From the NCBI RefSeq assembly GCF_039542385.1, contig NZ_BAABIA010000011.1, forward strand, positions 62,001-126,000: DNA of 64,000 bases, given 5' to 3'. The translations under genes and the position numbers were made by a program. Positions 1 to 64,000 of the stretch are shown one piece after another. The notes below the pieces were generated by a model. It ran no database searches, was not told where the DNA came from, and saw only the letters and a list, made by a program, of their open reading frames with translations. Position 1 is the first letter of the stretch. Each line of letters opens with the position of its first letter. The stretch is from Prosthecobacter algae. Its GTDB lineage: Bacteria; Verrucomicrobiota; Verrucomicrobiia; Verrucomicrobiales; Verrucomicrobiaceae.

Positions 1-800
1 ATTTCCGCAGTCACCCCGCCCCAGGGGAATGCCTCACCCACGGCCAGCAGGCGACCCGTGCGGGAGACGGAGGCGAGGATGGTATCCGTATCCATCGGCT
101 TCACGCTGCGGAGGTCCACCACTTCCACCTGGTAGCCGTCCATTTGCAATTCTTCGGCCGATTTCAGCGCTTCATGCAGCATGGCGCTGTAGGTGACCAC
201 GGTGGCATCGCGACCTGGACGGGCGATGCGCGCCTTGCCGATGGGCAGGGATTCGCCAAAGCCTTCAGCCTTCAGGTGATAGTAAAGAAACTTGTGCTCA
301 CAGAAAATGACAGGGTCATTCAGCTTCACGCTTTCCAGCAGCATCCAGTAGGCGTCTTCGACGGTCGCCGGAGTGAGGATGACAATCCCGGGGTAATGGG
401 CATAGATGCTCTCCATGCTCTGGCTGTGAAATGGGCCGCTGCCGGGGGTGCCGCCGGAAGGCATGCGGATGGTGATGGGGCAGGGTGTGTTCGTGCGCCA
501 GTATAGCGTAGCCGCTTGGTTGACGATCTGGTTGAACCCCACCGAGGAGAAGTCTGCGAACTGCATCTCGATGATCGGGCGTGCCCCCTCCACCGCTGCG
601 CCTACGGCCATGCCGATCATGGCATCTTCGCTGATGGGCGAATCAAACACGCGGCCAGGAAACTCGCGGCTCAGATTTTTCGTGGCCTTGAAGGCTCCGC
701 CGAAGGTGCTGATGTCCTGCCCGTAAAGGAAGACGTTGGGGTCGGTGCGGAGCGCCTCATACTGCGCCTCGCGAATCGCTTCGAGATAGGTGATGCTCAT
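1..800 (-). CDS. 2-oxo acid dehydrogenase E1 component, beta subunit (partial)
   Basis: Read on the minus strand from ATG at 800, the frame stays open to the left edge, so about 266 residues are present and the C-terminus is missing. It begins MSITYLEAIREAQYEAL and continues with LYGQDISTFGGAF, PISEDAMIGMAVGAA, MQFADFSSVGFNQIVNQAA and RMPSGGTPGSGPFHSQS, which are hallmarks of the transketolase-like beta subunit of pyruvate, branched-chain or acetoin dehydrogenase complexes. The ATG overlaps the stop codon of the alpha-subunit gene (ATGA), so the two are translationally coupled. With the alpha subunit it would carry out thiamine-diphosphate-dependent oxidative decarboxylation of a 2-oxo acid. 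Which substrate is used cannot be decided here because the E2 and E3 genes, if linked, lie outside the window. Confidence 0.93.
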   Translation of the reverse strand, partial: MSITYLEAIREAQYEALRTDPNVFLYGQDISTFGGAFKATKNLSREFPGRVFDSPISEDAMIGMAVGAAVEGARPIIEMQFADFSSVGFNQIVNQAATLYWRTNTPCPITIRMPSGGTPGSGPFHSQSMESIYAHYPGIVILTPATVEDAYWMLLESVKLNDPVIFCEHKFLYYHLKAEGFGESLPIGKARIARPGRDATVVTYSAMLHEALKSAEELQMDGYQVEVVDLRSVKPMDTDTILASVSRTGRLLAVGEAFPWGGVTAE

Positions 801-1840
801 CCGTGCTGTCCCTCTACAAGCTCACTGGTGGACAGTGCGTGCCAGGTTTCCCGGTAGGGATCGGGTGTGGGTTCTTTGCTGGCAATGGCCTGCGCCGCAT
901 CCACATCGCGGCGGGCATCTTCCTCCCAGTTGCGGAAATCCGCCTCCGTGGCCCAACCCAGCTCGACGGCCTGCCTTTTGGCCACTTCGATGCAGTCGCG
1001 GGCCTCATGCTTGTGCTTGGCGGAATCGGGAATGTAGGAGGCGTCGTCATGCTCGCCATGGCCACCCAGGCGCAGGAGCTTGCCGACGACTAGCTGCGGG
1101 CCGTGGCCGGCACGGGCACGGGCAAAGGCAGTGCGGAAGGTGGCCACGCAGGCCAGGAGATCTGTGCCATCCACACTGTGCCCATCCACGCCGTAACCGA
1201 TGGCGCGGTCCACCAGGTCTTCACAGGCATACTGGCGGCTGGTGGGGGTGGAGTAGGCGAATTGGTTGTTGGCGATGCTGATCACCATCGGCAACTTTTC
1301 CACTGAGGCCATGTTCAGTCCTTCATGAAATGCGCCAGTCGAGGTGCCGCCGTCGCCGATGCTTGTGGCGCCCACACTGTCGCCGAGGGTGCCGCGCAGA
1401 CGCCGTGCAAACAAAGCACCGGCCACCACGGAAAGAAGGCTGCCCAGGTGCGAAATCATGGCCATGCAACCCTCTTTCGGGCGACCACGGTGGATGTTGC
1501 CATCACGACCACGCATGGGGCCGGTGACCACGCCGAGGTAGGTGCGCATGGCATCCAGAATCGGCTCGCCATAGGCCAGTCTTCCGGCTTGGTCACGGAT
1601 CAGCGGTCCATAGATGTCCTTGCCATAACGAAGGTTGTTTCCCGCGGCAGCGCTGAAGGCTTCCTGGCCGCGGCCAAGATAAACCCCGCCGACGATTCGA
1701 CCGCCAGCCCGGTAAAGACTGCCGAGTTTCTCTTCCAGAATCCGGGAGAGAATCATGCAGCGCAAAGTCTTTAAAAAGTCATCACGCAGGTCCGCTGGAG
1801 CGGCAACATCAGGGCTGGGGAGCGTCGAGGTGGCAGGCAC
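797..1840 (-). CDS. 2-oxo acid dehydrogenase E1 component, alpha subunit
   Basis: 347 residues, the normal length for an E1 alpha subunit. The thiamine-diphosphate signature is complete: GDG at residues 162-164 and NN at 191-192, within IGDGGTSTGAFHEGLN and SIANNQFAYSTP. Upstream are the conserved YRAGGRIVGGVYLGRGQEA and GRDGNIHRGR stretches. The enzyme decarboxylates a 2-oxo acid and passes the acyl group to a lipoyl E2. The next gene, the beta subunit, overlaps by 4 bp. The FHEGLNMASV wording is commoner in branched-chain and acetoin-type E1 proteins than in the pyruvate type, but substrate assignment is inference. The only ATG that keeps the whole conserved N-terminus is at 1840. Confidence 0.93.
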   Translation of the reverse strand: MPATSTLPSPDVAAPADLRDDFLKTLRCMILSRILEEKLGSLYRAGGRIVGGVYLGRGQEAFSAAAGNNLRYGKDIYGPLIRDQAGRLAYGEPILDAMRTYLGVVTGPMRGRDGNIHRGRPKEGCMAMISHLGSLLSVVAGALFARRLRGTLGDSVGATSIGDGGTSTGAFHEGLNMASVEKLPMVISIANNQFAYSTPTSRQYACEDLVDRAIGYGVDGHSVDGTDLLACVATFRTAFARARAGHGPQLVVGKLLRLGGHGEHDDASYIPDSAKHKHEARDCIEVAKRQAVELGWATEADFRNWEEDARRDVDAAQAIASKEPTPDPYRETWHALSTSELVEGQHG

Positions 1841-1960
1841 GGTGGAGATGGGTCATTTCGTCCGAATCTGAACGATGCGGATTTCGTACCGATGGTTTCA
1901 CAGTCGTCCGCGGTTGTCCAGAGAGGAAAGCGGCCCTCTCTGAACAAGGACAATACAGGA

Positions 1961-2869
1961 TCAGGCCCAAAGATTCTCTGGATAGGCACCGGCGGCGACC
2001 AGGGCGCGGATGCTAGCGACGACGTCCGCCTTGTCTTCTGGGTAGGTAACCCCGAACCAGGAATCGTTGGATTCCAGCACCGTCACGTCGGCTTTGCCGT
2101 CGCGGATCAGTACGTCTACTTCCTTGGGCACATAGCACTCGGACTTGAGGTCGGTGCCGCTGGTTTCGAGGAACTTGGTGAAGGCGGCGCGCAGGTGGCC
2201 GAAAATGTCGGGGGTGAAGCCGAAGAAGTTCATGGAGACGACTTCTTCACCTGTCAGCGGAAGTGGGGGCTCGCTCTCGCGGTTCTCCGCACCGGTCGGC
2301 GTGCGAAAGATCTTGGTCATTTCCGTGACGGAACTCAGCATGCCATCAGGACCGCGGGTGCAGACGCCGCGTGCCACGCTGCCGTGGTCGGAGAGGGTGT
2401 TCTTCAGGTAGAAGCCGACCATGGAGTAGTGGCTCTTGCCATCGGAGGCGCGTTCGGAGGCCAGATCAGCACCGATCTTTGCAAAGGCGTCGCGGCCGTA
2501 GAAGTCATCGGCATTGATCATCAGGAAGGGTTCGTTGACCACGCCTTCGGCGGCGAGCACGGCGTGGGCAGTGCCCCAGGGCTTGGTGCGGCCTTCAGGC
2601 ACTGTGAAACCGGCTGGGAGGTCATTGATGTCCTGGAAGGCATAGTCCACGGCGATGCGGTCGCCAAACTTGCTACCGATCTGCGTGCGGAACTGCTCTT
2701 CAAAGTCGCGGCGGATCACAAACACCACTTTGCCAAAACCAGCGCGGATCGCATCAAACACGGAGTAGTCCAGCACCACCTCGCCCGAAGGGCCCATGGC
2801 ATCGAGCTGTTTCAGACCGCCGTAACGGCTGCCCATGCCGGCAGCGAGGATGAGAAGGGTAGGTTTCAT
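1961..2869 (-). CDS. Sugar-phosphate nucleotidyltransferase family protein
   Basis: 302 residues if started at the ATG at 2869; an upstream in-frame start at 2905 would only add a poorly conserved 12-residue tail. The protein opens MKPTLLILAAGMGSRYGGLKQ, the glycine-rich nucleotide-binding loop (G-x-G-x-R, then K) of NTP-transferase enzymes such as glucose-1-phosphate uridylyl- or thymidylyltransferases. Other family features are GEVVLDYSVFDAIRAGFGKVVFVIR and the metal-site-like INADDFYGRDAF. It should join a nucleoside triphosphate to a sugar phosphate in the cytoplasm. The exact sugar and nucleotide are unknown. It lies 101 bp after the DUF4350 fusion gene on the same strand and 120 bp before the E1 alpha gene, so operon membership is uncertain. 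Confidence 0.85.
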   Translation of the reverse strand: MKPTLLILAAGMGSRYGGLKQLDAMGPSGEVVLDYSVFDAIRAGFGKVVFVIRRDFEEQFRTQIGSKFGDRIAVDYAFQDINDLPAGFTVPEGRTKPWGTAHAVLAAEGVVNEPFLMINADDFYGRDAFAKIGADLASERASDGKSHYSMVGFYLKNTLSDHGSVARGVCTRGPDGMLSSVTEMTKIFRTPTGAENRESEPPLPLTGEEVVSMNFFGFTPDIFGHLRAAFTKFLETSGTDLKSECYVPKEVDVLIRDGKADVTVLESNDSWFGVTYPEDKADVVASIRALVAAGAYPENLWA

Positions 2870-2970
2870 GAAAGAAAAGTGGAGGGTAAAATCGATGGCC
2901 TGCACTCATGGGCAGGGCACGCGAGGCGTCAACTGACGTTGCATCGGCAATTTGCGAGAAACCGGCCGGT

Positions 2971-5760
2971 TCAGCCCAGGGCGGTCTTCAGGATTTGCAG
3001 GTCCTGAAGGAGGCGTACCATCTCATGGCTGGGAACTTTGCCAGGGGGCTTCAGGGCGGCGCGGATGCGCTCCGGGGGAATGGGTGAGATGGGGGCCAGC
3101 ATCTGCACCAGGGCCTCATCATCCAGATTTCCCAAATGGGGATGCAGGCGCAGGGCACGGGCGCGGACGGCATCTGCTGCTGCGCCGAGAAGGATGTCTG
3201 GGCGCTGCATCCGATAAAAAAACTGCCCCAAGGCCCCGATGTGCTCGGCAAAGTGTTTGGTGTCATGCAGCACCACCTGGCGCATGGGGCCAAAGCGCGG
3301 CATGTAAACCCACAGCCAGATCACCGTGAGCAGGGCGAGGCCTATCAGAGGCATCCAGGCACGCGTCCACAGCAGGTTCCAGAAACTGCTCTGCAAGGTG
3401 ACAATGAACTGCACGGAGCGCGGCTCGTCCCCGACCAAGGCCAGGAGCCAGCGGGCGTGGTCGTTTTCATCCAGGTAACGATTTCGCAGCGGACGCGCAT
3501 GGTTCAGAACCGTCACCCGCCCATCGCCATGGACGAGGCTCAGCGCGGTCGCCTGTTCCACGGTGCCCGAGACTTCCTCTTCGGGGGCCAAAGCGCGGTT
3601 CAGGCTCAGTTTCAACACATCCACAAAGTCCACTTCATAGGTCACCGGGCCGATCTTCATCTTGCTGCGCAAGGTCGGCACATCGGTGGGCTCATGCAGG
3701 GCGCTTTTTTCATCCTCAGTTTCGGCGGGCTTTTCTGTGGGGCTCTCCTTGGGCTTCGGGGCTGTCGCATCCTGAGGGGCTTCTTTTTTCTCAGGCTTGG
3801 CCTGCTCTGGTTTGAGTTTCTCCTGCAAGGTTTCGATCAGCGCTTTCAGATTGTCTGTACTTTCCACCTTCACGCCGAGAGCCTCCAGCACGGGATCGGC
3901 CCGGTCTTCATTGCCCGTGTAGGCATAAGAGGCCATTCCGCTAAACATTCCCCAGTCACTGTAGGGCGCACAGCCAGCGACGGTGTAAATCAGGTGACCT
4001 CCCGCATCGGCCCAGTCCAGCAACTGGCGGGCCCGTGCCTCCGGCATGCCAGATTCGCCAGAGACGACGATCACGCCATCCCAGGCGTCGGGCAGTTCTT
4101 TCAGTGTGGGCAGGCGCTCGGCCTCATGGCCATAGACTTCCAGCAGTTGCTGCGCTGCGAGAAAGGGGTTCGTCCGGGCCTCGCCTTTGTAGCCCAGGGG
4201 AAGGGTGACTTCTTCCCAGTGACCACCGTCGCAGCCTGTAAGAAACGGAAGCATCAGCAATGCCATGGCCACACTGGCAAACACACGCTGCCGGGGCTTC
4301 GTGTGCGTCGTCACCGGAGCAAAGGGCCAGGTGCGGCAAAGGGTTTCAAATTCAGTCTCGCCAGCCTCCTGGCCCGCATAGGCTGCGCGCACCCAGGCCA
4401 GCGTCAGTGCGCGAAAGAAATCCGTCAAGGCTGCATCGCCCAAACCGGCCACCTGCAGCAGGCAGTCATCCTCGGTATCACTGTCCCGGATGGGCAGCCT
4501 CCGCTGTTCGACCAACCTTGAAAGCGAACCCCGGTACAGGAGGCTGAGGGCTTCCCGCAACTGGCCTTTGGCCCAGGCCGCACGGGCTGCTTTGACGATG
4601 TCTTCAGGCAGGCTCTCACTGGTGATGTCCAATCCCATGATTACACGAGGGCCGTTTTCCTGAGTCACCTTCACCCGGCCCGCCCCACCCCGGAAGAGGT
4701 GCTTATTCAAGATCAGCCAGCGAATGCCCCAACCCAGGAAGATGGCCACCACCGCAGAGACGATGCCGTAGAAAAGCCACCCGAGCCAGCGGGGATCCCC
4801 TTGCATGGAGCCATGAGTCTCTGTCTCCTTGGCCCCATTGGGAATCCACAATTGCTGGGTCCGGCTGTGTTCTTTGAACTCTGGCTTTGCTAAGATCTCC
4901 TGAATGGCTGTCTCCACCTCCTCGGTGGTCTGGCCGCGAGGTGGCTGCTGAGCTTGCAAGGCTGCTGGCAGCAGGAACAGAAGGGCCAGAGCTGCCGCAG
5001 CGAGGGGGCGCAGCCGAGCTGCCAAACGACGGAAGACTAGCTCGATGTCCCAGCCTTCGATCTTGGTGCGGGAGTTCAGGTAGAGGCCAAAGCCTGCCCC
5101 GACGTAAAAGGGCTCCACCACGGTCATGGCGCAGAGATAAATCGTATTAGTGAACCACATCTGAGCCTGGGTGCTTTCCATGTAACCTCCGGGGTTTAAA
5201 AACAGCTCACCGAAATCCGGAAGACCGGAGGATGGCCCCAGCGAGCTCAGCAGCGCCGTGATCCCAAGAAAAACGGCGAACTCCAGTTTTAAAAACACGA
5301 AGGTCACCGAGGTGCCGCTGCTGCCGCCATCCACCGCCAGGGCTTGTAGGCGCTTTTTCACCGCCTTGCCTCGCTGGCCCTCCAGCATCCACACTGGCAG
5401 GGCAAAGCTGCGGATGAAAGACAGCCGTCTGAAGATCAGGGCGGATAACAAAAAGCGTGACCACAGGCGTGGCCACTCGCGCAGTGACTCCTTCAGCGAG
5501 GGCTTGGCCCCAAAGGCGGCCCGGCTGAGGTAGTGCAGGGGCAGGCGGTCATACAGCGGCTTCAGCCACCATGCCACCATGCCGAAAACGATCGGCTGAT
5601 TCCATAGCAGCACCGCCAGCAGCGCCCATACGGGCACAGTGGAGATGAGCCACAGCAGCAGCACCCGCCCATAGTCCCGGCGCACCAGGGCGCAGCCTAG
5701 ATCTGCCGCCTCCCATGACTGGCGCGGGCGCAGGGTGATGGTGAGATCCTCAAGACGCAT
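2971..5760 (-). CDS. Large membrane protein: DUF4129-like part fused to DUF4350-like part
   Basis: 929 residues. The first 265 residues hold several membrane segments (about 33-65, 150-175, 205-230, 250-270). A Q-rich hydrophilic stretch, another membrane helix (about 327-351) and a DUF4129-like cytoplasmic region follow (about 385-480, with ARAAWAKGQLREALSLLYRGSL). At 495-510 comes a hydrophobic run ending in LTGC, which looks exactly like a lipoprotein signal and lipobox (Cys510), then a DUF4350-like domain (NPFLAAQQLLEVYG, DGVIVVSGESG), a charged K/E/P-rich linker near 660-690 and a last membrane helix near 820. In related genomes the two halves are expected as separate genes, so this looks like a gene fusion. 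It overlaps the SpoIIM-like gene by 11 bp. This gene type usually accompanies MoxR and vWA genes; none is visible here. Confidence 0.75.
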   Translation of the reverse strand: MRLEDLTITLRPRQSWEAADLGCALVRRDYGRVLLLWLISTVPVWALLAVLLWNQPIVFGMVAWWLKPLYDRLPLHYLSRAAFGAKPSLKESLREWPRLWSRFLLSALIFRRLSFIRSFALPVWMLEGQRGKAVKKRLQALAVDGGSSGTSVTFVFLKLEFAVFLGITALLSSLGPSSGLPDFGELFLNPGGYMESTQAQMWFTNTIYLCAMTVVEPFYVGAGFGLYLNSRTKIEGWDIELVFRRLAARLRPLAAAALALLFLLPAALQAQQPPRGQTTEEVETAIQEILAKPEFKEHSRTQQLWIPNGAKETETHGSMQGDPRWLGWLFYGIVSAVVAIFLGWGIRWLILNKHLFRGGAGRVKVTQENGPRVIMGLDITSESLPEDIVKAARAAWAKGQLREALSLLYRGSLSRLVEQRRLPIRDSDTEDDCLLQVAGLGDAALTDFFRALTLAWVRAAYAGQEAGETEFETLCRTWPFAPVTTHTKPRQRVFASVAMALLMLPFLTGCDGGHWEEVTLPLGYKGEARTNPFLAAQQLLEVYGHEAERLPTLKELPDAWDGVIVVSGESGMPEARARQLLDWADAGGHLIYTVAGCAPYSDWGMFSGMASYAYTGNEDRADPVLEALGVKVESTDNLKALIETLQEKLKPEQAKPEKKEAPQDATAPKPKESPTEKPAETEDEKSALHEPTDVPTLRSKMKIGPVTYEVDFVDVLKLSLNRALAPEEEVSGTVEQATALSLVHGDGRVTVLNHARPLRNRYLDENDHARWLLALVGDEPRSVQFIVTLQSSFWNLLWTRAWMPLIGLALLTVIWLWVYMPRFGPMRQVVLHDTKHFAEHIGALGQFFYRMQRPDILLGAAADAVRARALRLHPHLGNLDDEALVQMLAPISPIPPERIRAALKPPGKVPSHEMVRLLQDLQILKTALG

Positions 5761-6721
5761 GAGGCCGCTCCTTTCCGCTCAAAAACAGGTAGCCCAGCGT
5801 CAGCAGCCACATCATGCCGCCCACTGAATAACGGAGCAGGGGAGGGAAGGGATTGGCCGACCAGAAGCCCTCAATCACCGCTGCAAAGGCCGTCATCAGC
5901 GCCGCCCCGGTGATGAGTACCAGCGCACGCCGCCCACCCAGCACCAGCGCGGTCCTGCGGTCATACGGGCCCGGTTTCACCAGCGAAAGCCCCAGGCGCA
6001 TGCCGGCCATGCCGGAAATCACCACGCCCATCAGCTCAGGGGCGGAGTGTCCGGCGACAAAGGAGTAAAATGTTTCCGGATTGCAGGCGTGGTGGACATA
6101 GCCGGTCGCCGCGCCTAGATGCGCGCCGTTAAACAGCATGATGATCATGGATCCCACGCCGCCCAAAAGACCGCCGGCAAACGTGCGTAGATCAATGCCC
6201 ACATTGTTCCAGATATAGAAGGCAAACATGCCGAAGTTCGAGCCAAACTCCTCGCGCATGTAGTCATGCGGGGAGGTATCCTTGCCATACATCATCTCCA
6301 TCTGGATCATGCCATCCGGCCCGAGGATGGACATGGCCCATTCCGGATCAAACGGCGTCCAGGCGGCGAGAAAAATGAAAGGCCCCCAGAACATGGCCAT
6401 GCAAAACCAGAACAGACCGCGCTCCGCCCGCACGGCGCGCGGAAATTCGGTGAAGACCATCTGCGCCAGCCGTTCCCAGCCGCCGCTGATGCGCCTTTCC
6501 AGCGTGCGATAGCCATTGATCGCGAGGGCATTCAGCCTCCCGACCAGCCGGGGGCCGTACATTCGGTGCTGGGCCACACTGAGGTCATGGCAAGCTTGGC
6601 GGAAAAGCTGAGGCAGTTCCTCCACTCCCTCACTTTTCTTTTTGGACTCCACCTCGTCCAGCAGCACCTGTAGCCGCTGCCAGCGGGCTTCATTTTCTTT
6701 TTCAAACTGGGCCGGAGTCAT
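5750..6721 (-). CDS. Stage II sporulation protein M (SpoIIM)-like integral membrane protein
   Basis: 323 residues from the ATG at 6721 (MTPAQFEKENEARWQRL); the frame is open further upstream but that part overlaps the RDD gene. A helical hydrophilic N-terminus (about 1-110) is followed by five or so membrane segments, including FAGGLLGGVGSMIIMLFNGA and the family-typical FVAGHSAPELMGVVISGMAGMRLG. In non-sporulating bacteria this family occurs beside RDD-family and DUF4129 genes and MoxR ATPases, and its function is not established. Here it starts 14 bp after the RDD gene stop and overlaps the next gene by 11 bp, so the three form one operon. No sporulation role is implied. Confidence 0.85.
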   Translation of the reverse strand: MTPAQFEKENEARWQRLQVLLDEVESKKKSEGVEELPQLFRQACHDLSVAQHRMYGPRLVGRLNALAINGYRTLERRISGGWERLAQMVFTEFPRAVRAERGLFWFCMAMFWGPFIFLAAWTPFDPEWAMSILGPDGMIQMEMMYGKDTSPHDYMREEFGSNFGMFAFYIWNNVGIDLRTFAGGLLGGVGSMIIMLFNGAHLGAATGYVHHACNPETFYSFVAGHSAPELMGVVISGMAGMRLGLSLVKPGPYDRRTALVLGGRRALVLITGAALMTAFAAVIEGFWSANPFPPLLRYSVGGMMWLLTLGYLFLSGKERPHAS

Positions 6722-6735
6722 GGTTGCAAAGTTGG

Positions 6736-7458
6736 TTATCCCTGACCGCCCTTTTGCAGCCACACACCCATCGCACAGGCGCGGCTCAGCCCGGCCAGGC
6801 CTGTTTTGCCAGTCAGCGGCTCCAGCACATCCGCCAGCTCCGTCTTGCGTGCATCCGACCATTGCGGCGCCCGCTCCAGGAACTGCAGCAGCGCGGCCTG
6901 CTCCGCCCGGGAGAGTGCCACCGGCGGGGCCTCAGGCTCCACATTCACACGCTGCGCAGAAACCTTCACATGTTCCGGCTCGGCATAGACCACCACAGTA
7001 TCCGCCACCAGGTCTCCCAGACGTTGGAAACGCTGGCTGAACAGGCAGCACATCAGCCCAAAGAGATAACAGAAGGGCATGAAATCGATCACTCGCAGCA
7101 GATTGCGGATGATGGATTGTGGCAGCAGCACGGGCGCACCGGAAACGCTGGAGACCTTCAGCTTCATCATTCGCTGCCCCGGGGTTGCGGCCTTCCTGGT
7201 CATCTCAAAGAAGACATTGTAGAACCAGGAAAGTGCAAACAGGCACAGCAGCAGGATGCCCTGCACCGTCTTGTCACCCAGGCTGGGGCCCATCAACGTC
7301 AGACCCAGTGATAGCGCGATGATGATGCCGGCGAAGATCAGCAGATCAATCAGCCAAGCCACGCTGCGCGCAGCAGGCCCGGCCACCCGCAGGTGGATCT
7401 CCACCCCATCGGCAAGTTCCACAGGTTGGAGGGTGTCAGCAAGAGTGAGGGCAGCCAT
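6736..7458 (-). CDS. RDD family membrane protein
   Basis: 240 residues from ATG at 7458 (MAALTLADTLQPVELADGVEI); a TTG at 7506 could extend it by 16 residues. The RDD domain begins at LRVAGPAARSVAWLIDLLIFAGI, with the Arg and Asp of the first helix, a second and third membrane helix, then the ATPGQRMMKLKV and SIIRNLLRVIDFMP motifs typical of the family. The C-terminal 80 residues are soluble, with a low-complexity ALSRAEQAALLQFLERAPQ stretch that may be a short helical domain. RDD proteins may act as ion antiporters or membrane organisers, but the role is not settled. First gene of the RDD-SpoIIM-DUF4129/DUF4350 operon. Confidence 0.88.
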   Translation of the reverse strand: MAALTLADTLQPVELADGVEIHLRVAGPAARSVAWLIDLLIFAGIIIALSLGLTLMGPSLGDKTVQGILLLCLFALSWFYNVFFEMTRKAATPGQRMMKLKVSSVSGAPVLLPQSIIRNLLRVIDFMPFCYLFGLMCCLFSQRFQRLGDLVADTVVVYAEPEHVKVSAQRVNVEPEAPPVALSRAEQAALLQFLERAPQWSDARKTELADVLEPLTGKTGLAGLSRACAMGVWLQKGGQG

Positions 7459-7646
7459 CGGAGAATCAACGCCTGAGAATGAAGCGGCAGCCACGTTGTT
7501 TGACAACCCTGGAGTGAGACTTATCCCAGATAAGCCTTTTTAATGTAGATGCAAAGCTCCTGATGGGTAACTCAGCATTGCTTTGAGCCTGCCCTCGTGA
7601 AGAATGCCCGGGCTGCCCGTGATTCGCAGCCTTATTTCGCCCTCTC

Positions 7647-8138
7647 ATGGAAAATCCCTATACCGCCCCCTCGGCCAATCTATTTGGCAACACCAGCGCA
7701 CACCCGGAGACCATCCCCCTGGAAGTGGTGACCCCGCTTCAGCGCACCAAGGTTTGGGTGCGGGTGGTGTCCGTAGCGCTGTGGCTTCTGGTGGTGGTGA
7801 TGATGGTGTTCGGGGCTTCATCCGCCTTTGTGTATTCGATGGCCGGAGCCACCTCCGAAGGTAAAGCCCCTGGAATGCCCGAACTGTGGATCTTTATCTT
7901 TGGTGCCATCTTTTATCCGCTTATGGGCGTCCTGTACGTCTTCCCAGCGATCAAGCTGTGGGCCTACGGCAGCCGGATCAATCGACTGGTGATTTCCCAC
8001 AGCCTGGAGGATCTCGTCTCGGCCATGGACAAACAGCGGTCCTTTTGGAAATTCATGGGTATCGTCACCCTGGTAATCATGGGTATCACCCTCTTCCTTT
8101 TGATCACGGCGACTGCCAATGCGGTTCGGGGCAGATAG
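7647..8138 (+). CDS. Small four-helix membrane protein, DUF5362-like
   Basis: 163 residues starting MENPYTAPSANLFG, the opening common to small membrane proteins of Planctomycetes and Verrucomicrobia. Four hydrophobic segments can be seen at about 38-62, 78-103, 135-155 and in between, with a soluble loop containing SRINRLVISHSLEDLVSAMDKQRSFWKFMG, which matches the pattern of DUF5362 proteins. Function unknown. It is transcribed divergently from the RDD gene and converges on phoU, with a hairpin in the gap. Confidence 0.7.
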   Translation: MENPYTAPSANLFGNTSAHPETIPLEVVTPLQRTKVWVRVVSVALWLLVVVMMVFGASSAFVYSMAGATSEGKAPGMPELWIFIFGAIFYPLMGVLYVFPAIKLWAYGSRINRLVISHSLEDLVSAMDKQRSFWKFMGIVTLVIMGITLFLLITATANAVRGR

Positions 8139-8162
8139 GCCGCAGCCGGTTTTTGATCGGTG

Positions 8163-8195
8163 GGTGCTCCAAAGTCTTCGGCGCTCTGGAGCACC
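8163..8195. terminator. Hairpin between convergent genes
   Basis: Perfect 9-bp inverted repeat, GGTGCTCCA at 8163-8171 and TGGAGCACC at 8187-8195, with a 15-nt loop. It lies between the stop of the small membrane protein (8138) and the stop of phoU (8248). There is only a short T run after it (TTT), so it is a weak intrinsic terminator candidate that could serve both directions. Confidence 0.45.
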
Positions 8196-8247
8196 TTTGC
8201 TCCAAAGAACACCCTCACGACGCTCCCGCAGGAGCGCATGAGATTGT

Positions 8248-8937
8248 TCAGCTCTGCGGATCAAGCCGCTTGTTCTTGTCGAAGCGCACGTCTTCGGCGC
8301 GTTCGATGAAGATGGTGTCTTCGCAGATGTTCTTGGCGTGGTCGCCCACGCGCTCCAGAAACCGGGCCACAAAGATGAGGTGCAGGTACCCTTCGAGCGG
8401 GGCCTGGCGGGCCTCCATCACGCGCAGCAGCGCCTGGTCCACGGACTTTTCAGCAGCGTCCAGTTCCTTGTCCAGCAGGCGGCTGGCGGCGGCGGCTTCC
8501 GGGTCGGCATTGGTGAAGGCCTGGATGCTGGCCTCCAGATTCCGGGCGCAAAGGTGATACACGGGCTGGATCAACGTCAGCTCCGGGATTTCCGGCAGCA
8601 GGTTGATGGCGCGGGCCCGTTTGGCGATGCTGCATGCCTGGTCGGAGATGCGTTCCAGATTGTTGGCCACGCGGATGGTACCCATCACCTGACGCAGATC
8701 GTGTGCGGTCGGCTGGAATTTCAGCAGGATCTGCATGCCCAGTTGGTCGATGCTTTTCTCCAGTTCATTCACGTCCTGGTCTGCGGCGATGGCGGCGTTG
8801 CAAAGGTCCGTATTGCGCTCCAAAAGGCCGCGCATGGCACTGCCCAGATTGCGGCGGGCAATGCTGGCCATGGTGAGTACCTGCTCGCGCAGGCGGTCGA
8901 GGGATTGGTCGAAAGTAGACAAAATATGCTCTTGCAT
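8248..8937 (-). CDS. phoU: Phosphate signalling regulator PhoU
   Basis: 229 residues, the usual length, made of two three-helix PhoU repeats (about 10-110 and 115-215). Each repeat carries the acidic metal-site pattern near its third helix: VANNLERISDQACSIAKRA and VARFLERVGDHAKNICEDT. PhoU links the Pst transporter to the PhoR kinase and damps the phosphate-starvation response when phosphate is plentiful. No pst genes are in this window. The gene follows the PlcP-like gene with a 24-bp gap, and the PhoB-PhoR pair is 2.3 kb away on the other strand, so the context fits phosphate control well. A shift to a metabolic role is possible but not indicated. Confidence 0.93.
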   Translation of the reverse strand: MQEHILSTFDQSLDRLREQVLTMASIARRNLGSAMRGLLERNTDLCNAAIAADQDVNELEKSIDQLGMQILLKFQPTAHDLRQVMGTIRVANNLERISDQACSIAKRARAINLLPEIPELTLIQPVYHLCARNLEASIQAFTNADPEAAAASRLLDKELDAAEKSVDQALLRVMEARQAPLEGYLHLIFVARFLERVGDHAKNICEDTIFIERAEDVRFDKNKRLDPQS

Positions 8938-8961
8938 CAGTGGCGTGGGCTAAGGCTGAGG

Positions 8962-9852
8962 CTACATGGGCAATGTGACGTTTTCGACACCTATTTTACC
9001 TTCGTTGGCAACTTCAGCGACCACGGCATCCCCCTTGGGCTCGCGGTTGGTGCGTTCGCAAAACTGGTCATAGGTGATGACTTCGAACTCGCCATTGTCG
9101 TGTTCCAAAATGGCGGTGAGGGATTCCACCCAGTCGCCGGAATTCAGGTAGTGGGTCTGGCCCACCACTTTGTTGGCGGGGCTGTGGATGTGGCCGCAGA
9201 TGATGCCCTTGCAGCCTTTGGCCTTGGCCAGTTCCTGGAGCTGTTCCTCATACTTGCCGACAAAGCTCACGGCTGATTTCACCTTCAGCTTTACCCAGCG
9301 GCTGAGCGAGAAGCTTTCCTTGCCACGCACCCGGCGGTACCAGTTGTAGGCGCGGTTCACCCGCAGAAGGAGGTTGTAGCCGATGCCGCCCAGCTTGGCG
9401 ATCCACGGATGGTTCGTCGTCACATGGTCGAAGCCGTCCCCGTGGACCACCAGATAGTCACCTTCGCGGGTGTGGTGGATGTGCTCATTCGTGATCAGAA
9501 AGTTGTCGAGCCGGATGGGAATGAAGCGGTCCAGGATGTCATCATGGTTGCCGCGCAGATAGATGATCTGCGTGTTTTCCTTTTCCATCTTCTTCAGCAC
9601 GGTGCGGATGAAGTGGGTGTGTGCCTTGTTCCACCCGCCGAGGCGTTTCAGATGCCAGGCGTCAATGATGTCACCATTGAGCACCAGTTTGTCACACTGG
9701 GTGTTGCGGATGAAATGGGAGGCCTGTGCCGCCTTGCAGTCTGGCATGCCCAGATGCACGTCCGAGATGAAAACTGTGCGCGCGCGCAGCTTGGTCTTCG
9801 TCCTCTCCGGATTGGTCGGAGTATCAGGCAGGTCTTCAGGATCTTGAGGCAT
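8962..9852 (-). CDS. PlcP-like metallophosphoesterase (lipid-remodelling phospholipase C candidate)
   Basis: 296 residues. The calcineurin-like metal site is complete: SDVHLG (Asp31, His33), NGDIIDAW, RGNHDD near 100, a His in VVHGDGFD, and CGHIHSP near 223. The sequence has the GKESFSLSRWVKLKVKSAV and NSGDWVESLTAILEHD stretches that I associate with the Sinorhizobium PlcP type, rather than with E. coli LpxH. Both groups are often labelled UDP-2,3-diacylglucosamine diphosphatase. PlcP removes the phosphate head group from phospholipids during phosphate starvation and yields diacylglycerol. The gene is placed directly after an Agt-like glycosyltransferase (33-bp gap) and before phoU, and next to phoBR, which supports the PlcP reading. 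LpxH activity for lipid A remains the alternative. Confidence 0.72.
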   Translation of the reverse strand: MPQDPEDLPDTPTNPERTKTKLRARTVFISDVHLGMPDCKAAQASHFIRNTQCDKLVLNGDIIDAWHLKRLGGWNKAHTHFIRTVLKKMEKENTQIIYLRGNHDDILDRFIPIRLDNFLITNEHIHHTREGDYLVVHGDGFDHVTTNHPWIAKLGGIGYNLLLRVNRAYNWYRRVRGKESFSLSRWVKLKVKSAVSFVGKYEEQLQELAKAKGCKGIICGHIHSPANKVVGQTHYLNSGDWVESLTAILEHDNGEFEVITYDQFCERTNREPKGDAVVAEVANEGKIGVENVTLPM

Positions 9853-9885
9853 GGGGTAGAGTGAACGCGGAGAATGCGGGGCGGG

Positions 9886-11028
9886 TCAAGCCGGGTCTTT
9901 GGCCGGGGCAGGGGGAATAACGGTGATGAGTTCGGACTCGAATTGCTCGATGACGCGCTGCCACCCGAGGTGGCGGGCGGCCGCACGGGCAGCCAGGCGC
10001 TGAGCGGAGTCCTGCCAGGAAGTGGCGGCTTTTTCACATTGCAGGAGGAAGTCCGCCTCATCATCAAAGGCGGCCAGCAGGCCATTTTCCCCAGGACGGA
10101 TCAGCAGACGCGGGGCGGCGTAATCATAGGCCACGGTCAGCAGGCCGCTGGACATGGCCTCCAGTACCACGTTGCCAAAAGTTTCGGTGATGCTGGGAAA
10201 GACAAAGACATCAGCACTGGCGTAGTGAGCCCCCAGATCTGACCCGGTACGTGGGCCGGCGTAGTGAAATTCAGGGTGCTCGGTCTGCAGGCTTTTCAGC
10301 TTCGGCCCATCCCCCACCACCACACAGCGGGCCTGGGGATGTACCTCGCGGAAGCGGGCAAAGGCGCGCGTCAGCAGTTCCAGATTCTTTTCTGCGGCCA
10401 CGCGCCCCACATACAGGGCCACCGGAGTGTCATCGGTGGCGCCCCAGCTTTCACGCAGGGCGGTGCTGCGCCGGGCGGGATCAAAAACATCCGTATCCAC
10501 CCCACGGCCCAGCACGCCGACGTTATGGATGCCCCAGCGTTCCAGCATGGCTGCCGTGTCTGTGCTGGGCGTCAGCGTGCGGGCAGTCTGGTTGTGAATG
10601 CTGCGCAGCAGGCCCTGGGCCACACCTTCCAGTCCTGGCAGGGCGTAGTCTTCCAGGTAAGTTTGGAAGTTGGTGTGAAATCCCGACACCATCGGAATGC
10701 CCATTTTGTTACCTGCGCGGATGCTGGCGATGCCCAGAGGTGTCTCCGTTGCCACATACAGGGCATCCGGGCGGAAGGTCTCATAAAGCGCCTGCATCTG
10801 CCAGGTGGTGGTGAACCCCATGCGCAGTCCTGGGTAGCCGGGCAGGGGCATGGCCATGACGGTGTGGCGTTTGACCGCGTCGGCCGCCTCCTCGGGCCCC
10901 GCTTCCAGGGTTGTTACCACTTCCACGTCATGACCGCGCTGTTTCAGGCCTGTGGCCAGGGTTGCAAGAGTTCTCGCCACCCCGTTGATATCGGGTGGGA
11001 ACGTGTCGGTGATGAGCAAAAACCTCAT
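9886..11028 (-). CDS. GT4-type glycosyltransferase, Agt-like (glycolipid synthesis candidate)
   Basis: 380 residues. It has the two Rossmann domains of GT-B enzymes: an N-terminal acceptor domain (MRFLLITDTFPPDINGVART, FHTNFQTYLEDY) and a C-terminal donor domain (YVGRVAAEKNLELL, VVGDGP, and the EX7E motif with Glu282 and Glu290 in SITETFGNVVLEAMSSG). This layout is shared by alpha-mannosyltransferase or MgtA-like enzymes and by the diacylglycerol glycosyltransferase Agt of phosphate-starved bacteria. Beside a PlcP-like gene the likely job is to put a sugar on diacylglycerol so that glycolipid replaces phospholipid. It is the first gene of the operon and is divergent from phoB, sharing a 181-bp control region with it. 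The sugar donor is unknown. Confidence 0.72.
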   Translation of the reverse strand: MRFLLITDTFPPDINGVARTLATLATGLKQRGHDVEVVTTLEAGPEEAADAVKRHTVMAMPLPGYPGLRMGFTTTWQMQALYETFRPDALYVATETPLGIASIRAGNKMGIPMVSGFHTNFQTYLEDYALPGLEGVAQGLLRSIHNQTARTLTPSTDTAAMLERWGIHNVGVLGRGVDTDVFDPARRSTALRESWGATDDTPVALYVGRVAAEKNLELLTRAFARFREVHPQARCVVVGDGPKLKSLQTEHPEFHYAGPRTGSDLGAHYASADVFVFPSITETFGNVVLEAMSSGLLTVAYDYAAPRLLIRPGENGLLAAFDDEADFLLQCEKAATSWQDSAQRLAARAAARHLGWQRVIEQFESELITVIPPAPAKDPA

Positions 11029-11089
11029 GTCACATGCTGTGATTCAGCTCCATAGAGAGCAGAATGTCTGCGTTACAAAGTGATCCATT

Positions 11090-11105
11090 GTGACGAATGC
11101 GTCAC
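11090..11105. promoter_or_regulatory. Palindrome in the agt-phoB divergent promoter region
   Basis: GTGACG at 11090-11095 and CGTCAC at 11100-11105, 4-nt spacer. It lies 62 bp before the Agt-like gene start. The half-sites resemble the TGTCA core of PhoB boxes, but the arrangement is inverted rather than the 11-bp direct repeat of E. coli. A PhoB role is inference. Confidence 0.45.
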
Positions 11106-11144
11106 CCTGATTGTTGAAATAATGTGAAGCAGAATTCCAGATTG

Positions 11145-11178
11145 TGTCATAGATGTCACCAAGAACAGTTTGGTGACA
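11145..11178. promoter_or_regulatory. Cluster of TGTCA half-sites with 9-bp inverted repeat before phoB
   Basis: TGTCAT at 11145-11150, then a perfect inverted repeat TGTCACCAA (11154-11162) and TTGGTGACA (11170-11178) with a 7-nt spacer. It ends 31 bp before the phoB ATG; a TACTTAT at 11186-11192 could be the -10 element. The repeated TGTCA/TGACA cores are those recognised by PhoB in other bacteria. Autoregulation by PhoB and shared control of the divergent lipid operon are inferred. Confidence 0.5.
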
Positions 11179-11209
11179 GACCCTCTACTTATGTAAATGG
11201 CCAGACGAT

Positions 11210-11920
11210 ATGAGCAAAATCTTGGTAGTAGATGACGAGCCGGATATTTCAGAGCTGATCACCCTGCATCTGATGCGTGAAGGGCATGAGTGCATCTGTA
11301 TCACCAACGGACTCCAGGTGATGAATGCGGTGATTGAGAACGAACCCGACCTGGTCGTGCTCGATCTCATGCTTCCGGGCCAGGATGGGGTGACCATCTT
11401 CAAACGGTTGCGTGCTGACAGCCGCACACGTTCTGTGCCTGTCATCATGCTGACCGCACGGGCCCAGGTCACGGACAAGATCAACGGCCTGGAACTCGGT
11501 GCCGATGACTACCTCACGAAACCCTTCTCCCCGCGCGAACTCTCCCTCCGCATTTCGGCCATCCTGCGCCGTACCAAAAAGGTTACCCACGTTTCCGAAG
11601 TGAAGACCGGGGCTTTCCTGCTGGATCGTAAGAACATGAAGTTCTTTCACAATGGCACCCCCATTGACCTTACCACCACGGAGTTCAAGCTCCTGGCCGT
11701 GCTGTTGGAAAATGTCACGGCTGTCCACACCCGCGCTGAGTTGCTGCGTGAAGTCTGGGGTTATTCTGATGACGTAGCTACACGCACGCTAGATACCCAC
11801 ATCAAGCGCCTGCGTGAAAAGTTGGGCGAGGCAGGCCGGCACATCATCACCGTCCGCGGCACTGGTTACCAGTTCATCCCCGATCCCGTCGCCATCGCGG
11901 CTGACAGCCTCGCCTCGTGA
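11210..11920 (+). CDS. phoB: PhoB-like response regulator (OmpR family)
   Basis: 236 residues. The receiver domain has the acidic pair Asp8-Asp9, phospho-acceptor Asp52 in VVLDLMLPGQDG, the LTA threonine and TKPFSP lysine. The C-terminal winged helix (about 135-225) has TTTEFKLLAVLLEN and ATRTLDTHIKRLREKLG, ending VRGTGYQF, as in PhoB and other OmpR-family regulators. The following histidine kinase, 140 bp downstream on the same strand, resembles PhoR, and PhoU with phosphate-sparing lipid genes lies on the other side, so control of phosphate genes is likely. The symbol rests partly on this context. Confidence 0.85.
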   Translation: MSKILVVDDEPDISELITLHLMREGHECICITNGLQVMNAVIENEPDLVVLDLMLPGQDGVTIFKRLRADSRTRSVPVIMLTARAQVTDKINGLELGADDYLTKPFSPRELSLRISAILRRTKKVTHVSEVKTGAFLLDRKNMKFFHNGTPIDLTTTEFKLLAVLLENVTAVHTRAELLREVWGYSDDVATRTLDTHIKRLREKLGEAGRHIITVRGTGYQFIPDPVAIAADSLAS

Positions 11921-12060
11921 GCCGAGATTTATTCACTCCATGCCGGTCAACAGGGCAGGGAAATGCAACGTACTGAGAGTTGCACACCTTTTCCTTGCTT
12001 CTTCCCCCGGCCTAACAACATCTGCATCGCCTTTTTCCGGCTTCCCTCCGTTTACATTTC

Positions 12061-13308
12061 ATGACCATCACCTTGCTTAGCCTCGCCCTCTTGCTCCTTG
12101 CAGCCTGGGCCTGGCGGCGTGAGCAGCACTGGCGCAGCAGCGTCCAGCAAGTGACCAAGGCCGCAGGGCTCACCATTTTCGAGGCCGACAAGCTCAGCGC
12201 TCGCTTTCAGGGCCTGGCCGAGGCCCAGCACGCGCTGAACAAGGAGGAGTACCTGCGCCGTCTCTTCGAGTCCCTGCTCAATGAAATCCGCCAGGGGGTC
12301 GTCATTGTGGATGACCACCAGCGCATCAAATTTTGCAACCGAACGATGGGGCACCTTTTCCATCGGCCATCCATCCATCGTGGCCGGACGCTGCTGGAGG
12401 AGTTTTCAGACCACCAGGTCAGCGACACCGTACAGGCGGCGTTGCAAAACCAGCGTCGAACGGTGAAGGAGATCGACGTCCACACCACCCTCGGCTCTGG
12501 GGCCATCAGCACCCGCCATTACCTCATCGAGGCGGCCCCGCTCCCAGCCAAAGCCGAGGCCGGAGCCTGGCTGATGGTCTATGATATCACGGAGCAGACC
12601 CTCGCCGAGCAGGTGCGCAAAGACTTCGTGGCCAATGCCTCCCACGAACTGCGCACGCCGCTGACCCTCATCAACGGCTACATTGAGACGCTGCAAAGCG
12701 GCCTTATCAAGGATGAAACTGCCCTGCGTCGCTGCCTCGACGTCATGGAAAAGCATGGCAAGCGCATCATCCGCATCATTGAGGACATGCTCACCATCTC
12801 CCGTCTGGAAAACGGCAGTTCCGCCCTCAATCTCGAGGCCTTCACCGCACGCTCCTGTGTGCAGGATGCTCTGGACCACCTGTCCCCGATGCTGGAAGGG
12901 CGGGATGCCCGCATCAATCTGGATTTCCCGCCCGATGGCGGCCAGATGGTGGGCGACCGCTTTTACTGGGACCAGGTGTTCACCAACCTGCTGGAAAACG
13001 CCATCAAGGAGAACCCCAATCCGGGACTCATCCTCAAGGTGACGGGCCAGTGGTTTGCCGACCACTGCCTGCTGACGATTTCCGACAATGGCATCGGCAT
13101 TGCCGCCCACGATCTGCCTTTTGTGTTCAAGCGTTTCTTCCGTGGGCACAAGCACCACTCTCCCGAAATTAAGGGTACTGGGCTCGGCCTTAGCATCGTC
13201 CGCCGCACGGTGGAGGCGCATGGTGGCACGATTGACCTCACCAGTACCCCTGGGGTGGAGACCACCTTTCGCATCCGGGTGCCGTTGACTCCCAGCATCC
13301 CTGGGTGA
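12061..13308 (+). CDS. phoR: PhoR-like sensor histidine kinase
   Basis: 415 residues. One N-terminal membrane helix (about 3-18) with no sizeable periplasmic domain, a PAS-like region (about 65-180, EIRQGVVIVDDHQRIKFCNRT), a HisKA domain with His195 in FVANASHELRTPL, and an ATPase domain with N box FTNLLENAIKENP, DNGIGI, the F box FKRFFRG and GTGLGLSIV. Lack of an external sensor and presence of a PAS domain are as in PhoR, which receives its signal through PhoU and the Pst transporter. The gap after phoB is 140 bp, so they may be co-transcribed. Confidence 0.85.
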   Translation: MTITLLSLALLLLAAWAWRREQHWRSSVQQVTKAAGLTIFEADKLSARFQGLAEAQHALNKEEYLRRLFESLLNEIRQGVVIVDDHQRIKFCNRTMGHLFHRPSIHRGRTLLEEFSDHQVSDTVQAALQNQRRTVKEIDVHTTLGSGAISTRHYLIEAAPLPAKAEAGAWLMVYDITEQTLAEQVRKDFVANASHELRTPLTLINGYIETLQSGLIKDETALRRCLDVMEKHGKRIIRIIEDMLTISRLENGSSALNLEAFTARSCVQDALDHLSPMLEGRDARINLDFPPDGGQMVGDRFYWDQVFTNLLENAIKENPNPGLILKVTGQWFADHCLLTISDNGIGIAAHDLPFVFKRFFRGHKHHSPEIKGTGLGLSIVRRTVEAHGGTIDLTSTPGVETTFRIRVPLTPSIPG

Positions 13309-13359
13309 AGCACAATGCAAGGTTGCTCAGCGGCGCAGGTGGCGTAGCCTGTGGCAGCC

Positions 13360-14046
13360 ATGTCCCGCCCGTCATTCCCCCCTGATGCCGCCTCCTCTGG
13401 CAACCTCAGTTCCAAATTGCCCCAGGTGGCTGTTGCCGCGGCTGCGGGGGCTATTTTGAGTTCACGTTCTCGCCTGGGCGGCGCCCTGGTGCTGGGCGGA
13501 CTCGCCTGGCTGGCCTCACGTCGTCGGCCTTCATCGCCCGTACCCGTGGCTGCTCTCCCGACTTCGTTGGATGACATTTGTGCTCCATCGTCTCCTTTTT
13601 TGGAAAGCGTTTCGCCTGAGTCGTCCTCGCCTGCGCCTGATTGGGAAGATCTGCGAAGCAGCCTGCAGCCGCCGCCATCGCTCTTCACCCCGCCGCCGGT
13701 GCCCACGCCCCCGGCTCCCACATCTCCGCTGGCAGACTCACCTTTGCTGCATGCCGTCCCGGTCTTTGTCGAGGTCGCGGAAAATGCCCCGCCTCGCCGC
13801 TCATCCCAGGCCATTCTGCCAGATACCATTGCCATTCCCACCACACCGGATCCCCCGCCGGACCTCCTGGCGGAGACTGAGCCCCCCGTGGAGGCCCTGC
13901 CGACGAGCTTTACCACCATCCAGCCGAAAGCAGGACTTCGGCTGCCGCCCACGGACCTGCCCGCTGAATTACCGCCTCTGGAATTCCCCACTCCGCCCCC
14001 TTTGCCGCGACGCAAGACCTTCCTTGAGTGGCTTCGCGAAGCGTGA
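13360..14046 (+). CDS. Proline-rich hypothetical protein with one hydrophobic segment
   Basis: 228 residues from ATG at 13360 (a GTG at 13351 is also in frame). A hydrophobic, alanine-rich segment at about 25-55 is followed by a long Pro/Ser/Thr/Ala-rich tail with many PP and TPP motifs and a short basic end (RRKTFLEWLREA). No enzyme motif is seen. It could be an anchored extracytoplasmic linker or scaffold protein. Strong third-position G+C bias and a clean open frame support coding. It is 51 bp after the histidine kinase and might be co-transcribed. Confidence 0.55.
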   Translation: MSRPSFPPDAASSGNLSSKLPQVAVAAAAGAILSSRSRLGGALVLGGLAWLASRRRPSSPVPVAALPTSLDDICAPSSPFLESVSPESSSPAPDWEDLRSSLQPPPSLFTPPPVPTPPAPTSPLADSPLLHAVPVFVEVAENAPPRRSSQAILPDTIAIPTTPDPPPDLLAETEPPVEALPTSFTTIQPKAGLRLPPTDLPAELPPLEFPTPPPLPRRKTFLEWLREA

Positions 14047-14100
14047 ACTGCTGAAGTGAAACCCGCCTAAATGGGAGGTGAGAGCCTAACAAAAAGGGTG

Positions 14101-14964
14101 TTATGAGTTTTGGTGTTGGGCCGATTCGACCTCCAGCACCTCGCGGACCCGGGCCGCTGTCCAGCCTTCGTCCCGCAAGGTGCGCAGGGAGCGGGCATTG
14201 TCCCGCTTTGCCAAACGGCGGCCGTTTTCATCGGCGATGAGTCGGTGGTGATGCCACTGAGGCACCGGAAGCTTCAGCAGCTCTTGCAGCAGACGGTGCA
14301 GGTGGGTGGCTTCAAAGAGATCCTCTCCCCGTGTCACCAGGGTGATGCCTTGCCGGGCATCGTCAACCACTACGGCTAGGTGATAGCTCGCAGGCGTATC
14401 CTTGCGGGCCAGCACCACATCCCCAAAGACCGCAGGTTCCGCCCTTTGCAGGCCCCGGTTGCCATCCTCCCAGGTCAGGCCGTGGCCCGCTAGGGCGATA
14501 GCTTTGGCCACATCCAGCCGCAGGGCGTAGGGCTGCCCGGCAGCGATGCGTTCGGTCCGTTCAACGACGCTGCGGTTTCGGCAGGTGCCGGGGTAAAGAG
14601 CCCCATCTGGACCATGCGGGGCCTGGGCTGCCTGGGCGATCTCCTCCTGAATTTCGCGACGGGTGCAAAAGCAGGGATACAGCAGCTCCAGGGCTGCCAG
14701 TTCATCCAGCGCCCGCCGATAGTCCTGCGCATGGTCAGACTGTCGCAGCACAGGCTGTTCCCACGTCAGCCCGAGCCAGCGCAGGTCATCGAAGAGCGCC
14801 GTTTCATATTCCGGGCGGGCACGTGTGCCGTCGATGTCCTCCAGCCGCAGGAGGAACCTGCCTGAGTTTTGTCGCGCTTTTTGTTCGGCAAACAGCGCCG
14901 CATACGCATGACCCAGGTGCAGCCAACCGGTGGGACTGGGGGCAAAACGGGTGATGATAGGCAT
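14101..14964 (-). CDS. gluQ: Glutamyl-Q tRNA(Asp) synthetase
   Basis: 287 residues from ATG at 14964 (MPIITRFAPSPTG), the usual short length that lacks the anticodon-binding domain of GluRS. The class I HIGH motif is HLGH, and the KMSK-like motif is RLAKRD. Zinc ligands are visible in CFCTRREI and YPGTCRN. The enzyme activates glutamate and attaches it to queuosine at the wobble base of tRNA(Asp). A GTG at 14985 would add seven residues but precedes the conserved start. It converges on the proline-rich protein gene. Confidence 0.92.
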   Translation of the reverse strand: MPIITRFAPSPTGWLHLGHAYAALFAEQKARQNSGRFLLRLEDIDGTRARPEYETALFDDLRWLGLTWEQPVLRQSDHAQDYRRALDELAALELLYPCFCTRREIQEEIAQAAQAPHGPDGALYPGTCRNRSVVERTERIAAGQPYALRLDVAKAIALAGHGLTWEDGNRGLQRAEPAVFGDVVLARKDTPASYHLAVVVDDARQGITLVTRGEDLFEATHLHRLLQELLKLPVPQWHHHRLIADENGRRLAKRDNARSLRTLRDEGWTAARVREVLEVESAQHQNS

Positions 14965-15000
14965 GAGTGTGCCCTCATTAAGCACGCGGCCCGCAATGGC

Positions 15001-15498
15001 TCAAGCCTGCTCTGGCGGCGGCGGGGGCAGCAGTTCTTCGCGCTTCATCAGGTCGCGCACGCGCAGCAGCAGCAGTTCGCCCTTGGGAGTGTTGCAGATT
15101 TCGCCCAGGAAGGGGGTCAGACGGTCCGTCTCGGCCACGGTGCTATGCACCAGGGAGGCGAGGATGCGCTGATCGTAACGATGAGGCGGGAAAATGTTGG
15201 TGATGCGAAACATCACGGCACCGCTGTCCCAGTCGAGCTCGAAGTTGCCCAGGTTCAGTTCTTTATTCGTGCGCATCAGCAGTTCTGCGACTGGCAGGCG
15301 GTGCGTGTGAGGAACCTGGATGGAGGCCGTGGCCACCACCGTGGCGATGTGGGCCTCCCCATAGATTTGCACATGCAGGGCCACCTTGGTGTGATGGGCT
15401 TCGAAATCGGCTTCGAGGACTTCCATGCCGACGACTTCGCGATAATGCCAGCCTTGAGCTTTGAAAGTGGTGAGTGTGGCGGCGTAGAGTGCGGACAT
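15001..15498 (-). CDS. YbjN domain-containing protein
   Basis: 165 residues. The pattern of alternating strands with GAVMFRITNIFPP and a helical end (VAETDRLTPFLGEICNTPKGELLLL) fits the YbjN fold, which resembles type III secretion chaperones. Function is not known; in enterobacteria the family affects stress and motility traits. The C-terminus is a short proline-rich tail (PPPPPPEQA). It lies 36 bp upstream of gluQ on the same strand and just after tRNA-Pro. Confidence 0.65.
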   Translation of the reverse strand: MSALYAATLTTFKAQGWHYREVVGMEVLEADFEAHHTKVALHVQIYGEAHIATVVATASIQVPHTHRLPVAELLMRTNKELNLGNFELDWDSGAVMFRITNIFPPHRYDQRILASLVHSTVAETDRLTPFLGEICNTPKGELLLLRVRDLMKREELLPPPPPEQA

Positions 15499-15541
15499 CC
15501 GGTGTGCCAGAAACTTTTAGTTCCATTCCATTCTCTTTGAA

Positions 15542-15618
15542 TGGTCGGGGCGGCCAGATTCGAACTGACGACTTCTTGCTCCCAAAGCAAGCGCTCTACC
15601 AGGCTGAGCTACGCCCCG
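15542..15618 (-). tRNA. tRNA-Pro (anticodon TGG)
   Basis: Read on the minus strand, a full cloverleaf is seen: acceptor CGGGGCG pairing with CGCCCCG, D arm GCTC/GAGC, anticodon stem CTTGC/GCAAG with loop TTTGGGA, T arm GTCAG-TTCGAAT-CTGGC, discriminator A and an encoded CCA end at 15542-15544. Anticodon TGG reads proline codons. The gene lies alone between the YbjN gene and the secreted hydrolase gene. Confidence 0.95.
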
Positions 15619-15756
15619 TTTGCTCGCGGTGCCTGAGTGGCTGCGAGCGGGCAGTGACAATGCTGCGCCTTGAGATAAGCGCAACTTAAATTCATGCATC
15701 TTTGCATGAATTTCGCGTGATCTTTGGCCCGCCTTCCGTTTGGATGCTCACTCCTT

Positions 15757-16635
15757 ATGAAATGGCTGCCTTCCTTTGCCCTGTTTTTTCTCACGGTCAC
15801 CGCTTTCACTCCAGCGGCAGAGCCTATCACACTCAAGCTTTGGCCCAAAGGTGCGCCTGAAAAAGAGGGGTTCAAAATTGAGCCTGAGGCCGAAATCAAG
15901 CGTGAAAAGGAGGATGGGGTGAAGCGTCTGGGCAATGTCTCGGATCCCACCATCACCATCTATCCTGCTGACAAGCCCAACGGCACCGCCGTGCTGGTCT
16001 GCCCCGGCGGCGGCTATGGCATCCTGGCCATTGAGCATGAGGGCACCCAGGTCTGCGATTACCTGCGCACTCTGGGGGTCACCCCTGTGCTGCTGAAGTA
16101 TCGTGTGCCCCGCCGCGACAATGATGATCCCAGCCGTGTGCCGCTGCAGGATACGCAGCGCGCCATCGGCATCCTCCGCCATCGTGCGGCCGAGTTTGGC
16201 ATTCAGCCAGACCGTATCGGCATCCTGGGTTTCTCTGCCGGTGGCCATCTTTCCATTGTGACCGCATTGCATGCCAATGAGCGAAGCTATGAGCAGGACC
16301 CTGCGCTGGATGTGGCCGATGCCACGCCTAACTTTGCCATTCCTGTCTATCCAGCCTACTTGGTGGGGAAGGAGAATGAGTTTGCCCTCCTGCCCGAAAT
16401 CAAGGTGACTGCCAAGGCTCCTCCCATGTGCCTGGTCCATGCCCATGACGATCCCCACAGCGCTGCCGGCAGCGCGCTCATCTACCTTGAGTACAAAAAG
16501 AACAAGCTGCCCTGCGAGATTCACATCTACAGCACGGGCGGCCATGGTTTCGGCATGAAGAAGAAGGGACTGCCGGTGGACAACTGGCTCGTCCGCGTCG
16601 GCGAATGGCTGCCGACGCTTTACCCAGCCAAGTAA
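15757..16635 (+). CDS. Secreted alpha/beta hydrolase (esterase-like)
   Basis: 292 residues from ATG at 15757; an upstream TTG-started frame precedes the signal peptide and is rejected. Residues 1-21 form a signal peptide (MKWLPSFALFFLTVTAF, then PAAEP). The core shows the oxyanion loop PGGGYG, the nucleophile elbow GFSAGGH (Ser160), an acidic loop HAHDDPHS and a C-terminal His in GGHGFGM, that is, a complete catalytic triad. The pattern is that of BD-FAE or acetylxylan-esterase-like enzymes frequent in Verrucomicrobia that degrade polysaccharides. Substrate unknown. A strong hairpin follows the stop. Confidence 0.85.
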   Translation: MKWLPSFALFFLTVTAFTPAAEPITLKLWPKGAPEKEGFKIEPEAEIKREKEDGVKRLGNVSDPTITIYPADKPNGTAVLVCPGGGYGILAIEHEGTQVCDYLRTLGVTPVLLKYRVPRRDNDDPSRVPLQDTQRAIGILRHRAAEFGIQPDRIGILGFSAGGHLSIVTALHANERSYEQDPALDVADATPNFAIPVYPAYLVGKENEFALLPEIKVTAKAPPMCLVHAHDDPHSAAGSALIYLEYKKNKLPCEIHIYSTGGHGFGMKKKGLPVDNWLVRVGEWLPTLYPAK

Positions 16636-16642
16636 AGTTCTG

Positions 16643-16678
16643 ATCCAGGAGTCGGTCCAATCCCGTCTCCTGGATTTT
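16643..16678 (+). terminator. Intrinsic terminator after the secreted hydrolase
   Basis: ATCCAGGAG at 16643-16651 pairs perfectly with CTCCTGGAT at 16667-16675, followed by TTTTAAT. It sits 8 bp after the hydrolase stop codon. Confidence 0.7.
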
Positions 16679-16771
16679 AATCTCTGTCCCCCTCGAGAAA
16701 GGGAGAGCAAAGTGTGGAAAATAGCGTTCGAAAGTCTTCGCTCTCAGAAGGCGAAGGCTGAGGAAACGTTG

Positions 16772-18208
16772 TTAACCGACTTTCTTGGCCGTGGCCTTTT
16801 TGACGGCGGGGGCTCCCAGGTTTTCCTGGAGTTCGGCAGAGGTGATGCCGAGGAGCTTCGAGGTCTTGGCGGCATCTTCCTCGTAATGGCGGTATGCCAT
16901 GCGGGAAAGCTCACGCTCAACCCAAGGCAGTAGCTCAATGTCGGGACTGTTCTGCGCAGTGTTGAGCAGCATAGTCAGGGCATCGCGCATGCGGGTGACG
17001 GTGCTGGCGGAATTGCCATGGCGGCTACCGGTGCTGCCGAGCGGGATGTCTGAGGCGAGCAGGACGTCCGAATTGCAGAGGGCGCAGGCGCGCTGGATGG
17101 TGTTTTCCAGTTCGCGGACGTTGCCGGGCCAGTCGTAGGCCTCCAGCAGGGCGAGGGCGTCTTCGGTGAAGCGCATGGTCAGGCCACGACGGCGGGCAGA
17201 CTGGCGGTGCAGGAAAAATTCGGCCAGGAGGCGCACATCTTCGCGACGCTCGCGGAGCGGCGGTATGTGGATGCGGACGACATTGAGACGATAGAAAAGA
17301 TCTTCGCGGAAGGTGCCTTTGGCGACTTCGGCTTCGAGATCTTTGTTCGTGGCAGCGAGGACGCGCACGTCACATTTCAGGACCTGATTGCTACCGACAC
17401 GGCAGAATTCGCCTTCCTGAAGCACACGGAGGAGCTTGCTTTGCACGGCAAGCGGCATGTCGCCGATTTCATCAAGGAAAAGGGTGCCGCCGTCGCATTG
17501 CTCGAAACGGCCGATGCGCTGGGTGACGGCACCGGTGAAGCTGCCTTTTTCATGGCCAAAGATTTCGCTCTCCATCAGGTTGTCCGGAATGGACGTGATG
17601 TTGATGCCGACGAATTCTTTTTGGGTGCGCGGGCTGAATTTGTGAATGGCGCGGGCGACGAGTTCCTTGCCGCAGCCGCTTTCGCCAGTGACCATGACGG
17701 GGGCATCACTGCGGGAGACACGACCGATCATCTTAAAGACGTCCTGCATGGGCCCGGAACGGCCGATGATGGTCTCTTGGATGGTTTCGGCGGGAATCTC
17801 GGAGGCGTTGGCGCGGGTGACGCGGCGGGATTCATTGGCACGGAGGGCACTTTCGACCACGGTGCGCAGTTCGTAAGGCAGCTTTTCCTTGCCGAGCACA
17901 TCGTAGGCACCGAGGCGCATGGCCTCGATGACGTTGCTGGTGCTGGCGATGCCACTGAAAAGAATGACCATCGCGTTCGGGTCGGTCTGGCGCAGGCGCT
18001 TGAGGAGCTCAATGCCGGAGGTGCCGGGCAGGCGCACTTCGGCCAGGACGAGATCCGCCCGGCTTTTCTGGTAATTGGCCAGTCCCTCTTCGGCCCGTTC
18101 AGCAGTGCTGACGGAGACGCCGGGTGCCTTCAGGTGTCCCGATGCCCAGACGAGAAAGTCTGGGTCAGGGTCCACGATGAGAATTCGAGAGTCCGGGATG
18201 TCTGCCAT
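16772..18208 (-). CDS. Sigma-54-dependent response regulator (NtrC type) with atypical receiver
   Basis: 478 residues from ATG at 18208. Receiver domain 1-120, AAA+ domain about 145-385, short C-terminal region. The AAA+ part is intact: Walker A GESGCGKE, sigma-54-contact loop GSFTGA (usually GAFTGA), Walker [14 protein letters not shown] and arginine-finger region FREDLFYRL. In the receiver the position of the phospho-acceptor Asp is Glu57 (LAEVRLPG instead of the usual LDxRLPG), while the acidic pocket Asp13/Asp15 and the Lys in GKEKLP remain. It may therefore be locked in an active-like state or controlled without phosphorylation. The C-terminal helix-turn-helix ([25 protein letters not shown]) is recognisable but weak. 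No partner kinase is adjacent. Confidence 0.85.
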
Positions 18209-18296
18209 GGGTTGCACTAAGTCTGCGTTCCTATCTTGATTCCGAGGTGGCGTCAACACGTGAATCGGGGCATCCAGGGAGCTGATGGAATGGGTT

Positions 18297-18318
18297 CACG
18301 CACTCTTGAGAGTGCGTG
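18297..18318. terminator. Ten-bp perfect hairpin between the prenyl synthase and the sigma-54 activator genes
   Basis: CACGCACTCT at 18297-18306 and AGAGTGCGTG at 18309-18318 with a 2-nt loop. It lies between the stop of the upstream minus-strand gene (18365) and the start of the next (18208). No T run follows on the minus strand, so it may be a terminator lacking a T tract, or an operator. Confidence 0.4.
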
Positions 18319-18364
18319 GCCGCAAAAGTCCGAGGCAGAAGTCCAAGAATTGATCATCCTGAGA

Positions 18365-20140
18365 CTACGCCGCAACCACCGTATTAGGCACCAGATGCTC
18401 TGCGGCCTTGGCAGCTTGCTCACGCAATTCGGGATTGGCGTTCTTTTGCTCGAACTCACGGCACCAGCCTTTGATTTCGAGTTCGTTGAAGATTTTGCCG
18501 ATCACACGACGCAGAAGACCTTTGAGGTTGGGTAGCTCCACCTCCTGGAGGCTGCGGATGGCGGCCTCCTTGTAGGTTTCTAGCATGAGGGTGGATTTGT
18601 CGTAAGCACCGGATTCCTCGGCCCATTTGCGAATGGTGGGCTTGTCAGGCAGGCTGGTGGCCTGGCCGTTCCAGAGGGCCTCCATGATTTCCTTGACCTC
18701 GCCTTTGCCGCGCTCGCGAAGGAGGGCGAGGATGATGCTGGGGCGTATGCTGACATTGTTGTCGGCTGCGGAGTCATCGCCAAGATCATCGAGGTCATCG
18801 CGGATCTGGTAGGCGATGCCGAGGTTTTCGCTGTAAGTGTGGAGTGCGTCGGCGGTTTCGTCGAGCTGGCCGGCCATGGCAGCCCCGATTTTCAAAGCGA
18901 CCTCAAAGGCGGGAGCGGTTTTGCTGCGGAAGATTTCCAACACCTGGGTGTTGCTGAGGGCGACGGGGTGGTTGTTCCACAGGAGCTCAGCACCCTGGCC
19001 GCGGCAGAGTTCGCGCTGGCCTTCTGCGGCGACTTTGAGGCACGCGCTGCGGATGTGGCTGGCGCATTTCATTTCAGCCAGGAGGCGGTAGCCTTCGCCG
19101 ATGAGAAGATCTCCCACGTTCAGGGCCACGGGGATGCCGTGCTCGGAATGGAGGGTAGGTTCGCCGTAACGTTCGGCATCGTTGTCCTCTATGTCATCGT
19201 GGATAAGCGAGGCTTTGTGGAAGGCTTCGACAGAGATGGCGGCGAGTTTCAGGTCGTCTGAGATGGGGGCCTCGGGATCTTCACGAAGGGCTTGGTAGGC
19301 GGCGATGGTGAGGAAGGGGCGCCAGCGTTTGCCAGCGCGGCCCAGCCATTCGCGGGCGATCTGCTCGGTCTGGCAGCTGGGTTTGCCCAGGATGGCCTCC
19401 AGGGCCTCGGGGGTGAACCAGGTCTTCACTTCCTCGTGAAGGTCGTTCAGATTCAGACGGCGGGTTTTGTCCTCGCTGGTGAGGTGGATGTAGTCCCAGA
19501 CCCAGTCCACATCCACCGTGGTGTCAATGCAGTCATCCTGAAGCAGCGGCACGGCCACGGCGGGGATGGCGGCGGCTTCGACGTAAGGGAAAGTGCGCTC
19601 CAAAACGGGCAGGCAGGAGATGCCCACGATGGCCTCGATCTTGCCAGTCTGGATGAGGGACATGACGATGGCGCTGCCTTCGGCCACCAGGACGGCGTAA
19701 CCGAGCTTTTCGGCTTCGTTTTGGAAGTCCTGGATGCTGCAGAGGCCGCACTGCTTGCAGAGGAGACCAAATTCATCAAAGGGAGCGGGGCATTTGCTCT
19801 CGATGCGGAGGCACTTGGGCATCAGCAGGAGGCGTTTTTCAAATGGCACGGTGGCCAGGGACTCGCGCCAGGTTTCATTGGCCAGAAGCACACCGGTGTA
19901 GTCGCGATAGATCTTTTCGATGCCGTTGAGGGCCATGATCTTGTCCGTGTGGACTTGGAGCTCATCAATGGGCACAGGCGGGACGAGTTTGGTCTGCTCC
20001 GCATATTCACGCACGGCCTGCAGGACGAAATCACGGTCCTGCTTGGTCTGCGGGATGTTCTTTTTGGGCTGCCTAAAGCGCCTCACAAGTCCGGGGATGG
20101 CTGGGGGCAGGGTGGCAGAACGGACAGCGACGGTGGACAT
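18365..20140 (-). CDS. DUF116 domain fused to polyprenyl diphosphate synthase
   Basis: 591 residues from ATG at 20140. The N-terminal half (about 30-240) is DUF116-like with cysteines at 110, 117, 128, 131 and 134 ([22 protein letters not shown]), a likely metal or Fe-S site. The C-terminal half (about 260-560) is a trans-prenyltransferase with the first aspartate-rich motif DDIED (315-319) and the second DDLDD (448-452). This half should chain isopentenyl diphosphate units onto an allylic primer for quinone or carrier lipids. An isolated prenyl synthase is about 320 residues, so this is a clear fusion. What the DUF116 part contributes is not known. The IspH gene of the same pathway is at 40 kb. 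Confidence 0.85.
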
Positions 20141-20424
20141 GGGGGAAGGGGACAAATTTCCTGGCAGGAGATGGCAATCAAGGGGATACGTCACCAATGA
20201 CGGCGGCGTGTGACAAAAGAGCCAGCCATGTAACCGTGCCGCTGCCCGGCAGTCTTGCAAGGATTGCGCGCAGATATGCGGATTTTGTGCGGAAGTGGGG
20301 TCTGGAGGACTTTGGAAAGAAACGCTCGGCCAAAAATTACAGCTATTTCAGCTACCTGCCCCACCCCCGAGAACTCGGGGTGGTCGCACAAAGGCCGCAT
20401 CGGCTACGTATTGCTCCCTATCTC

Positions 20425-22869
20425 ATGATACGTTGCGTTTACAGCCTGCCAGCCCTCCTCGTCGCCAGCCTTGGCCTTGCCGATGTCGTCCGTGCAGCCG
20501 AGCCGTTTGACATCTTCTTGGAGAAGCACTGCCTCAGTTGTCATGGTCCCGACAAAGTGAAGGGGGACTTGAGGATCGACCAGCTTTCGCGCGATTTCAA
20601 GCTGGGCGCGGATTCCCATCATTGGGCGGAGGTGATCGAGCAGGTGAATTCCGGCGAGATGCCTCCGAAGAAAGAGAAGAAACCGACGCAGGAGGAAATC
20701 GAGGCATTCGTCACCAGTCTCGACTCACGAATCAAAGAGGGCAGGGCGGGGCGAATGGCAGCGCGGCCAGCGGTGACTCATTATCGCCTGAGCCGGAAAG
20801 AGTATCAAAACACGGTCTATGACCTGCTCGGCGTGCGATACGATCCCGCCAAGCCCGGGGAGCTGAACGAAGACACGCTGTGGCATGGATTCGAGCGCAT
20901 CGGCTCGGAGCTGTCGCTTTCGCCGTCGCATGTGGATCGTTATTACCGTGCTGCGGGGACAGTGCTCGACCGCGCTTTTCCTCCCGCAGCATCTGGCGAG
21001 GCTCGCAAAGTCCGCAAGACTGCAGCGGATCTGCGTTACAACGGAGGCAAGGAACAGCAGGCGGCGCTGGACCGCTTCGGCATCAAGCGTCCACTGCGTT
21101 ATCTCCTCTTTCCAGGCACCGTTCAGAATGCGCTTTCACCCCAGTGGTTCGGGAAGATGGGGCCGGAGCATAGCGGGCTCTACAAAGTCCGCATCCAGGC
21201 CAGCGGCATCCGGCCCCTCGGTGGCCAGCCGGCTCATTTGAGCATCGGCAAGCGCACTGGAGAGGAGACGGTGGACAGTGTCATTGACCTGGACATCACC
21301 GCACCGGAGGACAAGCCGCAGGTCTATGAGTTCGAGGTGTTTCTCGAGATGCCCGCGACACTGGACTTCTGCATCGTGGCCACGGATGTGGTGGACAGAC
21401 GGAGTGGCGCGGCCTTCCGCAATGCCCTCTCCAGCAGAGGCGGCTACATTTTCACGCATAGCAGCGAGACCGTGCTCTTGAACCCTAACGCCCCGCAGAT
21501 GTTCGATGACAAAGGCAACGGCCTTTTTTCAACAGTGCTGCTCGATTGGATCGAATGGGAAGGGCCGCTGGCGACGGAAGTGGAAAAGTCCCGGCGCAAG
21601 GACGTGGTCCCCGCCGATGACGCGACACCCGAAGTCGTCGCGGAACATCTGCAACGCTTTGCCGAACGCGCCTGGCGCAGGTCTGTCAACAAGGAGGAAC
21701 TGGAGCCATATTTGCAATCTTACCGGATCGAACGCGAGGCCGGTGAAAAACCTGCCGAAGCCTATCGTGTGGCGATGCAAGGCGTGCTGACCTCACGAAA
21801 TTTCCTCTACCTCGTCGAAGGCGAGCCAACGGCCCGCGAGCAACTCACTGACATGGAACTTGCATCGCGGCTCTCGTATTTTCTCTGGAGTTCGATGCCG
21901 GATGAAACTCTTTTCAATGCAGCCAAAGGAGGCGGTCTGAAGGACGAGGGATTGAAAAAGGAGCTGGACCGGATTTTGACGGACAGCAAGATCAACCGCT
22001 TCGTGGATGACTTCTCGCGGCAGTGGTTGCAACTGCACCGTGTTGGCATGTTCCCGCCGGACAAAAAGCTCTACCCCGCCTACGACCGCTGGCTCGAAAT
22101 GAGCATGCGGGCCGAGCCTGTGGAGTTCTTCCGCGAAATGCTCACGAAGAACCTGCCCATGGAGTCCTTTCTTGATTCCGACTGGACCATGGCCAATTCC
22201 CGGCTCTGCGATTTCTACGGATTGCCGGAGCCGAAGACAGCCAGCTTCCAGCGTGTCTCCCTCAAGCCCGAGGATCGTCGTGGCGGACTTCTGACGATGG
22301 GGGCGACGCTCGGGCTGACCTCGGACGGAACGCGTCACCGCCCGGTGCACCGGGGCGTCTGGCTCAGCGAGGTGATCTTTGCCAAGACGCCCCCGCCACC
22401 GCCGGCCAACGTGCCAGCGATCGAACCCAATCCGCCCAAAAGCCCCAAGGCGACCCTTCGGGATAAACTGGAGGCGCACCGCAACGACGCGAATTGCGCC
22501 GCCTGCCATGCAAAGATTGATCCGCTCGGCCTCGCCTGGGATAACTACGATGCCATCGGTCAGTGGCGCACGCATGAAAATGTCGCGGCAGGAGTCGGGG
22601 CAAACCCTTTGGTGAATCCCAGTGGCGAGATGCCCGACGGTCGTGCCTTCAAAGATGCCAACGATTTCAAACGCTTGCTGATCGAAGATCGCGAGAAGTT
22701 CGTGCAAGCCTTCATCGAACACCTCTGCACCTACGGCCTCCGCCGCGTGCTCACCGTGGATGACCAGGAAGACATCACGGCCATCGTCACCGAAGCGAAG
22801 AAAAACCAATACGGGGTCAAGGACATCGTCCGGGCCGTGGCTCTCTCGAAGCTGATGAGAAAGCGATGA
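20425..22869 (+). CDS. DUF1592-type (planctomycete cytochrome C) secreted protein
   Basis: 814 residues from ATG at 20425; the longer open frame from 20197 is untypical intergenic sequence. A signal peptide (about 1-24) is followed by a cytochrome c motif CLSCH (Cys36, Cys39, His40), DUF1587 ([15 protein letters not shown]), DUF1595/1592 ([17 protein letters not shown]), DUF1588 ([28 protein letters not shown]) and DUF1585 with a second haem-type motif CAACH (Cys691, Cys694, His695). The family is typical of Planctomycetes and Verrucomicrobia and is almost always beside a DUF1552 gene, found here at 24079. The two are thought to act in extracytoplasmic redox or polymer breakdown, but no reaction is established. 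Confidence 0.9.
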
Positions 22870-22880
22870 CAACTCTGGGG

Positions 22881-23170
22881 TCTCCCACAGATTCAGAGAG
22901 GCCCACGGATTACTTTTAACGAACAAATATCTACAACACAATCGGCAGGCATCCTTGAATCTGCGGGAGACTCGGGTTGCCAGCAGATTCAGAGAGGCCC
23001 CCAGATTACTTTTTAACAATCAAAGATCTACAATCCAATCTGCTGGCATCCTTGAATCTGCGGGAGACTCGGGTTGCCAGCAGATTTAGAGAGGCCCACA
23101 GATTACTTTTTGAATGACTCAAGATGCTAAAATTCAATCGGCTGGTCTCCCTCAATCTAAGGGAGACCCA
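22881..23170. repeat. Tandem array of three ~97-bp palindromic repeats (left side of the GxxExxY unit)
   Basis: Three units begin CAGATT at 22888, 22984 and 23081 (periods 96 and 97 bp). Units share GAGAGGCCCACAGATTACTT near the start and TGAATCTGCGGGAGACTCGG near the end. Each is self-complementary: in unit 1 TCTCCCACAGATTCA (22881-22895) pairs with TGAATCTGCGGGAGA (22956-22970) with one mismatch. Unit 3 is diverged and contains the ATG of the GxxExxY gene (23114). A reverse-oriented copy of unit 3 lies at 23959-24051. Confidence 0.85.
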
Positions 23171-23929
23171 GTTACGCATGCTTTCATTGGGCACGCAATG
23201 AAAGTGCACTCAGCCGTTGGGCCTGGGCTTGGTGAGGAGATCTACCATCAAGAGCTTGTCGGTGCCCTCACAAAGGGGGGTATTGTGCACCTTTCAAAAC
23301 CGAGGCGGGATTTGGTCTATCGCGGGATTGTGGCGGATACCTTCGAGCCTGATTTCGTCATTGAGGAGCATTTCATTCCGGAGTTGAAATGTCTCCGTGG
23401 ATCATTTGCGCCAGAACACTTGGTTCAGGTGTTCTGCTACTGCAAGTTTTGGCGACTACGTACCTGTCTGCTGGTTGATTTCGGCAAGCAGAGTCTAATG
23501 TGGAAGCGATTGTTATATCGTTCGCAATCAGCGGGATTCACAGAAACCAGTCTGCCCGATTTCGTTTCAAATCGAGTCCTGGCGACCACCATCATCCAAG
23601 CTATCAGTCAATGCCTGGACGAAGTCGGTCTTGGTTATCGGCAAACGACCTGGAACGGTCTGGTCAGGGCGGCCATGCAAGCCACCGGTTTCCAAGTTCA
23701 TCTCAATCCAACCGTCACCGTTCTCAGCCACCCTGGCATCACGGTGTGCAGTCTTGTCGTCAATGGTGCCTGCGCAGTCTATGTCACGGCGCTGACCGAT
23801 GGCATCAACGCCACGGATCGCGCAACCCTTCAAACCCATCTCCGCTGGCTTAATCTTGGTTGGGGCATCATGTTTCATTTTGGCAAATCCACCGCCGACT
23901 TAGCCTTCGTCCAACATCCCAAAAGGTAA
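23114..23929 (+). CDS. GxxExxY protein, two-module PD-(D/E)XK-like
   Basis: 271 residues. Module 1 (about 20-135) has the family signature G38-L-G-E41-E-I-Y44, then a nuclease-like core with Asp80 and ELK (Glu90, Lys92) in DFVIEEHFIPELKCL, and VQVFCYCKFWRLRTCLLVDFGK. Module 2 (about 155-265) repeats the layout (GLGYRQTTW, LQTHLRWLNLGWGIMFHFGK) but has lost Glu of the signature and the D-ExK residues, so it looks like an inactive partner domain. The first 18 residues are encoded by repeat unit 3, and the stop TAA (23927-23929) is at the edge of another repeat copy. The gene sits between the normally adjacent DUF1592 and DUF1552 genes. Role unknown; nuclease activity is inferred only from the motif. 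Confidence 0.8.
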   Translation: MTQDAKIQSAGLPQSKGDPVTHAFIGHAMKVHSAVGPGLGEEIYHQELVGALTKGGIVHLSKPRRDLVYRGIVADTFEPDFVIEEHFIPELKCLRGSFAPEHLVQVFCYCKFWRLRTCLLVDFGKQSLMWKRLLYRSQSAGFTETSLPDFVSNRVLATTIIQAISQCLDEVGLGYRQTTWNGLVRAAMQATGFQVHLNPTVTVLSHPGITVCSLVVNGACAVYVTALTDGINATDRATLQTHLRWLNLGWGIMFHFGKSTADLAFVQHPKR

Positions 23930-24051
23930 TCTATGAGCTTGTCTGAATCTGCTGGAATCCAAGTCTCCCGCAGATTCAAGAAGGCCAGCCGATTGAATTT
24001 AGCATCTTGAGTTATTCAAAAATAATCTATGGGCCTCTGTGAATCTGCTGG
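23928..24051. repeat. Right-hand, inverted copies of the palindromic repeat
   Basis: A full copy at 23959-24051 reads, on the minus strand, like unit 3 of the left array (ACTCAAGATGCTAAATTCAA and AATCGGCTGG are shared), so the two form about 90-bp inverted repeats round the GxxExxY gene. A partial copy, 23928-23954, has the same right end (AATCTATG...GAATCTGCTGG) and overlaps the stop codon. Ends are CCGCAGATTC and GAATCTGCTGG. Confidence 0.8.
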
Positions 24052-24078
24052 AAATCACCAACGAATCTAAAAACAAGT

Positions 24079-25458
24079 ATGAACTACCTCTCCCAATCCT
24101 GGCTGATTGATCGCCGGCATGCGCTCAAAGCACTGGGCTCGTTTATCTCCCTGCCTCTGCTGGAATGCATGGTGCCGCTTCGCGCAGCGGCGGCAGAGAA
24201 GATTACTGCCACACCACGGCGCAGCGCCTTCATTTATTTGGCGAATGGCGTCCATTCGCTGAACTACCAGATCACCACCTCAGGGAAAGACTACAAGTTC
24301 TCCCGGTCGCTCATGCCTCTGGAAAAGCACCGCCAGGTCATCACTCCCATCAGCGGTCTGCATCATCCGGGAAGCCTCAGTCATCACCACAACTGCATCA
24401 GCGTCTGGCTAACGGGAGGAAAGCTCGGACCTTCCGATAAGAACACCATCTCGGTGGACCAGAAGATGGCCGAAGTCACCGCGCAGCATACCCGCTACCC
24501 GTCGCTGGAGGTTGCCATCACTCAGGAATCTCTCGCCTGGACGGCTGACGGAGTCCGGTTGCCTGCGATGCGCCGTTGCAGTGAGATCTTTTCCTCCATG
24601 TTTGAGGAACCGAAAGGCGGCATCGCAGCCCAGCGGCGGGCCTTGCGCCGCAAAGGCAGCGTGCTGGATGACAACCTCGCCGAAGTACGTCGGCTAGAGA
24701 AGAAAATGGGAACGCAGGACAAAGGGCGCATGGATCAATACCTCACCTCCGTTCGCGAGGCAGAGATCCGCACGCGCAGGGCCGATGCCTGGCTTGATAC
24801 GCCGCTGCCCGCTATATCCGAAGCGGACCGCAAACGCACCAACCGTGATATCGCGGACACCAAGGCAGGGGATTATTTCCGCACGGTCTATGACCTCATG
24901 GTGCTGGCGTTTCAAACGGACATGACCCGCGTGGCCACCTTCAGTCTAGGCGGTGAAGGCCAGGCCATTGCCATCCCAGAAATCGGCATCACAGAGTCAC
25001 GTCACCAGCTCAGCCACCACGGCGGAGATCTGGGCTACATGGAAAAGCTAACCAACTATGATACCTTTGCCATCGAGCAGTTCAGCTACTTCCTCACTCG
25101 GCTAGCGGAGACCCATGACCTCAATGGCAAGTCGTTGCTCGGCTCCACCATGTCCCTCTTTGGCAGCGGCATGTCCTACGGCCACAGCCATGGCAATGCC
25201 AACCTCCCACTGGTGCTCGCTGGCGGCTCGGACCTCGGTCTTAAGCACGGGCAGCACCTGGACTTTAACAAGATGTCTCCAGGATTCCAAGGCTACGCGC
25301 TCGATCCCGAAGGAGCACTTACGACCGCGCATTACCAGCTCTGCAGCCGCCCCGCAAACACCGATGCCCACATGAGCAACCTGCTCCTTCTCATGGCCCA
25401 ACGCATGGGCGTGGAGACTGACCAGTTTGGCGACAGCAACAAGGTGATCACACTATGA
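24079..25458 (+). CDS. DUF1552 domain protein, Tat-exported
   Basis: 459 residues. A twin-arginine signal is visible at the start ([23 protein letters not shown]). The rest fits DUF1552: [14 protein letters not shown], a His-rich [16 protein letters not shown] region, [20 protein letters not shown] and [23 protein letters not shown], a likely metal site. The family resembles the DUF1501/sulfatase-like exported proteins of this phylum and is normally encoded next to a DUF1592 gene. Here the pair is split by the GxxExxY unit. The stop overlaps the next gene by 4 bp (ATGA), so the downstream secreted protein is coupled to it. Confidence 0.9.
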
Positions 25459-26714
25459 AGCGCTTCTTCCTCTCCTTGGGTTCTTTGCTCTTGGTTCTTG
25501 GGGCATCCATAACGACCGCAGAGGAGCCTTTCCGCCCAGAGGTGGGCAAGTTTCCCCCTCTCGAAAAGGCGCATTCCTATCGGGGTGAACTCGTGTTTGT
25601 GGACCATGCCAACCGCCGTGGCAGCCTCCGGGTGCAGGGTGCAGGCACCTATTTCCGCAATGCCCCGCACCCCTTTGCCATGCTGCCTTATGGCATCGTC
25701 CGTTACCACGGTGCACCGGCGGATCTGCGGGACATTCCGCTCGGTACTGTGCTGCATGTCCGGGCCTTCCTTCCGCTAGACCCGAAGATCTCCGCCGTGC
25801 CGGTGTTGCCAGTGGATAACAAGGATAAAATCGCGGGATATAGTGGCATTGGCATCGCACCAGCCGAGAACCACGTGCTGCTCCTCGAAGACGAACCCAG
25901 CCACTGCCAGCGTGAGGGCTTAGTTTGGAAACTCAAAGAATTGGAGATTAAAAACAACGAAGGCATGATCGTCGCCAGTCGCGAGTCCAAAGCTGGCGCG
26001 AAGGGCAAAGCGAGCGAGGAAAACCTGACCTTCGATGCGGCCACCCGCATCTGGCGCGGCCGCGAATACCTCGGCATCGCCGACCTAATCACGGATGGCA
26101 TCTGGCCTGCCAGTGGCAAGAAATCGCTCGGCGGCCAAGCCGTCCTGTTGGGGATCACGTGGAAGCCCACGCCCGATGGAGTGTTCACCCGCTTCCACAT
26201 CTCGGACATCTGGCTGGATGAGGCCGCGATGCAACGTGCCGCCCAGAATCAAACCGAGACACACAAGGCCTTCATTCGCAGTCGCTGGATGCCCGCCTGG
26301 GTGGATGCCGTGGAGTATGGCAAGTTCGGTCGCGCCACCGTGACCGCGACCTTGTTTGGCGGCATGGATGCCTCTCTGTATGCCGATTTCCAGAAAGACA
26401 GCCAGGTGCTGGTAAATGGGGCTGAGAACACCTTAAAGCATGCAGGCGGTAATTACGGCCCTGCCCACATGGCCTCCAAGGGGCCCATCCGCAACGTCAC
26501 AAAAACCTCTGAAGACGCACCCCTGGGCAGCAGTGGCATCCAGGTCCAGTTTGAGACTGACCTCGTCATCGAAGGCATCCGTTCGGGGCGCATCGTCCGC
26601 ATCCGTCCAGCGAGCTGGCTCCAGGTGCAGGTGCCTCGGGAGGAGTATCTGGGCGATGGCTCTTTCAGCCACGAAGACCGCTTCCCGACCCCAGCCATCT
26701 TCCCCAAGTATTGA
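25455..26714 (+). CDS. Secreted protein of unknown function, paralog 1
   Basis: 419 residues with a signal peptide (about 1-22, [24 protein letters not shown]). I do not recognise a named family. The mature part has a beta-rich, possibly OB-like first section ([31 protein letters not shown]), a coiled-coil-like middle ([21 protein letters not shown]) and a conserved end ([14 protein letters not shown]). It shares most of its sequence with the gene at 27005, and a short broken copy lies between them. Overlap with DUF1552 by 4 bp implies the same operon and a linked role outside the cytoplasm. Confidence 0.75.
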
Positions 26715-26729
26715 GGACTGAGATGAGCT

Positions 26730-26795
26730 CCAGCAGATTCAGGTAGGCCAGCAGATCATAAAAAATCAATCTGCGGGCCTCCTCGAATCTGCTGG
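26730..26795. repeat. Solo short palindromic repeat, copy after paralog 1
   Basis: Perfect 11-bp ends CCAGCAGATTC (26730-26740) and GAATCTGCTGG (26785-26795), inner arms AGGCCAGCAGAT and ATCTGCGGGCCT nearly complementary. The ends match those of the repeats flanking the GxxExxY gene. Confidence 0.75.
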
Positions 26796-26820
26796 GGATA
26801 ACCTACCACGAAACAGCCAC

Positions 26821-26903
26821 ATGAACCGCCCACTTCTGATCACCCTTCTGGCTGGAAAGTTTCCACCTATGGAAAAAGCACATTCCTATCGGTTCGAGGA
26901 CTG
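26821..26903 (+). pseudogene. Truncated third copy of the secreted paralog
   Basis: ATGAACCGCCCACTTCTGAT matches the first codons of the gene at 27005, then jumps to GCTGGAAAGTTTCC (codon about 28 of that gene) and through the HSYR codons, and then joins directly to sequence matching the 3' end of paralog 1 (TCGAGGACTGAGATGAGC). The frame could encode only about 27 residues. This is an internally deleted duplicate, followed again by a repeat copy. Confidence 0.75.
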
Positions 26904-26912
26904 AGATGAGCC

Positions 26913-26979
26913 CCAGCAGATTCAGGTAGGCCAGAAGATCATAAAAGAATCAATCTGCGGGCCTCCTCGAATCTGCTGG
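26913..26979. repeat. Solo short palindromic repeat, copy before paralog 2
   Basis: Same 11-bp ends, CCAGCAGATTC (26913-26923) and GAATCTGCTGG (26969-26979). It is a near-identical duplicate of the copy at 26730-26795. Confidence 0.75.
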
Positions 26980-27004
26980 AAATCACCCACCACAAAAAAG
27001 CCAT

Positions 27005-28270
27005 ATGAACCGTCCACTTCTGATCACCCTTCTGGGCCTGCTTGTCACCGCTTCCTCTGCCGCAGATGTGCCGTTCCGGCCTGAGGCTGGGAAGTTTCCG
27101 CCTTTGGAAAAAGCACATTCCTATCGGGGCGAGCTGGTGTTTGTGGACCACGCGAATCGTCGCGGCAGCCTCCGCGTGCAAGGCACGGGCACGTTCCGCC
27201 GCAATGATCCGCACCCTTTCGCCCTGCTCCCTTACGGTCAGGTCCGCTACCACGGAGCACCGGCGGATTTGCGAGACATCCCGTTAGGCACCGTGCTGCA
27301 TGTCCGCGCTTATCTACCTCCAGATCCGAAGATCTCCGCCGTACCGGTGCTGCCCATCAACAATAAGGAAAAAGACGCGGATCACAATCGCGGTGCAGGC
27401 ATTGCACCGGCCGAAAATCACGTGCTCCTCCTCGAAGATGAGCCCAGCCACTGCCTGCGCGAGGGCTTGGTCTGGAAGCTCAAAGAACTCGACCTCAAGA
27501 ATAACGCGGGACTGATCGTTGCCAGCCGCGAACCGAAAGAGGGTGTCGGTGCAGAGGGCAAAGCCAACGAGGAAAACCTGACCTTCGATGCCGCCACCCG
27601 TATCTGGCGCGGCCGCGAATGTCTCTCCTTTGCCGACTTGATCACGGAAGGCATCTGGCCTGCCAGTGGCAAGAAAACGCTCGGCGGCCAGGCTGTCCTG
27701 CTGGGGATCACCTGGAAGCCCACGCCAGGCGGTGTTTTCACCCGCTTTCACATCTCGGATATTTGGCTGGATGACACCGCCATGCAACGATCCTCCCATC
27801 TCCAGGCCGAGGCGCACAAAGCCTTCATTCGCAGCCGTTGGATGCCCGCCTGGGTGGATGCCGTCGAGTATGGCAAATTTGGCCGTGCCACCGTCACCGC
27901 AACCTTGTTCGGCGGAGCGGACCCCGCCATCTACGCCGATTTCAAGAAAGGCATCTCCGCTTTCGTGAACGGCGTGGAAAATACTCTGAAGCACACCGAA
28001 GGGGGCACTGCCGGGCCCACCCAATTGGCGTCACGTGGCGAGCTGCTAGAAGTCACAGCATCCTCCGATGACATCCCATTAGGCAGCAGCGGCATCCAGA
28101 TTCGTTTTGAGACAGACCTCATCACCGAAGGCATCCGCCCCACCCGAGTCATTCGCATCCGTCCTGCGGACTGGCCCGATGTTCACATCCCACGGGAGGA
28201 ATACCTCGACAGCGGGAAATTCAAGCACGAAGACCGCTTCCCGACACCTGTCATCTTTCCTGAATACTAA
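27005..28270 (+). CDS. Secreted protein of unknown function, paralog 2
   Basis: 421 residues with a signal peptide (MNRPLLITLLGLLVTASSA). It aligns along its full length with the protein at 25455, including [68 protein letters not shown] and [14 protein letters not shown]. Differences are spread evenly, as expected for an older tandem duplication. The 290 bp between the copies hold two palindromic repeats and a truncated third copy. Function is unknown; export and linkage to DUF1552 suggest an extracytoplasmic role. Confidence 0.75.
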   Translation: MNRPLLITLLGLLVTASSAADVPFRPEAGKFPPLEKAHSYRGELVFVDHANRRGSLRVQGTGTFRRNDPHPFALLPYGQVRYHGAPADLRDIPLGTVLHVRAYLPPDPKISAVPVLPINNKEKDADHNRGAGIAPAENHVLLLEDEPSHCLREGLVWKLKELDLKNNAGLIVASREPKEGVGAEGKANEENLTFDAATRIWRGRECLSFADLITEGIWPASGKKTLGGQAVLLGITWKPTPGGVFTRFHISDIWLDDTAMQRSSHLQAEAHKAFIRSRWMPAWVDAVEYGKFGRATVTATLFGGADPAIYADFKKGISAFVNGVENTLKHTEGGTAGPTQLASRGELLEVTASSDDIPLGSSGIQIRFETDLITEGIRPTRVIRIRPADWPDVHIPREEYLDSGKFKHEDRFPTPVIFPEY

Positions 28271-28383
28271 TGTCTCCTCACTTGGGTGGCTAACAAAAAG
28301 CGTGACTGCTTGGCTAGGATGTGGTTCACCATTGCTTGATTCACCTTGTGCGGGTGCCATAATCCTCTTCACGTTCTTGCATG

Positions 28384-28908
28384 TTACTCGTGGCTAGCAT
28401 ATGGCGGAGGTGATCCGATTCTCTCCGTCAGCAGATCGCGAAGATATCCGGTGGCTTCATTCAGCAAGTCCCTGCAACAGCCCTCGTAACCCGTCCACGT
28501 TCCAAGTTCGGACGGGGGACGAAGAACCTCCGTCATTCGCTTCAAATGAGTGGCATCCTCACCGGAGAAGATTTCTGGTCCACCACAAATGAGGGCGCGG
28601 GCAAAATTGTCCGTTGCCTCATCCGGATTTTCATTCAGGCCGTGATAACTCAAGCCGACCAGCAAGTGAAAAAGCGGATTGCCAACCACGATTCCGGACC
28701 CGGCGTAGCATTCGGGTAAAACGGAGAGGGCGCTCAAAGCCTCTTCATAGTCTCCGAGACGGACCGCAGCGTTTGCAATGGAAAGAAGCAGCCAGACTTG
28801 CTGTGTTTCATTGAGATCTTTCTGCAATCGCGACCAAGCACTCTGATAGGCAGCAAGCGCATCCCCAAACCTCCCGGCGTTCATGTGTTCGTCAGCATCT
28901 TCAAACAT
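28384..28908 (-). CDS. TPR-like hypothetical protein
   Basis: 174 residues from ATG at 28908 (MFEDADEHMNAG); a TTG-started extension to 28998 is less likely. Helix pairs such as GRFGDALAAYQSAWSRLQ and IANAAVRLGDYEEALSALSVLPE follow the tetratricopeptide pattern, and a third pair is likely at NPLFHLLVGLSYHGLNENPDEATDNFARAL. Such proteins bind partners rather than catalyse. The ordinary G+C content and the absence of a signal peptide indicate a cytoplasmic protein. It has no obvious operon partner. Confidence 0.6.
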   Translation of the reverse strand: MFEDADEHMNAGRFGDALAAYQSAWSRLQKDLNETQQVWLLLSIANAAVRLGDYEEALSALSVLPECYAGSGIVVGNPLFHLLVGLSYHGLNENPDEATDNFARALICGGPEIFSGEDATHLKRMTEVLRPPSELGTWTGYEGCCRDLLNEATGYLRDLLTERIGSPPPYASHE

Positions 28909-29026
28909 CAGCAAATGTGTCAATGGGGATCGGAATTGAGCTAACGCTAAAGGATAGCGACCCGGCTCGTTAGGGCCTGGAATGCAAGATGAGTGCAAGG
29001 GAGCACCCCGGAATGCTTGAAATCAC

Positions 29027-29380
29027 TCATTCAAAATACGTATCCTCATGCGCATACGGCGGGGCGCAGCAGCAGAGGAGGCGCAGGGTTTCACGGGCGG
29101 TGATCTGGTGCCAGGCACCGGGTGGGATGAGGATGGCATCGCCGGGAGCCACGGCTTTCTCCTCGCCGTTGATCTCCATCGTGCCGCTGCCTTCGAGGAT
29201 GAAATAAAACTCCTCGCTGAGTTTGTGATAGTGGCGCTCGGTGGGGCGACCTACGGGTACGGTAGCTTCGGCTAGGGACTGGTTTTGCACCGGGGCATTG
29301 GTGCGGTCCAGGATGCTGCGGATGGTGCTGCCATCTTTCGTGGTGAAGGGCACTTGCTCAGAAAGGGGGTTGATGGTCAT
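29027..29380 (-). CDS. Cupin-domain protein
   Basis: 117 residues from ATG at 29380. One cupin barrel with motif 1 (ERHYHKLSEEFYFILEGSGTM, giving His, His, Glu) and motif 2 (GDAILIPPGAWHQI, giving His), so the metal site looks complete. Such small cupins may be isomerases, dioxygenases or binding proteins; no substrate can be named. It is divergent from the SDR gene with 49 bp between the starts. Confidence 0.8.
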   Translation of the reverse strand: MTINPLSEQVPFTTKDGSTIRSILDRTNAPVQNQSLAEATVPVGRPTERHYHKLSEEFYFILEGSGTMEINGEEKAVAPGDAILIPPGAWHQITARETLRLLCCCAPPYAHEDTYFE

Positions 29381-29429
29381 GCGGATGCACGCATGGTCAG
29401 CCAGCGCACGCCGCGTGCAAGTCCTTCGC

Positions 29430-30239
29430 ATGAACTTCGATACCCACCACTGTAGCGCCCTCATCACGGGTGCGTCCTCCGGCCTGGGGGCCGAGTTTGC
29501 CCGTCAGCTTGCCCCAGGTGCAACGGCCCTGTTTCTCACCGGGCGCAGGATGGATGCGCTGGAGAAGGTGAAGGCCGAGTGCCTAGCCATCAATAGGACC
29601 TTGCAGATCCATCTCTGCACGGGCGACATCGCCACAGACGAGGGCAGGGAACTGCTGCTGGAAAGCGTGCGTCAGGCAGGCTTCCAGCCCAATCTGCTGA
29701 TCAACAACGCCGGCATGGGCGACTATGGCACCGTGGCCAGTGCGGATGCGGCAAAGCTGCGGACGCAGATGGATCTGAACATGACCGCGCTGGTGCTGCT
29801 GACTCATGCCTGCCTGCCGCTTCTCCGGCGTCCAGGCGGCATCATCAACATCAGTTCTTTGGCCAGCACGCTGCCCATGCCAGCCATGGCCGTGTATGCC
29901 GCCAGCAAGTCCTTCGTCACCAGCTTTTCAGAAGCTTTGGCCGTTGAACTTGCGCCGGAAGGCATCGCCGTCACCTGCGTGTGCCCGGGCCCTACGCCCA
30001 CCAGCTTTAGCCAAACTGCCCGCCGTCCCGATGGCGAAGACACCGATCGCGATGGGCAGGATTTCCTCCGCATTTTGCCCTCCCAGGTCGTGGCCGAAGG
30101 GCTGGTGGCTCTGCGGGCCGGGCAGGCCTGTGTGTATCCGGGCCTCGGCGTGAAGATCGCCGCTCGCCTCTTCCATCATCTTCCGCGATTCCTACTGCGT
30201 CCCTTGTTGCGGCGGCGGTTCGCCAAGGGCACTGTTTAA
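29430..30239 (+). CDS. Short-chain dehydrogenase/reductase (SDR)
   Basis: 269 residues from ATG at 29430; the open frame upstream overlaps the cupin gene and is rejected. The NAD(P)-binding loop is TGASSGLG (residues 13-20), NNAG is at 92-95, and the catalytic Ser143, Tyr156 and Lys160 (YAASK) are in place. An Arg pair after strand 2 (LTGRRMD) favours NADP. The C-terminal tail is basic and amphipathic (RFLLRPLLRRRF), like classical SDRs linked to membranes. Substrate unknown. Confidence 0.88.
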   Translation: MNFDTHHCSALITGASSGLGAEFARQLAPGATALFLTGRRMDALEKVKAECLAINRTLQIHLCTGDIATDEGRELLLESVRQAGFQPNLLINNAGMGDYGTVASADAAKLRTQMDLNMTALVLLTHACLPLLRRPGGIINISSLASTLPMPAMAVYAASKSFVTSFSEALAVELAPEGIAVTCVCPGPTPTSFSQTARRPDGEDTDRDGQDFLRILPSQVVAEGLVALRAGQACVYPGLGVKIAARLFHHLPRFLLRPLLRRRFAKGTV

Positions 30240-30266
30240 AAGAATCCACTTCACTTTCCCCCCGGC

Positions 30267-31913
30267 ATGATCAAGCGCCCCGATCCCTCCCTGACCCCCA
30301 TGGACCAGCGCGGTCCCAGTCCCTGGCAGTCCAAGCCACCCCAGGGCAATGCGCTTGGCAAGCTCATCCGCCTGCTCCTGCTCGTCATCATTTCCATCCT
30401 TCTGGTGCTGCCTTTCACGCCGTTTGCCGGCAAGATCAAAAACGCGCTGAAGGAAATCGTCGCCGCCGCCCAGAAGGAGCGCGTGATCACCCGCGAAGTG
30501 GAAAAGCGCGTGGAAGTGCCGCGCGAGGTCGTCAAAGAAGTGGTGAAGGAGGTCGTCCGCGAGGTGGAGGTGCCCGCCCCGCCGACGCCGCTGCCAGAAA
30601 ACTTCATTGCCCGCAAGGAGGTGGACGTCTCCAACTTCTACAACGGCATCACCATCAAGACGAACCTCATCACGGAGCAGGGGACTTATGCCAGCCTGGA
30701 GCGCAAAGACCCCGAGGCCTACAAGGCCGAATTCCAGCTCTCTGTCCGCGTGCCCAAGGCCAATCAGAGCCTCAGTGAGCTTTCCCGGATCAATCCCAAG
30801 CTGCCAGAGCTCCTGCCGGGCCTCGATTCCATGCTGGCCACGGCCAAGGTCTCAGGCTTTTACCACAAGCTCTACGAAAACAAGACCAACGGCATCCAGC
30901 GCGACATCACCCGCCTGAACCGCATCCTCGATCGCCACAATTTCTTCGACTGCGAGACCATCCTGGAGCTCACCCACCCGACCACCAGCCGCAAGGCCCT
31001 ACTCATCCAGTCCGAGATGGATGTGGTGGCCGATGGCTCCGACGGCGACCGCATGCCCACCCTGGACGAGTACATCTTCATGTCGGACTACTACCAGCCC
31101 TTCACCAGCTACGCCTGGGCGAAAAAGACCTCCACGCCCAACCCGCTGCTCGCCCGGTGGGAGGAGCGGCTGAAGAAGGCCAAGGAGCAGTTTGCCGTCA
31201 AAGGTCTGAGTGCCGACCGCAATCGCGAGCTAAAGGCCACCATCACCCAGCTCGGCCTAGAGATCGCCGAAATGAAGGCCCGCAGCAGCCTCATTGCCGA
31301 AAAGGATCCCTTCATTGTCATCTCCCTCCTGTTCCGCCCCTACGCCGCCACTAACAAGCACACCCCAAACATCGGCGACTACGCCGTCGTCGTGCATGAG
31401 GGCAAAATGTACCCGGCCATCTGTGGCGACTACGGCCCCAGCCACAAGATGGGCGAAGGCTCCCTCCGCCTGGCCAAGACCGTCAACCCCAACGCCACCC
31501 CCTACCGCCGTCCGGAGAGCGACCTGAAAGTCACCTACATCGTTTTCCCAGGCACGGCAGAAAAGCCCAACAGCCCGCCGAACCTCGACCACTGGCACCA
31601 GAAGTGCAGCACTTACCTCCAGGAAATCGGTACGCCTAATGCCGCTGAGACACTTCATAAATGGGAGGACCTGTTCAAGAAACCCGAGCCGCCGCCCGTC
31701 GTCGCTACTCCCCCGGCCCCAGGCACACCAGGAACTCAAGCCACAGCGCCTGCTGGCAGCACCCCGCCGGCGACGCCTCCTTCTGGCACGACCTCTCCGG
31801 CACCTACCGTTCCCGCGACGCCACCTGCCACACCTCCGGCATCTGCTCCCGGCAGCTCGACATCTTCGGCAGCCCCTTCGACGCCGACAAGCCCCGCCCC
31901 GACAAATCCTTGA
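30267..31913 (+). CDS. Membrane-anchored chitosanase-like protein (GH75-like)
   Basis: 548 residues. A cytoplasmic N-terminus, one membrane helix at about 32-52, then heptad-like KRVEVPREVVKEVVKEVV repeats (75-100) and a catalytic-type domain (about 115-460). GH75-like motifs are seen: SEMDVVADGSDGD with Asp252, and GKMYPAICGDYG...MGEGSL with Glu397; these are the acid residues I would expect at the GH75 active site. Between them lies a helical, coiled-coil-like insertion (about 285-345). The last 85 residues are Pro/Thr/Ser/Ala-rich, like a linker. It would cut beta-1,4-linked glucosamine outside the inner membrane. Similarity is moderate and the insertion is unusual. Confidence 0.6.
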   Translation: MIKRPDPSLTPMDQRGPSPWQSKPPQGNALGKLIRLLLLVIISILLVLPFTPFAGKIKNALKEIVAAAQKERVITREVEKRVEVPREVVKEVVKEVVREVEVPAPPTPLPENFIARKEVDVSNFYNGITIKTNLITEQGTYASLERKDPEAYKAEFQLSVRVPKANQSLSELSRINPKLPELLPGLDSMLATAKVSGFYHKLYENKTNGIQRDITRLNRILDRHNFFDCETILELTHPTTSRKALLIQSEMDVVADGSDGDRMPTLDEYIFMSDYYQPFTSYAWAKKTSTPNPLLARWEERLKKAKEQFAVKGLSADRNRELKATITQLGLEIAEMKARSSLIAEKDPFIVISLLFRPYAATNKHTPNIGDYAVVVHEGKMYPAICGDYGPSHKMGEGSLRLAKTVNPNATPYRRPESDLKVTYIVFPGTAEKPNSPPNLDHWHQKCSTYLQEIGTPNAAETLHKWEDLFKKPEPPPVVATPPAPGTPGTQATAPAGSTPPATPPSGTTSPAPTVPATPPATPPASAPGSSTSSAAPSTPTSPAPTNP

Positions 31914-31932
31914 GCGGGGTTTGGGGGGATCG

Positions 31933-31955
31933 ACCCGAACGATTTGCGTTCGGGT
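31933..31955 (+). terminator. Hairpin after the chitosanase-like gene
   Basis: ACCCGAACG (31933-31941) and CGTTCGGGT (31947-31955), 9 bp perfect, loop of 5. It lies 19 bp after the stop codon; no T run follows, so it is a weak terminator. Confidence 0.45.
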
Positions 31956-32170
31956 GACCGCGTGATTTTGGCTCAAGGTTAGCTCTAGGAGAACAGCTTT
32001 AAAAGTGTCTGATACGATTGAGCCACACGGGTTGGTGAAACCAAGCTTCAGGCCTCCTGGGCCTGATACGCATCCCGATACCTCTTTCTCCAGCCGCAGC
32101 GCGACGCCCGAACGGCCGCGATTTCACCGATTGATCCATCACGTAAATCGTCTGAGTTCAAAGCAGGGTT

Positions 32171-32213
32171 CACGCAAAGACGCCAAGGAACTGATATTTT
32201 GCGCCTTTGCGTG
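32171..32213. repeat. Interspersed palindromic repeat (CACGCAAAGACGC type)
   Basis: CACGCAAAGACGC (32171-32183) is complementary, with one mismatch, to GCGCCTTTGCGTG (32201-32213). A degraded relative flanks the terminator at 50513-50575. Confidence 0.55.
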
Positions 32214-33665
32214 CCCACCTTCAGGGGGGCAACGAGAGTTTTTATCGCTTCCAAACTGCATTTTTGGGCAGATTCCAATACACGTTCCACACGTTAATGC
32301 CGTTCTAATAAGTTGTTTATCAACACATTTTAAATAGAAAGAAACGTAAAGGGATGAAAATAAAGGGCAGGGGACCAGCCGCAGCCCAGCTCCTCAAATT
32401 TTCAAAAGCTCCGAAGGGGCGAGGAATCCAGCCCAGGGCGCGAGCCCCTGGTAACTATGTTCTCTTCACTCCTGCCAGCGGCGCGCTCTGAAGGAGCGTT
32501 AGAGCAGGTCGTCTTCCCCCACAAGTCCTCGTGCTTCTCCCGCGACCTTTCGGGCCAGAACGATCTTCCTTGAATCAACCAAGCTTCAACCCTCGCTAAA
32601 TCCACGGGCAATTCAGCCCCCGGTGTTACAGCAACGGCATTGACCGAAGTTGCCCCTGAATGAGAGAAGCCTAGGCTCCGAATTGCCCTGTATTCTGCAC
32701 TGTTGGATATCCTTTGGCCTCCGAAGGAAGATTTAGAACAGCTATTTTAATTAAAGTAAATATCGTTAAAAAGACGTTAATCCATTATTAATGAACGGCT
32801 TAATTATATTAAAAATGAATCAGACAAGCGGGAGTGACATCGATCTGGCCTCCATCGTCAGCTTGTGACTCGCCACCATATTGCCAAGTCCTCCATCCAG
32901 GTGATCCCGTGCAAGGACAGCCTCAAATGAGGCATCGAGGGCATCAGGAAAGTCCCTCTGCTTGCGATCCTAGATCTCGGTTGGCTGAGGAGCTTTCCAG
33001 GCTGCATTTCCGACCGCTTCTAGGCTTTGGCCGAGTAAGTCGCACTCTTTGGAGGAGCTCGACTTGCTCTGAATCCAGGTGGAATAGGATGTGTTCAAAT
33101 GAATGGTGTATCGCCCAGCGGGCTTTTGGACGCTTGGGCATTTGGCTGGATCGCAACGAGCCCCAAGCGTTTCGAAAGCTTCAGTTCGGCAATATTCAGC
33201 CAGTGCTCCCGCACTTCATCCGCGAATCCTGCTGACCCGGAGAGCGAATTCAATGAGAGTCCTTTTTCTCATGACGCCCGCCAGAAGACCGCACGAAAAC
33301 GACGTTCGCCTAATCTGTCGCTCCGCAGTCCAGACTGGAACGACCCGATTGAGACCCCATCACGGCCGCCTCATGATCCCTGACCGAACCCGGCCCTCAG
33401 GATGTGTTTGGGCGTCTCAATGGAGCCACAAAACACCCACCCAAACCTCCGCCATTTGAAACGGGCTCTCTGAGCACCTTTTCGAACCCGCCAAACCAAG
33501 AGGGGCCTCCCAATCCCTTTAAAATCAAGCCTCGGACCACTTTCAATAACTACATACAATGTATGTAATGTGAAATGTCCTACCGGAAAAGTAGGAAATT
33601 AGTTCTTGATTGACAAGCGCCAGCTTGTTAATCTGTCCATGCTGATTCTTCGAACCTTTCAGCTC

Positions 33666-33730
33666 GTCTGTGGGCCTGTGAATCCACAGACATGCGCACC
33701 CAAGGTTTATCCCTTGGGTGCGTTTTTTTT
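33666..33730 (+). ncRNA. Two hairpins ending in a strong intrinsic terminator; possible small RNA or attenuator
   Basis: First hairpin GTCTGTGG (33666-33673) with CCACAGAC (33684-33691). Second, CGCACCCAAGG (33695-33705) with CCTTGGGTGCG (33712-33722), 11 bp perfect, followed by eight T (33723-33730). The next codon is the ATG of the downstream gene. There is no gene on the plus strand upstream that this could terminate, so it looks like the 3' end of a small RNA or a leader attenuator. The 5' end is not known; a TTGACA at 33610 is one possible -35. Confidence 0.45.
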
Positions 33731-34348
33731 ATGTTTGTAATTAATCTCCCTGAAGCTGATCCGTGGTACAATTCGGCATTATTTACAGCTGTAATTAGCA
33801 CCCTCTCAGCAATTGCAGCGCTGCTTCTAAACGAAGGTTTACACAATAAGCGAACCCGAAAAAAGGAGCTCGAGTCATACATATCTCACCTCCAGATTGC
33901 TGATGATGAGGTTAACTTCTACCTTAAGAAAATCCAGACTCTCATTGTGGAGTCGGAAGCACTGATGGAGACAATACAAAATGATGGGATCGGATCCCCA
34001 AGCTTCGATTTACACCTCGCATTTTTGGAGCAATCGAAAATCGTTATATCCGGTTTCAACAGATCACGCGAAGTGATTTCATCGCTAGGAGAGGTTCATT
34101 TTGAACTTGAGCATATCCGGAAAAAACTCAAAAATATTGAGCACATGGTTTTTAACTGTGAGCATCCTGTTCAGCAAAGGTTCAAGAATGCCCTGAATCA
34201 AAACTATAAAAACCTGATTAAGTGTATTAATGGTCTTTCCCCTAAAATGACCTTCTTGCTTTCTCAATTAGAGCAAGAAAGAACGAAAACAAAAAATGAG
34301 ATTATCTCTCTCGATTTGATCCATCCGATTGGATTCATCGATTTTTAA
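33731..34348 (+). CDS. AT-rich gene for a membrane-anchored helical protein
   Basis: 205 residues from ATG at 33731; an earlier in-frame ATG (33692) would place the terminator inside the gene. One membrane helix at about 12-32 (ALFTAVISTLSAIAALLL), then an all-helical soluble part with coiled-coil character (RTRKKELESYISHLQIADDEVNFYLKKIQTL, HIRKKLKNIEHMV, LEQERTKTKNEI). The A+T content is clearly higher than that of the neighbours, suggesting transfer. No family recognised. It starts directly after a strong terminator hairpin, which would be expected to limit read-through. Confidence 0.65.
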   Translation: MFVINLPEADPWYNSALFTAVISTLSAIAALLLNEGLHNKRTRKKELESYISHLQIADDEVNFYLKKIQTLIVESEALMETIQNDGIGSPSFDLHLAFLEQSKIVISGFNRSREVISSLGEVHFELEHIRKKLKNIEHMVFNCEHPVQQRFKNALNQNYKNLIKCINGLSPKMTFLLSQLEQERTKTKNEIISLDLIHPIGFIDF

Positions 34349-34613
34349 AATTACTGCTTGACCTAATCTCCAGTAGTGAAGATAGCTGTCATCGTCGTTT
34401 CACAGCGGCCCGGGTTCACAGCCGGTTCAGTCAGCAAAACAATGAAAGGTTCGGAAGCACAGCGACGCGTGCCCAATGGGATTTCGCGTATTCAACCCCT
34501 CTTTTTTGAGCGGGTGTTGAGACCTACCCGGCAAGATCTGGGCAGTGGTCAACCTAAAGAGGACATCCAACTCTTGCTGCCGTTTCCGTGCCCTTCGCAA
34601 CCGAAGGTTCGAC

Positions 34614-34910
34614 ATGAGGAAGCGCAGAAAAACGGCTGAAATTCTCCTCTCCCGCCCGGTTGCCCGCCCAAAGGCTCAGAGCCAGGGCGGTCCCCTTTAT
34701 CCCCAGATGATGCCAGCGCGTCGAGGTCTGACGCTGGCCCAATACTGGGAAGGAATTGCCGAGAAAGCGAAGAAACGGAAAGCGACCCGTTCGCCTCGGC
34801 CCCGGCTTCTGGACCCTGTGACCAAGCAGGCCCAGGAGCCGCAAGAATTTGGTGCATCAGCAAGCGAGAAATTCGCCTTAGCGGCTCGCTATTTAGTTAA
34901 GATGTCTTAA
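34614..34910 (+). CDS. Small basic hypothetical protein
   Basis: 98 residues from ATG at 34614, rich in Arg, Lys, Ala and Pro (MRKRRKTAEILLSRPVARPK), possibly nucleic-acid binding. Evidence for it is that a 38-bp piece of its 3' half (34815-34852) reappears with 4 differences at 35386-35423 as a fragment, as expected for a gene family. It has no recognised domain. Confidence 0.35.
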   Translation: MRKRRKTAEILLSRPVARPKAQSQGGPLYPQMMPARRGLTLAQYWEGIAEKAKKRKATRSPRPRLLDPVTKQAQEPQEFGASASEKFALAARYLVKMS

Positions 34911-34929
34911 TTAACTGGTTTCTGATTTC

Positions 34930-35139
34930 TCACAGAACCCCTCGAAGGACCAGTATCAGCCCGCCTACGCAGCCTATCAGCCCGCACCAAAACAGCTTTT
35001 TTGCCTGTGAAGAGGCTGTTTTACGATGTTTGGAAGCCCCGGCTAAAAAGATGGCTCCATAAATCACAGCGAAAATGCCGAGGCTTATTTCCACGGCTCC
35101 AGCGTTGAGATTTAGGGCAAGAAGGGTGTGGGGTCTCAT
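34930..35139 (-). CDS. Small two-helix membrane protein
   Basis: 69 residues with two hydrophobic segments (about 14-35 and 48-68) joined by a basic loop (SKHRKTASSQAKK). It resembles many small membrane proteins of unknown role. An ATG start is present, but there is no homology evidence. Confidence 0.4.
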   Translation of the reverse strand: MRPHTLLALNLNAGAVEISLGIFAVIYGAIFLAGASKHRKTASSQAKKLFWCGLIGCVGGLILVLRGVL

Positions 35140-35385
35140 CGTCGGTGAGCTTAACCATGCTAGGCTCGCTGCACATCCTCAATAGCATTTCGAGAGCTGA
35201 TACTAAACGGCATACTCCAGGCGAGATCCAGCCTTGTTGGCTGCACTTTTAGTATCACTCCCCCCGCCCTTCTTAACTCTCACACTTTCGCGCCCTCTAC
35301 GCCCTTTACGCCCTCAAAGAAAGCCAGAGGCACCTCTCATGGTCCTGGGCGTGCTCACCAACAATGAGTGCGTGCCGTGTTGTAG

Positions 35386-35423
35386 CCTGTGGCCAAGCAG
35401 GGCCAAGAGCTGCAAGAATTTGG
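35386..35423 (+). repeat. Decayed copy of part of the 34.6-kb small gene
   Basis: The 38 bases match 34815-34852 with 4 mismatches. In one frame it reads PVAKQGQELQEFG, against PVTKQAQEPQEFG in the small gene. Stop codons just upstream show it is a fragment. Confidence 0.55.
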
Positions 35424-35550
35424 CACAGACGAGGCGCTTGGAAAGTCCCTGTGGTTGTGTGTCTGGTGTGAGGAATCAATGTCCTACAATTGAAAAGTCA
35501 GTTCGTCTCACGCTTGGGTATGCTCTTTTCTTAGTAGGTGAAAATTTTCA

Positions 35551-35838
35551 ATGAATAGTAACTTTATTTATTGTAAAGTTGCTTGCAGAATGCAGAATTG
35601 GAAGCCTACGGCCATGAATGCACGAACAGCATCGACTTCTAGCGGCACCAGGCCTGAAACCTTCGAGCTTCAAGCAATGATTGAGGGGCTTGCCAAGAAG
35701 TATCCCCAGTTTACCTCCCAGGCTCTTGGCGAGGCGGTCTTAATCGCCAAATGGGGGGCTAAAGAGGGTGAGTGTGGCCTGGATTTCTTGAGGCGGGTGG
35801 AACAGTTTTTGGAGAAGCGATCCACAGCCCAGAGTTGA
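35551..35838 (+). CDS. Small hypothetical protein
   Basis: 95 residues, or 74 if the ATG at 35614 is used. The C-terminal part is helical and acidic-basic mixed (LQAMIEGLAKKYPQF, LGEAVLIAKWGAKEG, FLRRVEQFLEKR), with no membrane segment. No family recognised. It sits in the gene-poor stretch. Confidence 0.4.
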   Translation: MNSNFIYCKVACRMQNWKPTAMNARTASTSSGTRPETFELQAMIEGLAKKYPQFTSQALGEAVLIAKWGAKEGECGLDFLRRVEQFLEKRSTAQS

Positions 35839-36100
35839 GTCAGGCGACTTCGTCGCATGGTTTTGAAGATGCGGTCAAGTGCGAAGCCGCGAAGCGAATG
35901 ACCACGCTCCTCTCAACCCACCTCAGTCCATTGCGCCGAGATTCGGAATCTCTGATCGCTTTTCCATGTTCGTTTTTAGGTTTGGCGGAGGCGATGATCG
36001 GCGAAGGGGCCGCTTCCCGGTCTGGCTGGCGTCATGTTGATGGGGGCCTCATAGGTCGCTTGACCTATGAAATGAACTGTTTTATATGGTAATTATAACC

Positions 36101-36526
36101 ATGAACGACAAGGAATCTTTCGCAACTTACCGCGAGTTGGCCGTGCTGCGCAGCTCTCTGAACCGAGTTATTTGGCTGCTGATTGGGGTGGCTCTCTTTC
36201 CGTTGGTGCTCCTCATTGCCCTGTTGATCCCGCAGACTGCTGCGCCGATCTGGGGTGCGCTCAAGCAGATCCCGGTGCCTGCAGGCGTCTTTGAAACAAA
36301 GCAGGAAATTCATCAGACGGTGCATTTGCATCAGTCGGGCGGCGAGCTAAGGCACCCCAACCAAGAAAAGGGTGGCAACACGCCGGTGGTGTCTTTTGTG
36401 CCGGATCCGAGCAACCCGGAGGGTCACATCATCACTGGGGTGAAGTATGTGGAGGTGGAGCATGAAACCATGATTCCGGCGCGCAAGGCATTGCCGGCGG
36501 CTCCGAATTCCAGCAGGGCAGATTGA
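36101..36526 (+). CDS. Single-pass membrane protein of unknown function
   Basis: 141 residues from ATG at 36101 (MNDKESFATYRELAVLRSSL); an ATG 15 bp earlier is also possible. A short cytoplasmic helix, one membrane helix at about 22-45 (VIWLLIGVALFPLVLLIALLI), then a soluble part with VSFVPDPSNPEGHIITGVKYVEVEHE. No family recognised. Normal codon bias and a clear membrane segment support coding. Confidence 0.5.
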   Translation: MNDKESFATYRELAVLRSSLNRVIWLLIGVALFPLVLLIALLIPQTAAPIWGALKQIPVPAGVFETKQEIHQTVHLHQSGGELRHPNQEKGGNTPVVSFVPDPSNPEGHIITGVKYVEVEHETMIPARKALPAAPNSSRAD

Positions 36527-37027
36527 GGCGCTGGTAAGGTGTGGGGTGCACTGAACCCGTGGTCCCCTGCCCTGATTTTGGTGTTTTCCAGGTGTCCGTG
36601 AGAGGTGTGAAAAGGGTGTTTAATGGGTTGATTGTTAACCTGTATTAATTATTTGCGAGGCAGGAGATTTGCTGGCTTGGTGGAAAATCGGGCGTCTGCT
36701 TCGGCTTCGGGGATTTTCCGAGCTAAAGCTCTGGAGTACTTTGGTGCGCGGGAACGACCACAAACTTTGGGTGGGGCTGTTTGTGGATGTCGGACCGAGG
36801 GATGCTTCCACGATCTCAAGATTACTCCAGCTTCCTGACGATGCTATGTTGCTGTGGCCTGCCCCGGAGAAGTGCGTTTCTCTTCCTGCTTTTTGAGCTT
36901 TCAGAAAATCATGTTTGCAGCGTGAAAAGCATCCTTGTTGATTGATTATTAACGAATTTTAATCATTTGGGTTGTCGTTCTTTTCGAGTTTGCCCCCGCC
37001 TTGAGGCGGAGCCGTGAGAGCCTCCAC
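36527..37027. other. Intergenic stretch without a supportable gene
   Basis: About 500 bp with several AT-rich patches. A TTG-started frame at 36669-36896 (75 codons) and a frame at 36632-36838 are open but have no family features and are not called. Confidence 0.5.
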
Positions 37028-37063
37028 AAAAAAGCCCCCTGCCCCGTAATGGGAGCAGAGGGC
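37028..37063 (-). terminator. Intrinsic terminator of the OprB porin gene
   Basis: On the minus strand GCCCTCTGC (37063-37055) pairs with GCAGGGGGC (37042-37034), followed by TTTTTT (37033-37028). It is 23 bp after the porin stop. Confidence 0.8.
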
Positions 37064-37085
37064 GATGTGGGAAAACCGGGTGGGT

Positions 37086-38507
37086 TTAGAAGCGGATGGT
37101 GGTCTGGAGGCCGAGGACCCAGGCATTTGGGATGGCTTCGGTGGCGAAACCTGCACGGGCACCAGGATGGATGACGTATTGCAGGCTGGCCTGGAGGGTC
37201 CACCAAGCGGCGAGCTGCAGCTTGTAGTTCATTTCGAGGACGCCTTCGTAGTCGGCTTCTTTGATCTTTGGAGCCCCCAAGAGAGGCAGGATCTTGTTGG
37301 CATCGCGCTGGGCACGGGTGACGTCTTCGCTGATCTTCAGGTAGGAAGCACCGAAGCCGAGGGTGTCGTAGTCGCGGCCGGGGATGAGACCTTTGAAGAC
37401 GAAGCCGCCATCAATGCCGAATTCGGCGAGGTTGCGATCAGCCGGAGCGCCGGCGACACGGAAGAAACCGATGATGCCCTGCTGGGCGGGATCTTCATGA
37501 CCGACTTCGCGCCAGAGCATCTGCTCGGCCAGGAAGTAGGCACCGTAGTTGCCCTTGTGAGTTTCAGGAGTGGCGAGGCCGAGTGCGGAGACGCCAGTCG
37601 TGTAGATGTCGTAGAATTCGTCGGTGTGGTAATAACCGCCTACCTTGTAGTTGCCGGGCAGGCCGGTGTCGCCTTTGCCCTGGTTCAGGCGGTAGCCGGC
37701 CTCGAAGTACATGAGGGCGCCTTCTTCGCTACGGAGGGCAAGGCGGGTGCCGGAGGAGCTGTCGTCCGGATTGCCATCATAAATGGCGGCTTTGATGTAG
37801 AAGCTGTCAGTGGGCTGCCATTTCACCAGTGCGCCAAGGGATGCGTAAGGGGTGGAAGGCAGGGAGTGGGAGCCTGGCGGGAAACCTGGGATGTCATACA
37901 GGTTGAACGCCATCGTCGGGAAGAAGAAGGTCTGGTTCAGGAAGTTGATGGAAGCCAGCGAGTTGTAGAGCTCGGGCATGATGAAGTCACGGTCCACGGA
38001 GAGGAGACCGGCCTTGATGGTGAGCTTTTTGTCGAAGAGCTCCTGCTGGTACCAGGCCTGCCAGAGGCGGGTATCGGCGGGGAAATCCACGAGGTTGGTC
38101 TTATTCAGGTCGCCCACGTAGGTGGCGGCGAAGGGATCTCCCTCCAGTGAGACGCCGGAGACGTGGAAATGGCCACCTTTCCAGAAGCCTAGCTTTTCCG
38201 TATCCAGATCCAGGGCGGCGAGGAAGCCGTGCTGGTAGGCGGACCCGGCACGGAGGCCGCCACTGAGGTTGGTGGGCATGGAGCCGACGTAGAAGAACTC
38301 AAACTCAACGCCATTTTCTGCCAGCCGGGAGCGCAGGCCGCCCCAGTCGCCCAGCATGTAATCCTGCATGAAGTAGCGCTCCAGCTTGGAAGTCTGGGGC
38401 TGGATGGCTTCAGCGGGTGGCGGCGGGCTTCCCGCGTGGGACAGGAGGGCGCAACTCGACAAAAGGGAGGCGAGGGCAGCAATCGGGGTATGGGTGCGTG
38501 TCTTCAT
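37086..38507 (-). CDS. Carbohydrate-selective porin, OprB family
   Basis: 473 residues with a signal peptide (about 1-26, then SPPPPAEAIQP). The mature N-terminus YMLGDWGGLRSRLAENGVEFEFFYVG is the OprB start motif. The body alternates short strands with aromatic residues, and the last residue is Phe (LQTTIRF), as in outer-membrane barrels recognised by BAM. It allows diffusion of sugars through the outer membrane. The 70 bp upstream are very AT-rich, a likely promoter zone. No sugar transport genes are adjacent. Confidence 0.9.
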   Translation of the reverse strand: MKTRTHTPIAALASLLSSCALLSHAGSPPPPAEAIQPQTSKLERYFMQDYMLGDWGGLRSRLAENGVEFEFFYVGSMPTNLSGGLRAGSAYQHGFLAALDLDTEKLGFWKGGHFHVSGVSLEGDPFAATYVGDLNKTNLVDFPADTRLWQAWYQQELFDKKLTIKAGLLSVDRDFIMPELYNSLASINFLNQTFFFPTMAFNLYDIPGFPPGSHSLPSTPYASLGALVKWQPTDSFYIKAAIYDGNPDDSSSGTRLALRSEEGALMYFEAGYRLNQGKGDTGLPGNYKVGGYYHTDEFYDIYTTGVSALGLATPETHKGNYGAYFLAEQMLWREVGHEDPAQQGIIGFFRVAGAPADRNLAEFGIDGGFVFKGLIPGRDYDTLGFGASYLKISEDVTRAQRDANKILPLLGAPKIKEADYEGVLEMNYKLQLAAWWTLQASLQYVIHPGARAGFATEAIPNAWVLGLQTTIRF

Positions 38508-38676
38508 CGGGAATTGAAGTTATACTATTTATAAATATTATATATTTATAAAGTTTGCCAACATTTTATTTGAACAAAAGATCAGGATGCCTTTTGCAAT
38601 GTCGGTTTTCAAGATTTTTTCCCCGATGAGACTCACTGCCGTGCAGCGGCTTGCTTAGAGCGCCTCGCCTGAATCA

Positions 38677-39459
38677 TCAGGTGTGTGACTGGGGCTGGGC
38701 GGTGGCGGCAGAGTGCCCTGGGACGGCAGTTGCCCCGCATTCTCTGACCTGGGTTTCCAGCCGATCCTGAAAACGGGCCAGGGATTCCTGACAGCGCTGA
38801 ACAAAACTGGTGGTAGTGAGACCGATGGCCCGCAAGCAATGGCGGTGATCCCAGGCGACGACACGGCTGGTGAGGGCATGGATGAGGCGAAACTGGCAGG
38901 TCCAGAGCCAGCGGCCGACGGGCGTAAAGGTGGCGAGGCGCTCCGCCAGGAACTGGCGCTGGAACTCGAGGTGCTTCATTTCATCGCGAAGAATCTGGCG
39001 GCAGGCGGTGTGGATGGAGGCATCCTTCACGCGGAGGTAGAGGCTGCCGTAGTAAACCTCGGCAATGAGCTCGGCGGTGAGGAGTACCTGGATGGCGAAT
39101 TCCAGATTCACCAGGAAGCGGAGGCGACGGAAGACGGAATTGGTCCACTGCTTTTCCAGGAGGCTACCGCCGAGGTGGAGGACCATGCGGCTGAGGAGGC
39201 GGGAGTGGGCCTGCTCCTCGCAGACGAAGAGATCAATGGCGCGCTGGTAGCCGCGGAAGTTTTCCAGCGGGGCGACCTCCCGGGCATAACGGCGAAGGCG
39301 GGAGCCGGTGCCGGATTCCCCAAGCTGGAAGATGGCCAGGGAGTGGGCCAGCGGGATGCGCACGGAATCTGGCAGCGGGGCGGGCTGATCGTCAAAGGTG
39401 ATCTGGTCATGCACGGAGGCGTTGGTTTGGAAATGATGGATCCAGAAGGCGGTGTTCAT
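38677..39459 (-). CDS. Ferritin-like diiron protein
   Basis: 260 residues. A four-helix bundle pattern with diiron ligands: Glu48, Glu82-x-x-His85 (CEEQAHSRLL), Glu130 or Glu134 (TAELIAEVYYG) and Glu160-x-x-His163 (RDEMKHLEFQ). This resembles membrane-associated ferritin-like or AurF/rubrerythrin-like oxygenases. The substrate is unknown. The C-terminal tail after 235 is low-complexity. It is 47 bp downstream of ispH on the same strand. Confidence 0.7.
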   Translation of the reverse strand: MNTAFWIHHFQTNASVHDQITFDDQPAPLPDSVRIPLAHSLAIFQLGESGTGSRLRRYAREVAPLENFRGYQRAIDLFVCEEQAHSRLLSRMVLHLGGSLLEKQWTNSVFRRLRFLVNLEFAIQVLLTAELIAEVYYGSLYLRVKDASIHTACRQILRDEMKHLEFQRQFLAERLATFTPVGRWLWTCQFRLIHALTSRVVAWDHRHCLRAIGLTTTSFVQRCQESLARFQDRLETQVRECGATAVPGHSAATAQPQSHT

Positions 39460-39506
39460 AATGAGGGATGTTTAATAGGGTTTTAGGATGTGTAGGGATG
39501 CGAGTC

Positions 39507-40355
39507 TTATTGGGCGGAGGAGAAGGTCTGCAGACGGTCCATGACGGCGCGCACGGTTTCATCGAGAGTGGAGGTGCCGGCGGTGACGCCGACATGGGCG
39601 ATGTGACGGAACCATTCGGGCTGGAGATCGGCGGGAGTCTCCACCTGCTGGGCCTGCACGCCGAGGGCGCGGGCTTTGTCCGTGAGCTGGCGGGTGTTGT
39701 TGCTGTTGCGGCCACCGATGACGACGATGAAGTCGCAGATGCGAGCAAGATCTTCGAGGGCGGTTTGGCGCTGTTTGGTCGGACGGCAGACGGTATCCAC
39801 AAAACGTACTTCGGACTGCGGGTGCTGTTGTTTCACTGCCTCCACCACCCGCAGCACATGGTCCAGGGGCTGGGTAGTCTGGGAAATGAGGCCGAGCCGG
39901 TGGTGGGCTGGAATGCAGCAGGCATCCTCCGGGAAGAGCAAGACGCTGGCCTGGGGGCAATCCCCCAGCATGCCACGCACCTCCACATGCTGGCGCTGGC
40001 CGATGATGACGGGGTGATAGCCTTCTTCAACAAGGGAGGTCAGGGCCTGGTGGGCTTTGTTGACCAGCGGGCAGGAGGTATCGGTGATCTGGTGGCCGGC
40101 CTGCAGCCAGCGCTGGCGGTGGGCATCCGAGGCACCATGGGCGGTGATAATGACACGGCGGGTGGTGGCGGAGCCGGGCTGGTCCAGCTCGCCCCGCCTA
40201 ACACCAAGTGTGGCAAGGTGGGCATCCACGACGGGATTGTGAACGAGCTGGCCGAGGGTGGTCACGGGCTCTTGGATGGCGGCTGCATGGGTGCTACGGA
40301 GGGCATCGCGGACGCCGAAGCACATGCCGTAATGTTGAGCGAGGTGGATGGTCAT
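39507..40355 (-). CDS. ispH: 4-hydroxy-3-methylbut-2-enyl diphosphate reductase
   Basis: 282 residues, slightly shorter than the E. coli enzyme. All three Fe-S cysteines are present: Cys12 (YGMCFGV), Cys95 (DTSCPLV) and Cys190 (DTVCRPT), as are the substrate-site His39 (LVHNPVV), His73 (TAHGAS), His123 and Glu125 (RQHVEVRG). IspH performs the last step of the MEP pathway and gives IPP and DMAPP. The surrounding wording differs from typical IspH (GQLVHN, DTVCRPTKQRQ), so it may be a divergent or second copy. Confidence 0.9.
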   Translation of the reverse strand: MTIHLAQHYGMCFGVRDALRSTHAAAIQEPVTTLGQLVHNPVVDAHLATLGVRRGELDQPGSATTRRVIITAHGASDAHRQRWLQAGHQITDTSCPLVNKAHQALTSLVEEGYHPVIIGQRQHVEVRGMLGDCPQASVLLFPEDACCIPAHHRLGLISQTTQPLDHVLRVVEAVKQQHPQSEVRFVDTVCRPTKQRQTALEDLARICDFIVVIGGRNSNNTRQLTDKARALGVQAQQVETPADLQPEWFRHIAHVGVTAGTSTLDETVRAVMDRLQTFSSAQ

Positions 40356-40421
40356 GAGGAGATGGTGGTGGGGTGTGTTGGTTTAACTTTGTGGCGCAAA
40401 GTGATTATTCAAAAAGGGGGC

Positions 40422-40724
40422 TTATCCGGGATTGATGGTCTTCACGATGGCCTCGAGGATGTCTACGTAGCTTTTGAAGGCCTTGGTGCCTGCGGGGGTG
40501 ACGGCGTAGGTGGTGCGGGGGCGGGTGCCGGATTCATCGCGGCTTTCCTGTACGTAACCGGCGGCACCGAGGGTGCGCAGGTGGGTGATGAGATTGCCAT
40601 CGCTCATGCCCAGCTCGGCCTTCAGATCCTGAAAAGCCCATTCACCGCGGCTGGACAGCAGCGTCATGATGGAAAGACGGCTCTTTTCATGAATCGTCTT
40701 GTCGAGCTGATCGAAGTCAATCAT
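40422..40724 (-). CDS. Winged-helix transcriptional regulator (HTH_34 type)
   Basis: 100 residues from ATG at 40724 (MIDFDQLDKTIHEKSRLSIM). It has the MarR/ArsR-like winged helix: SRLSIMTLLSSRGEWAFQDLKAELGMSDGNLITHLRTLGAAGYV, then a wing TRPRTTYAVTPAGTKAF. The start overlaps the stop of the preceding membrane protein gene by 4 bp, so it is coupled to it. Such pairs usually regulate their own operon. Confidence 0.85.
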   Translation of the reverse strand: MIDFDQLDKTIHEKSRLSIMTLLSSRGEWAFQDLKAELGMSDGNLITHLRTLGAAGYVQESRDESGTRPRTTYAVTPAGTKAFKSYVDILEAIVKTINPG

Positions 40725-41380
40725 CCGCGCGCAGTCACCGCCTCCGGTTTGCGGCTGAAGAAAACGGCGGCCGCATAACCAATATGACAAACGCCAAAGG
40801 TGAGACCCATGATGAGGGTGGCAATGGCATCATCCTGAGAAAGCTGGCGGATGTCGCCATTGGCCGCATAGGCCCAAAAAAGGCCCAGTCCCAGGATGAT
40901 GAAAATCCAGCCTAGGCGCACCAGGGAGCGTGGGGAAAAGCTGGCTGTGGCCAGCAGGGCCAGCCCGTAGCAAACGACCCAGAGGAGAGTGGCCACGACG
41001 TGGTTTTGCAGATAGATGATGAGGCACGTGCCGAACACCCCACCGACCAGCAGTGGGGGCAGGATGGCGCGGAGGGCCATGCGCATGCCATCGGAGACCA
41101 GCGGCTGCCCACGGCGGGAGGCCTCGCGTGCCAGCAGGGCCACATTGACGGTGCTGGTGATGGCGAGGATGCCGAGCCACTGCCAGAGAAAGAGGTGCCC
41201 CATGGCATCTGGGAGGCCGCCTTTCTGCCACATCTGCCAGCCTGTGAAGCCAGCGGAGACAACGGCCATCAGTCCGCCCAGCAGGGCTGCGGGGGCTGAG
41301 ATGGCGCGGTAGATGTGCGCCTTTTCCATGAGGGAACGGATCACCCGAAGATTTTCGAGGGCGTCTTGCTGTGTGCTCAT
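40721..41380 (-). CDS. Six-helix membrane protein paired with a winged-helix regulator
   Basis: 219 residues, with about six hydrophobic segments (for example APAALLGGLMAVVSAGF, FLWQWLGILAITSTVNVALL, LLWVVCYGLALLATASF, LGWIFIILGLGLFWAY, ATLIMGLTFGVCHIGYAAAVFF). It matches the common gene pair of an uncharacterised membrane protein with an HTH_34 regulator. Its function is unknown. It overlaps the regulator by 4 bp. Confidence 0.65.
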   Translation of the reverse strand: MSTQQDALENLRVIRSLMEKAHIYRAISAPAALLGGLMAVVSAGFTGWQMWQKGGLPDAMGHLFLWQWLGILAITSTVNVALLAREASRRGQPLVSDGMRMALRAILPPLLVGGVFGTCLIIYLQNHVVATLLWVVCYGLALLATASFSPRSLVRLGWIFIILGLGLFWAYAANGDIRQLSQDDAIATLIMGLTFGVCHIGYAAAVFFSRKPEAVTARG

Positions 41381-41440
41381 GAGGTCACTTTGTGAAATAA
41401 AGTGAATCGCGCAACTTAAACTTTGCGGGACAAAGTAGAT

Positions 41441-41743
41441 TTATTTCGCCTCGTTTTGCCAGGCCCGCATGCGGCTGTCGAGAAGGAAGGGGCCGAAGGG
41501 CACGAGCGAGGCGACAAAGACCAGGGCACAGCGTGCGAGGGACCACTGGGTCTTCAGCATGACTTGAAGCAGGGCATAACAAAAGAGGATAAACAGGGCA
41601 CCATGCAGCCAGCCAACCCATTTGACCGCCATGGGCATACCTGCGAAGTATTTCAAAGGCATGGCGATGCCGAGGAGGAGCAGAAAGGAACCGCCCTCCA
41701 GGAGTGCGATGCGACGAAGAAAGGAAATGGTCTGGGATGCCAT
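41441..41743 (-). CDS. DUF3817 membrane protein
   Basis: 100 residues from ATG at 41743 (MASQTISFLRRIALLEGGSF). Three hydrophobic segments and the motif LRRIALLEGGSFLLLLGIAMPLKY followed by KWVGWLHGALFILF and VPFGPFLLDSR are typical of DUF3817. The function is unknown; members often sit near transporters. The longer frame upstream is not needed. Confidence 0.85.
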   Translation of the reverse strand: MASQTISFLRRIALLEGGSFLLLLGIAMPLKYFAGMPMAVKWVGWLHGALFILFCYALLQVMLKTQWSLARCALVFVASLVPFGPFLLDSRMRAWQNEAK

Positions 41744-41865
41744 GATCTTAGGGGGAAGAATCTTTGTCCAGTGCGCCGGGTCGCGCCATCTGTCAAAGGG
41801 CGGATGAGGGAGAAGTGAGGCCGTTCGCTTGACCCCTGCCCTGCCCGCATTCATTCTGGAAGATC

Positions 41866-42279
41866 ATGTCTTCTGCTACCGAAACCGCCCGTCTCATCGA
41901 AACCTATTATGCCACCTTCAATGCCGGAGATCGTGAGGCCATGCTGGCCCTGCTGACCGAGGATGTGGTGCATGACATCAACCAAGGAGCCTCCGAAGTA
42001 GGTCGTGAAACCTTCCGGGCCTTTTTGCAGCGGATGGACCGCAGCTACCGGGAGGAAGTGACCGAATTGGCTGTGATGACTCACCCAGATGGCAGTCGGG
42101 CAGCGGCGGAATTTTACATCCTGGGCACCTACCTCCAGACGGATGAAGGCCTGCCCCCGGCGACAGGCCAGACCTATCGGCTGCGGGTGGGGGCCTTTTT
42201 TGACATTCGCGAAGGGCGGGTGGCCCGGGTGACGAACTATTACAATCTGGAGGATTGGCTACGGCAGGTGGGTGCTTAA
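41866..42279 (+). CDS. SnoaL/NTF2-like protein
   Basis: 137 residues. The cone-shaped SnoaL/ketosteroid-isomerase fold is indicated by ETYYATFNAGDREAMLALLTEDVVHDI, TDEGLPPATGQTYRLRVGAFFDIREGRVARVTNYYN. In such proteins the pocket may hydrolyse or isomerise a small molecule or only bind it. It lies 56 bp before the MFS gene on the same strand. Confidence 0.8.
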   Translation: MSSATETARLIETYYATFNAGDREAMLALLTEDVVHDINQGASEVGRETFRAFLQRMDRSYREEVTELAVMTHPDGSRAAAEFYILGTYLQTDEGLPPATGQTYRLRVGAFFDIREGRVARVTNYYNLEDWLRQVGA

Positions 42280-42335
42280 GATTGCGCAAAGTGCTTTCTT
42301 CCGAGTCAAACTGAGGCATCTTATGGGCTCAGCAC

Positions 42336-43616
42336 ATGTCTGCCTCCGCCCCACAGCATCCCCATAGCCATGCGGTGCGGCGGAATTTTATCTGCCACTG
42401 CCTGGAAGGCGGGTTTTACATGGGGGGGACGGCCTTTCTGGCCCCGGAGAGCGTGCTGCCGAAAATGGTGGAGACCCTGGGCGGACGGGCCTGGATCATC
42501 GCGATGATGCCGGTGCTGCTGCCTGCCGCCTTTGCGAGCATGGGCATCTTCATCGCGCCTGTGGTGGAGCGGTTGCCGAGGTTTAAGCCCTGGGTGCTCA
42601 CTTTTGGCCTGCTGCAAAGGCTGCCGTATCTGATCACCGGCCTGATTTTGCTGTTTGCAGAGAGGATCGAAGGCGTGCTGCTGCCCATTGTGGTGCTGAC
42701 GCCGGTGGTTTCCGGCCTGATCGGCGGGATGACGGTGGTGGCATGGATGGAGATGGTGACGCGCATGGTGCCTGAAAAAGTACGGGCTGCTGGGTGGGCG
42801 GTACGCTACATCATCCAGGCGGTGATAGGGGGGCTGGCCGGGGCGGTGATCCACCATGTGCTGACGCATTACCCGAATCATGAGGCCTATGGGTGGCTGC
42901 ATCTGGCGGCCTTTTCACTGCTGTTCATCTCCTGGGCCTCGCAGCTTTTCATGCATGAGGATGAGCATGTGCGGCATCGGCATCCGGTGCAGCCCCGAAG
43001 CCACTACCTGGCGTATCTGCGCAGCCTGCCCGGGCTGCTGGGGGCGCAGCCGCATCTCATCAAGCTGGTACTGGCCCGTTTCACCGGCATGGGCTACCTA
43101 ATGGTGGTGTCCTTTTTGACGATTCATGCCCTGAATGTGACTGGGCGACCGGAGGCGGATGAAGGGCGGTTTGTCACCTGCCAGGCGGTGGGTGTGGTGC
43201 TGGGCAGCCTGCTGGCTGGGTGGGTGGGCTATCGCTGCGGGGGCAAGATCCTGCTGCAGGCCTCGCGAATCGTCTGCGTGGGGCTGTGCATCTGGGTGGC
43301 GGTGACGGGGTCGTTTAATGGCTTCATGCTGTCTTATTTTGTCCTCGGTTTTGGCCTCTTTCTTGACCGCGTGGGGGACCTGACTCTGGCGGCCGAACTG
43401 TGCCCGCTGGAGCGTCGCTCCACGCTTCAGGCCATCCTCGGCTTTTGCAATGTCTTTGCCCTGCTGCTGGCCACCTTCATCAGCGGACAGATCTATGCAT
43501 GGACGCATTCCTTCGAGCTCGTGGCAGCGGTGGCGGCCACCTTTGCTCTGATCTCGATGGCCATTCTGCACAGGCTGCCAGAGCCGCGAATGGCAGCGGT
43601 ACAGAAAAATAGTTGA
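42336..43616 (+). CDS. MFS transporter
   Basis: 426 residues with about 12 membrane segments and a central cytoplasmic loop (about 195-235, His-rich: HEDEHVRHRHPVQPRSH). Sequence features such as GGFYMGGTAFLAPESVLPKMVETLGG and a GWAVRYIIQAVIGGLAGAV helix are those of an MFS family found mainly in Verrucomicrobia and Planctomycetes. The substrate is unknown. A TetR gene starts 31 bp after its stop; that gene's probable promoter overlaps the MFS 3' end. Confidence 0.85.
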   Translation: MSASAPQHPHSHAVRRNFICHCLEGGFYMGGTAFLAPESVLPKMVETLGGRAWIIAMMPVLLPAAFASMGIFIAPVVERLPRFKPWVLTFGLLQRLPYLITGLILLFAERIEGVLLPIVVLTPVVSGLIGGMTVVAWMEMVTRMVPEKVRAAGWAVRYIIQAVIGGLAGAVIHHVLTHYPNHEAYGWLHLAAFSLLFISWASQLFMHEDEHVRHRHPVQPRSHYLAYLRSLPGLLGAQPHLIKLVLARFTGMGYLMVVSFLTIHALNVTGRPEADEGRFVTCQAVGVVLGSLLAGWVGYRCGGKILLQASRIVCVGLCIWVAVTGSFNGFMLSYFVLGFGLFLDRVGDLTLAAELCPLERRSTLQAILGFCNVFALLLATFISGQIYAWTHSFELVAAVAATFALISMAILHRLPEPRMAAVQKNS

Positions 43617-43641
43617 CTGTTCGTCTAGTATCGACAATATC
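43613..43641 (+). promoter_or_regulatory. Candidate promoter of the TetR gene
   Basis: TTGACT at 43613-43618 and AATATC at 43636-43641 with a 17-nt spacer, 7 bp before the ATG (43648). Similarity to the sigma-70 consensus is moderate; the MFS stop lies within it. Confidence 0.4.
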
Positions 43642-43647
43642 CCGCTC

Positions 43648-44271
43648 ATGGGAAGAACCAGTGACGCCAAAATTCGACTGATCGAGGCCATGATCGAGCT
43701 GATCTGGACTGGCAGTTATGGCAGTACCTCGGTGGACCAAATCTGTGAGCGCGCTGGCGTGAAGAAGGGGAGCTTCTATCATTTCTTTGAATCCAAGACG
43801 GACCTCGCTCTCACGGGCATTGAGCATAGCTGGCTGGAGCATCGCCGGGAACTGGACCAGACCTTTTCGCCTGTGGTGCCACCGCTGGAGCGCATTTTGA
43901 ACTGCTTCCGCAACTTCCGCAAAGAGCAGGAGGAGCTGCTGGCCAAGCATGGGCGTGTCCTGGGCTGCCCGATTCATTCGCTCGGCGCGGAGATCAGCAC
44001 GGTGGATGACCGGCTGCGCAACAAGCTCCAGGAAATCCTCAGCCAGTTCATTCTCTACTATGAGTGCGCTGTCCGCGATGCCGATGCGCAGGGCATCATC
44101 GAGGCACCTGATGCCAGTGCATTGGCACGGATCGTGTTTGCCTACAGCGAAGGATTGTTGTTGCACGCCCGGATGTGGAATGATCTGAGCTACCTGGATG
44201 AGTTCGAATCCGGAGCCATGATCATTCTCGGTGTGACGAAGCGCAATCCGACAGGCGTTAAGAAAAAGTAA
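43648..44271 (+). CDS. TetR/AcrR family transcriptional regulator
   Basis: 207 residues. The N-terminal HTH (about 26-53) is TSVDQICERAGVKKGSFYHFFESKTDL, typical of TetR. The C-terminal ligand domain is helical (YYECAVRDADAQG, LARIVFAYSEGLLLHARM). It precedes the RND efflux operon on the same strand by 72 bp and follows the MFS gene; the most likely target is the efflux operon, which is inference. Confidence 0.88.
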   Translation: MGRTSDAKIRLIEAMIELIWTGSYGSTSVDQICERAGVKKGSFYHFFESKTDLALTGIEHSWLEHRRELDQTFSPVVPPLERILNCFRNFRKEQEELLAKHGRVLGCPIHSLGAEISTVDDRLRNKLQEILSQFILYYECAVRDADAQGIIEAPDASALARIVFAYSEGLLLHARMWNDLSYLDEFESGAMIILGVTKRNPTGVKKK

Positions 44272-44343
44272 TTTTTCGATTCCGAATTAACCAACTGGTC
44301 AACTTCCCTCCCGTTCCTCCCAACACTCCCCCCCCGAAACCAC

Positions 44344-45492
44344 ATGAAACCCCAAACCCTCCTCCCGCTCGTCCTGCTTCTCGCCGCCTGTGGAAAGACT
44401 CCACAAGCTGGTCCTGGTGGACAGATGCCACCCGCTCCGGTGACGCTTGCGCCCGTTGAGCAAAAAGCACTCGTCGAGTGGGAGGAGTTTACGGGGCGTG
44501 TGGAGCCCGTGGAAATGGTGGAGTTGCGTCCGCGAGTGGCAGGCTACATCACGGAGGTGCATTTCCAGGCCGGTGCACTGGTGAAAAAGGGCGACATCCT
44601 CTTCACGATTGATCAGCGTCCCTTCCAAACCAAGCTGCGCGTGGCGACAGCCGAAGTGCAGCGTGCCGAAGCCAGTGCCCTGGCCGCCAAACGTGAATAC
44701 GATCGCGTTTCGGCCCTGCTGGCCGCGAAAGCCATCGCTCCAGAACAGGGGGAAATGCGTGAGTCCATGTTTCGCCAAGGTGAAGCAGCCCTGGAGTCTG
44801 CCAAAGCTACCCAGCACAGCGCCGAGATCGAGATGGAGCACACGGAAGTGAAGGCTCCCATTTCAGGTCGCATCAGCCGGGCCATCACCACGACAGGCAA
44901 CTATGTGACCGCGGGGACGACCCTGCTGACCACGATCGTCACCGTGGACCCGGTGTATGTTTACACGGACATTGATGAAAATAGCCTGCTGCGTCTGCAA
45001 GCCCTACAGCGCGACAAAAAGCTTTTCACCAACAGCGAAGGAAAGGTGCCGGTGGAACTGCAGCTTTCCAATGAAAAGGATTTCCCTCACAAGGGGCACA
45101 TCGAGTCCTTTGACAACCGTCTGGATGCCAGCACGGGCAGCATGATTCTGCGCGCTGTGTTTTCCAACACGGACGGCAGTCTAACTCCAGGTTTGTTTGC
45201 CCGTGTGCGTCTGCCGATGACTTCCGAGTACCCGGCCCTGCTGGTGGATGAGAAAAGCATTCTGACGGACCAAGCGCACAAGTATGTGCTGGGTGTGGAT
45301 GACAAAAACATCAGCGTTTACAAGCCTGTTGTCATCGGCCCCACCATCAATGGCAAGCGCATCATCCGCAGCGGCCTCGTTGCAGGAGACCGCATCATCA
45401 TCAATGGCCAGGCCCGCCTGCCACAGCCCGGCATGCCCGTGCAGCCTGTGGAAGCCCCTCCCGCCCCGGCGAAAGATACTGCCGCCCGCTAA
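44344..45492 (+). CDS. RND efflux periplasmic adaptor (MFP, lipoprotein)
   Basis: 382 residues. A lipoprotein signal (MKPQTLLPLVLLLAAC, Cys16) anchors it to the inner membrane. It has the membrane-fusion layout: beta-barrel/lipoyl half (RVEPVEMVELRPRVAGYITEVHF, DILFTIDQRPF), a coiled-coil hairpin (about 100-165) and a second lipoyl half (KAPISGRISRA). It bridges the RND pump and the outer-membrane channel. Closest in type to AcrA/MexE adaptors. The pump gene starts 155 bp downstream. Confidence 0.92.
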   Translation: MKPQTLLPLVLLLAACGKTPQAGPGGQMPPAPVTLAPVEQKALVEWEEFTGRVEPVEMVELRPRVAGYITEVHFQAGALVKKGDILFTIDQRPFQTKLRVATAEVQRAEASALAAKREYDRVSALLAAKAIAPEQGEMRESMFRQGEAALESAKATQHSAEIEMEHTEVKAPISGRISRAITTTGNYVTAGTTLLTTIVTVDPVYVYTDIDENSLLRLQALQRDKKLFTNSEGKVPVELQLSNEKDFPHKGHIESFDNRLDASTGSMILRAVFSNTDGSLTPGLFARVRLPMTSEYPALLVDEKSILTDQAHKYVLGVDDKNISVYKPVVIGPTINGKRIIRSGLVAGDRIIINGQARLPQPGMPVQPVEAPPAPAKDTAAR

Positions 45493-45647
45493 GTCCGAAC
45501 TGCGCGTCGTCAGGTCCCCTGCCCCGCCCCTTTTCCGCCTCCGCCCAACTCCCAAACTCCCCGGCCGCCCGCCGCAGGGCACGTCGCCTGATGATCCCGG
45601 TATCAACCTCGGTCTCGCTGGTGGCGGATTGAAGCCGCTCCCCGTCC

Positions 45648-48600
45648 ATGAACCTCTCCCGATTCTTCATTACCCGGCCCATCTTTGCCGGCGTGCTCTC
45701 GCTGCTTATCTTCATCCTGGGGGCCATCTCGCTCTTCCAGCTCCCCATCACGGAATATCCCGAGGTGGCACCACCCACGGTCATCGTGACCGCCAATTAC
45801 CCTGGAGCGAACCCGAAGACCATCGCTGAGACGGTGGCCTCTCCGCTGGAGCAGACAATCAACGGCATCGAGAACATGCTCTACATGGCCTCGCAGAGCA
45901 CCTCGAACGGGGTGATGACGCTGACGGTGACCTTCAAGCTGGGCACGAATATTGACATGGCCCAGGTGCAGGTGCAAAACCGCGTCTCCCAGGTGCTGCC
46001 CAAGCTGCCTGAGGAAGTGCGCCGTTTTGGTGTGTCCACGGTGAAGTCTTCGCCGGACATGACCCTCGTTGTTCACCTCCTTTCACCAAAGAACCGGTAC
46101 GATGAAATCTACCTGCGCAACTACGCGACGCTGAATGTGAAGGACGAGCTAGCCCGTCTGCCCGGTGTGGGCCAGGTGAACATCTTCGGCGGTGGTGACT
46201 ATGCCATGCGCATCTGGATTGACCCGGACAAGGCTGCCTCCCGTGGCCTCACCTCCGGTGACATCGTCAATGCCATCCGCGAACAGAACATCCAGGTCGC
46301 CGCAGGAACCATCGGCCAGCAGCCGATGAAAGGCACGGCCCCTTTTGAACTCACCGTCAATGCCCGTGGCCGTCTGGTCACCGAGGAGGAGTTTGACAAC
46401 ATCATCGTTAAGACGGGTCCGAATGGCGAAAAGATGCGCCTGAAGGACGTAGCCCGCACCGAACTCGGTGCTGGGGACTACTCCATGCGCAGCCTGCTGA
46501 ACAATCAGAAAGCCGTCGGCATGGGCGTCTTCCAGCTTCCAGGTTCTAATGCGCTGGCCATCTCTGAGAACGTCCGCACGCTCATGGACAATCTCAAGAA
46601 ACGCTTCCCGGAAGACCTGGATTACGCCATCGCCTATGACCCGACCATCTTCGTGCGCAAGTCCATTGATGCCGTCATCCACACCCTCATCGAGGCTGTG
46701 CTGCTGGTGGTGCTGGTGGTGGTGATCTTCCTTCAGACCTGGCGCGCATCCATCATTCCGCTGGTCGCGGTGCCAGTTTCCCTGGTGGGTACCTTCGCCG
46801 TCATGCACGCGCTGGGCTTCTCCATCAACAACCTCTCTTTGTTCGGCCTTGTCCTAGCCATCGGGATCGTGGTGGATGACGCCATCGTGGTCGTGGAAAA
46901 CGTGGAACGAAACATCCATGAAGGTTTGAATCCGCTGGAGGCCACCAAGAAGGCCATGACGGAGGTGACGGGACCCATCATCGCCACCGCCCTGGTGCTC
47001 TGTGCGGTTTTCATTCCTACCGCCTTCATCAGCGGCCTCAGCGGCCAGTTCTACAAGCAGTTCGCTGTCACCATCGCCATCTCCACGGTGATCTCAGCGA
47101 TCAATTCGCTCACTCTCAGCCCGGCGCTTTCCGCCCTGCTGCTGCGCGACCACTCTTCCAAAAAGGATATCCTTACCCGAGTGATGGATGCCCTGCTGGG
47201 CTGGTTCTTCCGTCCCTTCAACCGCTTCTTTGAATGGTCGTCCAATGTCTATGTGGGCATTGTGAAGCGCATCATCCGTTTCAGCATCATCGCCCTCGTT
47301 TTTTACGGCGGCTTTGTCTGGCTGACGGTGAAGGTATTTGACAAGGTGCCCACTGGCTTTGTTCCCGCGCAGGACAAACAGTATCTCATCGGCTTTGCCC
47401 AGCTTCCAGATGCCTCCTCGCTGGACCGCACCGAAGATGTCATGCGCCGCATGACGGACATCGTGCTGAAGCAGCCGGGTGTGAAAGATGCCATCACCTT
47501 CCCAGGTCTGTCCATCCACGGCTTCAGTGCCAGCCCGGACAGCGGCATCGTGTTTGTGGCCCTGGATGATTTCGAAAATCGCACGACTCCAGAGCTCTCC
47601 GCCGAGTCTATCTCCAATGCCCTTAACGGCCAGTTCATGCAGATTCAGGATGCCATGGTTCTGGTACTGTCCCCGCCGCCCGTGAACGGCATCGGCACCA
47701 CCGGTGGTTTTAAAATGATGATTCAGGACCGTGGTGACCAGGGATATGATGCCTTGTACAAAGCCACCCAGGGCCTCATCGGCGCTGCCTATGGCACCGG
47801 CGGCAAACTGCAGCAGGTTTACTCCGGCTACAGTGTCAACGTTCCCCAGCTCGAAGCCGAAGTGGACCGTGAAAAAGCCAAGGTGCAGGGCGTGCCGCTG
47901 GCCAATCTTTTCGAGACACTGCAAGTGAACCTCGGCAGCCTCTATGTGAATGACATGAACCGCTTTGGCCGAACCTATCAGGTCATGGCCCAGGCGGAAG
48001 CCAAGTTCCGTGACGACGCCAGCGACATCACCCGGCTGAAGACCCGCAACGCCGCTGGTGAAATGGTGCCCATCGGTTCCCTCGTCACCGTGAAGGAAGG
48101 CAATGGCCCGAGCCGCGTGTCTCATTACAACGGCTACCTGGCCGCCGATCTCAACGGCTCGGCAGGCATCAACCCGGAAACCCAAAGCGCGCTCAGCTCC
48201 GGTCAGGGCGAAGATGTCATCACCCAGTTGGCCAAGGATCTGCCACCGGGCTTCGAGTTCCAGTGGACGGACCTAGTTTATCAAAAGATCATTGCCGGCA
48301 ACAGTGCGGTTTACATCTATCCGCTCTGCATCCTGCTGGTGTTCATGGTATTGGCCGCCCAGTATGAAAGCACCCGTCTGCCGCTGGCGATTATCCTCAT
48401 TGTGCCGGTCTGCCTTTTGTTCGCCCTGGCAGGGGTGGCTTTGCTGGGAGGCAACCACAGCATGCTGGAGCAGATCATGGCGGAAGGGTTCCACTCCGGC
48501 CTGAAGATCAATGGTGACAACAACATCTTCACCCAGATCGGCTTCATCGTTCTCATTGGCCTGGCCTGCAAGAACGCTATTCTGATCGTGGAATTTGCCA

Positions 48601-48914
48601 AGGAGAAAAACGACCATGGGTTGAGCCCGCTGGAAGCCGCGCTGGAGGCCTGCCGCCTACGCCTGCGCCCCATCCTGATGACCTCCATCGCCTTCATCGC
48701 CGGGGTGTATCCGCTGGTGGTTTCCACCGGTGCCGGCGCCGAAATGCGCCGCGCCATGGGCACGGCGGTGTTTGCCGGAATGATTGGTGTGACGTTCCTT
48801 GGCCTTTTCCTCACTCCGGTGTTTTATGTGCTGGTGATGAAGATTGGCCGCAAAAAGAAGACTGGCGAAACTCCCCTGCCCGCCTCCGCTGCCCAGGCGG
48901 GCGCTGAACACTGA
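45648..48914 (+). CDS. RND multidrug efflux pump (HAE1 family)
   Basis: 1088 residues, the usual length, with twelve membrane helices and two large periplasmic loops. HAE1 marks include SRFFITRPIFAGVLSLL at the N-terminus, NYPGANPKTIAETVASPLEQ, the TM4 proton-relay region AIGIVVDDAIVVVENVER with two Asp, and the C-terminal LIGLACKNAILIVEFAKE. It uses the proton gradient to expel hydrophobic compounds. It lies between the adaptor and the outer-membrane channel genes. Confidence 0.95.
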   Translation: MNLSRFFITRPIFAGVLSLLIFILGAISLFQLPITEYPEVAPPTVIVTANYPGANPKTIAETVASPLEQTINGIENMLYMASQSTSNGVMTLTVTFKLGTNIDMAQVQVQNRVSQVLPKLPEEVRRFGVSTVKSSPDMTLVVHLLSPKNRYDEIYLRNYATLNVKDELARLPGVGQVNIFGGGDYAMRIWIDPDKAASRGLTSGDIVNAIREQNIQVAAGTIGQQPMKGTAPFELTVNARGRLVTEEEFDNIIVKTGPNGEKMRLKDVARTELGAGDYSMRSLLNNQKAVGMGVFQLPGSNALAISENVRTLMDNLKKRFPEDLDYAIAYDPTIFVRKSIDAVIHTLIEAVLLVVLVVVIFLQTWRASIIPLVAVPVSLVGTFAVMHALGFSINNLSLFGLVLAIGIVVDDAIVVVENVERNIHEGLNPLEATKKAMTEVTGPIIATALVLCAVFIPTAFISGLSGQFYKQFAVTIAISTVISAINSLTLSPALSALLLRDHSSKKDILTRVMDALLGWFFRPFNRFFEWSSNVYVGIVKRIIRFSIIALVFYGGFVWLTVKVFDKVPTGFVPAQDKQYLIGFAQLPDASSLDRTEDVMRRMTDIVLKQPGVKDAITFPGLSIHGFSASPDSGIVFVALDDFENRTTPELSAESISNALNGQFMQIQDAMVLVLSPPPVNGIGTTGGFKMMIQDRGDQGYDALYKATQGLIGAAYGTGGKLQQVYSGYSVNVPQLEAEVDREKAKVQGVPLANLFETLQVNLGSLYVNDMNRFGRTYQVMAQAEAKFRDDASDITRLKTRNAAGEMVPIGSLVTVKEGNGPSRVSHYNGYLAADLNGSAGINPETQSALSSGQGEDVITQLAKDLPPGFEFQWTDLVYQKIIAGNSAVYIYPLCILLVFMVLAAQYESTRLPLAIILIVPVCLLFALAGVALLGGNHSMLEQIMAEGFHSGLKINGDNNIFTQIGFIVLIGLACKNAILIVEFAKEKNDHGLSPLEAALEACRLRLRPILMTSIAFIAGVYPLVVSTGAGAEMRRAMGTAVFAGMIGVTFLGLFLTPVFYVLVMKIGRKKKTGETPLPASAAQAGAEH

Positions 48915-48946
48915 GCCTGCAACCTCCATCCATTCTCCCGAATCCC

Positions 48947-50482
48947 ATGCGTTTCCTCGTTCCCCTTCTTCTCAGCACCGGTGCCCTTGTGGCCCAGGTG
49001 GGGCCTAACTATGAGCGTCCAGCCACCGAGACCCCGGCCCGGTTCAAAGGTGTGGCGTGGCGTGAAGCCCGCCCTTCCTCCCACCAGCCCAAGGGCGAAT
49101 GGTGGAAGGTTTTTCGCGACCCCAAGCTGAACGGCCTCATGACACAGGCCACGGAAAACAACCAAAACCTCAAGGCCGGCATCGCCCGCTTTGACCAGGC
49201 CCGTGCGACCGCCCGTATGGCCCGTGCCGACTTGTTTCCAGTGGCCAGCATCCCCCTCAGCGCCGACCGCCAGCGTACCTCCGAAAACGCCATCAGCCCC
49301 ATTCCACTGAATGGTCTTTTTTACGAGGGACCAGCCTACAATGCCGCTACGGACCTGACCTGGGAGCTGGATCTGTTTGGCAAGATCCGCCGAGGGGCCG
49401 AAGCGGGCCGTGCGGATGCCGAGGCTGCGGCGGATGCCGTACAGAACCTTTTGTTAGGTATTCAGGCCGATGTGGCCACCAACTACTTCAAGCTGCGCTC
49501 GTTGGACCAGGAAATCCGGCTGGTGCGCGAGGCGGTGGGGCTGCGGGGGGAGGCCTTTAAAATTGCCAAGGCCCGTGTGCAGGCCGGGGCGGGCAGCGAG
49601 CTGGAGCAGGCACAGTCGGAGACGGAAGTTGCGAGTGCCGAGGCCGAGATCGCCTCCCTCCAGGCTCAGCGCGACCAGTTGGAAAACGCGATTGCCATCC
49701 TCCTCGGAGCGAATGCCGCGAGCTTCAGCATTCCTGCCAGCAGCTCTGGTCTGTATTCGCCACCAGCAATTCCTGTGGGCGCTCCTAGCGACCTGCTGGA
49801 GCGCCGCCCGGATGTGTCGCAGGCAGAGAGAGCCTTGGCCGCTGCAACGGCCCGCATTGGAGTGGCCAGGGCGCAGTTCTTCCCAAGCATCAAGCTCATT
49901 GGCCGGGCCGGTTTCCAGAGCACAGACATTGATCTTCTGATGCAGCCGGAGTCGCTGATCTGGAGCTATGGGCCAAGTATCAACCTACCGCTGTTTTCCG
50001 GTGGCAGGAACCGCTTTAACCTGACGAAGTCCAAGGCGGCCCATGATGAAGCCCTGGCTGGTTATCGCCAAGCCTTCCTCACGGCTGTGGCCGATGTGGA
50101 AAGCAGTTTGTCCTCCATCCGTAACCTAGCCAATTCCGCTGAGGCCCAGCAGCGTGCCCGCAACAGTGCCGAACGTGCCGCCAGTCTGGCCCGCACCCGC
50201 TATGAATCCGGCACGAGCCCCTACCTGGACGTGATTGAAGCGAACCGCACGACCCTGGCAACCCAGCGCGCCACCGTGCAACTGGCGAGCCAGCGACTGA
50301 TCGCCAGTGTCTCGCTGATCAAAGCCCTGGGCGGTGGCTGGGATGCCGCACAAACGGTGACGCTGCCTGCGGTCACGGCGGATCCCGCCGCACGCAATGT
50401 GCCGACCACCAGCGAGGGCGGCTTCATGAGCAAGGTCAAAGGCATCTTCAAGAAGAAGGAACCCGCCCCTGTCATGCCGTAA
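48947..50482 (+). CDS. Outer-membrane efflux channel (NodT/OprM-type)
   Basis: 511 residues. VGPNYERPATETPARF at 18 onward is the typical OprM/NodT mature start, and the two TolC-like repeats are seen (LTWELDLFGKIRRGAEAGRADAEAAA; FFPSIKLIGRAGF; GTSPYLDVIEANRTTLATQRA). Most relatives carry a lipobox Cys just before VGPxYxRP; here it is missing (TGALVAQVGPNY), so the protein would not be acylated. It is the third gene of the efflux operon, 33 bp after the pump gene. Confidence 0.92.
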   Translation: MRFLVPLLLSTGALVAQVGPNYERPATETPARFKGVAWREARPSSHQPKGEWWKVFRDPKLNGLMTQATENNQNLKAGIARFDQARATARMARADLFPVASIPLSADRQRTSENAISPIPLNGLFYEGPAYNAATDLTWELDLFGKIRRGAEAGRADAEAAADAVQNLLLGIQADVATNYFKLRSLDQEIRLVREAVGLRGEAFKIAKARVQAGAGSELEQAQSETEVASAEAEIASLQAQRDQLENAIAILLGANAASFSIPASSSGLYSPPAIPVGAPSDLLERRPDVSQAERALAAATARIGVARAQFFPSIKLIGRAGFQSTDIDLLMQPESLIWSYGPSINLPLFSGGRNRFNLTKSKAAHDEALAGYRQAFLTAVADVESSLSSIRNLANSAEAQQRARNSAERAASLARTRYESGTSPYLDVIEANRTTLATQRATVQLASQRLIASVSLIKALGGGWDAAQTVTLPAVTADPAARNVPTTSEGGFMSKVKGIFKKKEPAPVMP

Positions 50483-50512
50483 CCGGCCAGGCAGGCTCTA
50501 ATCTCCTGTCTT

Positions 50513-50575
50513 CACGCAAAGACAAGTCTCCCCAAAATTCCCCGCCTCCAAAGCGGGGGATTTTTTGCGTCTGCG
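50513..50575 (+). terminator. Terminator after the efflux operon, in a CACGCAAAGAC repeat
   Basis: CCCCGC (50540-50545) pairs with GCGGGG (50553-50558), followed by GATTTTTT. It lies within a degenerate repeat whose ends, CACGCAAAGAC and TTGCGTCTGCG, match the repeat at 32171. Confidence 0.7.
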
Positions 50576-50614
50576 CCTGCCACAGGCTAACAAACTTTGC
50601 TTTAATTCACGCAG

Positions 50615-50699
50615 GCTCTGCTGGTGTGTAGCCTTTAGGCGATACTGAGAAGGATCGAGGCGAACCAAGGATCGCCTAAAGGCTACACACCAGCAGAGC
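50615..50699. repeat. Long perfect hairpin, 29-bp arms
   Basis: Arms 50615-50643 and 50671-50699 are perfectly complementary (each begins or ends with GCTCTGCTGGTGTGTAGCC or its complement). Loop of 27 nt. It lies in the gap between the efflux operon and the ThuA-like gene. It could be an interspersed repeat of REP or MITE type or a leftover of an insertion; no gene is associated. Confidence 0.8.
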
Positions 50700-50874
50700 A
50701 TTCGAAGCCTTTTCCCCCATCGAGAACATCCTGTGGAAGCTGCGATCTTGTTAATCCTGTCAAAAGTCTCGCCTTACGCCTCGGCCTCGTTCGCATGACA
50801 GTCCCGTCCTCTGACATTGTTCCCTCATTACTGGGCATCGGAGGTTAAAAAATTCACCGTTACACACCCCTAAC

Positions 50875-50909
50875 AAAAAACGCGCCAACGCACAGGGCGC
50901 TGACGCGTT
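50875..50909 (-). terminator. Terminator of the ThuA-like gene
   Basis: On the minus strand AACGCGTCAGCGC (50909-50897) pairs, with two mismatches, with GCGTTGGCGCGTT (50891-50879), followed by TTTT. It is 20 bp after the stop codon. Confidence 0.6.
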
Positions 50910-50928
50910 TAAAATCCGCTGATCGGTT

Positions 50929-51795
50929 TTACTTCGTGTAACCTGCCGCAGGGCTGCCGTCTTCGGACAGTTTGCCGGTGGTCCAGAGAAGGGCGCGGGT
51001 GATCAGGTTGAGGTAACGGGCATCCGCAACGGTGTCGTTGTTATGGCCGATGGTGGTGCTGAAGACGCGGGTCTTCTTCGGGCCGAACTCATTGGTCCAC
51101 GCGACAACGGCGTTGGCTTCGGTGGCCTTGGCATTCGGATCAGCCTTCTCACCTTTTTTCACGCGGGGCATCTGCATCTGGCGACCGCTGGCCAGGGGCT
51201 TGGCACCCAGCATCTGGATGTTGTTGTACAGCTCCTCATTGATCGTGGTCCAGTTTTCCAGACCTTTGGTGATGGGGTGGCCAGCGTCGGTGAAGCTGAT
51301 GTCAATGGGCGACTGCGGGCCGTGGCCAGTGGACTGGAGGCCGATGAACTCATACCAGCCAGCATTGTCGCCGCCTACTTTCACAGGTTCCTTGAAATTG
51401 CCCCAGCGATAGCTGTGCATGGCGCAGTGAAGGTTGATGGCCGGAACGCCTGCCTTGTGAGCATCGAGGATATTGGCCACATAGGCAGGATCTGTGACAT
51501 CGGCGGAGCATTCATCATGGATGATGACGTCGAAATCCTTGGCCCAGTCTTTGGCTTTATAGATTTCAAAGGTGGCCTTGGTGGTCTTGTCCGGATTGAA
51601 GGCCACATCCACCACGGCATTGAGGCGGGATTCGATGCCCTCCTTCAGAATGGACTGCTGCTTTTCGTAATCGTGGCAGCAGCCGCCTGCGACGATGAGG
51701 ACGCGCAACGGCTTGGCCGCCGTCTCCGCAGCCTGGGCTAAGTAGAGGCCCGTGGCGAGCACAAGCGTGAGGATGGGGGCGATGAGTTTCTTCAT
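50929..51795 (-). CDS. Secreted ThuA-like domain protein
   Basis: 288 residues from ATG at 51795 with a signal peptide (MKKLIAPILTLVLATGLYLAQA); the longer frame (to 51978) runs into the upstream region and lacks a signal. The mature part is the ThuA fold, like a class I glutamine amidotransferase: RVLIVAGGCCHDYEKQQSIL, DVIIHDECSADV, GVPAINLHCAMHSYRW, PITKGLENWTTINEELYNN and VVAWTNEFGPKKTRVFSTTIGHN. ThuA proteins are linked to sugar (trehalose) metabolism; in Planctomycetes and Verrucomicrobia exported forms are very common and their substrates are unknown. Confidence 0.85.
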   Translation of the reverse strand: MKKLIAPILTLVLATGLYLAQAAETAAKPLRVLIVAGGCCHDYEKQQSILKEGIESRLNAVVDVAFNPDKTTKATFEIYKAKDWAKDFDVIIHDECSADVTDPAYVANILDAHKAGVPAINLHCAMHSYRWGNFKEPVKVGGDNAGWYEFIGLQSTGHGPQSPIDISFTDAGHPITKGLENWTTINEELYNNIQMLGAKPLASGRQMQMPRVKKGEKADPNAKATEANAVVAWTNEFGPKKTRVFSTTIGHNNDTVADARYLNLITRALLWTTGKLSEDGSPAAGYTK

Positions 51796-51928
51796 GGAAG
51801 GTTGGTGTAGCCAGAGTGCAACGTGGAGTCGAGCGCAAACTTGCGGGCGGCTTGTGCAATGGACGTAGAACAACCTGGCCAGGGTGCATCCCGGTTCCTT
51901 GTCAAGCATCTGCCCAGGCTGTGCCTGT

Positions 51929-52738
51929 TTACTTGAACTCGGGGTAAAAAGGATTGTGCTGCTTTTCCTCACCCACACTGGTCATGGGGCCGTGTCCGGG
52001 GCAGACGACGGTGTCATCGGCGAGCGTGAAGATCTGGCTGCGGTTGGTCGCTAGGGCGTCTGCATAAGACACCTGGCCACCGCCCATTGAACTGGCAAAC
52101 AAGGCATCGCCCACGATGGCGACGGGGCTGGCCAGGCCTTCGATCACATAGGTGGTGCCGCCTTTGGAATGCCCACAGGTGGTACGGGAGGAGATGCGTA
52201 GGCTGCCGAGCTGCCACTGGCTGCCGGGCGTGAAGGATTGAGCTTCGGGATGGGGTTCCAGCTCGCTGATGAGGATGCTGGGGGCGTGCAGCGTCGCGAT
52301 ATCGGCCACATGATCCGGATGGGTGTGGGTGAGGAACAGATAACGGAGCGTGAGGCCAAGCTCACGGATTTTATCCACCATCGGCTGGGCTGTGGCACCA
52401 GTGTCAAAAGCGGCGGCTTCCTTGCTGGCCGGATCCCACACCAGGTAGGCATTGACCGTCATGTCATGGAAGGTGGTGTTGAACTGGGCGAGGCCCTCCA
52501 CCTCCACGGGTTCCGGATGCCAGGCATGGTCGGACATTTCAGCAAGAGCCGGACCGTGCAGGCCCAGGGCAGCCGCGAGTTTCAGGAGATTGGCAGCATC
52601 CGTGGCCCCGGCCTTGGTGGCCTCAATGGCGGCGGCGGTGATGCCGATTTTGTACGCCAGGGCATCGGTGGTGTAGCCAAGCCCTCGCTGGGCCTTGTTG
52701 AGCACATCATTAAAAAGGTCTTCGAGAGGAATATTCAT
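51929..52738 (-). CDS. Metallo-beta-lactamase-fold hydrolase with N-terminal HTH-like domain
   Basis: 269 residues from ATG at 52738 (other ATGs at 52765 and 52777 are possible). The first 70 residues look like a lambda-repressor-type HTH (ALAYKIGITAAAIEATKAG, NLLKLAAALGLHGPALAEM). The rest is a glyoxalase II-like MBL domain with THTHPDHV, a TTCGHSKGGTTY strand, GDALFA and PGHGP. It may hydrolyse a thioester, lactone or similar ester. It is the last but one gene of the minus-strand cytochrome block. Confidence 0.8.
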   Translation of the reverse strand: MNIPLEDLFNDVLNKAQRGLGYTTDALAYKIGITAAAIEATKAGATDAANLLKLAAALGLHGPALAEMSDHAWHPEPVEVEGLAQFNTTFHDMTVNAYLVWDPASKEAAAFDTGATAQPMVDKIRELGLTLRYLFLTHTHPDHVADIATLHAPSILISELEPHPEAQSFTPGSQWQLGSLRISSRTTCGHSKGGTTYVIEGLASPVAIVGDALFASSMGGGQVSYADALATNRSQIFTLADDTVVCPGHGPMTSVGEEKQHNPFYPEFK

Positions 52739-52822
52739 GGGAAGAATTTGGCTAAAGGAAGGCATGGCCTTGCGCATGATAATGCCGCTTGTCGGCAGCT
52801 TTCAGGACGAAGGTGGCTGAGT

Positions 52823-54829
52823 TCAGGCTCCGACGGTTTTGCTGGCAGAAGGCTTCTTGCTTTCCATGAAGGCTAGGCCCAATCCATAGGCCAGCAGCAA
52901 AAGCTGGCTGCCCCAGAAGGCGTAGATCTTGGGCCAGGTGCCGTCTGTGAAACCGTAGGCATGAAGGCCGACGCCGAGCTGATTCACACCAAACCAAGAA
53001 AAGATGACGATGCAGCCGAGGATGAGATTGCAGCAGTGCAGGCCGATCTCGCGGATGTAGCCGCCCAAGCGGGCGTGCAGGATAACAAGACACATGAGAA
53101 CGATCATGAGAGCACCGTTTTCCTTCGGATCCCAGCCCCAGAAGCGGCCCCAGCTATAGTTGGCCCAGATGCCGCCGAGGACGGTGCCGACAAGCGAGAG
53201 CAGCAGGCCGAAGCAAACAAAACCGTAGGCCGTGCGGGTCATGAAACGGGCCTCGTCATCGCCCGTGCTCACCTGACGGAAGATCCGCTGAATGAAGTAT
53301 TTGCAAGAGATCAGCGTGGCGACCATGCAGGCGGCATAACCAAGATTGATGATGGGCACGTGGGTGGAGAGCCAGAAGTTGGTGATCAGCACGGCCTGGA
53401 GCTGCTGGAGGTTGTCGGTAGCATCGGCGGTATCAAACTGGATGGCCAGAAACATGCAGCCGCCGCCAGCGAGACCTGAGATCAGGAGGCCGAGACCACG
53501 TTTTGAAATCCATTCGGAGATCAGGCCGAACAACGCGCATGATGCACCAATGAAGAGGATGGTTTCATAGAGGGTGGCGATGGGGGGCCGCTGCATGATG
53601 ATGCAGCGCAGGATGACACCTGTGACCGTCATGAGGGTGGCAGCGCCGAGGAACAGCCAAGCAAAGCCGCGGGCGACCTTGTCCATTTTGGAACCGGGAG
53701 AAACCCAGGTGAACCCCACACCGATCAGGCCCACCAGGAAAAGCCACTGAGCATAGAAAAAATAGTCGGCCTTGATGGAATGAATCTCTAGCTTAACAAA
53801 CTGACCTTCGCCACGTGCCTGGGCTGCGGCTTGAACCTTGGTCACGAGAGTTTGTGCGGCCGCCTTGAACTTGGCGGCATCAGGCAGGGCCAGATAGAGG
53901 TCCTCATAAAGCCCGAGCCATTGAAGCTGCTCTTCGGAAGGATTGACACTGCCATTGACGGTGCCGAAGATCATTTCTCCAGGGCCATGCCAGATTTCGA
54001 CGGCCTTGTCGCTGTCTGGGAAGATGCGCAACTGGCCTTCAGGATTCCCGCTCATCATGGCTCCCAGGGCGCTCTGGGCAAAGTCGCGGAACCATGGGAC
54101 CTGCATCGGCGGGCCACCACTGGTGAGTGCCTTGGCTACGGCAGGCAGGCTCTTGGAAAGGCGCAAGGGCTGGGGTATGTCCGCTGGCAATTTGTCCGCA
54201 TTTTCCCCGACAGGTGAGCGGATGAAATCGAAGTGGCCCATGATCATGTCATAGTCCAAATACTTGGCAGCCAGCTCGACGATGATGCGCTGTTCCGGCG
54301 TCTGTTCCTTGGCCGGGATCTGCCGATACTCCGTCATCTTCTGCATCAGCAGTTCACGGGCGGGCTCGATTTCCTGGAAGGTGTATTGCGAGCGTTTGGC
54401 CCGGGTATCGAGTCCCAGTTCGGCAATGGCGGAGGAGTTGTCCACTTTGAACAGCGGCACGGTGCGGCCGATGTCTGGGCGGAACCAGCTCATGAGAAAC
54501 CACTGCACTGAGGTGAGCTTGATGGGCTTGCCACCTTCCTTGACGAGGGGTTTTTGGGTGGCCGGGTCCACAAGCGGCTTGCCATCGGCTTCACCGCTGT
54601 CGGTCAGCCAGATAGATTGCAGCGCGCGCATGCTCTGCAGGCGGACGTTGGCCATTTTAAGCAACGGCTTGATGCGCCCCCCTTCTTGAACGGGGAGGGA
54701 TTCAAAGAGCTTGGTGAGCTCAGGATCCATGAAGAGATCCAGCGACGGGAGTTCTTTGGCCGGGGCCACCGAGGCGATGACGAGCAGCGAGGACGCCATC
54801 ATCACGCGGAAAGAATGGAAAGTGGACAT
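52823..54829 (-). CDS. ccsA: Cytochrome c biogenesis protein CcsA (ResC) with long N-terminal extension
   Basis: 668 residues from ATG at 54829. A signal-like N-terminus is followed by about 340 soluble residues (ELPSLDLFMDPELTKLFESLPVQEGGRIKPL onward), then about eight membrane helices. The tryptophan-rich haem-handling motif is intact (WGRFWGWDPKE, near residue 565) with nearby His residues. CcsA with ResB forms the system II haem lyase that attaches haem to c-type cytochromes in the periplasm. The extension is absent from the usual ~320-residue proteins; such extended forms occur in this phylum. It is directly after the resB gene. Confidence 0.88.
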   Translation of the reverse strand: MSTFHSFRVMMASSLLVIASVAPAKELPSLDLFMDPELTKLFESLPVQEGGRIKPLLKMANVRLQSMRALQSIWLTDSGEADGKPLVDPATQKPLVKEGGKPIKLTSVQWFLMSWFRPDIGRTVPLFKVDNSSAIAELGLDTRAKRSQYTFQEIEPARELLMQKMTEYRQIPAKEQTPEQRIIVELAAKYLDYDMIMGHFDFIRSPVGENADKLPADIPQPLRLSKSLPAVAKALTSGGPPMQVPWFRDFAQSALGAMMSGNPEGQLRIFPDSDKAVEIWHGPGEMIFGTVNGSVNPSEEQLQWLGLYEDLYLALPDAAKFKAAAQTLVTKVQAAAQARGEGQFVKLEIHSIKADYFFYAQWLFLVGLIGVGFTWVSPGSKMDKVARGFAWLFLGAATLMTVTGVILRCIIMQRPPIATLYETILFIGASCALFGLISEWISKRGLGLLISGLAGGGCMFLAIQFDTADATDNLQQLQAVLITNFWLSTHVPIINLGYAACMVATLISCKYFIQRIFRQVSTGDDEARFMTRTAYGFVCFGLLLSLVGTVLGGIWANYSWGRFWGWDPKENGALMIVLMCLVILHARLGGYIREIGLHCCNLILGCIVIFSWFGVNQLGVGLHAYGFTDGTWPKIYAFWGSQLLLLAYGLGLAFMESKKPSASKTVGA

Positions 54830-54851
54830 ACAGTTCGAGGGGGGAAGAAAT

Positions 54852-56189
54852 TTAGAGCTTCCAGTAGGCAATGACGAAGCCTGCCGTGACGATGAGAAGC
54901 GTGTTGGTCACGGCGATCCAGGGATTCCATTTCATGGCGCGGGAGAGCATCATCATGAAGTGGATGAGGAGGCCGACGGAAACGATGATGCAGGAGATGA
55001 GAGGCCAGTGATCGGAGGGGTTTTCCACCACCTGAAAGCCGGAACGTTTGACTCCGCCGCTGCTGCTTCCAGAGCCATCGTCAAAGCTGGACTGGAAGAG
55101 GGCATACCCTTCTCCACGCACGGGCTCGTTCATGGTGATCACGCGCTTTTCCTCACGTTGGCCATGCAGCTTGGTGACCTTGCTGGTGAAGCGGCGGGCG
55201 CGTTCGGTGCCGGGATGTTTTTCCTGCTCGGTGTGATCCAGACGGATGGCGAAGGGGAGGCGGTAGCTGCGACGGCCAATGTTGATGAGATACTTCTGGT
55301 CGCCAAAGGTAGCGGTCCAGGGGGCAGCGGCATATTCCCAGAGGATGCCTTTTTGTTCGGCTCCGGTCTTCTTGTCTTTCGCGATGACGATACAAGCCTG
55401 GGAGAGGGCTTCATCTGCCAGCAACTGGCCTGTGCGAGGATCGTTGCGGGAGAGGGCCTGGATGAAGTAACCGTCCACGGCATCGCCACGGGTGACGTCG
55501 GTGGCGCGCTTGGGTTCGGCATGCTGCTTCCAGTTGGTGATGACGAGATCGAAAGGCAGGTTTTCGTGAGTGAAGGTGCGGGCCTTGCCATGATCGCTGC
55601 TGTTGCCGAGATCCGTGAACAGACGCTGATCAATCACGAGGGCGGTACGCCGTTCCCCGGTGGGTTTGACGGCTTCGATCTCGATGACACGCTCGTGGAA
55701 GCTCTGGAATTCGTCGTGAGTCTGGCCTTCGGTAAGATTGAGGATGCCTTCCTTGGCGAAGTGATAAGTCACCGCCCCGGCGGCGATCATGAAGAGGATG
55801 GCGAAGTGAGAGATGACGACCCCGATCGTGCGGGGGGATTTGCGGATGCGAATGAGGCCGCCCAGGAACATGTTCACAAACAAGATGGCCATCAGCAGAT
55901 AACCGCCAGGCAGGATGTTCACGGGCAGGATGATATTGCCGATGTCCCAGTAGTGGTCGAATGCCAGAGCGCGCCAGCAGGCCCCGATGTCAATGCGGTC
56001 CACAAACACGGATTCAAAGTAACGCTCCTGGCTGGCCACAAGGCCGTATTCAGCCTGCTCCAGCGTGCCAAGGAAAGTCAGCAGCAGCAGCAGGGCCAGC
56101 ACGACGGCAGCTAGGCCGAAGGAGCTGAAAAAGGCAATGACACGCGAGGGGATAGAAGCGGAGGCAGACACGGTAATGGGGAGGGGCAA
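54852..56189 (-). CDS. resB: Cytochrome c biogenesis protein ResB (Ccs1-like)
   Basis: 445 residues, membrane helices at about 20-45, 90-112, 120-142 and near the C-terminus, with a large periplasmic domain (about 150-395) between. The family is recognisable from SFGLAAVVLALLLLLTFLGTLEQAEYGL and HFAILFMIAAGAV plus the NLTEGQ. The start is a TTG at 56189 or GTG at 56171; no ATG fits. ResB exports haem and, with CcsA, loads it onto apocytochrome c, consistent with the cytochromes encoded just upstream. Confidence 0.85.
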   Translation of the reverse strand: MPLPITVSASASIPSRVIAFFSSFGLAAVVLALLLLLTFLGTLEQAEYGLVASQERYFESVFVDRIDIGACWRALAFDHYWDIGNIILPVNILPGGYLLMAILFVNMFLGGLIRIRKSPRTIGVVISHFAILFMIAAGAVTYHFAKEGILNLTEGQTHDEFQSFHERVIEIEAVKPTGERRTALVIDQRLFTDLGNSSDHGKARTFTHENLPFDLVITNWKQHAEPKRATDVTRGDAVDGYFIQALSRNDPRTGQLLADEALSQACIVIAKDKKTGAEQKGILWEYAAAPWTATFGDQKYLINIGRRSYRLPFAIRLDHTEQEKHPGTERARRFTSKVTKLHGQREEKRVITMNEPVRGEGYALFQSSFDDGSGSSSGGVKRSGFQVVENPSDHWPLISCIIVSVGLLIHFMMMLSRAMKWNPWIAVTNTLLIVTAGFVIAYWKL

Positions 56190-56224
56190 AGAAATGACGT
56201 TTCAGCAGTGAAAAGGGGCGCAGA

Positions 56225-56911
56225 TCAGTGCGAGGGAATCTTTTCCGCCTTTTTGCGGAACTGAACGGACTGGCAGAAAGCATCGAACTTGGCCGCATGT
56301 TCTTCGACCAAGGCTTTCGGCCCAGTCATCTTGATGAACAGGGTGAGTTCACTGGCCTGATGAATGAGGCCTAGCAGCCGGTAATCCTGTTTGGCCGAGG
56401 CTTCATCCCCCATGCCTTTGAAGCTGCCATCCACGCTGACGAAATGGGCCGGGCCGCCGAGGAAGTTTTTGCGCGGCAGCTTGTCGATTTCTTCATCAGT
56501 CAAGGCCGGAGCACCGATCTGGCTGCGCCAGCGGTTGATGTTGGCTGCAAGCCCACCCGCCGGGCCGGGCAGGGCGGCGAGGTAGCACTCACCTTCCCCA
56601 TTTGGGCCAAAGCTGAAGTCAATCAGGCGCATCTGGGAGGAAGGCTTTTCCGTCCAGCCTTCTGGGGTGACCCAGAGAAGAGGGTGCTGCTGCGGCGCAT
56701 TGGGATCTTCGGCAGGCTCGGCCTGATCGTAAAAGCGGTCGGCGCTGGAAATGTCCACCAGTTGCTTGCGGGCATACTGGGAAAGCTCCCGAGACTCCGT
56801 GATAGGCTCAATCTCATCCAGCGGTTTGCAGGATGGGAGAGCGGAGGAGAGACCGATGAGGGCGGCGAATCCCAGCCGGGTGGCGGCTGAACTTGGGGGA
56901 AAAGAAATCAT
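56225..56911 (-). CDS. Hypothetical lipoprotein of the ccs cluster
   Basis: 228 residues. A signal sequence ends in a lipobox-like SALPSC (Cys28). The mature protein has DFSFGPNGEGECYLAALPGPAGGLAANINRWRSQIG and a C-terminal SELTLFIKMTGPKALVEEHAAKFDAFCQSVQF, fitting the small export proteins of unknown function found beside ResB/CcsA in this phylum. Its start at 56911 is ATG. It precedes resB by 35 bp. Confidence 0.65.
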   Translation of the reverse strand: MISFPPSSAATRLGFAALIGLSSALPSCKPLDEIEPITESRELSQYARKQLVDISSADRFYDQAEPAEDPNAPQQHPLLWVTPEGWTEKPSSQMRLIDFSFGPNGEGECYLAALPGPAGGLAANINRWRSQIGAPALTDEEIDKLPRKNFLGGPAHFVSVDGSFKGMGDEASAKQDYRLLGLIHQASELTLFIKMTGPKALVEEHAAKFDAFCQSVQFRKKAEKIPSH

Positions 56912-56933
56912 GCAGGTTGTCAGTTAAACGAAC

Positions 56934-56972
56934 GAACGCCGTTCGGCTTTGGTTCGCGCTTGAACGGCGTTC
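56934..56972 (-). terminator. Eleven-bp palindrome before the lipoprotein gene
   Basis: GAACGCCGTTC (56934-56944) and GAACGGCGTTC (56962-56972) are perfectly complementary. A second short hairpin, GGACC and GGTCC, is at 56990-57003. Between the LRR-cytochrome stop (57010) and the lipoprotein start (56911), these may be terminators or an operator; no T run of note follows. Confidence 0.4.
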
Positions 56973-57009
56973 AATAAACTTAAGCCAGGGGACCGTAAGG
57001 TCCAAAGGC

Positions 57010-58884
57010 CTAATTAGCTTTGGGAGCGGGGGCAGCAGCAGGCTTGGCCTCTGCTGGTTTGGCAGGAGGTGGCGTGTCTGCTTTGGCCGCAGGGGCTGGC
57101 TTGGCGGCTGGAGGTGCAGAGGCCGGGGCTGGTTTGGCCTCCACTTTTTTAGCCTCAGGCTTGGGAGCGTCTTTTTTAGTCTCTTCCTTTTTGGCCGGGG
57201 CCGGGGCTGGCGGTGGAGCCGGAGGTGGCGCGGTGAGCTTGGCGATCTCAGCCTCGGTAAGACCCACGTTGACTTTGAGACCAGGAAGCTGGCCTTCAAG
57301 GGCCTTTGCGCCGGCTTGGGTAACGCCGGTCTGCCAGACAAAAAGCTTCTTAAGACCTTTGGCGGCAGCCAGTTTGGAGATGCCAGCGTCGGTTGTCTTG
57401 GTGCCGTAGAGATTCAGGTACTCCAGTTTCTGGAGGACGGCCAGTTTGGCCAGGCCGACATCGGTGACTTTGGTGTTTTCCAAATGCAGGCGCTCCAGGG
57501 AAGACATTTTGGCCAGGGTATCGGCGGCGGCGTCGGTCACCTTGCTGCGGGCGAGATCCACCCAAACGATGTGAGTGGCGATGGGTGCCAGCAGCGCGAG
57601 CTCCTGGTCGCCGAATTTATCGGTGGCATTGATGACGCTGAGGCGGAGTTGCTCTGTATCCTGGGCCAGCGGCATGAGGGAAGCATTGAGGGCCTGAATC
57701 TTCGCGGTGATCTCAGCGACCTGCTTTTTCTCAGCTTCTGTGAGGGCTTTGGCTTTGGGCTTCTCGGTCTTCACCACCTTGGCTTCGGTGGCCTTGGGCA
57801 GGCCTTTGCCGAGGAGCGCAGCGAGGGCGGCTTCGACATCTGGAGTGGGCTTGGCAGCAGCCACGGTGGCGGTATCGGAGGCACCGCTGGCGATCCACCA
57901 TTTCAGCAGGGCGAGTTCTTCCTTGGTGACCTGGGGCTCGTCGCTTGGCGGCATGTGCTCGTCGTCGTCGTCAGGCAGCTTGATACGGGCCAGCAGAAGG
58001 CTGTCGTCTGGCTTGCCAGGAACCACATTCACATCACCCTCGCTGCCGCCTTTCATGATGGCGGCGAATTCGTGCAACTGCAGCTTGCCTTTCTTCTTGT
58101 CGGCACCGTGGCAGGCCACGCACTTGGCTTCGAGGATGGGAGCGATGACGTCTTTGTAAACCATGGCCTTGGCAGCCACGGCAGCGTCCAACTTGCCACC
58201 AGCGGCTGGTGCGGGCGCAGCGGGGGATTTGGCGGCCTCAGATGGTTTGGCTGCGGCGGGAGCCGGGGCGGCAGGTTTGGTTGCCGCGACTGCTGGGGCT
58301 GCGGCGACGGCCACCGCTTTGGCGTCATCTTCAGCAGTCCAGCCAGTATTGATCTGGGTGGTGGGCAGCTTGGCCTTGATCTGGGCGACACCGGCTTTGG
58401 TCACGCCTGTCTGCCATAGGTAAAGGGCTTTCAGCTTGGAGAGACTGGTCAGCTTCTGAGCTCCGGCATCGGTCACCTTGGTGTTGTAAAGGTTTAGATA
58501 TTCGAGGGATGCGAGGCCTTTCAGGTGATCCAGCCCGGCATCGGTGATGGCGGTGTTTTCCAGATGCAGTTCCGTGAGGTTCTTCATCGCGCCAATGGCA
58601 GCCAGGCCAGCATCGGTGACCTTCGTACGCGCCAAGTCAACGGAGGTAATTTTGTCAGCGGCGGGGGCCAGGGCGGCAAGAGAGGCATCCGTGAAGTCCT
58701 TGGCCACATTCAGGGCGGTGAAACGGTAGGCTTTGCCATCGGCCGCGACGGGCATCAGCGAGGCTCCGGTGGCGTTGACTTTGTCCAGAACAGCCTTGAG
58801 GGCTGGGTCTGCGGCAGGCTGTTCGGCCGCGATGGCGGCGGAGGCCAGCGCCAGGAAGCAGAGAAGATGGGTACGGAGTCGCAT
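57010..58884 (-). CDS. Exported leucine-rich-repeat / c-type cytochrome protein
   Basis: 624 residues, signal peptide 1-20. It is built symmetrically: an LRR block (about 60-180; repeats such as ITSVDLARTKVTDAGLAAIG and LTELHLENTAITDAGL), an Ala/Pro/Lys-rich linker, a planctomycete-type cytochrome domain with CVACH (Cys255, Cys258, His259) and DEHMPPSDEPQVTKEELALLKWWI, then a second LRR block (about 400-540) and a P/A/K-rich tail. The haem domain suggests electron transfer; the LRRs a protein-protein surface. It needs the ResB/CcsA machinery encoded just downstream. Confidence 0.85.
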   Translation of the reverse strand: MRLRTHLLCFLALASAAIAAEQPAADPALKAVLDKVNATGASLMPVAADGKAYRFTALNVAKDFTDASLAALAPAADKITSVDLARTKVTDAGLAAIGAMKNLTELHLENTAITDAGLDHLKGLASLEYLNLYNTKVTDAGAQKLTSLSKLKALYLWQTGVTKAGVAQIKAKLPTTQINTGWTAEDDAKAVAVAAAPAVAATKPAAPAPAAAKPSEAAKSPAAPAPAAGGKLDAAVAAKAMVYKDVIAPILEAKCVACHGADKKKGKLQLHEFAAIMKGGSEGDVNVVPGKPDDSLLLARIKLPDDDDEHMPPSDEPQVTKEELALLKWWIASGASDTATVAAAKPTPDVEAALAALLGKGLPKATEAKVVKTEKPKAKALTEAEKKQVAEITAKIQALNASLMPLAQDTEQLRLSVINATDKFGDQELALLAPIATHIVWVDLARSKVTDAAADTLAKMSSLERLHLENTKVTDVGLAKLAVLQKLEYLNLYGTKTTDAGISKLAAAKGLKKLFVWQTGVTQAGAKALEGQLPGLKVNVGLTEAEIAKLTAPPPAPPPAPAPAKKEETKKDAPKPEAKKVEAKPAPASAPPAAKPAPAAKADTPPPAKPAEAKPAAAPAPKAN

Positions 58885-58935
58885 ACGTGAAGGGGGAGGT
58901 TGGAAAAAAGCTGAGACGGAGAGAGTTCGCTGGAA

Positions 58936-60123
58936 CTAGGGCTGTCCTTTCAAGACAACGTCCACGGTGGCCTGTGTTTCAGCCGGGAATTTGGCATCGG
59001 CGACCTTTTGGGTGGCGGAAGCACCTTGCTGGACCCACCAGCGAAGAATCGTGATCTCTTCCGGCGTGAGCTGATCTTTGCCATCGGGCGGCATGTGCTC
59101 GTCATCATCTAGAGGCAGATCAATGCGCTGGATGCTGAGGCTTTCGGCAGGTTTGCCAGGAACGAAATTGGCCCCATTTTCGCCACCTTTCATGGCCATT
59201 TCAAAGGAGTCCATGCGGAGGTCGCCTTTGGACTTTTCCTCATTGTGGCACTTGTTGCACTTGGCCTCCAAAATCGGCAGGATGACATGCTGGAAGACCA
59301 GTTTGTCCGTGCCTGCCATGACGGGCGGGGCAATCCCGCCCAGCACTGGGGTGGTGGCAGGAGTTGCGGCTGCTGGGGCAGGTGCTAAAGCGGTCGGGGC
59401 GGTATTGGCACCCGGTTTGGCCGGATCAGGATTTGGCAGTGGGGCGGGGGCGGGAGCAGGCAATGCAGCAGGGGTGACCGCCTTGGGCTTTTCAACAAAA
59501 CCGAGCATCCATTTTTCCATGCCGATCATCTGGCTCTTCATCGGCTCCGGCGCATGTTCGGTGAGGAACTTGCTGCCGTGGGACATGTTGCCACCGAAGT
59601 GAGCCCCCAAGCCCATGATGCTGAAGGAAAGGAAAAACACTGCCCGATAGGCATGCAGCAGTTCCTGATTGCCCTGCCCCATGGCCATGATGCGGATGAC
59701 GAGGGCGAGCAGCACCCCAGAGGTGCCGACCAGCGCAAGGGTCTGGTGCAGGGTGAAGTTGCCACCTTCATACCCACCTTCACGGGAGAGCATGATGCCA
59801 GCTAGGACAGCCAAGACTGACCCTGCGGAGCCGACCCAAAGTGTCAGCAGGGCGGCGGGACCCAGTTTTTCCTCACCACTGCGGGTGAGGCAGGCCAGTT
59901 CCATGATGCAAAGCAGGGCCAAAGCCCCGACGGGCAGGTGCAGAAGAATGGGGTGAAAACGACCGACGAAAAGGACGCCGCTGGAGACCTCTGAAGACGG
60001 CTTTTCAAACAGGGGTGGAAAAATCAGCAGGCCGATGACAAAACCGACGATCAACAGCAAAGTGGCCACCCAAGTGCCAACATAGGACTTGGGGCTGCCG
60101 AAATCTTTGGGAGAATAAGACAT
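58936..60123 (-). CDS. DUF2231 membrane domain with c-type cytochrome domain
   Basis: 395 residues. Five or so membrane helices (about 15-38, 55-78, 90-112, 125-148, 158-175), with the HPILLHLPVGALALLCIMEL motif of DUF2231. A Pro/Ala-rich linker follows, then a planctomycete-type cytochrome domain with CNKCH (Cys289, Cys292, His293), MKGGENGANFVPGKPAES, DEHMPPDGKDQLTPEEI. It likely passes electrons across or along the inner membrane. It is first in the minus-strand block, 52 bp before the LRR-cytochrome gene. Confidence 0.85.
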   Translation of the reverse strand: MSYSPKDFGSPKSYVGTWVATLLLIVGFVIGLLIFPPLFEKPSSEVSSGVLFVGRFHPILLHLPVGALALLCIMELACLTRSGEEKLGPAALLTLWVGSAGSVLAVLAGIMLSREGGYEGGNFTLHQTLALVGTSGVLLALVIRIMAMGQGNQELLHAYRAVFFLSFSIMGLGAHFGGNMSHGSKFLTEHAPEPMKSQMIGMEKWMLGFVEKPKAVTPAALPAPAPAPLPNPDPAKPGANTAPTALAPAPAAATPATTPVLGGIAPPVMAGTDKLVFQHVILPILEAKCNKCHNEEKSKGDLRMDSFEMAMKGGENGANFVPGKPAESLSIQRIDLPLDDDEHMPPDGKDQLTPEEITILRWWVQQGASATQKVADAKFPAETQATVDVVLKGQP

Positions 60124-60336
60124 GGGTGGGATGGATGCTCGTGGTAACTTATCTTATCAACGCTGATGTGGCGCAGAATTGTTCATGCGAGTGATGCCTG
60201 ATCATGCAGTTTCCATGTCCAAATCAAGCCTCGGTCCTACCGAAACGCAATTTTTGGACAGGGTCAGACAATGCCTGCGCATGGATCGCCGATTCTAGAG
60301 GTCGCCTCGGATGCCGAAAGGGCTCAAAGTGAGGCC

Positions 60337-60708
60337 ATGGAAACGCCCGCAACACTCTATGACCGGCTGGGTGGAGCCGCCGGGGTAGAATCCCTGATAG
60401 AAGCCTTTTACGTCCGCGTGCTCGCCGACTCTGAACTGGCCCCCTTTTTCCGTGATAGCTCCATCGAGCGTCTGCGCAAAATGCAGACGGAGTTTTTCAA
60501 CCGCGCCCTCGGTGGCCCCATGGGCTATTCAGGCCTTCCACTCGCCCATGTGCATCATGGGCGTGGCATAACCCGCCACCACTTCACCCTTTTCGTGGGC
60601 CACCTGCTGGAAACGCTCAAGGACTATGGCTGTGAGGACAAGGAGACCGATGAAGTCATTGAGCACATCAATACTTTCGCCAACGAGATCACAGGCACCT
60701 CCTATTGA
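60337..60708 (+). CDS. Truncated haemoglobin, group I type
   Basis: 123 residues from ATG at 60337 (METPATLYDRLGGAAGVESLIEAFYVRVL). The truncated globin 2-on-2 fold is seen, with PFFRDSSIERLRKMQTEFF and the proximal His region HVHHGRGITRHHFTLFVGHL. Such proteins bind O2 or NO, and in bacteria often defend against NO. It is divergent from the cytochrome gene (213 bp between starts), and its 3' end overlaps the convergent permease gene by 7 bp. Confidence 0.85.
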   Translation: METPATLYDRLGGAAGVESLIEAFYVRVLADSELAPFFRDSSIERLRKMQTEFFNRALGGPMGYSGLPLAHVHHGRGITRHHFTLFVGHLLETLKDYGCEDKETDEVIEHINTFANEITGTSY

Positions 60709-61829
60709 CGCCCCAGCCGCACGTCCATCCACACTGCCGCCAGCAGGACCATGCCACGCACCACCAGCTTGTATTCCGGCGAGACCGACATCAGCGTCAT
60801 GCCATTGAGTAGGGTCGCCATGATCAGGGCCCCAGCCAGCACGCCAAGCACGGTCCCACGCCCGCCTCGCAGGCTGACTCCGCCGATCACACAGGCGGCA
60901 ACGGCATCCAGCTCCATCCATTCACCAATGTCGGTTGTGGAGTTGCCCGTGTAGGACGTCAGCATAAACCCTGTGATGGCAACGATGGCCCCCATGATCG
61001 CAAAAGCCCCGATGACCACCTTGCCTACTGGCACGCCGGAAACCAAGGCTGCCTCCGGGCTGCCGCCGATAGCATACAGATAACGGCCAAAAGCCGTGTG
61101 CTGGGTCAGCAGATACACGCCCAGCGCCACGCTACCAAAGATGACAGCCGGCAGCGGCACACCGCGAAATTGATTGGTCACCACCACAAAAAGCACCAGC
61201 GCCTGGGCCGCGATAAAGACACGTAAAAAAGCGCTCTCCCCTCCCTCTGTCTCAAAGCCGCTGGCACGCCGCTGCCGCCGGGCCTGGACGGTGGCGAAGA
61301 CTAGCACCGCAATGATGACCGCTGCCATGATATAACCCGCCAAAGGAGGCAGATAAAAGGTGCTGATGAGCGAGTATAGATTGCTCTGCCCACCTGCCAC
61401 CACGGGCACTGTTTGATTTTGGATGACCATCCAAAACAGGCCGCGAAAGACCAGCAACCCGGCCAGGGTCACGATGAACGCGGGGATGCGTTCCTTCACA
61501 ATCAGCAGGCCCTTGATCCACCAGATGACTACACCTGCGGTTAGGCCAATGGCCAGGGAGAGCGGTGCGGGAAGTCCGGCCTTTGTCGTCAATACCGTGG
61601 CAATCCCGCTGAGCAGGGCCAGACCGCTGCCCACAGAAAGGTCAATGTGACCGGGCAGTATCACCAAGAGCATGCCCATCGCCAGTGTGGCCGTGATGGA
61701 AAGCTCTGTCATCAACAGAGACAAGTTGCGGGAGTCGAGAAACTTGGGCTCGACCACTGCGAAAAATCCACAAATCCCCAGCAAGGCCAGGGCAATCGAA
61801 AAATCGCGAAGAGAAAACGTGCGAGTCAT
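60702..61829 (-). CDS. Sugar ABC transporter permease (BPD_transp_2)
   Basis: 375 residues with about ten membrane segments. GHIDLSVGSGLALLSGIA is the typical BPD_transp_2 signature; the C-terminal half contains YAIGGSPEAALVSGV and GEWMELDAVAACVIGGVSLRGGRGTVLGVLAGAL. It resembles XylH, RbsC and related permeases of sugar uptake systems. No ATPase or binding-protein gene is next to it here; the gene upstream is TypA. It is either an orphan or works with components elsewhere. Confidence 0.88.
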   Translation of the reverse strand: MTRTFSLRDFSIALALLGICGFFAVVEPKFLDSRNLSLLMTELSITATLAMGMLLVILPGHIDLSVGSGLALLSGIATVLTTKAGLPAPLSLAIGLTAGVVIWWIKGLLIVKERIPAFIVTLAGLLVFRGLFWMVIQNQTVPVVAGGQSNLYSLISTFYLPPLAGYIMAAVIIAVLVFATVQARRQRRASGFETEGGESAFLRVFIAAQALVLFVVVTNQFRGVPLPAVIFGSVALGVYLLTQHTAFGRYLYAIGGSPEAALVSGVPVGKVVIGAFAIMGAIVAITGFMLTSYTGNSTTDIGEWMELDAVAACVIGGVSLRGGRGTVLGVLAGALIMATLLNGMTLMSVSPEYKLVVRGMVLLAAVWMDVRLGRQ

Positions 61830-61891
61830 GAGGAGCGTCGAAGAAAACGGATGTTCTACCCGGTTCTTCGACGCGCTCCAAGATAAACCTA

Positions 61892-63736
61892 TTAACCCGC
61901 AGAAGCGATCTCAGCTTCCGTGCGCTTGCGCTCACGCTGGCGCTGGGCGGAATCCAGCGTGCGCTTGCGCAGGCGGATGTTCTTCGGCGTTGCTTCCACG
62001 AGCTCATCAGGGGCGATGTACTCAATGGCGCGCTCCAGGCCAAACTTCACCGGAGGGGTGAGCTGGATGCCTTTGTCACCACCGGCGGCGCGGAAGTTAG
62101 TGAGCTGCTTGCTGCGGCATGGGTTGACCGGAAGGTCGTCCGTGCGTGGGTTTTCACCAATGATCATGCCGTCATAAACCAGGTCACCTGCGGTAACGAA
62201 AAGTTTGCCGCGTTCCTGGATGGTATCCAGAGCGTAAGAAGTGGCTTCGCCAGCTTCGGTGCTGACCAGGGTGCCAGTGCTGCGGGTCTGCATGTGACCA
62301 GCGTGAGGGGCGTATTCACGGAAAAGGTGGCTGTGAATGCCGTGACCGCTCGTCAAGTTCATCAGTTCGAACTCGAAGCCGATGAGGCCACGGGTCGGGA
62401 TGTAAGCCTGAAGGGTCGTGCGGCCATTCTGGGCATTCATGTCTTCGATGCGGCCTTTGCGCTCGGAGATCGTCTTCATCACGCCGCCGAGGTAATCATC
62501 CGGCACGTCAATGTAGAGGGTTTCAAAGGGTTCGCAGATGACATCGTCAATGCGCTTCGTGATGACCATCGGACGGGAAACCAGCACTTCGAAACCTTCG
62601 CGGCGCATCTGCTCCACAAGAACAGCGATCTGCATGGCACCACGGGCGCTGACGTCGAAGATACCTGCCGTGTCGGTGTCATTCACAGACAGGGTCACGT
62701 TCATCTTCTGCTCACGCTCCAGGCGGTCCTTGATCTTGCGGGAGGTGACGTGGTCACCTTCACGGCCGGCCAGAGGGCCGTCATTGACCGCGAATTGCAT
62801 CACAATGGTCGGAGGGTCGATCGCCACGAAAGGCAGCACAGGCGCGTCAGCCGCACCGGTGACGGTCTGGCCGATGTCCACATCTTCAAAACCGGAGATA
62901 CCGACGATGTCGCCAGCGCCGCCTTCGACGGAGTCACTGGTGGTCAGGGTGGTGTATTGGAAAACTTTGGTGACCTTGATCGGGGTCGGCTTGTCACCAG
63001 GCTGCTTGCCCTGGAGGAAAACCTTGTCGCCCATCTTCACGGTGCCACGGGTCACTTTGCCGATGGCCACACGGCCGACGAAGTTGTCCCAGTCAATGTT
63101 GGAGACCAGCATTTCAAAGCTGCCTTCCAGTTCAGCCTTAGGTGCCGGGATATGCTCGACGATTTTTTCGAGGAGGAAAGTCATGTCCTTCTGCTCGCCT
63201 TCGGGCGTGTCGCTCACCCAGAGGGCGCGGGCGCTGCCGTAAACGAAAGGTGCATTGAACTGCTCTTCGGTGGCTTCGAGCTCCATCAGGAGTTCCAGCA
63301 CTTTGTCATGCACTTCGCCTGGCTTGATGTGCGGACGGTCCATCTTGTTGATGAACACGATCGGCTTGATGCCCTGCTGCATGGCTTTCTTCAGCACGAA
63401 ACGGGTCTGGGCCTGGGGGCCTTCATAGGCGTCCACCACAAGCATCACGCCGTCCACCATCTTCATCACGCGCTCCACTTCGCCGCCGAAGTCGGCGTGG
63501 CCCGGTGTGTCCACGATGTTGATGATGTTTTCGCCCCAGTGAACGGAGGTGTTTTTGGCCTTGATGGTGATGCCCTTCTCTTTTTCAAGGTCCATGCTGT
63601 CCATGGCGCGCTCGGCGATGGCCTGGTTTTCGCGAAAGTTGCCGCTGGCACGTAGCAAGGAGTCCACAAGTGTGGTCTTGCCATGGTCAACGTGTGCGAT
63701 GATGGCGATGTTCCGGATCTTGGAAGGAGGGGTCAT
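61892..63736 (-). CDS. typA: Translational GTPase TypA/BipA
   Basis: 614 residues from ATG at 63736 ([28 protein letters not shown]). The GTP-binding motifs are complete: AHVDHGKT, the [15 protein letters not shown] switch, NKMDRPH and the SAR in YGSARAL. EF-Tu-like domain II and the two EF-G-like C-terminal domains follow, with the TypA-specific end ([20 protein letters not shown]). TypA is a ribosome-bound GTPase needed under stress and in cold. A longer start (63811) lies before the conserved part. Confidence 0.95.
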
Positions 63737-63849
63737 TAGAAGGGCGTATGGGGGAAGGGGCGCGGAGACTAGCAGCTTTCGGGCCTTTGGCAAACGGCGG
63801 TTTTGACTCATTCCGTCGGCGGCCCCTCCCTAGGCCCCTTTTTGTGGGG

Positions 63850-63878
63850 GTAAAATGCTGCTCTCACTGGCATTTTAC
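63850..63878. promoter_or_regulatory. Nine-bp palindrome before the right-edge gene
   Basis: GTAAAATGC (63850-63858) and GCATTTTAC (63870-63878), 11-nt spacer. It lies 25 bp before the start of the right-edge gene. It could be an operator for either divergent gene or a hairpin; no protein can be named. Confidence 0.4.
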
Positions 63879-63902
63879 GCTGTCCGGGCTGATCTCCCTC
63901 CC

Positions 63903-64000
63903 ATGATTCGCCCCCTGCAGCAAGATGATGCCCTTCTCCAAGACATGGCCCGTGTGCCTGCACGTGAGGACCGGCTGGATCTCTGGTGGCTGGGGCAGAG
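63903..64000 (+). CDS. Start of an MBL-fold metallo-hydrolase gene (partial)
   Basis: Starting at ATG 63903 the frame stays open to the edge (about 32 residues, MIRPLQQDDALLQDM and further VPAREDRLDLWWLGQ). The LDLWWLGQ element close to the N-terminus is common at the start of UlaG-like metallo-beta-lactamase-fold enzymes. The rest lies outside the window, so this is tentative. Confidence 0.5.
   Translation, partial: MIRPLQQDDALLQDMARVPAREDRLDLWWLGQ

Follow-up and report, generated by a model that had tools for sequence, protein, structure and literature searches.

The window analysed here is a 64,000-nucleotide stretch of a Prosthecobacter algae contig (NZ_BAABIA010000011.1). Between two host genes it holds a small gene enclosed by hairpins, and two hairpins of the same kind stand alone about 3 kb further on. 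The features are as follows.

20197..22869, plus strand, upstream host gene, PSD/DUF1592-type (PSD2-5, PSCyt), by family search
22884..22967, left hairpin 1, arms 22884-22911 (plus) and 22940-22967 (minus), by half-arm matching and folding
22980..23064, left hairpin 2, arms 22980-23007 (plus) and 23037-23064 (minus), by half-arm matching and folding
23077..23163, left hairpin 3, degenerate, arms 23077-23104 (plus) and 23136-23163 (minus), by half-arm matching
23114..23929, plus strand, GxxExxY (PDDEXK_3) gene, ATG at 23114, stop at 23927-23929, 271 aa
23928..23955, minus strand, right half-arm overlapping the stop codon, by half-arm matching
23967..24051, right hairpin, inverted relative to the left hairpins, arms 23967-23994 (plus) and 24024-24051 (minus), by half-arm matching and folding
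24079..25458, plus strand, downstream host gene, HXXSHH/DUF1552, by family search
26730..26795, gene-free hairpin 1 with a short loop, arms 26730-26757 (plus) and 26768-26795 (minus), by half-arm matching and folding
26913..26979, gene-free hairpin 2, arms 26913-26940 (plus) and 26952-26979 (minus), by half-arm matching and folding

The protein encoded by the enclosed gene is a clear member of the GxxExxY family (TIGR04256/PF13366), which is named after its motif. It matched the TIGR04256 profile at 3.6e-26 in two stretches, the best of which covers residues 21-133, with 91.8 bits against a curated cut-off of 35, and the Pfam scan assigned it to PF13366 PDDEXK_3 at 5.3e-25 (88.5 bits, cut-off 22). 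A catalytic-type module at about residues 20-133 carries E41, D80, E90, K92, Q105 and Y109, the first four of which are invariant in an alignment of 13 two-module proteins that includes this one. The C-terminal half aligns as a second, degenerate module devoid of catalytic residues, in agreement with a preliminary description of the locus that had recognized a PD-(D/E)XK module and a degenerate companion. PDDEXK_3 was the sole domain found in the Pfam scan, which detected no HUH tyrosine transposase domain and no LAGLIDADG, GIY-YIG, HNH or other known homing domain; the TIGR and Pfam profile searches detected no known transposase domain. Homing enzymes of the PD-(D/E)XK type exist. A PADLOC search for anti-phage defence gave no match for the protein itself, while two of its relatives matched at E 0.025-0.046 (Cas4, Cas4b, E1-E2).

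The hairpins were located with a 28-nt half-arm close to CCAGCAGATTCAGGGAGGCCAGCAGATT, for which agreement at 19 or more of the 28 positions was taken as a match. Fifteen matches were found in the 64-kb window, 13 of them in the hairpins and the half-arm at 22884-24051 and 26730-26979, whereas 20 shuffled windows yielded a mean of 0.3 and a maximum of 2. DNA folding was better than shuffled sequence for five of the six hairpins (0-2 of 200 shuffles were equally good) but not for left hairpin 3, which was equalled by 30 of 200. The ATG of the gene is in the loop of this degenerate hairpin, the right arm of which is coding and contributes QSAGLPQSKGD to the N-terminus of the protein. At the other end, the TAA stop overlaps the right half-arm. 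By these positions the gene fills the space between the inverted repeats, as the preliminary description had stated: it is enclosed by self-complementary repeats, starts inside the third one on the left, ends at the edge of a reverse copy and is followed by a full inverted copy. The size then given, about 90 bp, needs adjusting to units of 84-87 nt, spaced 96-97 nt apart on the left. The gene-less palindromes noted 3 kb away are the two hairpins at 26730-26979, and the second of these belongs to a tandem duplication with a spacing of 183-184 nt.

The genome contains five GxxExxY genes. Its exact matches to the window repeat number four, all at 84-89 kb of contig C11, which is the window region. 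A conclusion from these exact matches that the repeats are found only here was rejected, because three of the four other GxxExxY genes lie between matched inverted repeats of different sequence. These repeats are ACAACCACGGAAGACACAGAACACACGGAA at L001, ACAGGATTGACAAGATTTCAGGATT at L002, where the gene sits between pheS- and pheT-like genes, and AACCACAGATAACACAGAGTCCAC at L003, where it sits between hsdS- and hsdR-like genes; the neighbours of L002 and L003 were named by reading their translations. No flanking inverted repeat was found at L004.

The same arrangement recurs throughout the order and beyond it. Inverted repeats were scored by aligning the upstream flank of a gene to the reverse complement of its downstream flank, with a threshold of 30 or more (IR score). 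The family is present in 32 of 37 genomes of the order, the search of which gave 137 matches; 13 were dropped as second modules of one frame or as edge or fragment matches, which left 124; of these, 10 were not included, and one of the other 114 had a flank shorter than 200 nt. Of the 113 genes scored, 80 reached the threshold, as compared with 0 of 53 neighbouring ORFs of the same loci (maximum 23). Shuffled flanks reached 26 at most, and flanks taken from different loci scored 30 or more in 19 of 897 pairs. Arms were present at 25 of 27 two-module genes and 55 of 86 one-module genes. Beyond the order, 32 of 44 loci reached the threshold, with 22 of 28 in a sample of the phylum and 10 of 16 among relatives of the L036 protein from other records; L255, counted among these 16, is a second copy of L036. 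Two loci in this test and one in a further set were excluded for short flanks, and L255 was excluded from the period, coupling, active-site, mismatch, median and within-genome-pair counts. Judged by record title, the L036 relatives at or above 30 include Caldithrix, Planctomycetaceae, Lentisphaerae, Deltaproteobacteria, Desulfuromonadaceae, Lewinella, Anaerolineae and Alphaproteobacteria records, and those scoring 21-28 are Flavobacteriales, Stahlbacteria, Bacteroidota, Anaerolineaceae and Fodinibius records. Two queries against viral contigs returned no relatives of the protein. The arms of 130 elements have a median length of 33 nt and lie at a median distance of 19 nt from the start codon and 14 nt from the stop codon, and the median span is 578 nt.

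The arms thus vary between loci yet match within each locus, and the window element is one member of a widely spread class rather than a local oddity. The expectation that every GxxExxY gene is bounded by the window repeat fails when taken literally, as the genes mostly have different repeats of their own. It holds in a wider form for most of them, the 80 of 113 given above, with the clear exception of a repeat-free clade of proteins with dead active sites. The arms could in principle be generic intergenic palindromes or hairpin terminators, which adjoin the genes by chance or into which horizontally acquired genes have landed because the gaps are rich in repeats. Gene-free palindromes are indeed common in the genus, but this account is hardly credible given that none of the 53 neighbouring ORFs has such arms, that the arms of a locus are peculiar to it and match each other across the gene, and that the active-site-dead clade lacks them in the same genomes.

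Arm sequence is related to protein sequence. On a tree of 114 modules the repeat types group by clade, as judged by eye; examples are CAGGATTAA, CACTAATGG, CGCAAAAAGG, CACGGAATA and GGTAGAAAGATT, and that of the window is CAGCAGATTCAGGGAGGCC. For 86 elements with unrelated flanks, one per site, a Mantel test of arm against protein similarity gave a rho of 0.257, the null maximum being 0.097 in 999 permutations. The nearest protein neighbour had a related arm (score of 20 or more) for 55 of these 86 elements, as compared with 11.1% of all pairs. An earlier and smaller test with 81 loci was weak (rho 0.126, null maximum 0.133). These results demonstrate that arm similarity tracks protein similarity at unrelated sites. 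Any protein and its operator would behave in this way, and the repeats might accordingly be binding sites by which the protein controls its own operon, with the hairpins otherwise inert and the gene an ordinary accessory gene acquired horizontally. We regard this as improbable: an operator has no need of a matched copy past the stop codon, yet arms are found at both ends (medians of 19 and 14 nt), and the gene-free hairpins, the empty sites and the conserved catalytic residues would all be left unexplained.

The periodicity of the arms differs with the number of modules in the protein. It is mostly 8-11 nt in one-module elements, with 9 nt the commonest, and 14-18 nt in two-module elements. 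The 8-11-nt period was present in 78 of 94 one-module elements, and hence missing in 16, and in 0 of 35 two-module elements; shuffled arms displayed it in 20 of 131 cases. These counts exclude L255 and L313, the frame of which looks broken. Labelling arms as long- or short-period was abandoned as poor for one-module arms, 21 of 55 of which were labelled 'long' (18 being twice 9), and the short-period score alone separates the two kinds of arms better. The two-module state changed at least three times on the tree, with no direction inferred, and the link between two modules and period comes from 2-3 independent pairs, so that a sign test on it cannot reach 0.05. That unit length follows module number suggests that the modules may read the units directly.

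The catalytic residues were examined at the 173 loci with both flanks available. D, E/D and K are intact in all 127 proteins bounded by inverted repeats. Among the 46 proteins without a detected repeat, 21 have lost active-site residues and 25 are intact, several of the latter having weak arms just below the threshold. All 21 dead proteins form one clade, which has no arms; because the dead and repeat-free group is a single clade, the link between active site and arms amounts to one evolutionary event. The link nevertheless fits a nuclease required for the upkeep of the arms.

Structure modelling was successful for one module (pLDDT 95.3) and not for the two-module window protein (pLDDT 55), the weak Holliday-resolvase matches of which were set aside as coming from a poor model. 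The best match of the one-module model in the PDB, and the only one at E up to 0.001, was SSO0001 (E 9.4e-4), which we take to be a Cas4, followed by lambda exonuclease, LHK-Exo and RecE; all are distant, with TM-scores of 0.43-0.53. A sequence search of the PDB gave nothing at E up to 1. The E, D, ExK, Q and Y residues are conserved in GxxExxY proteins, and their Q and Y presumably constitute the QxxxY motif. In the explanation we favour, the GxxExxY protein is a small PD-(D/E)XK nuclease of the Cas4/lambda-exonuclease/RecB branch.

We compared the arms of elements that occupy the same site in different species. The two arms of a locus matched each other better than the same arm matched between species in 52 of 67 same-site pairs, although these loci had been pre-chosen for an IR score of 30 or more, which favours concerted change. 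With five pairs that mix element classes removed, this held for 47 of the remaining 62 pairs and for 12 of 18 sites, the count by site not being significant. At the pheS-pheT site, from which 28 of the same-site pairs stem, G007 for example has ACAGGAGGACAGGAAGGCAGGAGG on both sides and G000 has ACAGGATTRACAAGATTTCAGGATT on both sides. When whole 200-nt flanks were used, the within-locus score was higher in 6 and the between-species score in 56 of the 62 pairs, a result open to no reading because these flanks contain conserved host genes. Concerted change of both arms is no more than suggested by these comparisons.

Arms could also be kept matched at the level of RNA. They would then pair in the transcript, much as the ends of 23S rRNA intervening sequences do, and RNase III or the GxxExxY protein would cut the resulting stem; selection on RNA pairing would maintain the match and render insertion into operons harmless, and the protein would act on RNA or regulate itself. 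Genes of the four-helix-bundle family PF05635, known from rRNA intervening sequences, carry arms of the same type: one gene was taken from each of 30 genomes of the same set, and 21 of the 30 genes are enclosed by inverted repeats of their own, with arm periods mainly of 7, 14 and 20-21 nt. Two unrelated proteins therefore have a common architecture. The intervening sequence of Coxiella is closed by a terminal stem of 28 bp, and RNase III excises it in vitro (PMC4990558). By a crude ORF list, 71 repeat-bounded loci have clear neighbours, and in 46 of them both flanking genes run in the direction of the element. A stem in the sense RNA is, however, expected to tolerate G-U over A-C mismatches, and no such excess was observed: 92 mismatches of the G-U type stood against 111 of the A-C type in the 86 elements with unrelated flanks (p 0.21), and 133 against 174 in all 130 elements; the first set of 81 loci had 87 against 128 (p 0.006). 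Moreover, plain selection for a stem needs no link between arm sequence and protein clade, and no Rfam family reached its gathering score in 22000-28500. We consider an RNA-level element rather unlikely.

Occupied and empty versions of the window site exist within the genus. DUF1552 orthologues were obtained from 23 of 30 genomes, one locus per genome, with second copies in G004 and G017 left out. The element is present in 5 of these 23 loci, and in 13 the DUF1592 and DUF1552 genes are joined by 33-50 nt and the site is empty. Three loci have other insertions, namely a four-helix-bundle gene in G003 (PF05635 at G003:C3:17205-17483), a gene-free CAGGATT hairpin in G012 (by reading) and 672 nt of no identified kind in G009; in the remaining two of the 23 loci, no DUF1592 end was found upstream of DUF1552. 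The preliminary description had proposed a test for empty sites, and they exist in this genus; its observation that the gene separates a DUF1592 and a DUF1552 gene is confirmed. Short stretches resembling repeats, for instance CACTCCACTGCTCCA or AACCAAGAACAAGGAACC, are present in some of the empty gaps and are perhaps remains of other arms. Element presence calls for at least four changes on the DUF1552 gene tree, and the gaps at occupied and empty sites are too diverged for the element ends to be placed to the base.

A second site gave a similar picture. The pheS-pheT loci of 30 of 46 pheS-bearing genomes were collected, and in the 29 readable ones (one did not reach pheT) the gene is present in 13 and absent from 16. 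By reading, arms or hairpins are present in five of the 16 gene-free gaps and belong to about five repeat classes: one CAGGATT arm in G037, CACTAATG in G109, CACGAATG/CATTAGTG in G009, CGCAGAGG in G023 and GACAGAAGAATGG in G113. Short co-directional gaps seem to be repeated targets of these elements. Elements occur in several species at 17 of 48 sites (81 loci), which indicates long persistence there. There were no near-identical copies within one genome: 141 pairs of modules from the same genome but unrelated sites shared at most 67% identity, so recent transposition was not seen. Switching by inversion was set aside because same-site flanks mostly match left to left and right to right, by reading.

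Hairpins of the window class also occur on their own. In its own genome the exact pattern is confined to the window region. A strict window-class palindrome was found in 26 of 48 congeneric genomes, and a control pattern in 0 of 48. Most of 20 such stretches that were read are arm-loop-arm structures of about 70 nt with no gene, often between ORFs of a crude list; L242 and L243 are inside a long ORF. With the gene's own arms excluded by hand, gene-free palindromes were commoner in genomes with a window-clade gene (9 of 11) than in those without one (16 of 37; Fisher p 0.039). The gene-free hairpins are scattered through the genus and not confined to gene-bearing genomes. The earlier idea that the protein spreads the repeats remains a suggestion: palindromes are present in those 16 genomes that lack the window-clade gene, and recent within-genome copies were not found.

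Considering the arms, their coupling to the protein tree, the patchy occupancy, the gene-free copies and the association of arms with an intact site, we lean towards the view that the window represents a wide class of palindrome-bounded selfish elements whose nuclease acts on its own class of repeat. We propose that an element consists of an inverted repeat able to fold into hairpins, together with a GxxExxY gene that lies within or between them, and that the nuclease would recognize short units of its own arms, one module per unit of about 9 bp and two fused modules per unit of 15-18 bp. The substrate would be DNA, cut or nicked in the repeats, perhaps as an extruded cruciform or a single-stranded hairpin. 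Repair of the break would copy one arm onto the other, which would keep the arms matched, and would occasionally place the element or a gene-free hairpin into a new short intergenic gap; the gene-free hairpins would be non-autonomous relatives of the element. Binding, cutting and mobility are what we infer from the sequence patterns, and the element is probably mobile. Since four-helix-bundle genes have the same architecture with another fold, the nuclease may not be the maintainer of the arms.

A more far-reaching version can be put forward only tentatively, as a possibility that we would not bet on. GxxExxY genes would be the autonomous members of new self-homogenising palindromic elements spread over many phyla, with a Cas4-like nuclease that reads a unit code, one module for about 9 bp and fused double modules for 15-18 bp. 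As the code drifts, protein and arms would co-diversify. The four-helix-bundle family would share this architecture, with rRNA intervening sequences as its special cases, and together the two families would give rise to many short palindromic repeat arrays between bacterial genes. If this were true, both a function and a cognate substrate could be assigned to a common protein family that so far has neither, and many short palindromic repeats in bacterial genomes would gain an origin and a link to the old puzzle of the rRNA intervening sequences. The more than 100 natural protein-repeat pairs lend themselves to studying how nuclease and target change together and how module duplication affects target length.

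Among known nucleases, Cas4, lambda exonuclease and RecE bear the best structural likeness to the one-module model, though a distant one (TM-score about 0.5 or less). They act in CRISPR adaptation or recombination, and we know of none that is bounded by cognate inverted repeats. COG4636 of cyanobacteria comprises PD-(D/E)XK genes related to Holliday resolvases, in many copies whose scatter has been likened to that of mobile elements (PMC551604). It is a family other than GxxExxY, and the available part of that report mentions no recurrent neighbour, no link to known mobile elements and no flanking repeats.

The intervening sequences of 23S rRNA resemble the GxxExxY elements in having a small ORF inside matched terminal inverted repeats; their ORF is of the S23/four-helix-bundle family, and the Coxiella example has been called a selfish element (PMC4990558). 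The GxxExxY elements differ in an ORF of another fold and in their many repeat classes, and the window element, between DUF1592-type and DUF1552 genes, is outside the 23S and 16S rRNA genes.

The REP/RAYT systems, which include REPtrons and, with long terminal inverted repeats, TIRtrons, likewise have a palindrome-flanked gene, gene-free palindromes elsewhere in the genome and repeat-specific genes where several repeat families coexist (PMC3733652). In the genome of the window, the gene-free palindromes are those at 26730-26979, 3 kb from the gene, with no exact copy outside the window region. In REP sequences, one end of the palindrome bears a GTAG or CGTC tag (PMC3733652); the window arms lack such a tag at their ends and start with CCAGCAGATT or CCCRCAGATT, by reading. 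Unlike REP, GxxExxY arms are built as arrays of three or two units and diversify along with the protein. RAYTs are tyrosine transposases, whereas the sole domain found in the GxxExxY elements is PD-(D/E)XK, so a similar way of working is proposed with a different enzyme. In the open-licence full texts of PubMed Central, we found no paper tying GxxExxY, TIGR04256, PF13366 or six of the repeat strings to such repeats. Our results point to a kind of self-maintaining DNA element not described before, similar to REP/RAYT in its proposed working and to the rRNA intervening sequences in its architecture.

The gene-free hairpins of the window, which consist of two arms and a loop without a gene, sit between two tandem paralogues, neither of which matched anything in Pfam:

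25455-26714, tandem paralogue 1
27005-28270, tandem paralogue 2

At these hairpins there is a tandem duplication with a spacing of 183-184 nt, and it includes one hairpin together with a piece of the gene start. Several gene-free hairpins of another genome, G009, have in common a longer flank resembling CCAATTCACAAAAGGTG (loci L236-L239 and L241). It is as if they had been copied as a larger unit. One of these loci, L237, adjoins a tandem repeat that is readable as protein.

At the dapA-like/sialidase-like site (gene names by reading), represented by L001 of the P. algae genome, L046 and L093, the downstream arm is coding (1932-1982 in L001): the following gene begins with a signal-peptide-like stretch, MLRKSFFLLPCVLCLPWLSLSA, and the arm is located there. 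Related genomes carry GxxExxY elements of one class on either side of the same stretch of about 1.9 kb (L065 versus L067/L068). When the site of the other species was inspected at L067 and L065, no arm of the shared class was seen.

The GxxExxY gene L003 of P. algae is bordered by genes that read as hsdS-like and hsdR-like, at a type I restriction locus, and has tandem repeats of 110 and 103 bp, one set on each side. L004, from the P. algae genome too, belongs to a clade of 21 loci, including L064 and L106-L119, which has lost the catalytic residues and is without repeats. This clade is present as a single copy in each of 17 of the 24 genus genomes searched, and it looks domesticated.

Matched inverted repeats also enclose genes of the four-helix-bundle family PF05635 (23S_rRNA_IVP). 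The repeat score, obtained by comparing the upstream flank with the reverse complement of the downstream flank, was at least 30 at 21 of the 30 loci (L145-L174), among which L147 is from the P. algae genome. The repeats around these genes have a unit grammar of their own: GTTTAAGGTTTAAAGTTT, GTTTGCGGTGGTTGGC and GAGACAATGAGACAATG.
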